NCBI GenBank assembly: GCA_903831865.1
Contig: CAIKZH010000025.1
Location: forward strand, 1-38,231
DNA from: an uncultured Coriobacteriia bacterium
GTDB taxonomy: Bacteria > Actinomycetota > Coriobacteriia > Anaerosomatales > PALSA-660
Length of the DNA: 38,231 nucleotides
Direction of reading: 5' to 3'
The position numbers and the translations under genes are program-made. The notes under the pieces are model-generated. The model saw only the letters and a list, made by a program, of their open reading frames with translations. It did not search any database and was not told the DNA's origin. Each line of letters begins with the position of its first letter. Positions within the stretch are counted from its first letter, which is position 1. Shown here in pieces: positions 1 to 38,231 of this stretch.

Positions 1-637
1 TGGGGAGCTGCCCGGTCCCGGTGAGGGTCTCGGCATTGGCCAGCACGGGCGGCCACCACTCCTTGAAGCCGCGGGCCGTGTGAGTGTCCAGCATGAAGTT
101 GATGACGGAGCGCTCGAGACGCGCGCCGAGACCACCCAGCAGCACGAAACGCGACTTCGCGAGCTTGACGCCCCTCTCGAAGTCGATGATGCCGAGTTCC
201 GGTCCAAGGTCCCAGTGCGGCTTCGGCTCGAACGCAAAGGCGGGGGGCTCGCCCCAACGCCGCACCTCCACGTTCTCGGTCTCGTCCGCGCCAAGCGGCA
301 CGCTCGCGTCGGGCAGGTTCGGCGCCGTGAGAAGCAGGTCGCGCACATCCTGCTCGACCTCGTCAAGAACACCGGAGTCCGTCTCGATCTCGTCGTTCAC
401 CGTGCGCACCTGCGCTTTGAGCGACTCGGCCTCGTCCCGCCGGCCTTCCTTCATGAGCGCGCCGACCTGCTTGGACAGCTCGTTGCGCCGAGCCTGACGC
501 TCCTCGGTGCGCGCGATCAGCCGACGGCGCTCCTCGTCGAGCTCCACGAAGGCGTCGACGCTCCACGCGGCGCCGCGGTCCGACATCGCCTTGCGCACCG
601 CGTCGATGTTCTCCCGTACGAAGCGTGCGTCGAGCAT
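1..637 (-). CDS. serS: Seryl-tRNA synthetase, N-terminal part (cut by window edge)
   Basis: This enzyme charges tRNA-Ser (and tRNA-Sec where present) with serine in the cytoplasm. The 212 visible residues begin MLDARFVREN, the usual start of bacterial SerRS. They continue through the charged helical arm (about residues 30-100) that grips the long variable arm of tRNA. The segment then enters the catalytic domain, where LLGGLGARLERSVINFML is visible. The catalytic class II motifs lie beyond base 1. The ATG at 635-637 follows a purine-rich stretch and fits the family N-terminus. The gene diverges from hgcA. No T-box leader is visible; the likely 5' UTR is only about 30 nt. Identification is secure from the sequence pattern. 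Confidence 0.95.
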   Translation of the reverse strand, partial: MLDARFVRENIDAVRKAMSDRGAAWSVDAFVELDEERRRLIARTEERQARRNELSKQVGALMKEGRRDEAESLKAQVRTVNDEIETDSGVLDEVEQDVRDLLLTAPNLPDASVPLGADETENVEVRRWGEPPAFAFEPKPHWDLGPELGIIDFERGVKLAKSRFVLLGGLGARLERSVINFMLDTHTARGFKEWWPPVLANAETLTGTGQLP

Positions 638-676
638 CCTTGGAGGCCCTTCTCTCTCATCCTGGGTGACGCGGCG

Positions 677-682
677 AGTATA
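677..682 (-). promoter_or_regulatory. Candidate -10 box of the serS promoter
   Basis: On the minus strand the hexamer reads TATACT, five of six matches to TATAAT. It would start transcription about 30 nt before the serS ATG. No convincing -35 box is seen at the right distance, so this is a weak call. Confidence 0.35.
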
Positions 683-746
683 GCGCCCTCGCCGCGAACG
701 ACCGGCGCGGGGCCTCGCGAACGCTGATGGCCGCTCATCGACATAG

Positions 747-775
747 TTCGACAATCATCGAAGTGATGGTATCAT
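747..775 (+). promoter_or_regulatory. hgcAB promoter with overlapping inverted repeat
   Basis: A -35 box TCGACA (748-753) and a -10 box TATCAT (770-775) are separated by 16 bp, each matching consensus at five of six positions. The inverted repeat TTCGACAATCATCGAA (747-762) covers the -35 box and the start of the spacer, a classic repressor position. A start near 782 would leave about 30 nt before the ATG at 813, which supports that upstream start for hgcA. ArsR-type regulators are often reported near hgcAB, but none is encoded here, so the identity of the binding protein is unknown. Confidence 0.55.
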
Positions 776-812
776 CGTGGCGCAGCATCGCCGCGCGGGA
801 CGGACGCCAGCC

Positions 813-1937
813 ATGACCGACACGATCACACGGCCAGTCGAATCTGAGGCACCTTGTTGAGGCCCTCGCACCCTGCCGTGCAGCGGGGTCGAGAGACCGA
901 GCCTCGACCAGCCCTTCGTCACCGGGTCCCTGGACACGGCCACAGGCCAGGTCCCGATCGTGCCCACCACGCTGACGCGACGCGATAGACTCGGCGGCCT
1001 GAGGGTCCGCTGGGGGATCCGCCGCTTCAGCTACACCGTGGACCCTGGCCTGTACGCCGTCGGGCACCCGGACGACCGCTCACCTGTGCTCGTGACGGCG
1101 AACTACAAGCTCACATTCGATTCGCTCCGCAGGGAGCTCGCCAGCCGCGCCGCCTGGGTGCTGGCGCTCGACACGAGGGGCATCAACGTGTGGTGCGCCG
1201 CCGGCAAGGGCACGTTCGGAACAGACGAGGCGGTGCGGAGGATCGACGCGGCCCGGCTCTCTCAGGTCGTCTCGCACAACGTCGTCGTGCTTCCGCAACT
1301 GGGGGCTCCGGGCGTCTGTGCGCCGGACGTGAAGCGACGGTCCGGGTTCCGTGTCGTGTGGGGACCCGTCCGCGCCGCGGACCTGCCCGCCTTCCTCGGC
1401 GCCGGCATGCGCGCCACGGACGAGATGCGGCGCGTGCGCTTCCCGCTGCGCGATCGTCTGGTCCTCGCGCCGGTCGAGCTCATGGGCGCCGCGAAGATCG
1501 CGCTCGCCATCGTGGCGGCTGCGGCGATCGTGGGAGGCGTCGGCCCCGGGATCTTCTCGCTCCCCCGTGCGTGGGCGGCGGCGTGGCCGGCCGCAGCCGC
1601 GGTCGCGGCGGCGCTCGTCGCCGGCGCGGTCGTGACGCCCGCGCTGCTGCCATGGGTCCCGGGACGGATGTTCGCGCTCAAGGGCGCGGAGGTCGGTGCG
1701 CTCGCCGCGGCGATCCTGCTCGTCCCATTGGCGCGGGCGTTCCCGGTGCTGCGGCTCGCGGCAAGCGCGATCTTCATGGTGGCCGCGACATCGTTCATCG
1801 CCATGAACTACACCGGCACATCCACCTTCACGTCGCTCTCGGGAGTGAAGAAGGAGATGCGGGCCGCGCTCCCGTGGCAGGTCGGCTCGGCGGCGCTGGC
1901 CGCCGCGCTCTGGATCGCAGGAGGATTCGTCCGATGA
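813..1937 (+). CDS. hgcA: HgcA, mercury-methylating corrinoid membrane protein; predicted selenoprotein (in-frame TGA 858-860)
   Basis: HgcA transfers a methyl group from its corrinoid cofactor to Hg(II), giving methylmercury. The cap-helix signature NVWCAAGK is present at residues 125-132, with Cys128 as the lower-ligand cysteine. Five membrane helices follow at about 222-244, 254-277, 292-310, 312-332 and 354-371. The first canonical start without a stop is GTG 960, but family-like coding (DQPFVTGSLDTATGQVPIV) continues in frame upstream of it. The frame runs back to ATG 813, well placed behind a promoter, and is interrupted only by TGA at codon 16 (APC-TGA-GPR). From memory, several HgcA proteins carry CC at this point, so Sec is the best reading. 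The full product would be 374 residues, a normal HgcA length. No strong Shine-Dalgarno is seen at 813. The stop overlaps hgcB by 4 bp. HgcA identity is near certain; Sec insertion is inference. Confidence 0.93.
861..898 (+). promoter_or_regulatory. Candidate bacterial SECIS region of hgcA
   Basis: Directly after the TGA, CUGC (873-876) pairs with GCAG (880-883) around a CGU loop (877-879). CC (871-872) can extend the stem with GG (885-886) past a bulged C. The loop G lies 18 nt after the UGA, inside the 16-37 nt window known for bacterial SECIS elements and close to the spacing in E. coli fdhF. A second small hairpin, GGUC-GAGA-GACC (887-898), follows. The stems are short, so the call rests on position and on the GU in the loop. 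Confidence 0.45.
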
Positions 1938-2209
1938 CAGGCATGCGCTACGTGGACGACGTCGTCACCCTGGAGTTCGATGTCGAGAAGTGCACGGGCT
2001 GTCAGCAGTGCACCCTCGTCTGCCCCCACCGGGTCTTCGAGATGAGGGGCGACCGCGCCGCGCTCGTCGACCGGGACGCCTGCATCGAGTGCGGCGCCTG
2101 CGCACGCAACTGCGCCTTCGACGCGATCCACGTGCGCCCCGGCGTGGGCTGCGCGTCCGCGATCATCGCGTCCTGGTTCGGAGGCAGAGCCGAGCCCTGC
2201 TGCGGGTAG
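1934..2209 (+). CDS. hgcB: HgcB, ferredoxin partner of HgcA
   Basis: HgcB is the small 2[4Fe-4S] ferredoxin that works with HgcA. It is thought to deliver low-potential electrons to the corrinoid and to pass Hg(II) to it. The 91 residues carry CTGCQQCTLVC and the HgcB-typical CIECGACARNC, and end in the vicinal pair CC-Gly, the proposed Hg(II)-binding tail. The ATG at 1934 overlaps the hgcA stop (ATGA), so the two are translationally coupled. The internal ATG at residue 4 is a possible alternative start. The pairing with HgcA and the CC tail make the identification firm. Confidence 0.95.
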   Translation: MTGMRYVDDVVTLEFDVEKCTGCQQCTLVCPHRVFEMRGDRAALVDRDACIECGACARNCAFDAIHVRPGVGCASAIIASWFGGRAEPCCG

Positions 2210-2225
2210 CGCCGCCCTCGCTACC
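2205..2225. terminator. Hairpin between the convergent hgcB and activator genes
   Basis: GGTAGCG (2205-2211) pairs with CGCTACC (2219-2225) around a 7-nt loop, forming a 7-bp stem that includes the hgcB stop codon. There is no T-run on either strand, so it is at best a weak two-way terminator in the short gap between convergent genes. Confidence 0.3.
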
Positions 2226-2240
2226 GGCTGCGGGCGCTGG

Positions 2241-2999
2241 TCAGAGACCGCCGTCATTGGAAGCCGACAGCGCGGCCCCGTAGGCGCCCACCGTCTGCGC
2301 GTCCACCGGCACCAGCACATCGCCCGCGTAGCTCTCACGCACCAGTGCGACCATCGCCGGATTCCGTGCCACGCCACCCGCGAAGACGAGCGGCCCCGTG
2401 GCCCCCACCCGCTTGAGCGTCGAGATCGTCCTGCGGACGATGGACTCGTGCAGCCCCCGGGCGATGAGCCCCCGATCGACGCCGCGATGCACGAGGCCGG
2501 TGACCTCGCTCTCCGCGAACACGGTACACATCGAGGAGATCTGTACGTCGCCCGTCGCCGCGAGTGAGTGCGCCGCCATCTCCTCGAGGCTGAAGCCAAG
2601 CGCCCTCGCCATCACTTCCAGGAACTTGCCGGTTCCCGCTGCGCACTTGTCGTTCATCTCGAAGTCGGCGACACGGCCGCCCGCCAGGAGGGAGATCGCC
2701 TTGGTGTCCTGCCCGCCGATGTCGAGGACGGCTCCGGCCTGGGGGAACAGCGCCGATGCGCCGACGGCGTACGCCTTGATCTCGGTGACGACCTGGGCGC
2801 CGAAGGACTCACCGGCCACTCGCCGGCCGTACCCCGTCGCAACGATGAGGTCGTGATCGCCCCGGCCGACGAACGCGGCGGCCACGGAAGCCGGGTCGAA
2901 CCCGGAGTCCGCAACCGCCGCGTCAACGACCGTCGTGCCCTCGAGCCACACTGCGTCGACCGATCGCGAACCGATGTCGAGACCCAGTACACGCCGCAT
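2241..2999 (-). CDS. BcrAD/BadFG/HgdC-type ATPase activator of the adjacent double-cubane protein
   Basis: This 252-residue protein belongs to the ASKHA-fold activators of 2-hydroxyacyl-CoA dehydratases and benzoyl-CoA reductases (HgdC, BadF, YjiL). A homodimer holds one [4Fe-4S] cluster and uses ATP hydrolysis to push electrons to very low potential. Visible marks are the N-terminal phosphate loop LGLDIGSRS, the segment DIGGQDTKAI, the cluster-ligand helix NDKCAAGTGKFLE, a second conserved Cys in ISSMCTVFAESE, and the adenosine loop FAGGVARN. It starts 32 nt after the stop of the double-cubane protein gene, so the two form one operon. Its specific partner is inferred from this pairing. Confidence 0.9.
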   Translation of the reverse strand: MRRVLGLDIGSRSVDAVWLEGTTVVDAAVADSGFDPASVAAAFVGRGDHDLIVATGYGRRVAGESFGAQVVTEIKAYAVGASALFPQAGAVLDIGGQDTKAISLLAGGRVADFEMNDKCAAGTGKFLEVMARALGFSLEEMAAHSLAATGDVQISSMCTVFAESEVTGLVHRGVDRGLIARGLHESIVRRTISTLKRVGATGPLVFAGGVARNPAMVALVRESYAGDVLVPVDAQTVGAYGAALSASNDGGL

Positions 3000-3031
3000 C
3001 GGTCCGCCCGCTCTCCGCCTCGAACGCTTCG

Positions 3032-4315
3032 CTACTTGACCATCTCGAGGAACGCCTCGACACGGGTGGAGAGCTGACCGACGTCCTCCATCGAGTAATC
3101 CGTGTCGATGCTGAGCACGGGCACGCCGGCGTCCCGGCAGGCCCGCTCCACATGCTCGGACTCGATCTGGTAAGCGTTGCAGTACTGCAGCGAGTAGTCG
3201 ATCACGCCGTCGGCCTTGAGGTCCTTCGCCATGCGGACCACGTCGTCGAGCCGACCCTGGTTGGGCGTGAAGCAGGCGCAGTTGATGTCCAGGTACTTCT
3301 CGGCGATGTCGTCGATCATCGCGTCGAGATCGGAGCCGTCTTCCTTGACCAGGCTCTCGTAGTAGCGCGAGCCCGTGCACATCTCCTCGCCGACGACGAC
3401 GCCGCCGGCCTTTTCGACGATGTCGTGGAGCTTCCAGTTCGGGAGCGCCATCGGCGTGCCGGTGATGAGGATCCGCGGTGCGCCCTTCGGCGCCACACCG
3501 ACACCGTCGGCAACGCGCTTCTCCAGCTCGTCCGCCAGCGCGTTCATGGACTGCGTGAAGCGCGGCACGTCGTCGTAGAAGGCGACCTGCGTCGCGAGCA
3601 GCGCGTCCTTGCCGGAGATCGGCGCGGGATCGGCGGCGCGGGTCGCGGCGATCCGCTGGAGGGCGCGACGCTTGTCGTTGACCTCCTTGATGGAGGCACG
3701 TAGGCTCTCGACGCCGACCTTCTTCCCGGTCAGATCCTCCACCTTGTGCATCAGGTCCACGATCTCGCTGCGCCACATCGCGAGGTCCTTGTCGCGCTTC
3801 ATCTGCGGGAGCTCCATGACGTAGACGTTGTGCATCTCGCCGAAGATCTCGTAGGCCTTCTTCTTACCGTCGCACGTGGTCTCACCGATGATGAGGTCCG
3901 ACTCCTCCATGTAGGGGCAGACCTTGGCGAGCTTGAAGCCGACGAACGACTTGATGAGCGAGCACGTGTTGCGAGGCATGATGCGCTCGACCTCGTCGTA
4001 GGCGAACTCCGCGCCGGCGCACAGCCCGACGCACCAGCCACCGGCCGCGCGGATGATCTCCTCGGGCACGTAGAGACAGAACGTCCCGACGACCTTGCCT
4101 CCTGCCTTGCGGAAGTCGTCGAGTTCCTTGATCCGCAGACCGTGCACCTCGGTCATCACGAAATCGAGGTACCCCATGCCCTCGGGCCGATTCTCCTGAG
4201 TGAGGTACGTCGCACCGTAGAGACTGCCGACGGCACCCAGCAGAGCGTCGTGCGCCTCAAGGTTCAGGCCAAGTTCCGACCACATCTTGCGGTAGTCGAC
4301 CTTCGTGTCGCTCAT
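3032..4315 (-). CDS. Double-cubane-cluster protein (YjiM/DCCP type, HgdB/BcrB superfamily)
   Basis: This single-subunit member of the 2-hydroxyacyl-CoA dehydratase superfamily resembles E. coli YjiM and the double-cubane protein of Carboxydothermus, which carries an [8Fe-9S] cluster and reduces small molecules with ATP-driven electrons. The 427 residues include VGTFCLYVPEEI, PRNTCSLIKS, VCPYMEESD, ETTCDGKKK, EEMCTGSRYY and ACFTPNQGR, the cysteine-bearing blocks of this family, and a closing DYSMEDVGQLSTRVEAFLE. The start is ATG 4313-4315, with GGAGGG 5 nt upstream. The longer frame from 4339 has no such site. The physiological substrate is unknown. It is co-transcribed with the activator and converges on hgcAB. 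Confidence 0.9.
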   Translation of the reverse strand: MSDTKVDYRKMWSELGLNLEAHDALLGAVGSLYGATYLTQENRPEGMGYLDFVMTEVHGLRIKELDDFRKAGGKVVGTFCLYVPEEIIRAAGGWCVGLCAGAEFAYDEVERIMPRNTCSLIKSFVGFKLAKVCPYMEESDLIIGETTCDGKKKAYEIFGEMHNVYVMELPQMKRDKDLAMWRSEIVDLMHKVEDLTGKKVGVESLRASIKEVNDKRRALQRIAATRAADPAPISGKDALLATQVAFYDDVPRFTQSMNALADELEKRVADGVGVAPKGAPRILITGTPMALPNWKLHDIVEKAGGVVVGEEMCTGSRYYESLVKEDGSDLDAMIDDIAEKYLDINCACFTPNQGRLDDVVRMAKDLKADGVIDYSLQYCNAYQIESEHVERACRDAGVPVLSIDTDYSMEDVGQLSTRVEAFLEMVK

Positions 4316-4481
4316 CACGCCCTCCAAATGATCGCGCAAGTGCCGAGACTGACCGCGCCACGATGGTGCGGTACGGCAGAGTATAGGACAGAGCCATGCG
4401 TTCCATAAGAGGATTCTGAAATTGGGCGTGTAGATTCTCTCCGCCCCGGAAGCGCCCCGTGTTCGTGAAGCGATGCGTTCG

Positions 4482-5303
4482 CTACTGCGCGCGAGGATAC
4501 GAGCCCAGGACCACCACGTCGCGGAGCTTCAGCCGCAGGCAATCGAGCGCAAGCGCCACCTCGGCGTCGTCGACGTGCCCCTCGAGGTCGATGAAGAACA
4601 TATACTCGCCGAGCTGCTTCTTCGTGGGACGACTCTGGATCTTGGTGAGGTTGATCTGCCCGTACGCGAACTCGCTCAGGATCATCAGCAGCGCGCCGGG
4701 CTTGTCCTCATGCAGGAACAGCGCCAGTGAGGTCTTGTCGTGACCGGTCCGCTGGCCGAGTCCGCGGCCGATCTTGACGAACCGCGTCTGATTGCCCGGA
4801 TGGTCCTCTATCGCGGACTCAAGCACGTGAGCCCGGTAGAGCTTCGCCGCGAGCGCCGTCCCGATGGCGGCGACGCCCGGCTCCGCCACCGCTCGCCGGA
4901 CCGCTTCCGCGGTCGAGTTCGCCGCCACGACGGGGCGCCCGGGCAGATGCTCCGCGATCCACGCTCGGCACTGAGCCGTCGCCTCAGGCTTGCTGGCCAC
5001 AAGGGTGACGGCGGACAGCTCGACACCCGGCGCCGCCATGAGCGAGTGGTGGATGTCGCGCACGAACTCGCCGGTGATATGCAGGTCGTGCTCGAAGGCC
5101 AGGGCGTCGAGCGTCTCGTTGACCGATCCTTCGATCGAGTTCTCGATCGGGACGACTCCGTGATCGCACGCCCCCGACGCCACGGAGGCGAACACCTCAC
5201 CGATGGTCGCCTTCGCAAGAGGCTCCACGCCGGCTATGCCCAGCGACAGGAGCGCCTCCTCGGTATGCGTTCCTGCCGGTCCGAGGAACGCCCAACAGCT
5301 CAT
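4482..5303 (-). CDS. pheA: Prephenate dehydratase with ACT domain
   Basis: This enzyme converts prephenate to phenylpyruvate in phenylalanine synthesis. The 273 residues start FLGPAGTHTEEAL and show IENSIEGSVNETLD. They carry the catalytic Thr-Arg-Phe block NQTRFVKIG and a C-terminal ACT domain (about 190-270) with the GALL element DKPGALLMILSEF. The usual ESRP regulatory motif reads QSRP, a small variation that may alter phenylalanine feedback. ATG 5301-5303 has GGAGGG 7 nt upstream, whereas a GTG at 5309 would sit on top of that site, so the ATG is chosen. The downstream gap to the double-cubane gene (4316-4481) holds a TATACT -10-like hexamer on the minus strand but no clear terminator. 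Confidence 0.95.
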   Translation of the reverse strand: MSCWAFLGPAGTHTEEALLSLGIAGVEPLAKATIGEVFASVASGACDHGVVPIENSIEGSVNETLDALAFEHDLHITGEFVRDIHHSLMAAPGVELSAVTLVASKPEATAQCRAWIAEHLPGRPVVAANSTAEAVRRAVAEPGVAAIGTALAAKLYRAHVLESAIEDHPGNQTRFVKIGRGLGQRTGHDKTSLALFLHEDKPGALLMILSEFAYGQINLTKIQSRPTKKQLGEYMFFIDLEGHVDDAEVALALDCLRLKLRDVVVLGSYPRAQ

Positions 5304-5351
5304 CGGCACTCCCTCCGGTCGGCACTCGCGTCAGAGGGAACGGCAGCAGCG

Positions 5352-5873
5352 TCAGACGCCATTGCGACGCGGCCTTCGCTCGTTCAGCACGACGAGCCCG
5401 GTGCCCGACAGGGCCTTGGCGCACGAGCGTGCCTCTTCGTCGGTGAGGACCAGCTCCGCGGCACCCTCAGCTATCGGTTTCGCGTACAGGCGATAGGCGC
5501 CTCTGCCGTACATCGACGTCAGGACGAAACCGCTCACATGATCGTCGAGCAGAGCGACGCAGAAGGAGTTCTCACCGACATCGCCCGGCAACGCGTTGAA
5601 CCGGACGATCCCGACGTGCCGCAACGTGTAGCCCAGACGCTGGGCGATCGCCGCGTCATCCGCACGCAGATGCTCGTCCTCGCGGGTCAACTCGTCGAGC
5701 GCCACCTGGACCGCCTGGGCCACGCCGATGAAGTCACCCGCAGCCGCCATCCTGCCGAGATCGCCGCGGACCGCGGTGAGCCGCCGGATCCTGCGGGCCA
5801 GCGCGAAGGCCCATACCGCCGCCAACAGCGCGACGACGAGGGCAACCACGGCGACGATGAGGGAGATCTGCAT
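5352..5873 (-). CDS. DUF4446 family membrane-anchored protein
   Basis: The product has 173 residues. One N-terminal membrane helix (about 4-27) is followed by a basic stop and a helical stretch (about 40-75). A small beta-rich domain comes next, with GIVRFNALPGDVGENSFCVALLD and a GRGAYRLYAKPI block. These blocks match the DUF4446 family of Actinobacteria and Firmicutes, whose function is not known. GGAGGT lies 10 nt before ATG 5871-5873. A GTG start 12 nt further up would overlap that site. It lies 48 nt before pheA and may share its transcript. The gene diverges from larB. Confidence 0.8.
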   Translation of the reverse strand: MQISLIVAVVALVVALLAAVWAFALARRIRRLTAVRGDLGRMAAAGDFIGVAQAVQVALDELTREDEHLRADDAAIAQRLGYTLRHVGIVRFNALPGDVGENSFCVALLDDHVSGFVLTSMYGRGAYRLYAKPIAEGAAELVLTDEEARSCAKALSGTGLVVLNERRPRRNGV

Positions 5874-5922
5874 CAGGTGGGGCACCTCCAGCTAAACTTG
5901 GGGACGAGTATACGACGATGCT

Positions 5923-5944
5923 CCTCGCGGAATACGCCGCGAGG
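5923..5944. repeat. Perfect 8-6-8 inverted repeat between DUF4446 and larB
   Basis: CCTCGCGG (5923-5930) and CCGCGAGG (5937-5944) flank AATACG. The repeat lies between a TATACT -10-like hexamer for the minus gene (5907-5912) and a TATCTT hexamer for larB (5961-5966), so it could be a shared operator. No known regulator consensus is recognised. Confidence 0.45.
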
Positions 5945-5995
5945 CGGCGGCGGACGGCGGTATCTTCGACGTCTGCGGAACGAGACGGGAGCCAC

Positions 5996-6802
5996 GTGGA
6001 CCACACGGGATTGCACAGCCTGCTCGCGGATGTGGCCGCCGGGAAGGTCGCAGTTGAGGAGGCGGCGAAGCGACTCCAGGACCTCCCCTTCGCCGAAGTC
6101 GAGGTGGATGGCGAGCGGGTCGCCCGTATCGACCATCACCGCGAGATCCGCACCGGCTTCCCGGAGGTCGTCTTCTGTCAGGGTAAGAGTCCCTCGCAGG
6201 TGAAAGCCATCGCGCGTGAGATCATCGCGCATGGTGACGTCCTGCTCGGCACACGGGCGACGGTCGCCCAGCATCAGGCGGTGGCCCAGGTCGCGTCCGA
6301 CGCGCGCTACTTCGAAGACGCCCACATCCTGCTCGTGGATCGACGCGAGGAGCGTCCCACCGAGGGCCATGTCGTCGTCGCCAGCGCCGGGACCGCCGAT
6401 TTCGGCGTCGCCGAGGAGGCCGCGATCTGCTGCGAGACCATGGGCGACCGCGTCGCGCGTCTCTACGACGTCGGCGCCGCCGGGATCCACCGTGTGCTGG
6501 CCTCCCGGGCACAGCTCGCGGAGGCCAGGGTGATCATCGTCGTCGCCGGCATGGAGGGGGCCCTGCCGACCATCGTCGCCGGGCTCGTGCGCGTGCCCGT
6601 CATCGCGGTGCCGACGAGTGTCGGCTACGGCGCGCACTTCGGGGGACTCGCTCCGCTGCTCACGATGCTGAACTCGTGCGCGCCCGGGATCGGCGTCGTG
6701 AACATCGACAACGGCTACGGAGCGGCGGCGCTGGCCACCCGGATCAACCGGCCCGACACCGCGACTGACGCTCCCGGCCAGCCGGCGGGAGCTGCCCAGT
6801 GA
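5996..6802 (+). CDS. larB: LarB, carboxylase/hydrolase of nickel-pincer cofactor synthesis
   Basis: LarB carboxylates the pyridinium ring of nicotinic acid adenine dinucleotide and cleaves its phosphoanhydride. This is the first step toward the nickel-pincer nucleotide of lactate racemase and related isomerases. The 268 residues carry the family blocks RTGFPEVVFCQGKS, SAGTADFGVAEEAA, GAAGIHRVLA, VVAGMEGALP, VPTSVGYGAHFGG and a terminal NIDNGYGAA. GTG 5996 has GGGAG just upstream. Other in-frame starts (from 5918) would add a non-family leader. The stop overlaps the larC start (GTGA), so the pair is coupled. Confidence 0.93.
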   Translation: MDHTGLHSLLADVAAGKVAVEEAAKRLQDLPFAEVEVDGERVARIDHHREIRTGFPEVVFCQGKSPSQVKAIAREIIAHGDVLLGTRATVAQHQAVAQVASDARYFEDAHILLVDRREERPTEGHVVVASAGTADFGVAEEAAICCETMGDRVARLYDVGAAGIHRVLASRAQLAEARVIIVVAGMEGALPTIVAGLVRVPVIAVPTSVGYGAHFGGLAPLLTMLNSCAPGIGVVNIDNGYGAAALATRINRPDTATDAPGQPAGAAQ

Positions 6803-7980
6803 CCGGTTCATTCGGCTTCCTGGACTGCTTCTCGGGCATCTCCGGCGACAAGTTCCTCGGCGCGCTCGTCGGCGCGGGCCTCGAGCCTGCCCTCCTGAGG
6901 GAGCGGCTCGCGGCGCTGGACGTGCCCGGCTGGGAGCTGAGGGCGGAGACGGTTCTCTCATCCGGCATCAGCGGCACCAGGGTCACGGTCGACGTTGAGC
7001 CGGGACAGCGCTCGCGCGACTGGAGGACGATCCGGGAGATCATCGAGCGCTCATCACTGGAAGCCGCCGTGCGGGAGAGCGCGCTCGCGGCGTTCGCAGC
7101 GCTCGCGGAGGCGGAGGCGGCCGTCCATGGTTGCGCGGTCGAGGATGTGCACTTCCACGAGGTGGGCGCCGTGGACTCGATCGTCGACATCGTGGGTGCG
7201 GCCGTAGGCCTGGCTGAGCTCGGCATCACGGAGCTGTGGAGCACGCCGGTCCGGCTCGGCAGCGGCACGGTCATGACCTCGCACGGGGAGTTGCCCGTGC
7301 CGGCGCCCGCCACGGCGCGGCTGCTGCACGGCATCCCGGTCTACGCGGGCGAGATCCCCGGTGAACTGACCACGCCGACGGGAGCCGCACTGCTGCGGGC
7401 GTTCGTGAGCCGGTACGCTCCGATGCCTCCGATGCGCGTGAGCGCCGAGGGCTGGGGCGCGGGCACTCTCAAGCTGGCGCTGCCCAACCTGCTGAGACTG
7501 TCGGTGGGCGAGCGGGAGACCGGTGGCGACGTCGAGGAGGTCGTCGTGCTCGAGACGTGCATCGACCACGAGAGTGCGGAGATCATCTCCGCCACCATCG
7601 ACCTGCTGCTCGAGGAGGGCGCCCTCGACGCCTGGAGCGAGCCGGTGCGCATGAAGAAGGGGCGGCTGGGGACCGAGGTCACGGTCCTTGCGGGGACCGG
7701 CGACACCGAGCGGCTCTCGGAACTCCTGATGAGACATACGGGGACACTCGGCGTGCGCCGGACGCCCACATGGCGCCAGATCGCCCCGAGGCGCCTCACG
7801 ACGGCGACCACGTCGCTCGGACCGGTGCGTGTGAAGGTGCAGGGCGAGGGTGCGGATCTGCGCGTACGTCCCGAGAGCGATGACGTCGTGGCGGTCGCCC
7901 GCGCCACCGGGCTCCCCCTCGGCCAGGTCATGCGCCGCCTCACCGAGGAGGCCCGGGAGGCGCTCCGGTCCGAGGAGTAG
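6799..7980 (+). CDS. larC: LarC, nickel insertion protein for the pincer cofactor (single full-length frame)
   Basis: LarC inserts nickel into the pincer nucleotide in a CTP-dependent step. The 393 residues start FGFLDCFSGISGDKFLGALV. They show HFHEVGAVDSIVDIVGAA, a GELPVPAPATARLL block, the TTPTGAALL motif, and the C-terminal half beginning near LETCIDHESAEIISATIDLL. In Lactiplantibacillus, LarC is made by programmed frameshifting from two frames; here it is one continuous gene. larE and a racemase gene are not in this window, so the enzyme that uses the cofactor is unknown. Confidence 0.93.
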   Translation: MTGSFGFLDCFSGISGDKFLGALVGAGLEPALLRERLAALDVPGWELRAETVLSSGISGTRVTVDVEPGQRSRDWRTIREIIERSSLEAAVRESALAAFAALAEAEAAVHGCAVEDVHFHEVGAVDSIVDIVGAAVGLAELGITELWSTPVRLGSGTVMTSHGELPVPAPATARLLHGIPVYAGEIPGELTTPTGAALLRAFVSRYAPMPPMRVSAEGWGAGTLKLALPNLLRLSVGERETGGDVEEVVVLETCIDHESAEIISATIDLLLEEGALDAWSEPVRMKKGRLGTEVTVLAGTGDTERLSELLMRHTGTLGVRRTPTWRQIAPRRLTTATTSLGPVRVKVQGEGADLRVRPESDDVVAVARATGLPLGQVMRRLTEEAREALRSEE

Positions 7981-7987
7981 CTCCCGG

Positions 7988-8845
7988 TCAGCCCGAGATC
8001 GACCAGCGCCCCTGTTCGAGACACAGGAATCCCTCGCGCAGGAGCTCGTCGAGGAGTTCGTCGCAGCGCTCCACGGGAAGGCCAGTGGCGTCTGCGTACG
8101 TTCGGCTCGCCCTGCCTGACTCGCCAAGGACCGCTCTCAGGAGCCTCGCGCGTGCCTGCCTGCGCGAGCCCTCGAACGCGCTCTGCCTCCGGTGCGAGCT
8201 GCTCCGCCTCGAGGGATCCTGCCCCGCTCGCTTGATCGCGACGCCCATGTCCATGAGCGCGTAGCCCCAACCGCGGGGGTCGTCGCGGTCCCACGTCTCC
8301 TCCACGATGGGGCGAAGTGCACGGTCGGGCACCAGGTCCGCCGTCGGGAAGAACCGGTCGATGTAGACGGCGCGCACGTTGGTCTCGATGAAGGGCGTCG
8401 GGATGCGGAACGCGTAGTTCAGGACCGCCGCGGCGGTGACGGGCCCGACGCCCGGCAGTGCCCTCAGCGCGTCGAAGTCGTCGGGAACGACTCCGCCCCC
8501 GCGTGCCACCAGCTGGTCGGCGGACCGCTTGAGCCCGAGCGCGCGACGGTTGTAGCCGAGTCCCTGCCAGCACTCCAGCACCGCGGGCAGCGGGGCTGCG
8601 GAAAGGGAGCGCACGTCAGGGAAGGCCTCGAGCCATCTCTCGTACGCCGGGAGCACGCGGGCGACCTGCGTCTGCTGGAGCATCACCTCGCTCACCAGCA
8701 CGGCGTAGGGATCGTCGACGTCGCGCCACGGCATCTCCCTGCGGTTGGCGCGGAAGTGCGCCCAGACGTCCTCGCGAAAGGCGGCGAGCGACGCTGCCGG
8801 CGCGTTCTTGAGCGACATCTCGCGCCGACTCTCCTCTCCGGACAT
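7988..8845 (-). CDS. Cluster-less MutY-like adenine DNA glycosylase
   Basis: This is a HhH-GPD base-excision glycosylase of the MutY group, expected to remove adenine mispaired with oxidised guanine. The N-terminal half is clear: MPWRDVDDPYAVLVSEVMLQ (catalytic Glu in SEVMLQQT) and the HhH loop LPGVGPVTAAAVL. Two things differ from classical MutY. The Asp of LDGNV reads IETNV, and the C(x6)C(x2)C(x5)C iron-sulfur motif is absent, replaced by a basic stretch with RQSAFEGSRRQ. The length is 285 residues, and no C-terminal MutT-like domain is seen. The ATG at 8843-8845 lacks a Shine-Dalgarno; an ATG at 8816-8818 behind GGAGAGGAGAG is an alternative start. The exact substrate is uncertain. Confidence 0.85.
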   Translation of the reverse strand: MSGEESRREMSLKNAPAASLAAFREDVWAHFRANRREMPWRDVDDPYAVLVSEVMLQQTQVARVLPAYERWLEAFPDVRSLSAAPLPAVLECWQGLGYNRRALGLKRSADQLVARGGGVVPDDFDALRALPGVGPVTAAAVLNYAFRIPTPFIETNVRAVYIDRFFPTADLVPDRALRPIVEETWDRDDPRGWGYALMDMGVAIKRAGQDPSRRSSSHRRQSAFEGSRRQARARLLRAVLGESGRASRTYADATGLPVERCDELLDELLREGFLCLEQGRWSISG

Positions 8846-9010
8846 GCTGCCGAGTTACCCGTGCGAAGACGCCCCGGGGGCCGTCCACGAAGGTAAGGCG
8901 CTGGCTGCGCGGGTTCAAGGGACTTCAGTCGAGTGGGCAGTGCGCCCCGAGGGGGAAGAAGGTACGGGGAGCGAGGAAGGGACGGAAGGTTGGGAGACGG
9001 ACGCGGACCC

Positions 9011-10228
9011 GTGACGGTGCGCCTCATCGGCGCCTTCGCCGTGCTGGCGTTTCTCGGAGCGTGCAGCAGGCAGAGCCCGCCCCCGACCGGAGGCGGCGGA
9101 CCCGTGACGACGGCCGGCGGGTCGGCCACTTCCAGCGCGACGGTCGGGACCGGCACCGCGTCGACGGGCGTGACGTCGATCGCCGGCTTCACCGATCCCA
9201 GCAGCATCGCTGCTCCCGACGACGGCAGCGGCCGCATGTTCGTGACGGAACAGCCGGGCCTCATCCGCGTGGTCCGCGATGGCGTCCTGGAGGCGACGCC
9301 GGCCCTCGACATCCGCGGGAGAGTGGGCAGCGGCGGCACCGAGGAGGGCCTGCTCGGCCTTGCGTTCCCCCGGGGTTTCGCGGCCAAGCGCTACGCCTAC
9401 GTCTACTTCACGGCGCCCGACAATGCCTCGATGGTCTATCGAGTGCGACTGCGCGGCGACGGGACGGATCGGTTCGACCCGGCAACGATGCAGTTCATCC
9501 TCCGAGTCCCTCAGCCGTACGACAACCACAAGGGCGGGCAGCTGGCCTTCGGGCCGGGCGGCGATCTCTACATCGGCCTGGGCGACGGCGGGAGCGAGGG
9601 CGATCCGAACAACGTCGGTCAGAACCTGGGCACGCTGCTCGCAAAGGTCCTGAGGATCGACACAGAGTCGACCCCCGACAAGCCTGGGTACAGGATCCCC
9701 TCGGGCAATCCCTTCGTGGGCAAGGCCGGCGCGCGACCCGAGACATGGGTCTACGGGCTCCGCAACCCATGGAGGTTCTCGTTCGATCCCGCCAACGGCG
9801 ACCTCTACATCGGTGACGTGGGCCAGGACCGGTACGAAGAGGTGGACCTCGTTCCCGCCGGCAGCCATGGCGGACTCGACTTCGGCTGGTCGCTGTACGA
9901 GGGCGACCATCTCTACAAGGCCACCCGTCGGCTCCCGGGCTTCTCTTGGCCCATCGCGGAGTACTCGCACACCGAGGGCTACGCGGTGATCGGCGGCTAC
10001 GTGTACCGCGGGGCGGCGTATCCGGCGACGCGCGGACTGTACGTGTTCGGCGACTATGGGAGCGGCCGCATCTGGACGCTGACGCATACCACGACCGGCT
10101 GGACGCGTCGTCTGGCGCTCCGAACCGATTACCGAATCAGCACCTTCGGCGTCGACGGTTCGGGCGAACTATGGGTGGCGGACCGCGCGACGGGCACGCT
10201 CCACCGGTTGCCCGACCTCAGCAGGTGA
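9011..10228 (+). CDS. PQQ-dependent aldose-sugar-dehydrogenase-like lipoprotein
   Basis: This is a six-bladed beta-propeller of the soluble glucose/aldose sugar dehydrogenase (YliI/Asd, HHIP-like) family. Members oxidise sugars outside the cytoplasm with bound PQQ. The N-terminus MTVRLIGAFAVLAFLGAC is a lipoprotein signal with the lipobox Cys at residue 18, followed by a Gly/Ser/Thr linker to about residue 55. Family blocks are EEGLLGLAFP, YDNHKGGQLAFGPGGDLYI (with the catalytic-type His), GLGDGGSEGDPNN, VYGLRNPWRFSFD, GDVGQDRYEEVD and a late GGYVYRG. GTG 9011 is chosen because the signal peptide starts there. PQQ synthesis genes are not in the window, so cofactor use is inferred from the family. 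Confidence 0.85.
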   Translation: MTVRLIGAFAVLAFLGACSRQSPPPTGGGGPVTTAGGSATSSATVGTGTASTGVTSIAGFTDPSSIAAPDDGSGRMFVTEQPGLIRVVRDGVLEATPALDIRGRVGSGGTEEGLLGLAFPRGFAAKRYAYVYFTAPDNASMVYRVRLRGDGTDRFDPATMQFILRVPQPYDNHKGGQLAFGPGGDLYIGLGDGGSEGDPNNVGQNLGTLLAKVLRIDTESTPDKPGYRIPSGNPFVGKAGARPETWVYGLRNPWRFSFDPANGDLYIGDVGQDRYEEVDLVPAGSHGGLDFGWSLYEGDHLYKATRRLPGFSWPIAEYSHTEGYAVIGGYVYRGAAYPATRGLYVFGDYGSGRIWTLTHTTTGWTRRLALRTDYRISTFGVDGSGELWVADRATGTLHRLPDLSR

Positions 10229-10258
10229 GCTCTGCCGACAGGCGCGGAGCGACCGGCG

Positions 10259-10501
10259 TCAACTGCGCCTACGCCGACCTCGAGTGAAGAGCCACACGAC
10301 CACCACCGTGAGCAGGGCCGACAGGAGCGAGACCACCCCGGCGGTCCAACCGCCGAGCCAGGTTCCCGACACGTAGGCCAGAACAAGCAGCAACGCGACC
10401 GGCACCCACACGAGAGCCGCGGAGACGACCTTCACGCCCGGGCTCTCGTACGCGTCCTTCTTCTTGTCCCTCTCGACGAGGGACCTCCCGTCGATGGCCA
10501 T
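10259..10501 (-). CDS. Small two-helix membrane protein, unknown function
   Basis: This 80-residue protein has a charged N-terminus (DKKKDAYESPG), two membrane helices (about 26-46 and 52-71) and a short arginine-rich tail. AGAGGG lies about 7 nt before ATG 10499-10501, which supports translation. It matches no family I recognise. It is divergent from the Cys-rich conserved gene that starts at 10693, and the 191-nt gap between them shows no further gene. Confidence 0.6.
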   Translation of the reverse strand: MAIDGRSLVERDKKKDAYESPGVKVVSAALVWVPVALLLVLAYVSGTWLGGWTAGVVSLLSALLTVVVVWLFTRGRRRRS

Positions 10502-10692
10502 GCGGCACCCTCTCTGCTCCGGCCCTCAGGATGACACCCTCCGGGGGGCCGAGTCGAGCGACCGACGGACCGACGCAGGCGCCGGTCGACACAGGGCCGC
10601 ACTACGAGGCGGGTATACAGAAGATCATCACCGCGGAGAGAACCGAGGCGTCCGTCCCGATCCTGGGCGATCAATGATCCGAGGAGCGCTCG

Positions 10693-11259
10693 ATGACCTG
10701 GAACGCATCGACGACGCGGCGTGCCGAGGTGGCGCCAGGCGACGTCGGGTGCGGCTATCACGAGATCTCCCACGTCGGGTTCTTCGGCCTCCTGCTCTTC
10801 GATCTCAAGGCCGTGAGAGACTCCTTTCCCAGACGCGGCGTCAAATGGACGATCCAGCGAGCCGCCGAGAAGCTGGGGCTGGCCCGGCCTGACGCGCGAC
10901 TCGCGGCGCGGCGGTCTGAGCACATCGCGGAGGAGTCGCTCGGTCTTGTGGCCGGCGAATGGGTGCACGTGAAGTCGGCGGACGAGATCCGTGAGACGCT
11001 CGATGCTCGTGGCATGGTCCGCGGCCTGAGATTCATGGACGAGATGTGGAAGTACTGCGGCCGGCGCTTCCGCGTGCTCAAACGCATGGAACGGCTCCTC
11101 GTGGAGCGCACGGGCACCATGCGCAACCTCAAGGACACCGTGCTCCTCGAGGGCACGACATGCGACGGCTCAGCGCACGAAGGCTGCGACGCGACCTGCC
11201 AGCACCTATGGCGCGAGCTGTGGCTGCGCCGCGTCGACGGGCCGACCGCCGACGGCTAG
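10693..11259 (+). CDS. Conserved Cys-containing protein of unknown function
   Basis: The 188 residues have a mostly helical N-terminal half (residues 25-110). A distinctive C-terminal part follows: RFMDEMWKYCGRRFRVLKRM, then LLEGTTCDGSAHEGCDATC and a closing WRELWLRRV. Cys122, 157, 165 and 169 with His162 look like a metal-binding set. Similar C-terminal blocks occur, from memory, in uncharacterised proteins beside polysaccharide gene clusters, but no function is established. GAGGAG sits 6 nt before the ATG. Its stop codon shares the tetranucleotide CTAG with the stop of the convergent membrane-protein gene. Confidence 0.75.
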   Translation: MTWNASTTRRAEVAPGDVGCGYHEISHVGFFGLLLFDLKAVRDSFPRRGVKWTIQRAAEKLGLARPDARLAARRSEHIAEESLGLVAGEWVHVKSADEIRETLDARGMVRGLRFMDEMWKYCGRRFRVLKRMERLLVERTGTMRNLKDTVLLEGTTCDGSAHEGCDATCQHLWRELWLRRVDGPTADG

Positions 11260-11975
11260 GACCCCGTCGCCGAGACCTTCCCGTCGCTCGTGGGAGGGGC
11301 CACATCCGCGCTCGAGGACTCTGGCGTCCCCTTGGCCCCGTACACCACGAGAAGGACGTTCGTCGGCGGCAGACCGTAGTAGGCCGTGGTCACGCTCTGA
11401 CCGGTGTAGCTGAAGCTCGAACTCACGGTCGTGATCCACCACTGGTACTTCGTCGCGCCCTTGACCGAAGCGGCACGCAGCGCGATCGACACCCGGCTCG
11501 TACCGGTCGAGCTCGACCGAACGGTCCCGCTCATCGTGAAGCGGGCTCCGCCCGTGGGCGCCGGGGTCACGGGTTGGGGCTTCACTGGAGTCGGCGACGT
11601 CTTGCCCGGCGTCGTCGTCGAGGTCGGCTTCTTCACACCGGGCTTGGCAGCCACCTTGGCCGAGCCGGTCGCCGCGGTGGAAGAGGGGGCGACCGAAGAA
11701 GTCGCGGTCGTACCCGTCGCAGAGACGCTCGTCGTGGTCTCCGCAACAGGGTCTGTCGGCTGTGCGGGCGCCACATGAGCCGACAGGAGCAGCGCGGCGG
11801 CGAGGACGGCGGCGCTGAGCACCGGTGCGCCCACGCTCACGGCGGCGCGCACACCGGGCGAGAACTTATGCTGCACCCACATGAGCGCCAACCCGATCGG
11901 CCAGAAGACGACCAACGCCGCGATCACGAACCACGGGCGCTCATACCAGAGCCAGCGTGCGTGCATCTCGGTCAT
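11256..11975 (-). CDS. Membrane-anchored protein with Ser/Thr/Pro linker, end of the redox operon
   Basis: This 239-residue protein has two membrane helices (about 15-35 and 45-68). A long Thr/Ser/Pro/Ala linker (about 72-145) resembles a cell-wall-spanning spacer. A small C-terminal domain (about 146-239) follows, containing GARFTMSGTVRSSS and YQWWITTVSSSFSY, probably a beta-sandwich outside the membrane. AAGGAAGG lies 8 nt before ATG 11973-11975. It is last in a same-strand series behind the cytochrome, ferredoxin, AOR and repeat-protein genes, suggesting a role in anchoring that system. No family is recognised. Confidence 0.7.
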   Translation of the reverse strand: MTEMHARWLWYERPWFVIAALVVFWPIGLALMWVQHKFSPGVRAAVSVGAPVLSAAVLAAALLLSAHVAPAQPTDPVAETTTSVSATGTTATSSVAPSSTAATGSAKVAAKPGVKKPTSTTTPGKTSPTPVKPQPVTPAPTGGARFTMSGTVRSSSTGTSRVSIALRAASVKGATKYQWWITTVSSSFSYTGQSVTTAYYGLPPTNVLLVVYGAKGTPESSSADVAPPTSDGKVSATGS

Positions 11976-12032
11976 CAGTCGGGCCTTCCTTCTTCGTTTG
12001 CAACGCAGCCTCGCGGCAGCCGTGCCGAATAC

Positions 12033-13172
12033 CTAGGAGTCGCCGTGACGCTGCTGGTCGGCGGTCGTCTGGGCCTGGTCGGCGGTCAGGAAGCGGTCTG
12101 AGTACAGGAAGACGTCGTCGCCGGTGTTCGGCACGAGCTTGATGTCCTCGTAGAGCTCCAGGGCACGGGCCACCGCGCCTTCGATCTCGTGGCGGTCCAC
12201 GCCGAAGGCCGGATAGTAGAACAGCTGGACGTCCGTGGCGCGCGGATAGACCTCGGCGGCCTCTCTGACCGTCTCAGCGATGATATAGGCCGCATCGTGA
12301 GACTCGCCCCTGAGCAGCACCGTGGCGTATTCCTCGGTCATGTAGGCCTTGGAGTAGGCGAACTTCTCTCCACTCTTGGCCGTCAGCACCGAGACGTCGA
12401 TCGTCGCGGGGTCATCCATCATCTGCTCCAGCAGCGCCTCGATCTCGCCGGGCTGGGTGTCGGGCGCAAGCGTGTCGAGCCACGCCACCGGCGTCAGCTT
12501 CGCGAGGAACTTCGAGTCCGCCCGTATCTCGACGACGATCTTGACCTTCAACTCCACAGCCCTCGCCTTGGCTGCGGCCTGCTCTTCAGTCAGGTGTGCG
12601 TCGGAGTAGTAGTAGACGAGCCCGCTGAAGGCGAGCACCGACTTGATGTCAGAGGCGGTCTCGTCCGTGGAGATGGCCGCCATCGCTGTGTCGAACTCGG
12701 CCTTCTCAAGCCCACCCGACAAGCGCATCAGCACGTCGGCCGCTGTCGGCGCGGCAGCGTCCTTCGCGTTGTCCCGGATCAGCTTCACGAGCGCGGCCCG
12801 GAGCTCAGGCTCGCGGGCAAGCTTCTCCGCGGTCTCAACGTCCACGTACTTGTCGCAGTAGAGATAGGTCGCGCCCGTGAATGTGTAGGTGGGGTGGATA
12901 TCGCCGTAGGAGTCGTCGTTCGCGAGCTCGATCAGCCGCCAGCTGATCTCCTCAGAGGGCACGTCGACTGCGAGCTCCTTGAGCTGGTCGGTGCGAGTGG
13001 GAGCCTCCAGCTTCTTCGAGTCGCTCCGCACCCGCTTGGCGGCAGCGTCCTTGAACTTCTTGGAGGCCGCCGTCTCCGGGCGTTCCTCGTAGACGTGGGC
13101 CGCCGCGGATGCGTCCCGCTGGTACTGCGCCGCCAGCGCCGCCTTCGCGGCCATGTTCTCCTCCATCGGCAT
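12033..13172 (-). CDS. Four-repeat protein of unknown function downstream of AOR
   Basis: This 379-residue soluble protein has no signal peptide or membrane helix. After a charged, probably helical head (1-60) it holds four degenerate repeats about 84 residues apart. Their cores are ATYLYCDKYVDVETAEKLA (102-120), LVYYYSDAHLTEEQAAAKA (185-203), KFAYSKAYMTEEYATVLL (270-287) and DVFLYSDRFLTADQAQTTA (353-371). The shared pattern is an aromatic-Tyr-Ser/Cys-Asp/Lys strand followed by a T-x-E/D-x-A helix. GAGAGGGG lies 9 nt before ATG 13172. It is co-oriented with the AOR gene 160 bp upstream and is probably a companion of that enzyme. I recognise no known domain. Confidence 0.75.
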   Translation of the reverse strand: MPMEENMAAKAALAAQYQRDASAAAHVYEERPETAASKKFKDAAAKRVRSDSKKLEAPTRTDQLKELAVDVPSEEISWRLIELANDDSYGDIHPTYTFTGATYLYCDKYVDVETAEKLAREPELRAALVKLIRDNAKDAAAPTAADVLMRLSGGLEKAEFDTAMAAISTDETASDIKSVLAFSGLVYYYSDAHLTEEQAAAKARAVELKVKIVVEIRADSKFLAKLTPVAWLDTLAPDTQPGEIEALLEQMMDDPATIDVSVLTAKSGEKFAYSKAYMTEEYATVLLRGESHDAAYIIAETVREAAEVYPRATDVQLFYYPAFGVDRHEIEGAVARALELYEDIKLVPNTGDDVFLYSDRFLTADQAQTTADQQRHGDS

Positions 13173-13224
13173 ATCCGAAGACCCCTCTCGCTACCTGTCA
13201 TGAGCGAACACGCGTTCACGTTCC

Positions 13225-13266
13225 GGGGGCAAGGACCACCCGAGAAACCGGATGGCCCTTGCCCCC
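13225..13266 (-). promoter_or_regulatory. Long intercistronic hairpin after the AOR gene
   Basis: On the minus strand a 10-bp G/C-rich arm (13257-13266 with 13225-13234) continues through 9 more base pairs, some G-T, to a TTTC tetraloop. The total stem is about 19 bp. No T-run follows, so a mRNA-stabilising or attenuating hairpin between the AOR and repeat-protein genes is likelier than a full terminator. Confidence 0.55.
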
Positions 13267-13332
13267 CATTCTCCGTGCTTGCCGACCCTGCGGCACGTGC
13301 AATCCGCTGGGAGGTCGGTGTCTATGTGGAAC

Positions 13333-15558
13333 CTAGCCCAGCAGCCCCAGTGTCTCCATCTCGGAGGCCACGTCGTTCATCCCCAGATCGAGGTAGGCCT
13401 GCTTCCTCGGCGCGCCCGTGGAGCTCCAGTTCATCGCAGTGTAGAAGGCCTGGACGGCGGTGTTCATGTCCGCCGGGTCCTGCCTCTGCGAGGTACCGGT
13501 GAGGGCGGTCTTGCTGCCCCAGAACGTGGGGTTGTTGAACATGGCATCCGGGAACGCATCGTGACCGGTGAAGAAGGTCAGGCCGTTTGCCGGCGCAGCG
13601 TTGTACTGGATCATGTTCGTGGTCCCCATGCCCCGGATGGTGAGTGCCCGCAGCAGCGTGAAGATGCGCAGTCCGGTGTGCAGGAACTGCGACTCGGTCT
13701 GCTTGTCGCCCGTGACCATCGAGTACTCGTCAGCGAGCAGATGGCTGTCACCAAGGTACCCGCGCTCTGCGAGCGGCGAGAACCAGGTGGCCGCCGCCCC
13801 GCCGCGGTTGCACTGGCACAGCGAGTTGTTGAGGACGCCCTCGGCTGCCAACCGGACCGTCAGTGCGGTCTTGGAGGCGTTCCAGGGAAGCGTGTTGCTG
13901 TTGGGATCGCATGCGGCGTGACCGATCGGATTGCCGTAGACATCCGGGATCTGGTCCCAGACCGCTGCGTCCACGGCGGCGACGCCGGTGCCGTTGATGT
14001 GGGTCTGCTCATGCATGCATGGGTCGCGGTTGTACATGGAGTTGATGATCGAGCCGGTCTGCTGGCCCTCGAAGTGATGGGGCGCGAACCAGGTCGTCTC
14101 GTTCCAGCAGACTGCCTTGCCGAAGGCCCGCTCCTGCTGCATGAAGGCGTACGGGAACTTCTCGGGACCGCCCCAACGCTTCCACCACGCCTTGCTGCCG
14201 AGTCCGTGAGCGTAGCCGAGCTCACCGATGCGGAAGGCGAAGCGCTTCAGGATGTCGGTCATGAACGCCGGATCGCCAGAGGCCTGCGCCGCCCAGTTGA
14301 TGGAGTTGTACTCCGCCGCGGGGAGGTTGGCCTTGGTGATGCCCTTGAACGCACTGCTGTAGTAGGCGAAGTCGCCGGTCAGGATGTGGTAGTCGTCGCC
14401 GATACCGTAGTCGTCCTGAAGGATGCTGCCCATGAAACGCCCGCCGGGGGCGTCATAGCCGGAGGCGTTCGCGAGGCTCTGGATCTGCGCAGCGGTCGTG
14501 GCCGTGCCGTAGTAGTCGCTCGGGCTGGAGATGCCGCCGCACTCGTTGACGCAGTACTGGCCGTAGCCGTTGTTCGTCTGCATCTCAGGCACGTTGACCG
14601 CCTGGTGGCACGGGTTCGGGCAGCCGAAGCAGGCGGCGCCGCGGACCATCCACTTCATGTGGCGGTCGCTGGAGTTCCAGCTCGTCCTGGTGCCCGGGCC
14701 TCTGAAGGCGTAGGTGTGGACGTCGTGCGGGTCCGTCATGCCGGTGTTGACCGGCGGGCATGCCGCGCCCCACCACACGGTGGGGTCGCCTGTCCAGTCG
14801 CCGCCGCCGTAGTACTGCGCCCAAGGCTTGGGCTTGCCAGGCGTCATGCCGCCACTGGTACCACCGACGAGGCTGGTGTGGTGCGCGATCTGCGCAAGCA
14901 GCTCGCGGCCGGTGCACGCGATCTTGAGCGAGCCGGTGCCGTGGACTGCGATGGCCTTCAGGTTCTTCGAACCCATGATGCCGCCGGCGTTCTGCCCGGA
15001 GTGCGAACGGTCGCACATCGCGGTCGCCGCGCCATGCATGTTCTCTCCGGCCTGACCGATGGACACGACGCTGACGGCCTCCTGGCCGACCTCGTCCATG
15101 ATCGCGGCGTTCGTGTAGAAGTTGCCGTTGCCCCACATCTTGCGGGCGTCACGGATCGAGACGTTGTCGTTGTCGACGAAGATCCACACCGGGTTGGGCG
15201 CCTTACCCTCGACGATGATGGAGTCCCAGCCTGCCAGCTTGAGCAGCGAGCTGAAGTGTCCACCGGCGTGACCGGTACCCGGAAGGTTATCGGGGTTCGT
15301 GGCCAGCAGCGAGGTGAAGGAGATCCGGCCGTTGTGGGGCAATCCGGTCCCGTTGAGGGGACCGACGCCGATGATGAGCTTGTTCTCCGGAGCAAACGCG
15401 GGAGTGTGGGCAGGAACCTCGTTCCACAGGACCTTGAGACCAAGGCCCTCTCCTCCGACGTAGTCCTTGTACTTGGCAATGGTGTCGTCCGCCGAGACGA
15501 CTCCGGTCGTAAGGTTCACGCGGAGCGTCTTGCCGGTCCAACCGCCGTATGTCGGCAT
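13333..15558 (-). CDS. Aldehyde:ferredoxin oxidoreductase family (tungsten-bispterin) enzyme
   Basis: This 741-residue member of the AOR family is expected to bind tungsten-bispterin and one [4Fe-4S] cluster and to catalyse a low-potential two-electron reaction on an aldehyde, acid or related substrate. The family start YGGWTGKTLRVNLTTG is present. The cluster motif CFGCPNPC falls at about residues 308-315, with the distal Cys in NNSLCQCN near 580. Internal blocks such as IIGVGPLNGTGLP and GSKNLKAIAVHG are clear. AGGAGG lies 8 nt before the ATG. It follows a DMSO-reductase-type ferredoxin gene by 30 nt, as in the YdhV/YdhY pair of enteric bacteria. It has no signal peptide although that partner has a Tat motif. 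The substrate is unknown. Confidence 0.9.
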   Translation of the reverse strand: MPTYGGWTGKTLRVNLTTGVVSADDTIAKYKDYVGGEGLGLKVLWNEVPAHTPAFAPENKLIIGVGPLNGTGLPHNGRISFTSLLATNPDNLPGTGHAGGHFSSLLKLAGWDSIIVEGKAPNPVWIFVDNDNVSIRDARKMWGNGNFYTNAAIMDEVGQEAVSVVSIGQAGENMHGAATAMCDRSHSGQNAGGIMGSKNLKAIAVHGTGSLKIACTGRELLAQIAHHTSLVGGTSGGMTPGKPKPWAQYYGGGDWTGDPTVWWGAACPPVNTGMTDPHDVHTYAFRGPGTRTSWNSSDRHMKWMVRGAACFGCPNPCHQAVNVPEMQTNNGYGQYCVNECGGISSPSDYYGTATTAAQIQSLANASGYDAPGGRFMGSILQDDYGIGDDYHILTGDFAYYSSAFKGITKANLPAAEYNSINWAAQASGDPAFMTDILKRFAFRIGELGYAHGLGSKAWWKRWGGPEKFPYAFMQQERAFGKAVCWNETTWFAPHHFEGQQTGSIINSMYNRDPCMHEQTHINGTGVAAVDAAVWDQIPDVYGNPIGHAACDPNSNTLPWNASKTALTVRLAAEGVLNNSLCQCNRGGAAATWFSPLAERGYLGDSHLLADEYSMVTGDKQTESQFLHTGLRIFTLLRALTIRGMGTTNMIQYNAAPANGLTFFTGHDAFPDAMFNNPTFWGSKTALTGTSQRQDPADMNTAVQAFYTAMNWSSTGAPRKQAYLDLGMNDVASEMETLGLLG

Positions 15559-15588
15559 ATTCTTATCCTCCTTGAGCCTTTGAAGCGG

Positions 15589-16365
15589 CTATTTCTTGGT
15601 CGAGGCGACAGAACCGGCGGTGTGACAGTCGTCACACGTGGCCTCGACGCCGGGACCGGGCTGGACGTACGCCGGAACGGCCTGCCTTGCAGGCTGGTCC
15701 TTGGTCCTGTCCACCCACGGCACGTAGCTCAGAGCGCCGGAGGGGCAGATCGCGACGCACTGGGGATTGCCGCCGCACAGGTCGCACTTGGTGGCCTTGT
15801 TGGTCTCCTTGTCGAGAGACGGCATGGCCCACGGGCACGCCTTCGTGCAGATCCCACAGCCGATGCACTTCTTGGAATCGATGACGCGCGCGTTCGTCGC
15901 CGGGTCCACGCCGATGGCCTGCTGGGGGCACGCCGTCATGCAGGGGACGGGGTGCGGGCACTGCAGGCACGTGTCGGCCACCAGGCGATGGTTGCCGAAG
16001 ATGCCCATGCCGTTGCTGTAGCCGACGCGGGGGCCCTCGGGACCGAAGTTGTAGTTACGAGAGAGCTTGACGCGCGATATCGCGACGCTGATCTTGTCGT
16101 CGTGGTAGAGCGAGCAGGCCACTTCGCAGCGCCTGCAACCGACGCAGCGCGACGGATCGTGGACGACCATCATCTTGGCATTCGGGATGAACACCGTGGC
16201 GTCCGTTGCCGTGCTCTGCGACTTCATGATGGAGAGGCCGGTGGTGAGTCCCACAGCCCCCATCATCGAGACTTTCACGAAGTCTCGTCTTGAGGTCTCG
16301 CCCAAGACGTCAGACACATGGAAACCGTCTTCGGCGGTAGTCATCTTCTCATCTTTCTCAGCCAC
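15589..16365 (-). CDS. Tat-signal 4x[4Fe-4S] ferredoxin subunit with one C-terminal heme-c motif
   Basis: This 258-residue electron-transfer subunit is of the DmsB/YdhY type. A twin-arginine element TSRRDFVKV (24-32) precedes a short hydrophobic stretch (33-47). Four cysteine clusters follow: CVGCRRCEVAC, CLQCPHPVPCMTAC, CIGCGICTKAC and CDLCGGNPQCVAIC. Near the end CDDCH (244-248) is a CxxCH heme-c motif, unusual for this family. GTG 16365 gives the longest product; ATG at residue 8 is possible. It lies between the surface cytochrome gene and the AOR gene, so it could carry electrons from AOR to the outside. The Tat motif and heme motif both suggest an extracytoplasmic location, but export is not proven by sequence. 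Confidence 0.88.
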   Translation of the reverse strand: MAEKDEKMTTAEDGFHVSDVLGETSRRDFVKVSMMGAVGLTTGLSIMKSQSTATDATVFIPNAKMMVVHDPSRCVGCRRCEVACSLYHDDKISVAISRVKLSRNYNFGPEGPRVGYSNGMGIFGNHRLVADTCLQCPHPVPCMTACPQQAIGVDPATNARVIDSKKCIGCGICTKACPWAMPSLDKETNKATKCDLCGGNPQCVAICPSGALSYVPWVDRTKDQPARQAVPAYVQPGPGVEATCDDCHTAGSVASTKK

Positions 16366-16486
16366 TGTTTACCCGCCTTTCGTTCTCCGATTCGGTGACG
16401 GACTCTCACCGCTGGTTCCTCAACGAGACTGCTGGTGTCGGTTCAATGGAGACTTCCGAGGACCGCAGCTCGCGTGTTGAGAAGAG

Positions 16487-18424
16487 CTACTTCACCGTGA
16501 CGGTGATCTTGCTCGAGTTCGGAGCAGCCAGGTAGAGACCGCTGCCCGGGAAGCTGACGTAGAAGGAGTAGACGCCCTTCGCGGTCGGCTTGTAGTTGTT
16601 GTTCTGCCACAGCGAGCTGGCAGACCCCGCACCGTAGGTGAGGCGGTTCGAGGAGTACGAATAGAAGCTCTTGCCCGGCTTCTTGACCATCAGGGTCACC
16701 ATCAGGCCGTTGGCTCCAGGAGCGCCGACGAGCGCGCCGGAGACGTTGAACGCCTTGCCCAGCTTGATGCTGGATGCGCTGGAGCTGATGGTGAGCGCCG
16801 TGGCGATCGTGTACACAGGAGGCGACGCGATCGAGAAGGTCAGAGACTTCGTGCCCTCGGTGTTGCCGGCCTTGTCGACGCCCCAGTAGGTGATGGTGTG
16901 GGGACCGGCGCCGGTGACGTCGAACGCGACCGTGAAGGTGGAAGCGGTCGAGACGGGAGGCGTGGTGCCCGAGGCGATCGTGTAGGTGTGGCAGTCGGAG
17001 CAGTTGGAGCCACCGTTGGGATCAGACGGCAGGAAGTGATTGCCGTTGTTGTCGGTCGGCATGATCGCCGGGATCAGCGAAGTGCCGTGGCAGAGCGAGC
17101 AGCTGATCGACGGATCGTGAGTGGCGTGATCGGCGGGCTCGACGATCGCAGCGGCCTGTACGAACGTGTGACAGGTCTTGCAACCGGCGGTGACTCCGGC
17201 GTGCGAGATGGAGACGCCGACGGTCGGCAGGACCCACGTGGGGTGGCAACCTGCGGCGACGCAGCTGGCGTTGGCGGCGGTCAGAACCGCAGCCGAGCCA
17301 CCTGCGTGGGCAACGGGGATGGCAAGGTCGGGAGCGCCGAATGCGGCTGCCCGAACGCCGGCGGTGACGACCGGCTTGGCGACACCGTCGACCGTGTAGT
17401 TCAGGCTGGCCATGCCGGAACCGAAGTCAGGCGAGGTCAGCGTGATGTGAGCGGTGGAGCCGGCGGCCAGAACTGCGCCGTTGGCTACGCCGGCAAGGGT
17501 CGTGACAGGCGCGGTGGCATCCACGACGGTGACAGTGAAGGCCTTCGTCACGATCGCGCTGTGGAGACCGCTGTTGTCGACGCTGTAGTACGACAGCGAG
17601 TGGTCGCCCGCAGCGGTCACGGTGACGGTATTGCCGCTCTTCCAGTCACCGTTGTCGAGGCTGTACCACAGCGACGCGATACCGGAAGCGTCCGTACCCG
17701 AAAGGGTGATGGTCGCCGATCCGGGGTACGTGGCCGCGGCGTTCGACGACACCGTCGGCAGGATCGTGTCGCTGATGGTGAAGTTCATGGAGATCGAGAA
17801 CCCGGCGTTGCCGCCGGTGTCCTTCGCCCACGCGACGAGAGTGTGGAAGCCGCGCGCCGTGACGGTCACGGCCGCGCCCGAGACAGCGGGTGCGCCATCG
17901 AGGCTGTACCAGGTGGAGGCTACCGGCAAGCCACCAGTGGCCTGCACGCCCGTGAAGGTGATGGTCGCGCTGTTGTCATAGGCGGTCAGGTTGCTCGAGA
18001 GGATCAGCGGCAACGTGTTCGCCAGAGTGAACGACTTGTGGACGGTGACGCCGGTCTGCTGGCCGATGGTGGCCTCAGCAGACGTGCTCGTGTCCACGGA
18101 GAAGTAGTCCAGCGTGTGGCTGCCGATCATGCCCCAGCTGGTGATGGGCAGGCTGATCGTTGCGGAAGCAGGCCATGCCGCGACCGTCGCGATCGAGCCA
18201 CCGTCGAACGAATAGACGGTGTACTTGTAGGTCCCGCCCACGCCGGGAGTCGCGGTCAGAGAGATGACCGCTGTGTTGTTGTAGGCGGCGACGGCGTTGT
18301 CGGTGGTCGTCGGCGCTGCGAAAGCAAGCGCCGGTACGGCGAGGACGACAACAGCCGCGAGCCCGAAGGCCACTGCCAGCAGCGCCTTGGAACGAGCGCT
18401 GTGATTCCTGCGCGTCTTGCTCAT
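16487..18424 (-). CDS. Secreted Ig-like repeat protein with a four-heme c-type domain
   Basis: This 645-residue exported protein has a signal peptide (1-37, ending ALAFAAP). Several Ig-like/bacterial surface domains follow (about 38-330), with recurring WYSLDG and Y-SVD blocks. A compact heme domain (about 385-485) holds CVAAGCH (a CX4CH form known from cytochrome c3), CKTCH, CSLCH and CSDCH. Two further Ig-like domains run to the end (500-645). GGAGGG lies 8 nt before the ATG. It is the first gene of the block with the Tat ferredoxin and AOR, and probably passes electrons to extracellular acceptors or partners. No LPxTG or lipobox is seen, so surface attachment is unclear. Confidence 0.88.
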   Translation of the reverse strand: MSKTRRNHSARSKALLAVAFGLAAVVVLAVPALAFAAPTTTDNAVAAYNNTAVISLTATPGVGGTYKYTVYSFDGGSIATVAAWPASATISLPITSWGMIGSHTLDYFSVDTSTSAEATIGQQTGVTVHKSFTLANTLPLILSSNLTAYDNSATITFTGVQATGGLPVASTWYSLDGAPAVSGAAVTVTARGFHTLVAWAKDTGGNAGFSISMNFTISDTILPTVSSNAAATYPGSATITLSGTDASGIASLWYSLDNGDWKSGNTVTVTAAGDHSLSYYSVDNSGLHSAIVTKAFTVTVVDATAPVTTLAGVANGAVLAAGSTAHITLTSPDFGSGMASLNYTVDGVAKPVVTAGVRAAAFGAPDLAIPVAHAGGSAAVLTAANASCVAAGCHPTWVLPTVGVSISHAGVTAGCKTCHTFVQAAAIVEPADHATHDPSISCSLCHGTSLIPAIMPTDNNGNHFLPSDPNGGSNCSDCHTYTIASGTTPPVSTASTFTVAFDVTGAGPHTITYWGVDKAGNTEGTKSLTFSIASPPVYTIATALTISSSASSIKLGKAFNVSGALVGAPGANGLMVTLMVKKPGKSFYSYSSNRLTYGAGSASSLWQNNNYKPTAKGVYSFYVSFPGSGLYLAAPNSSKITVTVK

Positions 18425-18482
18425 ACTTCAGTCCCTCCTTGTTGTGCTAGAGGTGCCATGCTCTGACAATGTGTGTTCATCC

Positions 18483-18526
18483 GGTTCGCCGGGGCACTCT
18501 GCCGGAGTAGCCCCCCTGTACGAACC
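18483..18526 (-). promoter_or_regulatory. Hairpin in the cytochrome leader
   Basis: As minus-strand RNA, GGUUCG pairs with CGAACC. Inside this, GGGGC pairs with GCCCC and ACUC with GAGU around a CGGCA loop, giving about 15 bp with one internal loop and one bulge. It ends about 60 nt before the cytochrome start. It has no T-run and matches no riboswitch consensus I know. Confidence 0.45.
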
Positions 18527-18686
18527 CGATCCCCTCCCTCCTTGGTTGCTGGATCACCCTGAACCCCTGTTCGGGCTCCCCTATGCCCGCCCCCCGAGGT
18601 GCGCGTAGAACAAGAGCCGCGACGGCTGCAGGCCCGAGATGGGCCGACAGTCAACGCGGCTCGCACAGCTGCTTGGTGATGATTTG

Positions 18687-18756
18687 GCAGCCCCCGCGCC
18701 TTCCCCCGAAAAGCGGCGCAGCCCCTAGCGTCCGCTTGGCGCGGCGCCGGTGCTGC
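18687..18756 (-). promoter_or_regulatory. GC-rich structured segment of the cytochrome leader
   Basis: The ends GCAGC and GCTGC pair, followed by GCGCC with GGCGC. An inner AAGCGG pairs with CCGCTT. Together they make a long, partly interrupted stem. It could be a leader RNA structure; high GC alone makes chance pairing likely, so confidence is low. Confidence 0.3.
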
Positions 18757-18913
18757 AGCCTCCTTTTCGGAGAGGAAGGCGCCCTGGTTTCCCCTGGGCT
18801 CCCTGTCGGTCCTACTCCCTTGGCGCGAGCGCTTTAGGCGAGCATGACTCGGAGGCTTGCGACTGCGACCACGTCCATGTGCGATGGAAGAACCTGTGTG
18901 ATGCGCACGTGAA

Positions 18914-18929
18914 TGTGACCACGGTCACA
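18914..18929. promoter_or_regulatory. Perfect CRP/FNR-family dyad
   Basis: TGTGACCACGGTCACA contains the full CRP consensus TGTGA-N6-TCACA and is a 7-2-7 inverted repeat. It lies about 490 bp upstream of the cytochrome gene, on the side from which the redox operon would be transcribed. A CRP/FNR-type regulator responding to redox state or a nucleotide is plausible. No clear -10 box is seen at the expected distance. Confidence 0.55.
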
Positions 18930-19074
18930 TCATCAGAACAGTTGGTGGCTATCGGCGTCAACCAAAAGGGGATTGGGGCGCGACGAATGGTCACTGCGCC
19001 GACGAGCGCGCCCACCTTTGCCGCCGGGCCCAGCTGGACGGCACCCGCAGGCGCCTCAACAGCCATGCTTCGCG

Positions 19075-19476
19075 CTACGGAAGGCCGGCCTGGTCCTTCG
19101 CCGTCACCTTGTTGTTGCGGAAGGTGACGTGCATGGAGTTCGTGTTGTCCTGCCGCGTCGCCATCCACGTATACACGGCGACGCCGCGCGGAGTCACGGG
19201 CGTGCTGCCCTTGTCGTCCATCGTCCCGTTCGGGTTGCCGCGCTCGGCGCCGGAGTTGCCCATGATCTTCACGACCTGCGCGTAGGTCATCCCTATCTTG
19301 ATCTCCGAGTACTTCGCGAAAGTGGCGCCGCCCGCGGGCCCGATCGTAGCGACGGCGCTGGCGGTCGTCGCGGTCGCCTCAGACTTCGGCTTTGCCGCAA
19401 CGGGCGCCTTGGAGGCGCACGCCGACACAGCCATCACGATGGCTGCGGCCGCGACAAGCATGCCGATCTTCTTCAC
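19075..19476 (-). CDS. Small lipoprotein with SmpA/DUF3862-like domain
   Basis: This 133-residue exported lipoprotein has a signal MKKIGMLVAAAAIVMAVSAC with the lipobox Cys at residue 20. An Ala/Lys/Thr linker (21-50) is followed by a small domain with KYSEIKIGMTYAQVVKIMG, YTWMA and VTFRNNKVTAKDQAGL. The domain pattern is that of the SmpA/BLIP-like fold (DUF3862-type) found in many Gram-positive lipoproteins of unknown role. GTG 19474-19476 has GGAG 6 nt upstream. It lies downstream of the PhnD-like gene on the same strand. Confidence 0.8.
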   Translation of the reverse strand: MKKIGMLVAAAAIVMAVSACASKAPVAAKPKSEATATTASAVATIGPAGGATFAKYSEIKIGMTYAQVVKIMGNSGAERGNPNGTMDDKGSTPVTPRGVAVYTWMATRQDNTNSMHVTFRNNKVTAKDQAGLP

Positions 19477-19642
19477 TGGGATCTCCGATCAGATGTCTGC
19501 CGGTCGCATAGACTCAGCCGACGCCGCAGATGGCGGTCCTGAACACGTCCCCGGCTCCGCGACAGAGCGCCCAGACGGGTGACGTCCAATGTAGCGGCGC
19601 GCATCGGGGACGTCGAGAACGCTGGGCCCAACGGGGATCGGC

Positions 19643-20443
19643 CTAGCGCAGCACGAGGAAGCGTGCGGCCTCGCAGGCCTGCACCATCGCCCGGATGTCG
19701 TCGTAGCTCGCTGAGTCGGCCGCCTCGAAGGTCGCGACGAGTCCGCGATCGAGAAAGCCGCGGGCAGCGGGGTCTCTGCCCATCGCGAGGAACGCATCAA
19801 GCACGGCGCCCCGTGTCGCCTCGGGAACGTGCGCGCCGGCCACGACGGGCTGGATCGTCGACGGACCCAGGGAGGCGATGACGCGCAATCCCTTCGCAAG
19901 CCAGGGCCGATCGCGCAGCTCCAGCGCGAGGACCTGAGAATCGATGGCCGCGGACTCCACCTCTCCCCGCATGACCCAGCCGATGGAGATCTCGTGGGCT
20001 CCCGACTTCACGACTCGGCCGAAGAACCCGTGCGTCTCGCCCATGGTGACCAGCACGAAGCGGACGATGCCGTAGCCCGAGTGCGACGAGGTCTCGTTGT
20101 AGGCGAACGACCTGTCACGCAGATCCGCGAACGAGCGGATGTCGCTCTCGCGACGAACGATGACATCGGAGAAGTAGACCGGACGCCCCCCGTACCTTCG
20201 GCCTTGGAGCACCGGAGCCGCGATGGGTTCGTAGGCAGCCGACCGCCGCCTGGATTCGAGCACATAGGGCAGGCTTCAAATGAAGCCGAAATCGGCTTCA
20301 TGCTCCGCGAAGACATCGTATGAACGGGTGCCGACCGCGAGGGTCGCGGTCACGCCGAGACAACGGCCGACGTACCGGACCATCTCCTCGTACACCTCGA
20401 GCATCTCGGGCGCGAGGAAGGAGACGAAGCGGACTGTGCTCAA
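19643..20443 (-). CDS. PhnD-like substrate-binding protein with in-frame TGA at a Cys position (candidate selenoprotein)
   Basis: This is a PhnD/phosphate-phosphonate type 2 periplasmic-binding fold. Two open stretches join in one frame across TGA 20276-20278: TVRFVSFLAPEMLEVYEE to EADFGFI, then SLPYVLES, APVLQGRRYGGRPVYFSDVI and SFADLRDRSFAYNETSSHSG. In this family the joint normally reads GFICxLPYV, so the TGA replaces a conserved Cys (residue 56 of 266). A hairpin follows at SECIS distance. TTG 20441-20443 starts the frame 7 nt after the L,D-transpeptidase stop. There is no signal peptide and no transporter gene nearby, so the role may be sensing rather than transport. A plain nonsense mutation (pseudogene) is the rival view, and the local palindrome makes it serious. 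Confidence 0.8.
20233..20251 (-). promoter_or_regulatory. Candidate bacterial SECIS hairpin of the PhnD-like gene
   Basis: The minus-strand RNA AGGCGGCGGUCGGCUGCCU forms a 7-bp stem (one G-U pair) with loop GGUCG. The stem begins 25 nt and the loop 32 nt after the UGA, inside the known 16-37 nt range. The loop starts GGU, as in the E. coli fdhF element. Confidence 0.5.
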
Positions 20444-20450
20444 AACCGCA

Positions 20451-21515
20451 CTACTCGCGGATGAACACCGGGTCGCCGATGCTGACGCGATTGTAGAGGT
20501 CATGGACCGCGCTGGGCATCATGCGCATGCAGCCGTGGCTGGCATGCGATCCGATGCTGCCGTACTCGCCCGGTGGGACCCCATGCATGAAGACGCCGGG
20601 GTAGTCGATGCCGATCTTTCTGTCACCCATGGGGTTCCCGGGGCCACCCGGGATCACATCGGGCATGCTCGCCGACCATGCGTCGTGCGGGTTGTACCAC
20701 GGGGAGTCGGCCTGCTTGGTGACGATCTTGAAGTCGCCCTTGGGCGTCGGCCACGCGGGCTGGCCGGGTGCGCAGCGGTATGTCTTGACCAGCTTCGCGC
20801 CGTTGTACAGGTAGATCGTGGTCCGGGACAGCGAGACGACGATGCCCATCTTGAAGCTCGACTGGAGGACCTTGGGCGTGAGGACGTTGACGGGCAACGA
20901 GACGTCGCGGCTCGCCGACGCCAGGGCTGCGTCTGCCGTCAATGCCTGGGAAAGCTGCTCGACGGCCTTCGTCTGATCGACGGACGCCCCCATGACAGCA
21001 GGCGTGATGCGCATCGTGTACTTGGGACCCGCCGTGCGAGTGGCGTTGACCGGCCTGCGAGCGACGACCTTGGCCGTGTCCGCCACCCACCCAGCCACTG
21101 CCGACGTGTCGATCGAGAACACCGGCTTGACCTCGGCGGCCAGCGGCCTGCCCGTGATCCGGCTGGTCAACCGTTCGACCAGCGTGGCCTGATGCAGCGG
21201 AGTGTATGCCTGATCGACCATGGCGTTCGCGTCGACGGACACGATGCCTCTGGGATCCAGCACCCACGACTTGTTGTCGCCCGTGATGTTGACGGGCCGC
21301 ATCATGGGCGCAGACACGGCTTCGTCGATGGCGGTGCGTACCTGCGCTTCGTTCATCCCGCTCAGGTTGCGACCGGCGAGCGTCACACCCTTGGACACGA
21401 TGCCGCGCGACACGTGGTCGCTGACGATCGCCAATGCGGAAGCGGCCGAGAGCAGGAGCATGAGCACGGACACGCCAACGAGGACGATCCCCTTCGCCTT
21501 GTCTTCTGCCTTCAT
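20451..21515 (-). CDS. L,D-transpeptidase (YkuD) with N-terminal membrane anchor
   Basis: This cell-wall enzyme forms 3-3 cross-links or attaches proteins to peptidoglycan. The 354 residues have one N-terminal membrane helix (about 8-30), a peptidoglycan-binding/YoaR-like region (about 40-210), and the YkuD catalytic domain (about 225-354). The catalytic domain carries IYLYNGAKLVKTY, the conserved HGVPPGEYGS and the active-site SHGCMRM. GGAGAGGA lies just before ATG 21513-21515, chosen over the longer frame. The PhnD-like gene follows by 7 nt and is probably co-transcribed. The 216-nt gap upstream holds only a small CTCGC/GCGAG hairpin (21637-21651). Confidence 0.9.
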   Translation of the reverse strand: MKAEDKAKGIVLVGVSVLMLLLSAASALAIVSDHVSRGIVSKGVTLAGRNLSGMNEAQVRTAIDEAVSAPMMRPVNITGDNKSWVLDPRGIVSVDANAMVDQAYTPLHQATLVERLTSRITGRPLAAEVKPVFSIDTSAVAGWVADTAKVVARRPVNATRTAGPKYTMRITPAVMGASVDQTKAVEQLSQALTADAALASASRDVSLPVNVLTPKVLQSSFKMGIVVSLSRTTIYLYNGAKLVKTYRCAPGQPAWPTPKGDFKIVTKQADSPWYNPHDAWSASMPDVIPGGPGNPMGDRKIGIDYPGVFMHGVPPGEYGSIGSHASHGCMRMMPSAVHDLYNRVSIGDPVFIRE

Positions 21516-21731
21516 CGAAGTCCTCTCCAAGCCCGCCGGCGAATCGTCACCGTGCTGCCCGCCCCTTTGGACACCGCACACACGCAGTCTACTATCCCAT
21601 GGACCCGAAGTGCGGCACTCATACGCCTGAGCGGTTCTCGCAAGAAGCGAGCCAGCTGTGATGCGGACGAGCGGCGGTCGCCGTCGTCGCGGCTGTCGCG
21701 CGCCCGCGGGTCGCTGGCATGCCCTCGTGTC

Positions 21732-22307
21732 TCAGAGGATGAACGGGATCAGGGACTTCACCTCTCGCCGGTACGCGGCGTAGTCATCGCCGAACTCGGC
21801 AAGCAGGAATCGCTCCTCCATCCGGCCCTTCTGCCAAAGGGACAGCACCACGATCGCGACCCCGAGCAGGGCGCCGACCGTGCCCCTGACGAGCCCGGTC
21901 CCGAGCATGGCGAGCGCCATGCCTGAGTAGATCGGATTGCGCACGATCGCGTAGGGTCCCGACCTGACAAGATGCTGACCTTCGACGATCCTCACGGCAC
22001 CGCTCCAGTTGGCCCCGAGCACCCGCCTGGACCAGATGGCGAGCGCAACGCCCGCGGCCCCAAGAGCGGTCCCTGTGACGTCGACATAGGCGGCCGCGGG
22101 TGCGAACCGAAGCGCGAGCGGTCCCGTGTCGAAGCGACCGCCGACCAGGACAAACACAAAGCCCAGGTAGAGCAGCCCGGTGTTCAGGACGGTGAAGACC
22201 AGAGGCACCTGGCGTTTCGGCGCGTGTGTGCGGCGCGCGCTGATCGTCCAGTAGACCCAGAACGCCACCCAGCACCCGCTGATGATCTCCCAGTACGGAC
22301 CCGTCAT
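21732..22307 (-). CDS. Isoprenylcysteine carboxyl methyltransferase (ICMT)-family membrane protein
   Basis: This 191-residue integral membrane protein has about five helices and the family signature RSGPYAIVRNPIYSGMALAM, followed by a closing EERFLLAEFGDDYAAYRREV. Members methylate membrane-embedded lipids or prenylated thiols using S-adenosylmethionine; the bacterial substrates are mostly unknown. GGAGG lies 4 nt before the ATG. The ATG overlaps the upstream stop (ATGA), so it is coupled to the large envelope protein gene. Confidence 0.88.
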   Translation of the reverse strand: MTGPYWEIISGCWVAFWVYWTISARRTHAPKRQVPLVFTVLNTGLLYLGFVFVLVGGRFDTGPLALRFAPAAAYVDVTGTALGAAGVALAIWSRRVLGANWSGAVRIVEGQHLVRSGPYAIVRNPIYSGMALAMLGTGLVRGTVGALLGVAIVVLSLWQKGRMEERFLLAEFGDDYAAYRREVKSLIPFIL

Positions 22308-24586
22308 GTGGCCTCCGAACGGGCGCCGGCCCCGTGCAAGCGTGCGAGCATCAGGTAGAGCGCGGCGACGCAGACCGGCATCAGGACCAGAGCCGGGATG
22401 ATGATGCCGGAATCCTCTGTGAGGTATCCCGTCACGCTCGAGAACAGCGCGGCGGCGACGGCGGCCGAGAACGCGGGGTGGTCCCGCAGCATGGCTGCGA
22501 ACTCGCCCTGAGGTCTCCAGAGCATGTAGCCGGGAAGGAGCAGCACGGCAGCCGCGAGCCACGTCCATCTCGTCTGGCCCAGCACTCGGACGTTGGTGAC
22601 GGCCTTCCGCGCAAGGAGGACCCAGAGCGAGCCGAGACCGCTCTGCCCGATGTCGCCGACGAGCCGCCCAAGGTGGGTCTCGGCGCCCGGACCGCGCAGC
22701 ACGTCGATCACGCTGAAACCTCCGAGGACGACAACGACAAGACCAAGTGCGATGAGAAGGTTGCGCCACGTCCACACGCGCTGACCGTTCAGGATCAGCC
22801 AGCCGGCGAGGAAGCCCACGGTCATCCAGGCCACCGGTCCGAAGTTCGCACCCAGCGTCGGCGCCGCGGCAGTGCCCACGACGATCAGTGCTAATACCGG
22901 CCAGCCCCAGCGGCGCAGCGCGGACGCCCAGCGCGCATCGCGCCACGTGTCGAGAACCAGGGCCGCGGTCACCAGCGCTGACCCCAGCAGAAGCCCCGCC
23001 ATCTGGTTGCCGATCCCGTAGTATCGAGCGCCCTGGAGCGGCGAGTAGTCGAAGATGCTGGCCCATGACAGCGGCGCACCGAACCACTGGTCGACCAGGA
23101 GAAGCAGCGTCGTCATCCCCGCTGCAGCGATGAGCGGCCACGTCGCCGGCCTTCGGCGTGTCGTGAACCAGATCCCTGCCGCCAGCCCTGCGCTCACGAG
23201 CGCGAGCAGGATCTCGACGGTGTGGCGGCCCGTCGGATAGGGGACGAGGGCGAACTGGAGGATCGCGGCAAGAGGGATGCAGACCAGCAGAAGCAGCAGT
23301 GCCTGACACAGGGAGGACGTCCAGCTCGCCAGAGGCTCGCCGCGGAGGAGGACCAGGGCGCACGCTGCGAGCACGAGGACGGCAAGCTCCACGTAGGTGT
23401 CGAGGAGGGGCACTCGCGCGCCCTCCACCGCGACGGCGGTGGTCGCCATCTGCTGAAGGCGGCCGACTCTCTGCGAGAGGGGCGCGCGCGCATCGGTGCT
23501 CGACGGCTGTATCGGGCTTCCGACCACGGCCGGCGGCACGGCGCCTCCGAGCGCACCGACGACGCTCGCGGAGACGTCCGGCAGTGTGACGATCCCTTCG
23601 CGATGCGTCGACGCGGATGTCGCAAGCCCGGCACCAAGCGGCCCGGAGACGATGAGCGGAGCCAGGGCGCCCGCGACTGCCGGGGTAGAGGGCACGATCA
23701 TCAATGTGTCAGCCGGCGTGAGTCCCGCGTGCGCGAAGCCGATGACCTCGTCGAGCTCGCGAACGGCGCGAGCGTGCTGGGCGGCCGCCACCGGCGTCGT
23801 CGACCTGTTCGCGGCCGCATAGGAGCGCGCGATGTCACCGGGATCGACGACGATCAGGGAGCCACGTCCCGGACCGGTCGCCGCGAGAGCCGCCCTGAAG
23901 GCCGTGCGGAGCCGTGCGATGTCCGTGCGCGCGCCGCATGGAGCCGCGACGTCGCTGGCGAGCAGCGCTTCAGACACGTCGCCGCTGTCGACGTCGCCGC
24001 GGTCGTCTGCGGCCACGATCCCCGCAGGCCGTGAGCGCGCAGCGACATCGACGCCGATCCCCGGATCGGAACAACCGACCGCCGCGGTGAAGGCCCGCGC
24101 CGCGTGGGCGGCGTTCCCCAGCTCGCCGAGCACCGGGCCGGGGTTGTTCACGGTGTTGACGAGAGTCTGCTGGGGCTGCCCGACGTACAGGACGGCCGCC
24201 GGCGCCGTCGAACTCCCAAAGTACTGCCGGTAGAGGTCCGAAGCGGCTGCGGCTCCCACACTCTCCGAGGCGTTGAACGCCGAGAGGCCGGTCGGGTCCT
24301 CGATCATCGACGCGCCGGCCGAGAGCATGAGCGCACCTCGAGACGGGGTCGCTCCGGTCAATGTGCCCGCGCCTGAGCGGTCGTTCATGTCCGCCACGAG
24401 ACCACCGGATGCGATGCGGCGAGTGATCGGCATCGGCCCCGCCATGACGTCTTGCCATGTGAGATAGGGCGCCAGCACGATCACGACGCGCCGAGGGACC
24501 GGGGCAGCGAAAGCCGTCGCTGACACGATCAGCACGCAGACCGCCGCGCACAAGGCAGCGATCGCGGATCTCACCCTGCTCGACAC
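22304..24586 (-). CDS. Large envelope protein: extracytoplasmic domain plus about ten membrane helices
   Basis: The 760-residue product begins with a signal-like helix (about 8-25). An outside domain (about 30-395) starts RRVVIVLAPYLTWQDV and contains SLIVVDPGDIARSY and TLMIVPSTPAV, a layout reminiscent of alkaline-phosphatase-fold proteins, though no metal site is obvious. From about 400 to the end come some ten membrane helices with FDYSPLQGARYYGIGNQMAG between them. GTG 24584-24586 behind GGAG is chosen because the signal helix follows directly; the frame stays open upstream. Its role is unknown; an envelope polymer or lipid function is a guess. Confidence 0.8.
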   Translation of the reverse strand: MSSRVRSAIAALCAAVCVLIVSATAFAAPVPRRVVIVLAPYLTWQDVMAGPMPITRRIASGGLVADMNDRSGAGTLTGATPSRGALMLSAGASMIEDPTGLSAFNASESVGAAAASDLYRQYFGSSTAPAAVLYVGQPQQTLVNTVNNPGPVLGELGNAAHAARAFTAAVGCSDPGIGVDVAARSRPAGIVAADDRGDVDSGDVSEALLASDVAAPCGARTDIARLRTAFRAALAATGPGRGSLIVVDPGDIARSYAAANRSTTPVAAAQHARAVRELDEVIGFAHAGLTPADTLMIVPSTPAVAGALAPLIVSGPLGAGLATSASTHREGIVTLPDVSASVVGALGGAVPPAVVGSPIQPSSTDARAPLSQRVGRLQQMATTAVAVEGARVPLLDTYVELAVLVLAACALVLLRGEPLASWTSSLCQALLLLLVCIPLAAILQFALVPYPTGRHTVEILLALVSAGLAAGIWFTTRRRPATWPLIAAAGMTTLLLLVDQWFGAPLSWASIFDYSPLQGARYYGIGNQMAGLLLGSALVTAALVLDTWRDARWASALRRWGWPVLALIVVGTAAAPTLGANFGPVAWMTVGFLAGWLILNGQRVWTWRNLLIALGLVVVVLGGFSVIDVLRGPGAETHLGRLVGDIGQSGLGSLWVLLARKAVTNVRVLGQTRWTWLAAAVLLLPGYMLWRPQGEFAAMLRDHPAFSAAVAAALFSSVTGYLTEDSGIIIPALVLMPVCVAALYLMLARLHGAGARSEAT

Positions 24587-24658
24587 GCGTGCTCCGTCCC
24601 GCGTCGCTCGCCGATCGCATGCGGCCGACGACTGCGTCGCCTGAGCGGTAAGAAGCGG

Positions 24659-24734
24659 TGGTGCCCCCAAGGGAATTCGAATCCCTGTTGCCGCCTTGAA
24701 AGGGCGGAGTCCTTGGCCGCTAGACGATGGGGGC
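24659..24734 (-). tRNA. tRNA-Glu (anticodon TTC)
   Basis: The minus strand gives a full cloverleaf. The acceptor GCCCCCA pairs with TGGGGGC. The anticodon stem CCGCC/GGCGG encloses CTTTCAA with TTC at its centre. The T-loop is TTCGAAT, and ACCA is encoded at the 3' end. It lies 14 nt downstream of tRNA-Lys. Confidence 0.95.
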
Positions 24735-24748
24735 CTGAAGCGTCGTGC

Positions 24749-24824
24749 TGGTGGGCCGTGCAGGTTTCGAACCTGCGACCTTGGGATTAAAAGTCCCCTG
24801 CTCTACCAACTGAGCTAACGGCCC
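24749..24824 (-). tRNA. tRNA-Lys (anticodon TTT)
   Basis: The acceptor GGGCCGT pairs with ACGGCCC, the D-arm is GCTCAGTTGGTAGAGC, the anticodon loop CTTTTAA carries TTT, and the T-arm is GCAGGTTCGAAACCTGC. ACCA is encoded at the 3' end. It is probably co-transcribed with tRNA-Glu. Confidence 0.96.
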
Positions 24825-24842
24825 GGTCCGGCGCGGGTTCGG

Positions 24843-24848
24843 ATTATA
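24843..24848 (-). promoter_or_regulatory. -10 box of the tRNA-Lys/Glu promoter
   Basis: The minus strand reads a perfect TATAAT, placing the start about 12 nt before tRNA-Lys. The -35 box is not clear. Confidence 0.55.
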
Positions 24849-24902
24849 TCAGTGCGTCCGGAAACCGGGTGTCGTCACGCAGGACCGCGATCAGTCGGCC
24901 GG

Positions 24903-26465
24903 CTAGTGCCTGAAATGCCTCCTGCCGGTGAAGACCATCGCGACACCCAGTTCATCGGCCTTCGCGATCGCTTCGCCGTCCCGCACCGATCCCCCCGGCT
25001 GGATCACCGCGGTCACACCCGCCGCGGCGCACACCTCCAGCGAGTCGGGAAAAGGCATGTACGCGTCGGAGGCGCACACGGCACCCTTGGCGCGGTCGCC
25101 CGCCTTCTCCACGGCGATGCGGGCAGAGTCGACCCGGCTCATCTGGCCCGCTCCGACACCGACGCTCGCGAAGTCCTTGGCCAGCAGGATGGCGTTGCTC
25201 TTGACCGACTTGGCCACCTTCCAGGCGAACAGGAGCTGCGCCATCTCCTCGGCCGACGGCTGGCGCCTGCTCACGACGAGGAAGGTCGAGGGGTCCTCGG
25301 TCACCGCGTCGGATGTCTGCACGAGCATCCCGCCGTCCACGGACCTCGAGTCGTAGTGGCCCTCCACCGGGCGCACGCCTCCCGTGCGAAGCAGCCGTAT
25401 GTTCCGTTTGCCGGTCAGCAGCTCCAGCGCGCCCGCCTCGAACTCGGGCGCCACTATCACCTCGACGAACTGTTCGTTCGCCCCGATGTGGTGCGCGACT
25501 CCCGGGGGCACCGGACGGTTGAACGCCATGACCCCGCCGTACGCGGAGATGGGGTCGGAGGCGTGTGCCTTGTCGTAGGCCTCGACGACGTCCGCGCCGA
25601 TCGCTGTACCGCACGGGTTGGTGTGCTTCACAATCACGCATGCCGGCTCTTCGAACTCGCGAACGGCGGTCCAGCACGCATCGACGTCGAGGATGTTGTT
25701 GTGCGAGAGCTCCTTGCCGTGCAGCTGCTCTGCGCGCGCCAGGGACGTCGGCTTGGAATCGGCGAACCGGTAGAAGGCCGCCTTCTGGTGGGGGTTCTCG
25801 CCGTAGCGAAGGTCCTGCACCTTCTCCAGGAAGAAGCGGACGTCGCGCGGGAAGGTGTCGGCGCCTTCGGTTGCGGCCAGCCAGTTGAAGATGGCGTTGT
25901 CGTAGGCGCTCGTGAGCCGGAAGGCTTCGACCGCGAGCCGCTTCCTCGTCGCCAGACGCGTGGCGCCCGCGTTCTCGGCCATCTCCGCGACGATCGCGGC
26001 GTACATCGACGGATCCGTCACGACCGTCACGGAGTCGAAGTTCTTCGCGGCCGAACGCAGCATGGCAGGTCCGCCGATGTCGATGTTCTCGATCGCCTCT
26101 TCGAGGGTCACACCGTCGCGGGCGACAGTGGACTCGAACGGATAGAGGTTGACGACCACCATGTCGATCATCCCGATGCCATGCGCCTCGGCGGCCGCCA
26201 TGTGCTCCGGCGAGTCGCGTCGTGCGAGCAGCCCGCCGTGTACGGCCGGATGCAGCGTCTTGACACGGCCGTCCATCATCTCCGGAAAGCCGGTGAGGTC
26301 GTCGATCAGGCGCACCGTCACGCCAGACCCGGCGAGCATCCTGGCCGTCCCTCCGGTCGACACGATCTCGACGCCGTGGCTCGCAAGGCCCCGGCAGAAC
26401 CCGACCAGGTCGGCCTTGTCCGTGACGGACACCAGTGCGCGGCGGATCTTCACCTGATCTGTCAC
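24903..26465 (-). CDS. purH: AICAR transformylase / IMP cyclohydrolase
   Basis: This bifunctional enzyme makes the last two steps of IMP synthesis, using 10-formyl-tetrahydrofolate. The N-terminal cyclohydrolase shows RRALVSVTDKADLVGFCRGL, STGGTARML, GRVKTLHPAVHGGLLARRD and VNLYPFEST. The C-terminal transformylase carries KHTNPCGTAIG and a closing VQPGGSVRDGEAIAKADELG-type block (IQPGGSVRDGEAI here). The product is 520 residues. GTG 26463-26465 is chosen because AAGGAG lies 9 nt upstream; ATG 26484-26486 would add seven residues without a ribosome site. It is last in the purM-purN-pabC-purH operon. Confidence 0.96.
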   Translation of the reverse strand: MTDQVKIRRALVSVTDKADLVGFCRGLASHGVEIVSTGGTARMLAGSGVTVRLIDDLTGFPEMMDGRVKTLHPAVHGGLLARRDSPEHMAAAEAHGIGMIDMVVVNLYPFESTVARDGVTLEEAIENIDIGGPAMLRSAAKNFDSVTVVTDPSMYAAIVAEMAENAGATRLATRKRLAVEAFRLTSAYDNAIFNWLAATEGADTFPRDVRFFLEKVQDLRYGENPHQKAAFYRFADSKPTSLARAEQLHGKELSHNNILDVDACWTAVREFEEPACVIVKHTNPCGTAIGADVVEAYDKAHASDPISAYGGVMAFNRPVPPGVAHHIGANEQFVEVIVAPEFEAGALELLTGKRNIRLLRTGGVRPVEGHYDSRSVDGGMLVQTSDAVTEDPSTFLVVSRRQPSAEEMAQLLFAWKVAKSVKSNAILLAKDFASVGVGAGQMSRVDSARIAVEKAGDRAKGAVCASDAYMPFPDSLEVCAAAGVTAVIQPGGSVRDGEAIAKADELGVAMVFTGRRHFRH

Positions 26466-26531
26466 CGAAGGACGCTCCTTACTCATCTGGTGCCGGCGGG
26501 ACCACAACGGCCGCTTCGCGCGGCCGATGGC

Positions 26532-27284
26532 TCATTGTAGCGCGCCGGCGCCGGCCTCGGCCTCGCCCCAGAGGTGGTCGAACGCAGCCAGCGCCAGCCG
26601 CGTGACCGGACCTGGACCCCAGCCGCGCAGAGCGACAGCGCCAGCGAACGCGTTGGTGCAGAAGAGCTCGTCCGCGCCGAGCGCATCCTCGAGAGCGAGT
26701 GGCTCCACGCCTGTGGGGACGCCTGCGTCAGCAAGCGCCACGAGCAGGAAGGCCCGCGCCACGCCTGCGACCGCCTGGGGGGCGGGCGGCGTGAGGACCA
26801 CGCCTCCCCTCACCGCCCACACGCTGGCGGTGCCGCCGTCGAGTACAAGCCCATCGCGCACGATGAGCGCCTGGTCGCCACCCGCCGTCCGCGCGCGTCT
26901 CTGCGCGTCGTCCCACCAGCGCCGGTCTGCTGGCTTGGCGGCGCCTCGCGGAAGCGGCGGTCCCTCGTCGACCTCGATGGGCATGGCCCTCGGACCGCCG
27001 GGCACGTCGAGCGATGACAGACGGCGCTGCACGACGGCGCGCGCCTCTCCCGACGGCTCCACCACCACCGTGAGCCTGAGCCGGCTGGACGCCGGGCCTT
27101 CCCACTCGACAGCAGCCGCCTCCATGGCCTCTTGCGCGCAGTCCAGGGTCTTGGGCCCGCATCCGCCGGAGGCGAGGCGCGCGCGATGGTAGGGCCAGAG
27201 GGGAACGCGCCCGCTGACGAGACGGCATGTCTCGCGCAGCGCGACCGCCGGTCGACCAGGATGCGGTTCACCTGGCGACGGCAC
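26532..27284 (-). CDS. pabC: Class IV aminotransferase fold, probable aminodeoxychorismate lyase
   Basis: This PLP-dependent fold-type IV protein has 250 residues. Its core reads AKPADRRWWDDAQRRA, with the likely PLP-binding Lys in AKPADR, then DQALIVRDGLVLDGGTASV and VLTPPAPQAVAGVAR, and a late ADELFCTNAFAG. The pattern fits 4-amino-4-deoxychorismate lyase, which makes p-aminobenzoate for folate, although branched-chain or D-amino acid aminotransferase cannot be excluded. GTG 27282-27284 follows the purN stop directly. Its place between purN and purH, both users of formyl-folate, supports the folate role. Confidence 0.78.
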   Translation of the reverse strand: MPSPGEPHPGRPAVALRETCRLVSGRVPLWPYHRARLASGGCGPKTLDCAQEAMEAAAVEWEGPASSRLRLTVVVEPSGEARAVVQRRLSSLDVPGGPRAMPIEVDEGPPLPRGAAKPADRRWWDDAQRRARTAGGDQALIVRDGLVLDGGTASVWAVRGGVVLTPPAPQAVAGVARAFLLVALADAGVPTGVEPLALEDALGADELFCTNAFAGAVALRGWGPGPVTRLALAAFDHLWGEAEAGAGALQ

Positions 27285-27887
27285 TCACGGCTCCAGGCGG
27301 ACGATGCGCCCTTCGACCCGGACTCGACCGGAGGCGATCGCCTTCAACGCGGCGGGGTAGAGCCGGTGCTCCACCTTGTGGATCTTCGCCTCCAGCGTCT
27401 CGACGGTGTCGTCGTCGTCCACGTGGACCTCCTCCTGCGCCAGGATCGGGCCGCGGTCGAAGACCTCGTTCGCGAAGTGGACCGTGACGCCGGTGACCTT
27501 CACGCCGTATTCGAAGGCGTCGCGGATCCCGTGCGCGCCCGGGAAGGACGGCAGCAGCGTCGGGTGGATGTTGAGCACGTGCATCGGGAAGGCGTCGAGC
27601 ACCTCCTTCCCGAGCAGCCGCATGTACCCGGCCATCACCACATAGTCGACCCCGCATCCCTGGAGCACGTCCAGGATCTCGTGGTTGAACTCGTCTTCAT
27701 CGCGATAGGCCTTGCGGTCGATGAACATCGCGGGAAGACCCGCGCACCCCGCCCGAACCAGCGCGTACGCGTCCTCACGGTCGGAGACGACGCAGACCAC
27801 TTCCGCCGGCAGGTCGCCGGCTTCGCAGGCGTCGAGGATCGCCTGCAGGTTCGTGCCGCTCCCGGAGACCAGCACCCCGAGTCTCAT
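27285..27887 (-). CDS. purN: Phosphoribosylglycinamide formyltransferase
   Basis: This enzyme formylates GAR with 10-formyl-tetrahydrofolate in purine synthesis. The 200 residues start RLGVLVSGSGTNLQAILDA. They contain VVMAGYMRLL, the catalytic segment NIHPTLLPSFPGAHGIRDA, GVTVHFANEVFDRGPIL with the catalytic Asp, and EHRLYPAAL. The start ATG 27885-27887 follows a G-rich site. The gene is 14 nt after purM. Confidence 0.97.
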   Translation of the reverse strand: MRLGVLVSGSGTNLQAILDACEAGDLPAEVVCVVSDREDAYALVRAGCAGLPAMFIDRKAYRDEDEFNHEILDVLQGCGVDYVVMAGYMRLLGKEVLDAFPMHVLNIHPTLLPSFPGAHGIRDAFEYGVKVTGVTVHFANEVFDRGPILAQEEVHVDDDDTVETLEAKIHKVEHRLYPAALKAIASGRVRVEGRIVRLEP

Positions 27888-27901
27888 CGCGCCCCCATCT
27901 T

Positions 27902-28960
27902 TCAGCCGTAGCGGACCGTGCCGCTCCCGGGCACGATGTCGCCGATCTCGAACACGGTCTCACCGGCCACCCGGAGGCGGGCAGCCGCGTCCGCCGCGCT
28001 CTTGGCGTCGAGCACCATGCAGAAGCCGATGCCCATGTTGAACGTCCGCAGAAGCTCGTCCTCGGGCAGCCGCGTGGCTTCTCGCAGCAGACGGAAGACG
28101 CGCGGTTCCTTCCACGAGCCCGGCCGCACGAGAGCATCGACGCCGCGGGGGAGGCAGCGGGCGAGATTCTCCGTGAGCCCTCCGCCGGTGATGTGTGCCA
28201 TCCCCTTGACCTTCACGCCGGCTCGCAGCAGATCGAGGACGGGCTTCACGTAGATCCGCGTGGGAGCCAGCAGCGCCTCGCCGAGCGTCGCGCCGCCCAG
28301 ATCGAGCCGGTGCATCTCCAGCTCGTCCTCCGCGCCGTCGATCAGGGCCCGCCGAACGAGTGAGAAGCCGTTGCTGTGGACACCGCTGGACGCGAGCCCG
28401 AGGACAGCGTCACCCGGCTCGATGGAGCCGCCGTCGATCACCTTGGCGCGGTCCACAGCGCCGACGCAGAAGCCGGAAAGGTCGTAGTCCTCACTCGCCA
28501 TGACACCTGGGTGTTCGGCGGTCTCCCCCCCGACGAGCGAGCAGCCGGCCCGGCGGCAGCCCTCGGCGATGCCTTCCACGATCCGCTCGATCTTCTGCGG
28601 CACGACCTTGCCGATCGCGATGTAGTCGAGGAAGAAGAGCGGCTCGGCGCCGGTGACCAGGATGTCGTTGACGCACATGGCGACCAGATCGATGCCGACC
28701 GTGTCGTGGGTGTCGAGAAGCTGCGCGAGCTTGAGCTTGGTGCCGACGCCGTCAGTGCCCGAGACGAGCACCGGATCGGCCATGCCCTTCAGGCCCGCGG
28801 CGGAGAACATCCCTCCGAACCCGCCTATGTCGCCCATGACCTCCTTGCGGTAGGTGGAGCGCACGGCGAGCCGGATAGCCTCGACGGAGCGACTGGCCGC
28901 GTCGATGTCCACGCCCGCGTCGCGATAGGAGATGGGCCGCTCTTCGTCGTGATCGGGCAT
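27902..28960 (-). CDS. purM: Phosphoribosylformylglycinamidine cyclo-ligase (AIR synthetase)
   Basis: This enzyme closes the imidazole ring of AIR using ATP. The 352 residues show ISYRDAGVDIDAA, GGFGGMFSAAGLKG, LVSGTDGVGTKLKLAQ, AMCVNDILVTGAEPLFFLDY, SLVGGETAEHPGVM, LASSGVHSNGFSLVR and HITGGGLTENLAR. AGGAG lies 6 nt before ATG 28958-28960. It is first in the purine operon; the short gap upstream (28961-29022) shows no riboswitch-like structure. Confidence 0.97.
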   Translation of the reverse strand: MPDHDEERPISYRDAGVDIDAASRSVEAIRLAVRSTYRKEVMGDIGGFGGMFSAAGLKGMADPVLVSGTDGVGTKLKLAQLLDTHDTVGIDLVAMCVNDILVTGAEPLFFLDYIAIGKVVPQKIERIVEGIAEGCRRAGCSLVGGETAEHPGVMASEDYDLSGFCVGAVDRAKVIDGGSIEPGDAVLGLASSGVHSNGFSLVRRALIDGAEDELEMHRLDLGGATLGEALLAPTRIYVKPVLDLLRAGVKVKGMAHITGGGLTENLARCLPRGVDALVRPGSWKEPRVFRLLREATRLPEDELLRTFNMGIGFCMVLDAKSAADAAARLRVAGETVFEIGDIVPGSGTVRYG

Positions 28961-29022
28961 CGACGGCTCCTGGTCATCGCCTGCAGGGGACCGTGGAGCA
29001 TTGTCGCACAGCCCACCGGCAC

Positions 29023-29490
29023 CTACCCGACCGCCTCCGCGAGGCGGTCCAGGAAGACGAGCTGCCCGGGAAGGAGCTTCAGCCGCGCCTCCGGCAGGCC
29101 GAACCACTCGGACCGGTCGACCTCCGGGAAGCTCGCCATGGTGCCCGAGCCGCGCGGCCACTCCATCTCGAAGTGGTTGCTGCGCGACGAAGGCGCGTCG
29201 AAGTCCGCCTCGGCCGCGAACGCGTGCACGATCTTGCCGCTGCGCTGCCGGAGAGTGCCCAGGTCAGCGAAGGGGCCGTCGACGATGAACCCCGTCTCTT
29301 CGGTGAACTCGCGGTTCGCGGCCTCCAGGGGCTGCTCGAGTTCCGGATCGAAGAGACCCTTCGGGATCGACCAGATGCCCAGGTCCCGTCGCGCCCAGAA
29401 GGGGCCGCCGGGGTGAACGAGCAGGACCTCGAGACCGGAGAGAGTGCGGCGGAAGGCCAGTATCCCGGCGCTCTGCGGGGCCGTACTCAC
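29023..29490 (-). CDS. Nudix hydrolase
   Basis: This 155-residue Nudix-fold protein starts STAPQSAGILAFRR and contains FWARRDLGIWSIPKGLFDPE with a Nudix box ending REFTEETGF. The box has one extra residue between the first Gly and Glu compared with GX5EX7REUXEEXGU. Such enzymes cleave nucleoside diphosphates linked to another moiety; the substrate is unknown. GTG 29488-29490 is chosen because it lies just 7 nt after the sixA stop and fits the family N-terminus. It is last in the polyphosphate-type operon. Confidence 0.9.
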   Translation of the reverse strand: MSTAPQSAGILAFRRTLSGLEVLLVHPGGPFWARRDLGIWSIPKGLFDPELEQPLEAANREFTEETGFIVDGPFADLGTLRQRSGKIVHAFAAEADFDAPSSRSNHFEMEWPRGSGTMASFPEVDRSEWFGLPEARLKLLPGQLVFLDRLAEAVG

Positions 29491-29497
29491 CCGCGGG

Positions 29498-29977
29498 TCA
29501 CCCCGGGAGGAGCGCAGGCGCCAGGAGCCAGACCAGCCGCCCGCTCGGCTTCGACGGGTCGGGGATCTCGACAAGGGCCACGCCGGCCTTCTTCATCACC
29601 ACGCGTCCGCCTCCGATGACCTGCCCGATCACGACGCTGAAGTCGCTCTCGTGCCCCACCAGCATCAGCGAGCGAGCACCCGAGACCTCTTCGAGCATCT
29701 CGCGAAACGCCGCCAGGTCGAAGCCCGGTACCAGTCTCGCGTCCTGTCGCGGTGAGGAGCCCACGCCCATCGTCTGGACCGCGATCGTGGCCGTCTGCAG
29801 CGCGCGGAGGTACGGGCTCGTGATCACGATGTCGGGTCTCACGCCCACCTCTGCCAGCCGCCGGACCACCCTGGTCACGACGTTCTCGCCGTGCGCGACG
29901 AGCGGGCGCGACCGGTCATCGCCGGTCCACTCGTCGGAGGAGGCCGCCTGGCCATGCCGCATGAAGTAGACGTCCAC
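29498..29977 (-). CDS. sixA: SixA-type histidine phosphatase
   Basis: This 159-residue member of the histidine phosphatase branch (phosphohistidine phosphatase SixA) has the catalytic N-terminus YFMRHGQAAS. Further marks are ITSPYLRALQTATIA and the second catalytic His in MLVGHESDFS. GTG 29975-29977 starts 6 nt after the ppx stop, so it is part of the same operon. Near CHAD and Ppx proteins, it may act on phosphohistidine or on inorganic phosphate-bearing targets; this is an inference from context. Confidence 0.9.
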   Translation of the reverse strand: MDVYFMRHGQAASSDEWTGDDRSRPLVAHGENVVTRVVRRLAEVGVRPDIVITSPYLRALQTATIAVQTMGVGSSPRQDARLVPGFDLAAFREMLEEVSGARSLMLVGHESDFSVVIGQVIGGGRVVMKKAGVALVEIPDPSKPSGRLVWLLAPALLPG

Positions 29978-29983
29978 GGGAGG

Positions 29984-31501
29984 CTAGTCCCCCTTCCCGG
30001 GCTCGATGTCGACGCGGACGTGGAACGTGCGTTCCAGCAGATCGGCCTTCTCCCGTGCGCCGTGGATGATGACGTCGAGCGGGCCGGTGCCGTTCACTTC
30101 GAGACGGACCACCCCCGCCTCGAGGGTGGCGGTGACTCCCGACACCTGTTGGTCGCGCGTCCGGTCCAGACCGTCAGCGAGGCGCAGCAGCGAGGCGAGC
30201 TGCTCAGCGATGCGCCGGTCGGGGCGATCGATCGCCGCCAGCTCCTCGTGGCGAGCCTTGGGAAGAGCGCCGCTGTGATAGCGCGCCACCGCGGCCACGA
30301 TGGCGAGCTCGCGTCGGCTGAGTCCCGGCAGCGAGGTGTGGATGATGAGGTGGAACGAATGCTTGTGGTGCCGCTCGTAGCTGATGAAGTAGCCGACATC
30401 GTGCAGAAGCGCGGCGATCCTCAGCAGCGTTCGAAGCGACGGGTCTATGCCGAGCGGGCCCGAGAGCTGGCCGAAGAGCGAGTCCGCCAGGTCGGCGACT
30501 GCGCGGGAGTGGGCCTCCTCCCAGTTGCAGCGCTCGGCGAAGCGCTCGGCGGCGGCTATCGGATCGGTGACCTCGGCGGTGCTCCCGCCGCGAACATGCT
30601 CGATGATCAGGCCCTCGCGGATCCCCTTGGCGTTCACCCACAAAGAGTTCGCATCGAACGCCCGCATCACCTCGGCGACGATGACCGCGCCCGGCGTGAT
30701 GATGTCGGCCCGTCCGGGCGGCAGGCCGGGGACCCGGAGCCGTTCCCGTTGCGTCGAGCGGCGGAGCATGGCGAGCAGGTGGTTGACATCGCGGGCGGCG
30801 AGCTCGAAGCCGTGGACCGACGTGCCGCCGCTGCCCGTGCGCGCCGCGACCATCGAGGCGAGCGCGTTGACGGTGCCGCCCGAGGCGACCAGCGTCGAGA
30901 CCGGCGGGCCGCCCTTCGGGACCGCGTCCCGCAGGCCGCGGCGCACGTGACGGCGCAGATCCGCGTAGGTGCTCTCCGACATGGGATCCTCGCCGCCGAA
31001 CCGCTCGGCGAGCGAGAGCGCGCCGAAGGGGACCGACATCACCGATTCGATCTGCCTGCCCGTGGCCGCGACGACCTCTACCGAGCCTCCGCCCACGTCG
31101 ACCACTGCCGAGCGCCCCTGCAGCGGGAAGCTCTCCGCGGCCGCGAGGAAGGCGAGGCGCGCCTCCTCCTCGCCCGAGAGCACTCGCAGTTCGAGACCCA
31201 CCTGCTCGCGGACGGCGTTCACCCACTGGCGTCCGTTCGGGGCGTCGCGCACGGCGGCTGTCGCAACGCCGACGATGGTCTCGGCCTGCAGCCGGAGTGC
31301 AAGGTCGCACATGCGGCGCAGCGCGGCCGTCGTGCGCTCCATCGCGTCGTCGGCGAGGCTCCCGTCCGGCCCTCGGCCCTCTCCCAGACGCGTGTACTCC
31401 TTCTCCTCGTCCACGAGACGATAGGGCTCGCCGTCGTTCACCTCGACCACGGTGGTTCGGACCGAGTTCGTCCCGACGTCGATGGCGGCGAGGCGCGTCA
31501 T
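29984..31501 (-). CDS. ppx: Ppx/GppA exopolyphosphatase with C-terminal HD domain
   Basis: This 505-residue member of the ASKHA fold hydrolyses polyphosphate or (p)ppGpp-type substrates. The N-terminal part shows LAAIDVGTNSVRTTVVEV, VLSGEEEARLAFLAA, VVDVGGGSVEVV and TLVASGGTVNALA. The C-terminal HD part (about 320-505) has LLRIAALLHDVGYFISYERH and LLRLADGLDRT. The ATG overlaps the CHAD stop (ATGA), so the two are translationally coupled. The CHAD neighbour supports a polyphosphate substrate. Confidence 0.93.
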   Translation of the reverse strand: MTRLAAIDVGTNSVRTTVVEVNDGEPYRLVDEEKEYTRLGEGRGPDGSLADDAMERTTAALRRMCDLALRLQAETIVGVATAAVRDAPNGRQWVNAVREQVGLELRVLSGEEEARLAFLAAAESFPLQGRSAVVDVGGGSVEVVAATGRQIESVMSVPFGALSLAERFGGEDPMSESTYADLRRHVRRGLRDAVPKGGPPVSTLVASGGTVNALASMVAARTGSGGTSVHGFELAARDVNHLLAMLRRSTQRERLRVPGLPPGRADIITPGAVIVAEVMRAFDANSLWVNAKGIREGLIIEHVRGGSTAEVTDPIAAAERFAERCNWEEAHSRAVADLADSLFGQLSGPLGIDPSLRTLLRIAALLHDVGYFISYERHHKHSFHLIIHTSLPGLSRRELAIVAAVARYHSGALPKARHEELAAIDRPDRRIAEQLASLLRLADGLDRTRDQQVSGVTATLEAGVVRLEVNGTGPLDVIIHGAREKADLLERTFHVRVDIEPGKGD

Positions 31502-32454
31502 CCGGCGTCCCCCGCTGTCTCCTCGGCGTCGGGCTGGACGATCGAGTCGATCAGCGCGCGCCGCACCTTCGCCTCGGGGTTGGCGTTCACGAGCCGCCGC
31601 ACCCGCTGGAACCGGCGGCCGCGCCGCGCGATGAGATCGGCGGTGACGGCGGCCAGGCCGTCCGGGCGCACGCCGGCCGCCCGCGCGTCCGAGTCCCTGC
31701 GCAGGCCCTCCACGTAACCGATGAAGACATCAAGGTCGTGGAGCGCCCCCAGCTCGTCCTGGAAGCGCGTCAGGAGGGTGTGCAGCTCCTCGTAGTGCTC
31801 GTCGAAAGCCGGCCGCAGCGTCTCCACCGCATAGCGCAGCTCCTTGCAGACGATCCGCATGGCGTGCTGAGCCTCGACGTTCTCAGACGAGAGGACCGCA
31901 GGCACGAAGCCGAAGACGCTCGCCACCCGCTCCTCGACGGCCTCGCGGGCGATCGTGGAGAGCGGCGACCGCGCCTCAGGGACATCGCGGACGGACGCCA
32001 CCGCCCTGGCCAGCCGGCGCCGCATGGCCGGAAGGTCGGTGGAGGCGAGCCGCTTGCGCAGACGCCGCACCTCACCGACCCGCGCCCCCTGGCGGTAGCC
32101 GATGATGTAGGCGAGCGTCGCGCGCTCGCCGGGGTCCCTGGCCCGCCCGAAGATCGCGCGCATGGTCTCGATCATCACGTCAGCGTCGCGGACCCGCCCG
32201 AGGGCCCCTGTCAGCTCTCCCAGAGCCTCGTCCAACTCGCGGACCGTCCGCCGTCGGTAGAGCGGGGCGAAGAGTCCCAGGGCCGCGCGGGTCCGCCGCG
32301 ACGCGACCCGCATGTCGTGGATGACCTCGATGTCCCGGCCGCCTATGCTGCCGGTCTCCTGCTCGAAGAGGGGCTGCGCCTTCGCCATGATGATCCGTCC
32401 CGCAGCGTCACCGACGGGCGTCAGCGGACCCACCGCGGGCTGTTCCTTCGGCAT
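31498..32454 (-). CDS. CHAD domain protein (polyphosphate-binding)
   Basis: CHAD domains are all-helical, rich in conserved His and Arg, and bind inorganic polyphosphate. In these 318 residues the hallmarks are EVIHDMRVASRRTRAALGLF, LGRVRDADVMIETM, AMRIVCKELRYAVETL and a late LGALHDLDVFIGYV. GGAGG lies 7 nt before ATG 32452-32454. It is coupled to ppx downstream and follows the thymidylate-kinase-like pair by 15 nt. It probably localises or presents polyphosphate to Ppx. Confidence 0.93.
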   Translation of the reverse strand: MPKEQPAVGPLTPVGDAAGRIIMAKAQPLFEQETGSIGGRDIEVIHDMRVASRRTRAALGLFAPLYRRRTVRELDEALGELTGALGRVRDADVMIETMRAIFGRARDPGERATLAYIIGYRQGARVGEVRRLRKRLASTDLPAMRRRLARAVASVRDVPEARSPLSTIAREAVEERVASVFGFVPAVLSSENVEAQHAMRIVCKELRYAVETLRPAFDEHYEELHTLLTRFQDELGALHDLDVFIGYVEGLRRDSDARAAGVRPDGLAAVTADLIARRGRRFQRVRRLVNANPEAKVRRALIDSIVQPDAEETAGDAG

Positions 32455-32469
32455 CGGCCCGCCTCCGCT

Positions 32470-33225
32470 CTAGAGAAGTCTGGCGCTCGGCCGGTAGCTG
32501 GCCGCATTCGGCACGGGCTCGAAGCCCCCGTCGGCGCGCAGCATCGCGGCGATCTCCTCGCGCAACTGGCGGTTCACCAGGGTGGGGGAACGATTCCCGT
32601 TGACCTCGATGAAGTGGTAGCGGTCCTGCATGGTCGCGAAGGAGCGCTGGACGAGGGTCTGGTAGCGGATGAACGAATCGAACCGGTCGCGCGAGAGTCC
32701 AAGGTCCATCCCCGACTCCCAGAAGTCCAGCTCGCTCGACTTCCGGAACGTGCGCTGAGCGAGCTTGCGCGGAGCGACCCGAAGGTGGAAGACGAGGTCC
32801 GGCACGAGTGCGATGCCGTACAGGCACTGAAGCCAGGCGGGGTCGGCTCCGCGAACGAGGTCGCGCACCATGAGTGTGTAGATGTAGCGGTCCGCGAGCA
32901 CGACGAAGCCCGCGGCCATCGCCGGGATGATGATGTTCTCGAGCTGGTCGGCGAAGTCGGTCGCGTAGAAGAGGGACATCGTGGTCCGGCCCAGCACGTT
33001 GCCGAGCTTGGCCTGCTCGAGCTCCGCGGAGACGAGCATGGAGCGCGCGAGCCCGACGTCGGCGGTGGGGATCCCTTCACCCTCGAGCCAGTCGCGCAGC
33101 AGGCGGATCTGCGTCGAGCGGCCTGAACCGTCGGCGCCCTCGACCACGACGAGCTTGCCGGTCAGTGTCGCCGGATCGGTCCGGACGATCCCGTCGCCGT
33201 AGAAGCAGCGCTCCTGCGGCCTCAC
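32470..33225 (-). CDS. Thymidylate-kinase-like protein with Arg in place of the P-loop Lys
   Basis: This 251-residue P-loop NMP-kinase fold protein is of the thymidylate kinase type. Its phosphate loop reads GADGSGRST (residues 30-38), with Arg36 where Lys is normal. LADRYIYTLMVRD matches the DR(Y/H) motif of the family. The frame is open back to ATG 33240, but GGAGG lies 8 nt before GTG 33223-33225. That GTG overlaps the upstream stop as GTGA, so it is the likelier start. With its canonical paralogue just upstream it probably forms a heteromeric pair. A housekeeping Tmk role is unlikely given the operon with CHAD and Ppx; a phosphate or polyphosphate-linked substrate is a guess. Confidence 0.85.
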   Translation of the reverse strand: MRPQERCFYGDGIVRTDPATLTGKLVVVEGADGSGRSTQIRLLRDWLEGEGIPTADVGLARSMLVSAELEQAKLGNVLGRTTMSLFYATDFADQLENIIIPAMAAGFVVLADRYIYTLMVRDLVRGADPAWLQCLYGIALVPDLVFHLRVAPRKLAQRTFRKSSELDFWESGMDLGLSRDRFDSFIRYQTLVQRSFATMQDRYHFIEVNGNRSPTLVNRQLREEIAAMLRADGGFEPVPNAASYRPSARLL

Positions 33226-33896
33226 CTCGACCGCCTCCATCGGTAGGAGGGAAGGTCGACACGCGAGGAGACGAGATCGCGCACCTGCGCCTGCTGCTGC
33301 TCCGCGCCCTGGGTGGCATCGACGACGTCGAACCCGTACTCGTCGATCATCTGCTCATACTTCGCCATGATCAGGCCCTGGAAGATCCGGAACGACTCAA
33401 CGGGATCATCCGCCAGGCCTAGGTCCATGCCCGCCTCGTGGTACTTCAGCTGCGGCCTGCCGAAGAGGATGCGGTCGAGCGCCACCTGAAGCGGGGCGCG
33501 AAAGTACAGGGTCATGTCCGGCTCCCGCGCGAAGCTGTACAGCGAGCGGACCCAGTTCGGCTGGACGCCTCGCACTGCGTCCCGGGCGAAGGCGGTGAAC
33601 ATGTAGCGGTCGGCCAGGACCAGATAGCCGGCTCGAAGCAGTGGCAGCATCTGGCGCTCGTAGCGGTCCGCGAAGTCCGTGGCGTGGATGAGCGAGAACG
33701 TCGTCGGCGTGAGCAGGTTGCGCTTCTTGCCCTTGCGCGTCGCGGACTTCACGAGCACGGACGAGTTCCACTCCGAGAAGAACACGCGGATCCCCTGCTG
33801 TTCGAGCCAGTGCCTCAGCAGGTGGATCTGCGTGGACTTGCCGGAGCCGTCGAGTCCTTCTACGGCGATGAGCCTGCCCGGGAGTTCAGTGTCCAT
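33222..33896 (-). CDS. Thymidylate-kinase-like protein with canonical P-loop
   Basis: This 224-residue paralogue of its downstream neighbour begins ELPGRLIAVEGLDGSGKSTQ, an intact Walker A with Lys20. LLRHWLEQQGIRVFFSEWNS, ATDFADRYERQMLPLLRAGY and LADRYMFTAFARD follow. Both copies share the motif GMDLGL late in the sequence, so they arose by duplication. ATG 33894-33896 has no strong ribosome site. It is first in the six-gene operon of two kinases, CHAD, Ppx, SixA and Nudix. Specific thymidylate activity is doubtful. Confidence 0.87.
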   Translation of the reverse strand: MDTELPGRLIAVEGLDGSGKSTQIHLLRHWLEQQGIRVFFSEWNSSVLVKSATRKGKKRNLLTPTTFSLIHATDFADRYERQMLPLLRAGYLVLADRYMFTAFARDAVRGVQPNWVRSLYSFAREPDMTLYFRAPLQVALDRILFGRPQLKYHEAGMDLGLADDPVESFRIFQGLIMAKYEQMIDEYGFDVVDATQGAEQQQAQVRDLVSSRVDLPSYRWRRSR

Positions 33897-33950
33897 TGCT
33901 CTGAAGCTTACCCTCTAGGGCCGCGCCGGCCTCGGGATGTCACGTATTCC

Positions 33951-34328
33951 TTACAGGCTCGCTCCGGGCTCGCGAGCGCCGAACGTCCATTCGTGGCCCT
34001 CCGGGTCCAGGACGCGGGCGACGCGCTTGCCGTCGGGCCCGTCCTCGGGTGCGAGTACCACTTTCGCGCCCTCGGCCGTAGCACGCTCGAACAGCCCGTC
34101 CGGGTCCGCCGTCCAGATGTAGATGCTCTGTCCCTTTGGAACGGCGCGCTTGGCGGCCGCGCTGAGCATGACGACGCCCCCCGCCCGGCGCATCTCCGCC
34201 GAGTCGAGGCTCTCGCCCTCGACCGGGGCCGGGGAGAGCAGATCGAAGCCGAGCGCGTTGTGCAGCCACCTCACGGCCTCGGCCACGTCCTTGTACTCCA
34301 GCTGCGCGAAGAGTCCCTGCTCGCCCAT
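33951..34328 (-). CDS. VOC (glyoxalase/bleomycin-resistance) family protein
   Basis: This 125-residue protein has the paired beta-alpha-beta-beta-beta modules of the VOC superfamily. Visible segments are FAQLEYKDVAEAVRWLHNALGF, an IYIWTADPDGLFERATAEGA helix-strand block, and DPEGHEWTFG near the end with the metal-type Glu. It could bind or modify a small toxic compound. GGAGGACGAG precedes the ATG. It diverges from the tetR-MFS pair across shared operators, suggesting co-regulation. Confidence 0.88.
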   Translation of the reverse strand: MGEQGLFAQLEYKDVAEAVRWLHNALGFDLLSPAPVEGESLDSAEMRRAGGVVMLSAAAKRAVPKGQSIYIWTADPDGLFERATAEGAKVVLAPEDGPDGKRVARVLDPEGHEWTFGAREPGASL

Positions 34329-34401
34329 CTCGTCCTCCAGATCGTCCGATCGTCCACAGGCGTGCTGCCGGCCGCCCCTGAAGTCCCTGTTGACATCATA
34401 C

Positions 34402-34437
34402 TACGCCGTATAATACTGTCATGCTACGGCGTAGCAT
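34402..34437. promoter_or_regulatory. TetR operators between the VOC gene and tetR
   Basis: Two related dyads are present: TACGCCGTA (34402-34410) and ATGCTACGGCGTAGCAT (34421-34437), sharing the core CTACGsCGTA. They overlap a TTGACA box (34390-34395) and AT-rich -10 candidates for tetR. On the other strand they overlap ATGACA and TATGAT, spaced 16 bp, for the VOC gene. They are probably the binding sites of the adjacent TetR protein. Confidence 0.7.
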
Positions 34438-34451
34438 ACGGAGAGGCCCAG

Positions 34452-35111
34452 ATGACGCCACGCAAGAAGGATACAGAACAACTGTCCAAGGAGCGCGTCC
34501 TCGGGGCCGCCATGGACATCATCGAGCATGAAGGCGTCGAGGGACTGTCGATGCGCCGGCTCGGGGCGGAGCTCGGAGTGAACCCCATGGCCGCCTACCA
34601 CTACGTGCCCAGCAAGGCCGCGCTCTACGATCTGGTGCTCGACGCGGTCATGGAGAGCGTCGACATGTCCGTCATCGACCGTGATCAGCCCCTCGTCGCA
34701 CAGGTGAAGCAGGCGGCACGCGCCTACCGGGCGGCGATCCTCGCCCATCCGCAGGCGATACCCATCCTGGCTGCACGCTCGATCCGCAGCGAGACGGGCC
34801 TTCGCCCCATCGAGCCGATGCTCGGCCTGCTCTTCGAAGGGGGCCTCGATGCTACCGAGGCGATCGCGGCGGTGGACGCCGTCGCGCAGTACGTCCTTGG
34901 CGGCACCCTCGGTTACTACCACCACCGAATGGACACTTCGCTGCGGGACGCCGAGCGCGATTTCGACGAACTCCCGCTGGACGAGTTCCCCCACATGAAC
35001 CGCGTACTCGTCGAAGCCCACTACGCAGGCTTCGACGAGGAGTTCGAGTTCGGACTGGATGCTATCGTGCGAGGGCTGCTGAGCGGCCCCCGCTACCAGA
35101 TCAGGAGGTAG
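34452..35111 (+). CDS. TetR-family repressor
   Basis: This 219-residue regulator has a helix-turn-helix at about residues 14-58 (KERVLGAAMDIIEHEGVEGL and NPMAAYHYVPSKAALYDLV). Its C-terminal ligand domain is of the tetracycline-repressor type (HPQAIPILAARSIRSETGLR, VAQYVLGGTLGYYHH). GGAGAGG lies upstream of ATG 34452. The last codons contain the AGGAGG that serves the MFS gene, so the two are co-translated. It likely represses itself, the MFS pump and the divergent VOC gene; the inducer is unknown. Confidence 0.92.
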   Translation: MTPRKKDTEQLSKERVLGAAMDIIEHEGVEGLSMRRLGAELGVNPMAAYHYVPSKAALYDLVLDAVMESVDMSVIDRDQPLVAQVKQAARAYRAAILAHPQAIPILAARSIRSETGLRPIEPMLGLLFEGGLDATEAIAAVDAVAQYVLGGTLGYYHHRMDTSLRDAERDFDELPLDEFPHMNRVLVEAHYAGFDEEFEFGLDAIVRGLLSGPRYQIRR

Positions 35112-35116
35112 GCCGG

Positions 35117-36409
35117 ATGCTCGCTGCGCTCAAGACAAGGGACTTCCGACTCCTGTGGGGCGGCCAGGCAGTCTCCTTCGTGGGCGACCAGTTCCACCTG
35201 ATCGCGCTGCCCTGGCTGGTGCTCACTCTCACCCACGATCCTGTCCAGCTCGGCATCGTCCTGGCTCTGGCGGGGATCCCGCGCGCGGCGCTGATGCTGC
35301 TGGGAGGCGCGTATGCCGACCGTCACTCGCCGCGCACCATCATGCTCGTGTCGGACGTGTCGCGTCTCGCACTTGTCATCGTACTCGCCGGGGCCACGCT
35401 CACCGGCAGCGTGCAGATGTGGATGATCTACCTTCTGGCGCTGAGCTTCGGCGTCGCGTCCGGCTTCTTCATGCCGGCGGGCGAGGCGGCGTTGCCGCGC
35501 CTGGTCGACAACGAGCACCTCGAGTCGGGCAACGCGCTCATGCTGGGCGTCGGCCAGCTCGCCTCCTTCATCGGACCTGTGGGCGCCGGCACGCTGATCG
35601 CGCTGTTCGGCGCGGCGCACGGTGCCACGACTCGGGCGAGCCTTCCGGGCATCGGACTGGCGTTCGTCGTGGACGCGGCCACGTTCGCCGTCTCCGCGGC
35701 GACACTCTGGATGATCCACTCGCTGCCCGCTCTTGGGGCCGCCAAGGACCAGCACCCGCTCGCCGCGGTCGCCGAGGGGCTCCGGTACGCCGCAAGCGTC
35801 CCGGCGTTCCGCTGGCTGTTCGGGATCATCGCATCGGCCAACCTGCTGCTGATGGGCCCTCTGACGGTAGGAGTGCCCGTTATCGCCCAGACTCGCTTCA
35901 CCCAGGGCGCGTTCGCATACGGGATCATCATCGCGGCCTACGGTCTGGGCAACGTCGGCGGCATGCTCGCGGGCGCCTCCCTCCCGCGCCCCGCGGCGCG
36001 GGTGTTCACCACGGTGGTGGTCGCTCTGCTCGTGGGGTTCGGCGTCGTGATCACCGCGTTCGGTCTCGTGCGCTCCGCGTGGCTCGGCGCCGCGATGATC
36101 GGTGTGCTCGGCCTCGGGAACGGCTACATCGCGGTCATCCTGATGTCCACGATCCAGCGCCTCACCCCGAAGGAGATGCTCGGGCGATTCATGAGTCTCG
36201 TGATGCTCGCCATGCTCGGGGTCACGCCCCTGTCGCAGGCGGTCGCAGGAGTCGTCGTGAAAGCAGGACCCGAGGCGCTGTTCTTCGGCGCCGGCGCAGC
36301 CATGACGCTGCTCGGAGTGTTCGCGGGCCTGCGGCGCAGGTCGTGGTCGCTCGACAGGTTCGCAGACAGCACGGGCTCGACTGAGGAGCCGCTGCCGGAA
36401 GCCGCGTAG
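35117..36409 (+). CDS. MFS efflux transporter
   Basis: This 430-residue protein has about twelve membrane helices. It begins LKTRDFRLLWGGQAVSFVGD, typical of the EntS/macrolide-efflux-like branch. The loop after helix 2 (GGAYADRHSPRTIMLVSDV) is the MFS signature loop. A long acidic, polar tail (about 405-430) ends the protein. AGGAGGTAGG precedes ATG 35117 and overlaps the tetR end. With the TetR protein it forms a drug- or metabolite-efflux module. The substrate is unknown. Confidence 0.9.
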   Translation: MLAALKTRDFRLLWGGQAVSFVGDQFHLIALPWLVLTLTHDPVQLGIVLALAGIPRAALMLLGGAYADRHSPRTIMLVSDVSRLALVIVLAGATLTGSVQMWMIYLLALSFGVASGFFMPAGEAALPRLVDNEHLESGNALMLGVGQLASFIGPVGAGTLIALFGAAHGATTRASLPGIGLAFVVDAATFAVSAATLWMIHSLPALGAAKDQHPLAAVAEGLRYAASVPAFRWLFGIIASANLLLMGPLTVGVPVIAQTRFTQGAFAYGIIIAAYGLGNVGGMLAGASLPRPAARVFTTVVVALLVGFGVVITAFGLVRSAWLGAAMIGVLGLGNGYIAVILMSTIQRLTPKEMLGRFMSLVMLAMLGVTPLSQAVAGVVVKAGPEALFFGAGAAMTLLGVFAGLRRRSWSLDRFADSTGSTEEPLPEAA

Positions 36410-36530
36410 CCAGGGCGCGGGCTGCCGGCGCCGGTCGGTGCCGTGCCCTGCGGCATCCCCTGTTGTGCGGCCTGCGCGGCGCTCTGTGCCACCTGCGTTG
36501 CAGCCGTCCCGTTCATGGTGACCTGCTTCG

Positions 36531-36656
36531 TCACAGCCCGGTCCGCAGCGCGGACCGAAGCCGACCTACGGGCAGCGCAGCGCGTCGAGCCGGATAGAAG
36601 CCGGAGACCACGCCGATGGTGGTGGACACGCCGAAGATCGGGGCCTGACCCGCGCG
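36531..36656 (-). pseudogene. C-terminal remnant of an FtsX/MacB-type ABC permease
   Basis: Starting right after the stop of the HD-GYP gene, a 41-codon frame reads FGVSTTIGVVSGFYPARRAA followed by ALPVGRLRSALR and a stop. This matches the conserved end of FtsX/MacB permeases (G-x-YPARRAA-x-L-P-x-x-ALR). No start or upstream domain is present, so it is a fragment. Downstream, 36410-36530, a low-complexity Ala/Gln frame (NGTAATQVAQSAAQAAQQ) is also open on this strand and may be another remnant. No other gene is seen in 36410-36656. Confidence 0.6.
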
Positions 36657-38231
36657 TCAGCGCTGCAGTGAGAAGCGGCCCGTCTCGAAGAGACGGATGC
36701 ATGCGGCAGCGGCCTCGGGATCGAAGCGATCGGCATCGCTGACCTCGGCCAGGGCCGCGTCGAGCTCGAGAGCGGCGCGGTAGGGGCGGTGCGATGCCAT
36801 CGCCTCGACCACGTCCGCCACGGCGATGATGCGGGCGCCGCGGAGCATCTCGTCGCCCTTCAGCCCGTTGGGGTAGCCCGAGCCGTCGAGTCGCTCGTGG
36901 TGCTGGAGCACCATCTCCGCGACAGGCCAGAGGAAGTCGATGTCCTTGAGGATCGCGTAGCCGGCTTCCGAGTGCTCCTTGATCCAGCGGAACTCTGTGT
37001 CCGTGAGCCTTGTCGGCTTGGTGAGGATCTCGGACGGCACCCCGAGCTTGCCGATGTCGTGCACGAGCGCCGCGACCTCGATGCCCTCTATCTCACTCGC
37101 GCGCAGCCCCAACTCGACGGCTATCGACTTGGCAAGTCCGGCCACACGCACCTGGTGTCCCTGGGTGTAGGGGTCGCGCGCCTCGACGACGCGGCTCATC
37201 GCCTCGATGACGTCCCTCAGGACGCCCTCCAGCCTCTCGTTGGCGACGAGCAGATCGCCCTCGAACCTCACCTGGAGGTCCTTGGTCCGCAGCGCCTGTA
37301 TGCCGTAGGCGAGGTCGACGGCCAACTCCTGGAGAAGCACCATCTCGTCGGCGTCGAAGGCCTCGTGCAGTCCGCTCAGGAACATGATCGCCCCGAAGGC
37401 CTCTCCTCCGGAGTCGATGAGAGGCACCGCAGCTACCGAGGCATAGCCGCGCGCGAGCGCCTGGCCCACGAACGAGCGGTAGAGCGGGTCGTCCGCCGTC
37501 GAGCGGATGACCACCGGCTCCTTCGTCCTGATAGCCAGTCCCGGAGGCCCGTTGTGCGTGGGGTCGGTCTCTGACCACGTGAAGTCGACGGCCTTCAGGA
37601 ACCCTTCCTCATGGCCGGCGAACGCCATGGGCTCGACGGACTTGGCGGCGTCGTTTCGCGCGTACCCCACCCAGACCATGCGGTAGCCGCCCTGCCGGAC
37701 GCCCACCTCACACACGTTGCGCAGCAGGGAGCGCTCGTCGCCGGCGCGCGTGAGCGTCTGGTTGCACCAACTCAGGGCCCTCAGCGCACGCACGGTCGTC
37801 TCGAGCTTCCCGCGGGCCACCTGGGCCTCGGTCACGTCCTCGAGCACACCCTGCCAGCGGGAGACATCGCCGGACTCGTCTCGCACTCGATCCCCGTGGG
37901 CGGCGACCCAGTGCACGCTGCCGTTCGTCCAGATCACGCGATAGCGAGCCCTGTAGGGGGTCCCGCGCTCCAGCGCGCGCGCACTGGCCATCTCGACCAT
38001 CTGGCGATCGTCAGGATGCACCGAGGCGAGGAATTCCTGCTCGGTACCCGTGAAGTTCTCGCAGTCGATGCCGAGCAGACGGCACGCTACGTGGTCGAAG
38101 TGGCGGACGCCGGTCGAGGCGTCGAGGTCCCAGACTCCCAGGTGCGCGGACTTCAGTGCGAAGGCGAGCCTCCGCTCGCTCTCCCGCACCGCGGTCTCGA
38201 GCTTGCGCTTCTCGGTGATGTCGCGGAAGAA
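36657..38231 (-). CDS. PAS-GAF-HD-GYP signalling protein, N-terminus cut by window edge
   Basis: The visible 524 residues start inside the end of a PAS/PAC unit (FFRDITEKRKLE). They hold a second PAS/PAC (about 25-135, ending WQGVLEDVTEAQ), a GAF domain (about 150-315) and a C-terminal HD-GYP domain (about 345-500). The HD-GYP marks are DPYTQGHQVRVAGLA, LVHDIGKLGVP and HHERLDGSGYP. HD-GYP proteins hydrolyse cyclic di-GMP, here probably controlled by a sensed signal or redox state. There is no membrane helix in the visible part. The start lies beyond the window. Confidence 0.92.
   Translation of the reverse strand, partial: FFRDITEKRKLETAVRESERRLAFALKSAHLGVWDLDASTGVRHFDHVACRLLGIDCENFTGTEQEFLASVHPDDRQMVEMASARALERGTPYRARYRVIWTNGSVHWVAAHGDRVRDESGDVSRWQGVLEDVTEAQVARGKLETTVRALRALSWCNQTLTRAGDERSLLRNVCEVGVRQGGYRMVWVGYARNDAAKSVEPMAFAGHEEGFLKAVDFTWSETDPTHNGPPGLAIRTKEPVVIRSTADDPLYRSFVGQALARGYASVAAVPLIDSGGEAFGAIMFLSGLHEAFDADEMVLLQELAVDLAYGIQALRTKDLQVRFEGDLLVANERLEGVLRDVIEAMSRVVEARDPYTQGHQVRVAGLAKSIAVELGLRASEIEGIEVAALVHDIGKLGVPSEILTKPTRLTDTEFRWIKEHSEAGYAILKDIDFLWPVAEMVLQHHERLDGSGYPNGLKGDEMLRGARIIAVADVVEAMASHRPYRAALELDAALAEVSDADRFDPEAAAACIRLFETGRFSLQR

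Follow-up and report, generated by a model that had tools for sequence, protein, structure and literature searches.

The window, by which we mean the whole analysed stretch of 38,231 nucleotides from an uncultured Coriobacteriia bacterium, carries an hgcA–hgcB gene pair whose features are collected in Table 1. The hgcA frame opens at ATG 813 and has a single interruption, the TGA at 858–860, after which it continues with GGC CCT CGC (GPR) and stays open to its terminal TGA; the product reads MTDTITRPVESEAPC-U-GPRTLPC.... An earlier note on this DNA had described an hgcA-like frame from ATG 813 broken only by that TGA, and the protein read through with Sec16 does score 425.6 bits on the NCBI model NF040863 (cut-off 275). 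The cap-helix motif NVWCAAGKG (family form N(I/V)WCAAGKG) with the corrinoid-facing Cys128 is present, the predicted model has membrane helices at the C-terminus, and the hgcA stop codon overlaps the ATG of the adjoining hgcB, whose product has Cys rather than Sec at its GVGC site. The same note placed ATG 813 behind a promoter, and a sigma-70 consensus scan upstream of hgcA indeed found one such site against 0.1 expected. The Shine-Dalgarno sequence of ATG 813 looks weak, while several relatives have a clear GGAG before their starts. The neighbors lie on the opposite strand: serS (PF02403), a seryl-tRNA synthetase gene divergent from hgcAB (2–637), and, next to hgcAB (2241–4339), a 2-hydroxyglutaryl-CoA dehydratase D-component-like protein (PF06050) and a BadF/BcrA-type ATPase (PF01869).

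Table 1. Features of the hgcAB locus in the window
Feature	Positions	Strand	Basis and remarks
Palindromic operator TTCGACAATCATCGAA, 16 bases, probable ArsR-family site	747–762	.	genome matches before ArsR-family genes
Sigma-70-like promoter (predicted), -35 TCGACA at 748, -10 TATCAT ending at 775	748–775	+	consensus scan, 10 of 12 matches
hgcA	813–1937	+	374 residues with Sec16 counted; stop TGA 1935–1937; NF040863 match; start backed by relatives
Codons of the predicted vicinal pair, Cys15 (TGT 855–857) and Sec16 (TGA 858–860)	855–860	+	all relatives from the family have TGT-TGA; other homologues have Cys-Cys
Predicted SECIS hairpin, 7-bp stem (870–876 with 883–889), 6-base loop (877–882)	870–889	+	covariation in nine sequences
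hgcB, ferredoxin partner with GVGC and C-terminal CCG	1934–2209	+	NF040864, 120.5 bits (cut-off 99)

The TGA is not peculiar to this genome. It follows TGT at the same aligned place and in the same CUGP context in all seven other sampled genomes of the window's family (three genera), and likewise in one genome of another family of the order; elsewhere in the order the aligned place holds Cys-Cys or lacks a pair. Wider HgcA homologues display either Cys-Cys or Cys-TGA at this place, flanked by GP or PP residues, and amino acids are conserved on both sides of the TGA. The statement in the earlier note that some HgcA proteins have two cysteines at this point was correct, and the N-terminal alignment that it proposed gives Cys or TGA among relatives at the site of codon 16. 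The nearest named record is that of a Coriobacteriia bacterium (L001, 61% identical), whose hgcA is the same as that of L117 from the window's genus; an Anaerosomatales record (L025) likewise has the same hgcA as L114 from the window's order. These matches make an origin of the window in a coriobacterium of the Anaerosomatales very probable. A third cysteine close to the pair, residue 22, is shared among the family relatives with L106 only.

A hairpin that could serve as the SECIS element lies a few bases downstream of the TGA. Across nine sequences 96.8% of its cells are paired, and double-sided (compensatory) changes number nine against 3.0 ± 1.3 in shuffled alignments, a count that none of 500 shuffles reached; the pairing is lost when the partner strand is slid by one to three columns. 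The stability of the region downstream of the TGA, or of the aligned Cys codon, was also compared with that of synonymous recodings of the same sequence. In a first set the TGA homologues have a mean z of -1.19 (n = 24, including the false call L128 discussed below) versus +0.10 for Cys-Cys forms (n = 57; p = 4.5e-6, kinship ignored), and in a second, separately fetched set the values are -1.34 (n = 38) versus +0.21 (n = 31; p = 5.9e-9, kinship ignored); both p-values are optimistic in that related sequences are treated as independent. The window's own hairpin, set by itself against synonymous shuffles, has no significant extra stability (z -0.55), and so the hairpin evidence is comparative.

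The standard code opens the main frame at an in-frame GTG at 960, and the TGA might accordingly be a true stop that ends a 15-residue leader, with HgcA restarted at GTG 960 or another internal start. The conservation of the residues that flank the TGA argues against this, and so do three further observations. First, differences among seven relatives between the TGA and position 960 fall 27, 16, and 56% at codon positions 1, 2, and 3, and the undisputed hgcA core gives 23, 17, and 61%; the disputed stretch evolves in a coding pattern, like the core. Second, the codons aligned to GTG 960 in eight relatives are GTA, GTG, ATT, GTT, ATT, GTC, GTC, and ATC, so that by this alignment GTG 960 is not a conserved start (GTG in one of the eight). 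Third, in the AlphaFold model of HgcA the confident fold starts near residue 31 and includes strands at 38–42 and 45–50, both of which would be lost if translation began at codon 50, the GTG at 960; residues 1–20, including the Cys-Sec pair, are disordered. The non-conserved start, the coding pattern, and the predicted fold lead us to reject a restart at 960, which is very improbable.

The rest of the genome is equipped for selenocysteine. The earlier note had proposed a search for selA, selB, selC, and selD, and all four were found, with selD, selA, selB, and the tRNA-Sec gene (anticodon TCA) clustered on one contig (C126). The selD frame also contains a TGA, at the place where SelD usually has Sec (...KSGUAAKYG...; L131, contig C126), and SelD is a predicted selenoprotein. 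Each of the eight other genomes whose hgcA contains the TGA has selB, a distribution that is consistent with Sec decoding and is non-discriminating, since 16 of 21 genomes of the class that lack a TGA in hgcA carry selB too. Decoding of UGA as an ordinary amino acid by a suppressor tRNA or a changed code would explain the open frame and nothing more; hgcA itself terminates in TGA, a codon that therefore still signals termination here, the genome encodes a complete Sec system, and the confinement of the hairpin to TGA homologues runs counter to ordinary read-through, so that the chance of this is negligible and a changed genetic code is ruled out by the hgcA stop and the sel machinery. A single base change would turn TGA into a Cys codon, and many homologues have Cys-Cys, as would suit an error in sequencing or assembly, or a gene in decay, with a codon that is or was TGT or TGC. 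This too has next to no chance and is ruled out by independent assemblies: the same TGA recurs in eight others of the class, and about 50 hgcA loci from other bacteria carry it as well. The hairpin is specific to the TGA forms, and the remainder of hgcA is intact.

We conclude that the TGA at 858–860 is very probably decoded as Sec, on strong comparative evidence. Here the central proposal of the earlier note, a Sec codon in a Cys-Sec motif, finds conservation, covarying hairpin, sel genes, coding pattern, and predicted fold in agreement. Translation would start at ATG 813, and SelB and tRNA-Sec, directed by the hairpin, would insert Sec at the UGA; the resulting HgcA would consist of a disordered N-terminal tail with Cys15-Sec16, a corrinoid-binding domain with the cap-helix Cys128, and a membrane domain, in that order. 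Our explanation as a whole, in which a selenoprotein gene starting at ATG 813 is joined to a role for the tail and to ArsR-type control (both discussed below), seems to us very probable.

Sec forms of HgcA are not a rarity. By calls that are pattern-based with limited checking, so that a few may be wrong, TGA forms make up 38 of 92 classified HgcA loci drawn evenly from the phylum to which a Deltaproteobacteria record belongs, and within the window's class they make up 8 of 30 distinct loci; N-terminal Cys-Cys forms account for 30 and 15 loci of the two samples, respectively, and 24 and 7 have neither kind of pair at the HgcA N-terminus. As many HgcA proteins lack it, the pair is not essential for all of them. 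Cys directly precedes Sec in 53 of 62 Sec forms; at the same place in HgcA the order is reversed (Sec-Cys) in L170, L175, L181, and L212, and a lone Sec is found in L154, L168, L214, and L228. One call of the 'CU' pattern, in L128, is false: there the TGA precedes the start of HgcA and lacks both the conserved context and the hairpin, and chance 'CU' patterns in non-coding upstream sequence do arise in this way. The same locus (genome G023 of the window's order, minus strand) has hgcB running in frame, with no intervening stop, into an arsM-like arsenite methyltransferase gene, for which a separate ATG preceded by GGAG is also present; an HgcB-ArsM fusion or a tight overlap of the two genes is possible there.

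A quick tree built from 201 HgcA cores requires at least 19 changes of the Sec state, where shuffled labels require 53. As read from these sequences, Sec is inherited within clades, yet it has been swapped with Cys or lost many times; such repeated interchange is expected of a site at which the two residues have the same function. Sec also seems to occur in the partner protein, since ten loci (L003, L017, L020, L028, L052, L055, L072, L076, L078, and L080) have an hgcB with TGA at the conserved GVGC cysteine; all of them belong to one HgcA clade of Desulfobacterales-type records and represent one change on the tree. No locus has Sec in both proteins, 55 have it in HgcA only, 10 in HgcB only, and 113 in neither (Fisher p = 0.03), but because HgcB-Sec is a single clade with one change, mutual exclusion is not claimed.

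The palindrome TTCGACAATCATCGAA overlaps the hgcA promoter and is preserved upstream of hgcA in the relatives from the window's family, except L103, and less well in L130. Scanned over the whole 2.16-Mb genome with at most one mismatch, the pattern TTCGACANNCATCGAA has three matches (control 0), and the other two precede genes for ArsR-family proteins (PF01022; L247, 1501–1890, and L248, 1501–1909) whose Cys motifs are CCDAEELCACK in one and CCSPDAVCAC in the other. Since the palindrome's only other sites in the genome precede ArsR-family genes, an ArsR-family sensor binding at 747–762 is the probable regulator of hgcAB, which suggests that the two genes belong to a metal(loid)-sensing ArsR regulon. 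ArsR-like genes adjoining hgcAB have been reported from other bacteria (PMC7438021).

What the predicted Cys-Sec pair does is less secure than its presence. Hg(II) binds selenols very strongly, more tightly than it does thiols, and vicinal or nearby Cys-Sec pairs are redox-active in many selenoproteins. In the role that we find most likely, the thiol-selenol pair of the flexible tail would bind a soft metal and bring Hg(II) to the corrinoid or take methylmercury from it; we put this at slightly under an even chance. The Cys-Sec tail would then act as a partner of, or an alternative to, the Cys-Cys tail of HgcB; MerA likewise exemplifies an Hg(II)-carrying tail with vicinal ligands. In HgcB the two cysteines at the C-terminus of a disordered tail have been proposed to deliver Hg(II) to the corrinoid or to remove methylmercury from it, and loss of both lowers activity by 95% (PMC7305189). 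Nearly as plausible is that Sec is inserted and that the pair has a redox function, forming a selenenyl-sulfide to protect HgcA or to switch it, or keeping the corrinoid in a low oxidation state, or that it is a ligand for a metal or metalloid other than mercury. The many redox-active Cys-Sec pairs of other selenoproteins are a precedent for the former, and hints of a metalloid come from the ArsR-type operator before hgcAB and from arsM directly after hgcB in one relative; set against these are the strength of Hg(II)-selenol binding, the standing of HgcA as a mercury methylase, and the requirement of the HgcB Cys tail for mercury methylation (PMC7305189). A further claim, that the N-terminal Cys-Sec tail is a mercury-binding arm of methylation and thereby ties methylmercury formation to selenium, we regard as rather unlikely. 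The pair in its flexible tail is a concrete candidate ligand for Hg(II) on the route to the corrinoid. Methylmercury is the form of mercury that accumulates in food webs, and if that claim were true its formation would, in a large share of natural methylators, depend on the supply of selenium through Sec synthesis, a dependence that would go beyond Hg-Se chemistry outside the enzyme. Sec forms are frequent in the samples drawn here, whereas the HgcAB biochemistry cited is that of one strain, ND132. A gene caller that takes the first standard start past the TGA would cut off the N-terminal part of hgcA genes of this kind.

The idea of a Sec-containing HgcA is not new, and the window hgcA is a well-supported new example from an actinobacterial lineage, in a class where hgcA has been known since 2020 (PMC7438021). 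Sec-HgcA has been predicted as NF040863, with motif 'CU' and WP_250697417.1 as example, in Table 1 of PMC13188914, which credits Haft and Gwadz (2023, J Bacteriol 205:e00259-22), and Sec in HgcA is also mentioned in PMC11588087; a further credit, in the review that holds Table 1, to a 2008 ocean-sampling paper (its reference 61) is not traceable in the main text of that paper. To that table we add the SECIS covariation, the hairpin contrast between TGA and Cys forms, figures for how frequent the Sec forms are and how often Sec and Cys have changed, and the ArsR-type operator. The window protein belongs to the same family as the NF040863 example and has the same Cys-Sec motif, with UGA and a downstream SECIS element, in both cases predicted by comparison; unlike that entry it has the third nearby Cys at residue 22. 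Sec-HgcB (NF040864, motif 'GVGU' in the same Table 1) is likewise a predicted selenoprotein of the hgcAB pair, but its Sec is at the GVGC cysteine of HgcB, whereas that of the window would be in HgcA. The N-terminal Cys-Cys forms of HgcA correspond in aligned position and in the flanking GP or PP; they have Cys in the place of Sec and no excess of hairpin stability downstream. Finally, the Cys-Cys tail of HgcB (Cys94/Cys95 in ND132; PMC7305189) resembles the predicted HgcA tail in being flexible and in carrying two neighboring soft ligands next to the corrinoid domain, but it belongs to the other subunit, lies at the C-terminus, and consists of two cysteines with a function supported by mutants, whereas the window's HgcA would have an N-terminal Cys-Sec pair to which we assign a function by inference.

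Follow-up and report, generated by a model that had tools for sequence, protein, structure and literature searches.

Results

The stretch of DNA analysed here (38,231 nucleotides in full length, hereafter the window) is the start of contig C25 in a draft genome of an uncultured Coriobacteriia bacterium (2.16 Mb, 192 contigs, 96% complete). Close to its beginning, it carries hgcA (813..1937, plus strand) and hgcB (1934..2209, plus strand), the gene pair that makes the toxic methylmercury. hgcA begins with ATG at 813 and ends with a stop codon at 1935-1937, while hgcB begins with ATG at 1934, resulting in an ATGA overlap of the two genes. When an in-frame TGA is read through, HgcA comprises 374 amino acids, matches PF03599 and reaches 425.6 bits with NF040863, for which the curated NCBI cut-off is 275 bits. 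HgcB, a dicluster ferredoxin of 91 amino acids, reaches 120.5 bits with NF040864 (curated cut-off 99 bits) and, like HgcA, is thus found above its threshold. With NF043039, the model of HgcAB-like fusion proteins, HgcA scored 201.5 bits and stayed below the cut-off of 285.

The HgcA signature NVWCAAGK (residues 125-132, encoded at 1185..1208 on the plus strand) forms the cap helix, is invariant in 55 aligned HgcA sequences and includes Cys128, the predicted cobalt ligand. An AlphaFold2 model of HgcA (55 aligned sequences) has a mean pLDDT of 91.6, with low confidence for residues 1-16, and displays a corrinoid domain followed by five long transmembrane helices between residues 219 and 370; Foldseek matched it to the HgcAB model 9a0b and to CFeSP. 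In HgcB, cysteines are located at positions 20/23/26/30 and 50/53/56/60, at position 73 (GVGC) and in a C-terminal Cys89-Cys90-Gly, the second 4Fe-4S motif ending with CA, not CP. Domains, NVWC cap helix and five transmembrane helices are shared with HgcA and HgcB of Pseudodesulfovibrio mercurii ND132 (modelled complex 9a0b), and the two HgcB proteins are also alike in Cys20/23/26/30, Cys50/53/56/60, Cys73 and an equivalent C-terminal Cys pair (PMC7305189). Unlike in ND132, HgcA of the window has a predicted selenocysteine (Sec16) in an N-terminal Cys-Sec pair, and its host is an actinobacterium.

The predicted Cys15-Sec16 pair results from an in-frame TGA at codon 16 of hgcA (858..860, plus strand), which aligns with a Cys of the Cys-Cys that most other HgcA proteins have at this site. 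The frame starting at ATG 813 runs into this codon, and under translation table 11 only the 358 codons after it form an open frame. The initial annotation had described a complete hgcAB with all signatures, with which the pair at 813-2209, its motifs and its scores above the cut-offs agree. It missed, however, the TGA at 858-860 that breaks the hgcA frame; the frame it described is not plainly open, and hgcA is hence complete only if this TGA is read as selenocysteine. The protein around the site reads MTDTITRPVESEAPC-U-GPRTLPCSGVERPSLDQPF (...EAPC-U-GPRT...). At the position of the pair, a TGA was found in all hgcA-bearing genomes of the family (8/8, window included) and in one genome of another family of the order, and the nine actinobacterial TGA codons stand after APC or DAC. 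In other families of this order, the site reads ECCGP or similar, or the pair is absent. Since the proteins are homologous and the TGA is conserved in nine actinobacterial genomes, chance can be excluded. Neither TAA nor TAG was found at the pair site in the loci examined. Outside the Cys pair, the N-terminal tail of HgcA is poorly conserved, and no Cys pair is present there in L040, L042 and L072; as several HgcA proteins do without any such pair, it is not strictly needed for all HgcA.

Downstream of the TGA, we found a SECIS-like hairpin (870..889, plus strand) with a 7-bp upper stem (870-876/883-889) and the apical loop CGUGCA (877-882); loops across relatives read CGUGCA, CGGGCA and similar. 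Covariation was assessed in nine actinobacterial sequences of 57 bases, counted from the preceding Cys codon and aligned without gaps. Pairing was observed in 96.8% of the 63 stem cells, two-sided changes occur in four of the seven pairs, and none of the shuffles reached the observed percentage paired or the covariation score. Slid registers were paired to 27-59%, a control that favours the hairpin somewhat as the hairpin model was drawn from folds of the same sequences, and the two-sided changes are therefore the stronger evidence. Compared to shuffles, the minimum free energy (MFE) of the window sequence by itself is unremarkable (z -1.9). Published limits for bacterial SECIS elements are a loop of 3-9 nt, a stem of 4-16 bp, a G at loop position 1 or 2, a distance of 16-37 nt from the UGA and an MFE of at most -7.5 (PMC13188914), and the window hairpin lies within them (6-nt loop with G in second position, 7 bp, 16 bases 3' of the UGA, -23.5 kcal/mol).

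Machinery for selenocysteine insertion is encoded in the host genome, where selD, selA, selB and the tRNA-Sec gene are all located within 7 kb on contig C126. The host selD (L148:1120-2112), adjoining the other three genes, is itself a selenoprotein gene with an in-frame TGA, which corresponds to residue 23 (U23) of the translated stretch (SSKSGUAAKYGPEDL), a site known to be occupied by either Sec or Cys in SelD proteins. All genomes of the family bearing a TGA-type hgcA have selA; it was not found in G101, a genome with TGA-type hgcA that is only about 86% complete.

TGA-type hgcA was also detected in loci of other phyla. Among relatives from the genome collection, a strict position filter yielded 15 loci with TGA directly at the pair, L002 included, to which L031 and L044 were added on inspection, and many other loci encode Cys-Cys. 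In the HgcA tree, Sec in the tail is seen in 26 rows. A single clade of all Sec-HgcA was rejected (p-AU 5.3e-8), from which it follows that Sec and Cys swapped places more than once in HgcA, while grouping the Sec forms from Actinobacteria as one clade was not rejected (p-AU 0.30). In HgcB, nine loci carry a TGA in place of the Cys73 codon (GVGU; L012, L019, L025, L051, L054, L059, L061, L074 and L079); these belong mostly to Desulfobacteraceae and fall into one HgcA clade. For the window, HgcB as selenoprotein was rejected, as the site reads GVGC. A Sec codon in both HgcA and HgcB was never observed among the loci seen, a pattern that rests on few independent events.

Upstream of hgcA lies the palindrome TTCGACAATCATCGAA (747..762, plus strand), a candidate ArsR-type operator. 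The pattern TTCGAYNNNNRTCGAA has only three matches in the genome (reversed control: 0; matches expected in the window: 0.00), and the other two palindromes (C75:22400-22452, corresponding to L147:4401-4453) stand before an ArsR-family gene that is followed by acr3. Counting the window, a similar palindrome lies upstream of hgcA in seven of eight family genomes; in this comparison, none was found before hgcA of L101. Read by eye, the palindrome overlaps a possible -35 box (TTCGAC), with a -10 box (TATCAT, 770-775) at a spacing of 17 bases. ArsR control of hgcAB has been demonstrated in ND132, as cited in PMC10349881. Unlike in ND132, no arsR gene stands beside hgcA in the window, and the palindrome suggests that regulation occurs in trans; hgcAB of the window may be controlled by an ArsR-type regulator acting from a distance.

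The gene pair is flanked upstream by the start of serS (1..645, minus strand; seryl-tRNA synthetase, named from sequence), which is cut by the window edge, and downstream by genes for a BadF/HgdC-type activator ATPase (2241..2999, minus strand; named from sequence) and an HgdB-like double-cubane-cluster anaerobic reductase (3032..4339, minus strand; NF040772, 491 bits). Both serS (68-75% identical) and the activator ATPase (69-81% identity) occupy the same places beside hgcAB in L002, L129, L130 and L132. L002, L129 and L130 retain the order serS - hgcAB - activator - double-cubane reductase and L132 retains parts of it, while L135 has the order hgcAB - pheA - larB - larC. A binning error of the contig, which the initial annotation had wished to see checked, was rejected as unlikely on the grounds of this gene order conserved in related genomes. 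The presumed actinobacterial host was supported as a member of the Coriobacteriia, as the same-genus locus L115 (G123) lies wholly inside L002, a locus of Coriobacteriia bacterium isolate nzgw107. Elsewhere in the window, we noted an open reading frame with OmpL47-type repeat domains (16487-18424, minus strand; NF047446, three stretches), a match that is unexpected in an actinobacterium and may reflect a general surface repeat, and a molybdenum/tungsten cofactor riboswitch (18744-18866, minus strand; 52.1 bits).

In the HgcA tree, the window groups exclusively with members of its own family in a clade that comprises eight rows and has an SH-aLRT support of 100% (L002 and L115 represent the same genome), and the family member L101 was placed outside this clade in the quick tree. 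Holding all HgcA of the order as one clade was not rejected (p-AU 0.65), and its likelihood was better than that of the quick free tree. A recent import from a classical methylator is thus not supported, given the fully supported own-family clade and the order clade that was not rejected. Of the two origins proposed at the outset, transfer or old inheritance, hgcAB looks inherited within the family, judging from this clade together with synteny. Two HgcA proteins from a different group within the class (L099, L100) sit among Bacillota, which likely reflects a separate transfer of hgcAB.

Discussion

Our analysis strongly suggests that hgcAB forms an operon at this locus and that its HgcA product is a selenoprotein. 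Position and conservation of the TGA, the covarying hairpin and the selenocysteine machinery indicate that HgcA is very probably a selenoprotein, and the occurrence across related genomes shows the predicted Sec-HgcA to be a stable family trait in this actinobacterial lineage. In-frame GTG and TTG codons downstream of the TGA might, in principle, act as starts, which counts against this reading. The TGA would then be a true stop, with HgcA starting downstream at GTG 960 (codon 50) and lacking the tail, and the upstream part would be either a leader that is not translated or a dead peptide. Such a start is the one chosen by a mechanical gene caller; the whole corrinoid and membrane domains lie within the open frame after the TGA, and the match to NF040863 starts only at residue 47. 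However, conservation in frame extends to both sides of the TGA (EAPC-U-GPRTLPxS...RPxLDQPFVTG), the next start codons are scattered among relatives (+34 in the window, +5 for TTG and then +76 for GTG in L111), and TGA and covarying hairpin are both kept, leaving a true stop improbable. A start at GTG 777 was likewise judged unlikely, as the proposed -10 box (770-775) would place the transcript start after this codon. That the TGA stems from a sequencing or assembly error, or marks a broken pseudogene, might be suspected in a fragmented draft assembly of 192 contigs, but an identical TGA occurs in nine separate genomes, the frame is otherwise undamaged and hgcB is intact, so that we give this explanation, which would require one error common to all nine, virtually no credence.

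Following the selenoprotein reading, we propose that hgcAB is a chromosomal operon transcribed from the promoter overlapped by the ArsR-type palindrome, to which an ArsR protein would bind. The ribosome would start at ATG 813 and decode the UGA at 858 as selenocysteine by means of the downstream hairpin and the SelABCD/tRNA-Sec machinery of the host, yielding the corrinoid membrane protein of 374 amino acids, with hgcB translated in a coupled manner. The role presumed for HgcB is reduction of the corrinoid, while HgcA is presumed to carry CH3-Co, held by Cys128, from which the methyl group would be passed to Hg(II). This corresponds to the scheme proposed for methylation, in which HgcB reduces the corrinoid, the cap-helix Cys is the ligand of the CH3-Co formed on HgcA, and Hg(II) receives the methyl group (PMC7305189); SAM has been reported as methyl donor (PMC11588087).

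But what could be the function of a Cys-Sec pair in the tail of HgcA? Vicinal Cys/Sec pairs suit the binding of soft metals, and the placement of Cys15-Sec16 resembles that of the Cys pair near the C-terminus of HgcB. We prefer, albeit tentatively, a reading in which Cys15-Sec16 in the flexible N-terminal tail captures Hg(II) and hands it over to the corrinoid. The main rival is a redox role of the pair, which might for instance serve to reduce or protect the corrinoid or to resolve a disulfide, or else a role involving a different metal or a metalloid, arsenic being one example. The palindrome before hgcAB, which is like that of arsR-acr3, would fit such a role, and the literature has not settled what HgcAB natively does; HgcAB has, however, been experimentally tested as a mercury methylator in P. 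mercurii, and the affinity of vicinal pairs for soft metals also speaks for mercury, so that we see the rival as possible though rather unlikely. Proceeding from Hg(II) capture by the tail, one might speculate that methylmercury formation in this family is selenium-dependent, with Cys15-Sec16 as a high-affinity Hg(II) site under ArsR control and with the supply of both selenium and arsenic setting methylation, while Sec and Cys would have been exchanged repeatedly in HgcA, with Sec in HgcB elsewhere and, among the loci seen, never in both. This extended hypothesis is a doubtful one at present. Selenium binds mercury very tightly, and selenocysteine in a mercury-methylating protein would join both elements inside an enzyme.

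The suggestion of the initial annotation that the locus extends the range of candidate methylators turned out not to be new. Seventeen hgcA+ Actinobacteria, nine of them Coriobacteriia and thus of the same class as the window, were reported by McDaniel et al. 2020 (PMC7438021), and in our data the HgcA cut-off is exceeded in 38 of 396 genomes of this class. Selenium goes unmentioned in that study, in which both 'selen' and 'stop codon' have 0 occurrences. We found no paper joining hgcA with Anaerosomatales. Sec-type HgcA (NF040863 'CU') goes back to Haft and Gwadz 2023 (J Bacteriol, as cited in PMC13188914 and PMC11588087), and a 2026 review crediting these authors among others lists both Sec-HgcA ('CU') and Sec-HgcB ('GVGU'). 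Hence, actinobacterial hgcAB (2020) and Sec-HgcA (2023) are both already published. Going by the citing papers, UGA replaces the second Cys of the Cys-Cys pair in the type of Haft and Gwadz 2023 as it does in the window, whereas the case of the window is actinobacterial, extends across a family and comes with a SECIS that covaries. Our literature search, outside which lay the taxa of Haft and Gwadz 2023, returned no report of family-wide conservation, covarying SECIS or operator. What is added here is that the predicted Sec is conserved throughout a family of Actinobacteria, together with the covarying SECIS and an ArsR-type palindrome shared with arsR-acr3. For a variant that is known but little studied, the window offers an ArsR-type operator candidate and a SECIS short enough to be readily tested. 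Automatic gene calls that start past the UGA drop the tail, and the trait can thus be overlooked in surveys of methylators.

Follow-up and report, generated by a model that had tools for sequence, protein, structure and literature searches.

In AioX, arsenite bonds to the sulphur of Cys106 within a pocket made up of Tyr88, Cys106, Tyr131, Ser161, Ser163, His192 and Asp210, and in PhnD the place of Cys106 is taken by Gly65 (PMC5908839). Both AioX and PhnD are exported. A compilation of prokaryotic selenoproteins tabulates 119 families or subfamilies, with SaoX, SaoB and BtuF as its substrate-binding members, and this 119-entry table has no PhnD, AioX or PF12974 entry (PMC13188914), in agreement with the initial annotation of the DNA studied here, which knew of no PhnD-like selenoprotein. 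Our search of the selenoprotein literature likewise returned no PhnD, ArrX or arsenite-binding type, with two papers by Haft on new selenoproteins lying beyond its reach.

Here, we describe a gene from an uncultured Coriobacteriia bacterium, located in a 38,231-nt stretch of DNA (the window), that almost certainly encodes a selenoprotein of a new family. Taken as a whole, the reading that we favour with reasonable confidence is that of a selenoprotein with a PhnD/AioX fold, probably cytosolic, that captures a thiophilic oxyanion through its selenocysteine (Sec).

A PhnD/AioX-like gene with an in-frame UGA

The coding sequence occupies positions 19643–20443 on the minus strand and, when read through, specifies 266 residues between a TTG at 20443–20441 and a TAG at 19645–19643. 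We infer the exact start from alignment to the homologue L015, in which the ATG is placed 4 residues further upstream. An L,D-transpeptidase gene (20451–21581) ends in a stop codon 7 nt before the frame begins. The 266 codons of the frame include a single in-frame stop, a UGA at 20276–20278 (minus strand), which corresponds to Sec at residue 56 in the context ADFGFI-U-SLPYV. The initial annotation had reported a frame intact on either side of this codon, and it was right in this and in the coordinates: in a profile search, the product of read-through gave a PF12974 match (2.6e-35) that covers residues 12–247 and spans both sides of the UGA. When coding signal was scored on both sides of TGA codons, this one ranked highest in the window (19.2), and the runner-up (14.5) was an ordinary gene end. 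The initial annotation had also counted two such genes within 20 kb, a claim that our scans of the window for a second selenoprotein gene do not support, as they gave ordinary gene ends and some candidates that fail to convince, but nothing else.

Rfam searches gave matches limited to tRNA, tRNA-Sec and the Moco riboswitch. Several other features of the window are of separate interest. A Moco/tungsten riboswitch at 18866–18744 (minus strand) heads a gene set at 12033–18866 (minus strand). The products of this set include a protein that is predicted to be secreted and contains several CxxCH-like motifs, a 4Fe-4S protein, an aldehyde ferredoxin oxidoreductase and a YdhW-like protein, and we take the set to resemble E. 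coli ydhYVWXUT. At 5918–7980 (plus strand), a gene for a LarC-type nickel insertion protein adjoins an AIR-carboxylase-like gene, presumably of the LarB type. The mercury methylation genes hgcA (NF040863, 423.6 bits, cut-off 275) and hgcB (NF040864, 120.5 bits, cut-off 99) lie at 960–2209 (plus strand). The window HgcB has Cys in the motif GVGC, and selenoprotein forms of HgcB have GVGU (PMC13188914).

The UGA of the PhnD/AioX-like gene is conserved well beyond its own genome. Homologues in seven further genomes, 45–65% identical to the window protein, carry TGA at the same codon, which places the in-frame TGA beyond chance and brings the TGA form to eight genomes from seven genera and three families. 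One homologue, from another family of the same order, is 65% identical with TGA at this codon, and its gene is also found in a Coriobacteriales groundwater MAG (JACRBU010000142). At 1e-20, three of 61 relatives searched had a match, the window's own genome included, and none of the genomes searched from the same genus (4) or the same family (3) yielded the gene. A sample of the class gave matches in 5 of 396 genomes at 1e-15, and a sample of the phylum gave matches in 33 of 396 at 1e-20, adding two TGA genes. One of these belongs to an order with 18 genomes, all of them from family f54, where six matches were found, every one with TGA, and a sample of the surrounding class (399 genomes, 1e-30) returned the same six together with one Cys homologue. 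One TGA gene sits on a 4.60-Mb contig, and phage records gave no match. These counts are not independent, since a single family contributes six of the eight TGA genes.

Among 38 aligned homologues, the site is TGA in 8, a Cys codon (TGC or TGT) in 30 and nothing else in any. These 38 are what remains of 39 sequences aligned to the window protein after one row with a gap at the site was dropped; the count leaves out matches in G574, G679 and G545, second copies in G425 and G686, the exported-type homologues L014 and L017 (Cys) and L016 (Ser), and L098 (Cys). Both forms thus occur at the site, and Cys stands exactly where the initial annotation had placed it in the family, in all 30 of the homologues without TGA. 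L016, an exported-type homologue from Coriobacteriia, has its Ser at the Cys106 site in the sequence FVSAGAY, where its relatives have Cys. Cyanobacterial plasmids (L018, L019 and L020) bear a Cys form without an evident signal peptide, and in L020 this gene lies near a LysR gene and genes annotated as cadmium resistance transporters.

On the tree, the distribution of Sec requires three changes, of which well supported branches force only one. Because the window gene and its partner are sister to Cys genes, gain or loss of Sec probably happened more than once, although this falls short of proof. The ratio pN/pS between the window gene and L015 is 0.38 before the TGA and 0.46 after it, and that between L079 and L080, which belong to one genus, is 0.46 before and 0.16 after. 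These values indicate that the gene evolves as protein on both sides of the codon, the segment 3' of the TGA being under constraint as well.

Sec decoding and the downstream hairpin

The source genome (G000; 2.16 Mb in 192 contigs, 96% complete) encodes the Sec machinery. Its contig C126 carries selD, selA and selB and, further along, a tRNA-Sec gene with anticodon UCA. The matches for selB (377.8 bits, cut-off 242) and tRNA-Sec (70.4 bits, gathering score 47) are well above threshold, and selA and selD were identified by their translations rather than by family search. The selD gene (L011) has an in-frame TGA of its own in the N-terminal loop (SKSG-U-AAKYG), so by the same logic as that applied to the PhnD/AioX-like gene it is a Sec-type selD. 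In the interval that separates the selB and tRNA-Sec genes, the opposite strand encodes a protein containing many CxxCH motifs. The presence of all four components bears out the earlier expectation that this organism decodes Sec, through the Sec genes rather than through a second gene in the window; since Sec decoding is shown independently, the claim of a second candidate can be dispensed with.

In the window, 10 of 22 supported genes also use TGA as their ordinary stop, so the genetic code is unchanged. Both selB and tRNA-Sec score above cut-off in the four TGA genomes tested (G000, G012, G436 and G624). More broadly, 22 of 25 homologue-bearing genomes pass the selB cut-off, the remaining three being 75–82% complete, and in 8 of the 22 the match extends over no more than roughly the first 60% of the model. 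Sec users make up 21.5% of sequenced bacteria (PMC5029168), a value that is not a matched background for the 22 of 25.

In bacteria, the element sought downstream is a hairpin close behind the UGA whose small apical loop contains a guanosine (PMC1088965). A candidate SECIS of this kind lies at 20233–20251 (minus strand), where a 7-bp stem encloses a GGUCG loop (AGGCGGC-GGUCG-GCUGCCU); it begins 25 nt past the UGA, and the loop lies 32–36 nt past it. The initial annotation had these coordinates, loop and spacing correct, but the window hairpin taken alone does not stand out from dinucleotide shuffles (z = 0.33) or from synonymous shuffles (p = 0.195), so it gains weight only through comparison. 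The L015 hairpin is the same except for one U to C change in the stem, with pairing retained. Codon conservation within the hairpin is not significantly above that in the rest of the gene (9/14 vs 86/154, p = 0.38). Comparison of folding energy over nt +10 to +46 with synonymous-codon shuffles gave a mean z of –1.44 for the TGA genes (n = 8) and of 0.08 for the Cys genes (n = 30), which are not below their shuffles. The two sets differ with p = 7e-5, a value from related sequences, and with p = 1e-4 after removal of one of two same-genus genes.

In family f54, the hairpin is placed at +15 to +30, so that its distance from the UGA differs between f1/f6 and f54. Here L093 has CCGCC/GGCGG in place of CCGGC/GCCGG. 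Of 500 shuffles, 2 reach the covariation score of the f54 stem (0.453, from six related sequences), and all slid versions score lower. Counting against this stem, two of its five pairs fail in L049/L051 in the covarying register, and in L051 one pair of the alternative hairpin drawn for L049 is missing too. The hairpin signal is therefore weak for the window alone and significant for the set of eight related genes.

These observations bear on three other accounts of the UGA. If it were a real stop, the gene would yield a 55-residue product, with the remainder either left untranslated or translated from an internal GTG (20263), and this GTG does open a frame of 206 residues inside the gene. However, the two halves form one fold domain that would be split inside the pocket, and the same codon is TGA in eight genomes and Cys elsewhere, which makes termination here very improbable. 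Suppression by some other tRNA, whether Trp, Cys or near-cognate read-through, has no observation in its favour and seems equally hard to credit when 10 of 22 window genes end in TGA and a tRNA-Sec with anticodon UCA is at hand. Least likely of all is a pseudogene or sequencing error: a single base separates TGC or TGT from TGA, but separate assemblies from three families agree, one of them a 4.60-Mb contig, purifying selection extends past the TGA, and no other stop occurs in the 266 codons. Disrupted frames in close relatives, the sign of a pseudogene named by the initial annotation, were not seen, as these relatives keep both the frame and the TGA. Decoding of the UGA at 20278–20276 as Sec is the account that we adopt; it would be carried out by SelA, SelB, SelD and tRNA-Sec, presumably aided by the hairpin just downstream. 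Reading the codon in this way also corrects genes that annotation truncates at the UGA.

Pocket, cellular location and possible function

A profile search of solved structures ranked ArrX (7.9e-39) and AioX (4.5e-34) ahead of PtxB (2.8e-17) and PhnD (1.3e-12). The label 'PhnD-like' given by the initial annotation is thus apt at the level of the fold (PF12974), but the nearest solved relatives are ArrX and AioX, which are sensors of arsenic oxyanions. In both multiple and profile alignments, Sec56 aligns with AioX Cys106, and the Cys of AWIC in the annotated Pseudorhizobium banfieldiae AioX was confirmed to be residue 106. The alignments also match Tyr90 (codon 20174–20176) to AioX Tyr131, Ser120 and Ser122 of the Ser-His-Ser run at residues 120–122 (codons 20078–20086) to Ser161 and Ser163, His150 (19994–19996) to His192 and Asp168 (19940–19942) to Asp210, all on the minus strand. 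Tyr42 (20318–20320, minus strand) corresponds to AioX Tyr88 in the profile alignment only; in multiple alignments it fell opposite a gap or was shifted by one column, and f54 proteins have Phe or Tyr at this position. AlphaFold modelling with two sequences gave an unusable result (pLDDT 39.5).

A strongly hydrophobic segment at the N-terminus is absent from all eight Sec proteins, the highest 15-residue Kyte-Doolittle mean being 1.65, as judged by a simple hydrophobicity heuristic rather than a dedicated predictor. With no signal peptide evident, the Sec protein is likely to be cytosolic. The earlier description as a binding protein is accordingly doubtful in its periplasmic sense.

No gene neighbour shared among the TGA genes was found, and without a common neighbourhood the ligand has to be guessed from the pocket, which suggests something arsenite-like or selenite-like. 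Among the Cys relatives, family f40 has a more regular arrangement. In 7 of the 11 loci covered from this family (L104, L105, L108, L109, L111, L112 and L121), the Cys-form gene follows a phnD-phnC-phnE importer, and a LysR gene accompanies six of these seven. In L120, phnE lies at the contig edge, and L106, L107 and L110 have no importer. The f40 importer comes with a lipoprotein binding protein of its own, in which the site is Gly in the copies read; this implies that the cytosolic f40 paralogue is a second, inner oxyanion protein. Models matched in L105 and L109 name phosphonate import. The L105 LysR protein has a selenium-metabolism LysR model as its best match, below cut-off (192.7 of 250 bits), and the L105 importer binding protein reaches 192.3 of 250 bits with a putative selenate binder model, again below cut-off and with phosphonate models scoring higher. 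In L078 and L103, genes for a cysteine-synthase-type PLP enzyme and for ThiF/MoeB and ThiS/MoaD-like proteins occur within a few kb; this cluster lies by the homologue in G012 (Sec) and in G840 (Cys), which belong to different families, and may be chance.

We consider cytosolic oxyanion capture via Sec to be the most likely mechanism. In this model, a product with the PhnD/AioX substrate-binding fold would probably be retained in the cytosol, with its Sec occupying, within the oxyanion pocket, the position of the Cys that bonds arsenite in AioX. A thiophilic oxyanion would be captured by a bond to selenium and then handed on or signalled. A direct question that this opens is whether Sec raises affinity for arsenic or selenium oxyanions in nature.

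The main rival to oxyanion capture is a selenoprotein that is instead an enzyme on the same fold, with Sec as a catalytic nucleophile or redox residue and a bound oxyanion or small acid as its target. Cytosolic enzymes on the binding-protein fold do exist, in the THI5-type proteins and in MqnA/MqnD, and an enzyme would fit both the absence of an evident signal peptide and the f40 loci, where the importer already owns a lipoprotein binder and a second binder needs another job. It would also be in keeping with most known selenoproteins, which resemble thiol oxidoreductases (PMC13188914). However, there is no second Cys or Sec to make a CxxU or UxxC pair, and every pocket residue of AioX, a pure binder, has a counterpart, so that we regard an enzyme as unlikely while taking it seriously. 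A role in intracellular selenium handling, in which Sec or Cys would trap selenite or reduced selenium species and pass them towards SelD, is likewise a tentative suggestion and no more probable. It is hinted at by the high proportion of homologue-bearing genomes with selB, by the f40 importer and by the LysR and selenate-binder matches in L105. If true, it would concern a poorly understood step, the delivery of selenium to SelD. Oxyanion capture through Sec remains the reading that we prefer.

Comparison with known systems

With the selenoproteins already tabulated, the new family has in common UGA decoding, a downstream hairpin and Cys relatives. It resembles SaoX and SaoB (NF040735 and NF040727), which are also Sec-containing substrate-binding proteins linked to metal chemistry, but their motifs are UxP and CUxxT, as opposed to UxLP in the window protein (PMC13188914). 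Neither of the two models matched the window protein (P0001) or the L015 protein at E values up to 10, a search from which weak matches may have been filtered. Unlike selenoproteins with a thioredoxin-like redox motif, the family puts Sec in a ligand pocket.

Among binding proteins, the likeness to the phosphonate and phosphite binders PhnD and PtxB lies in the shared PF12974 domain. The window protein nevertheless falls short of the PhnD-type models, with 72.5 bits for TIGR03431 (cut-off 261) and 68.7 for TIGR01098 (cut-off 112). It differs from AioX in lacking an evident signal peptide and in having a five-residue insertion before the strand that bears Tyr131, and, unlike the loci of AioX-type sensors (XSR), the scanned window genes include no histidine kinase or response regulator. 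The resemblance to AioX, ArxX and ArrX comprises the fold and counterparts to all seven pocket positions, with Sec in place of Cys106. In this family, which is distributed over Actinomycetota and cyanobacteria, a pocket of the AioX type thus occurs in a protein that is probably cytosolic.
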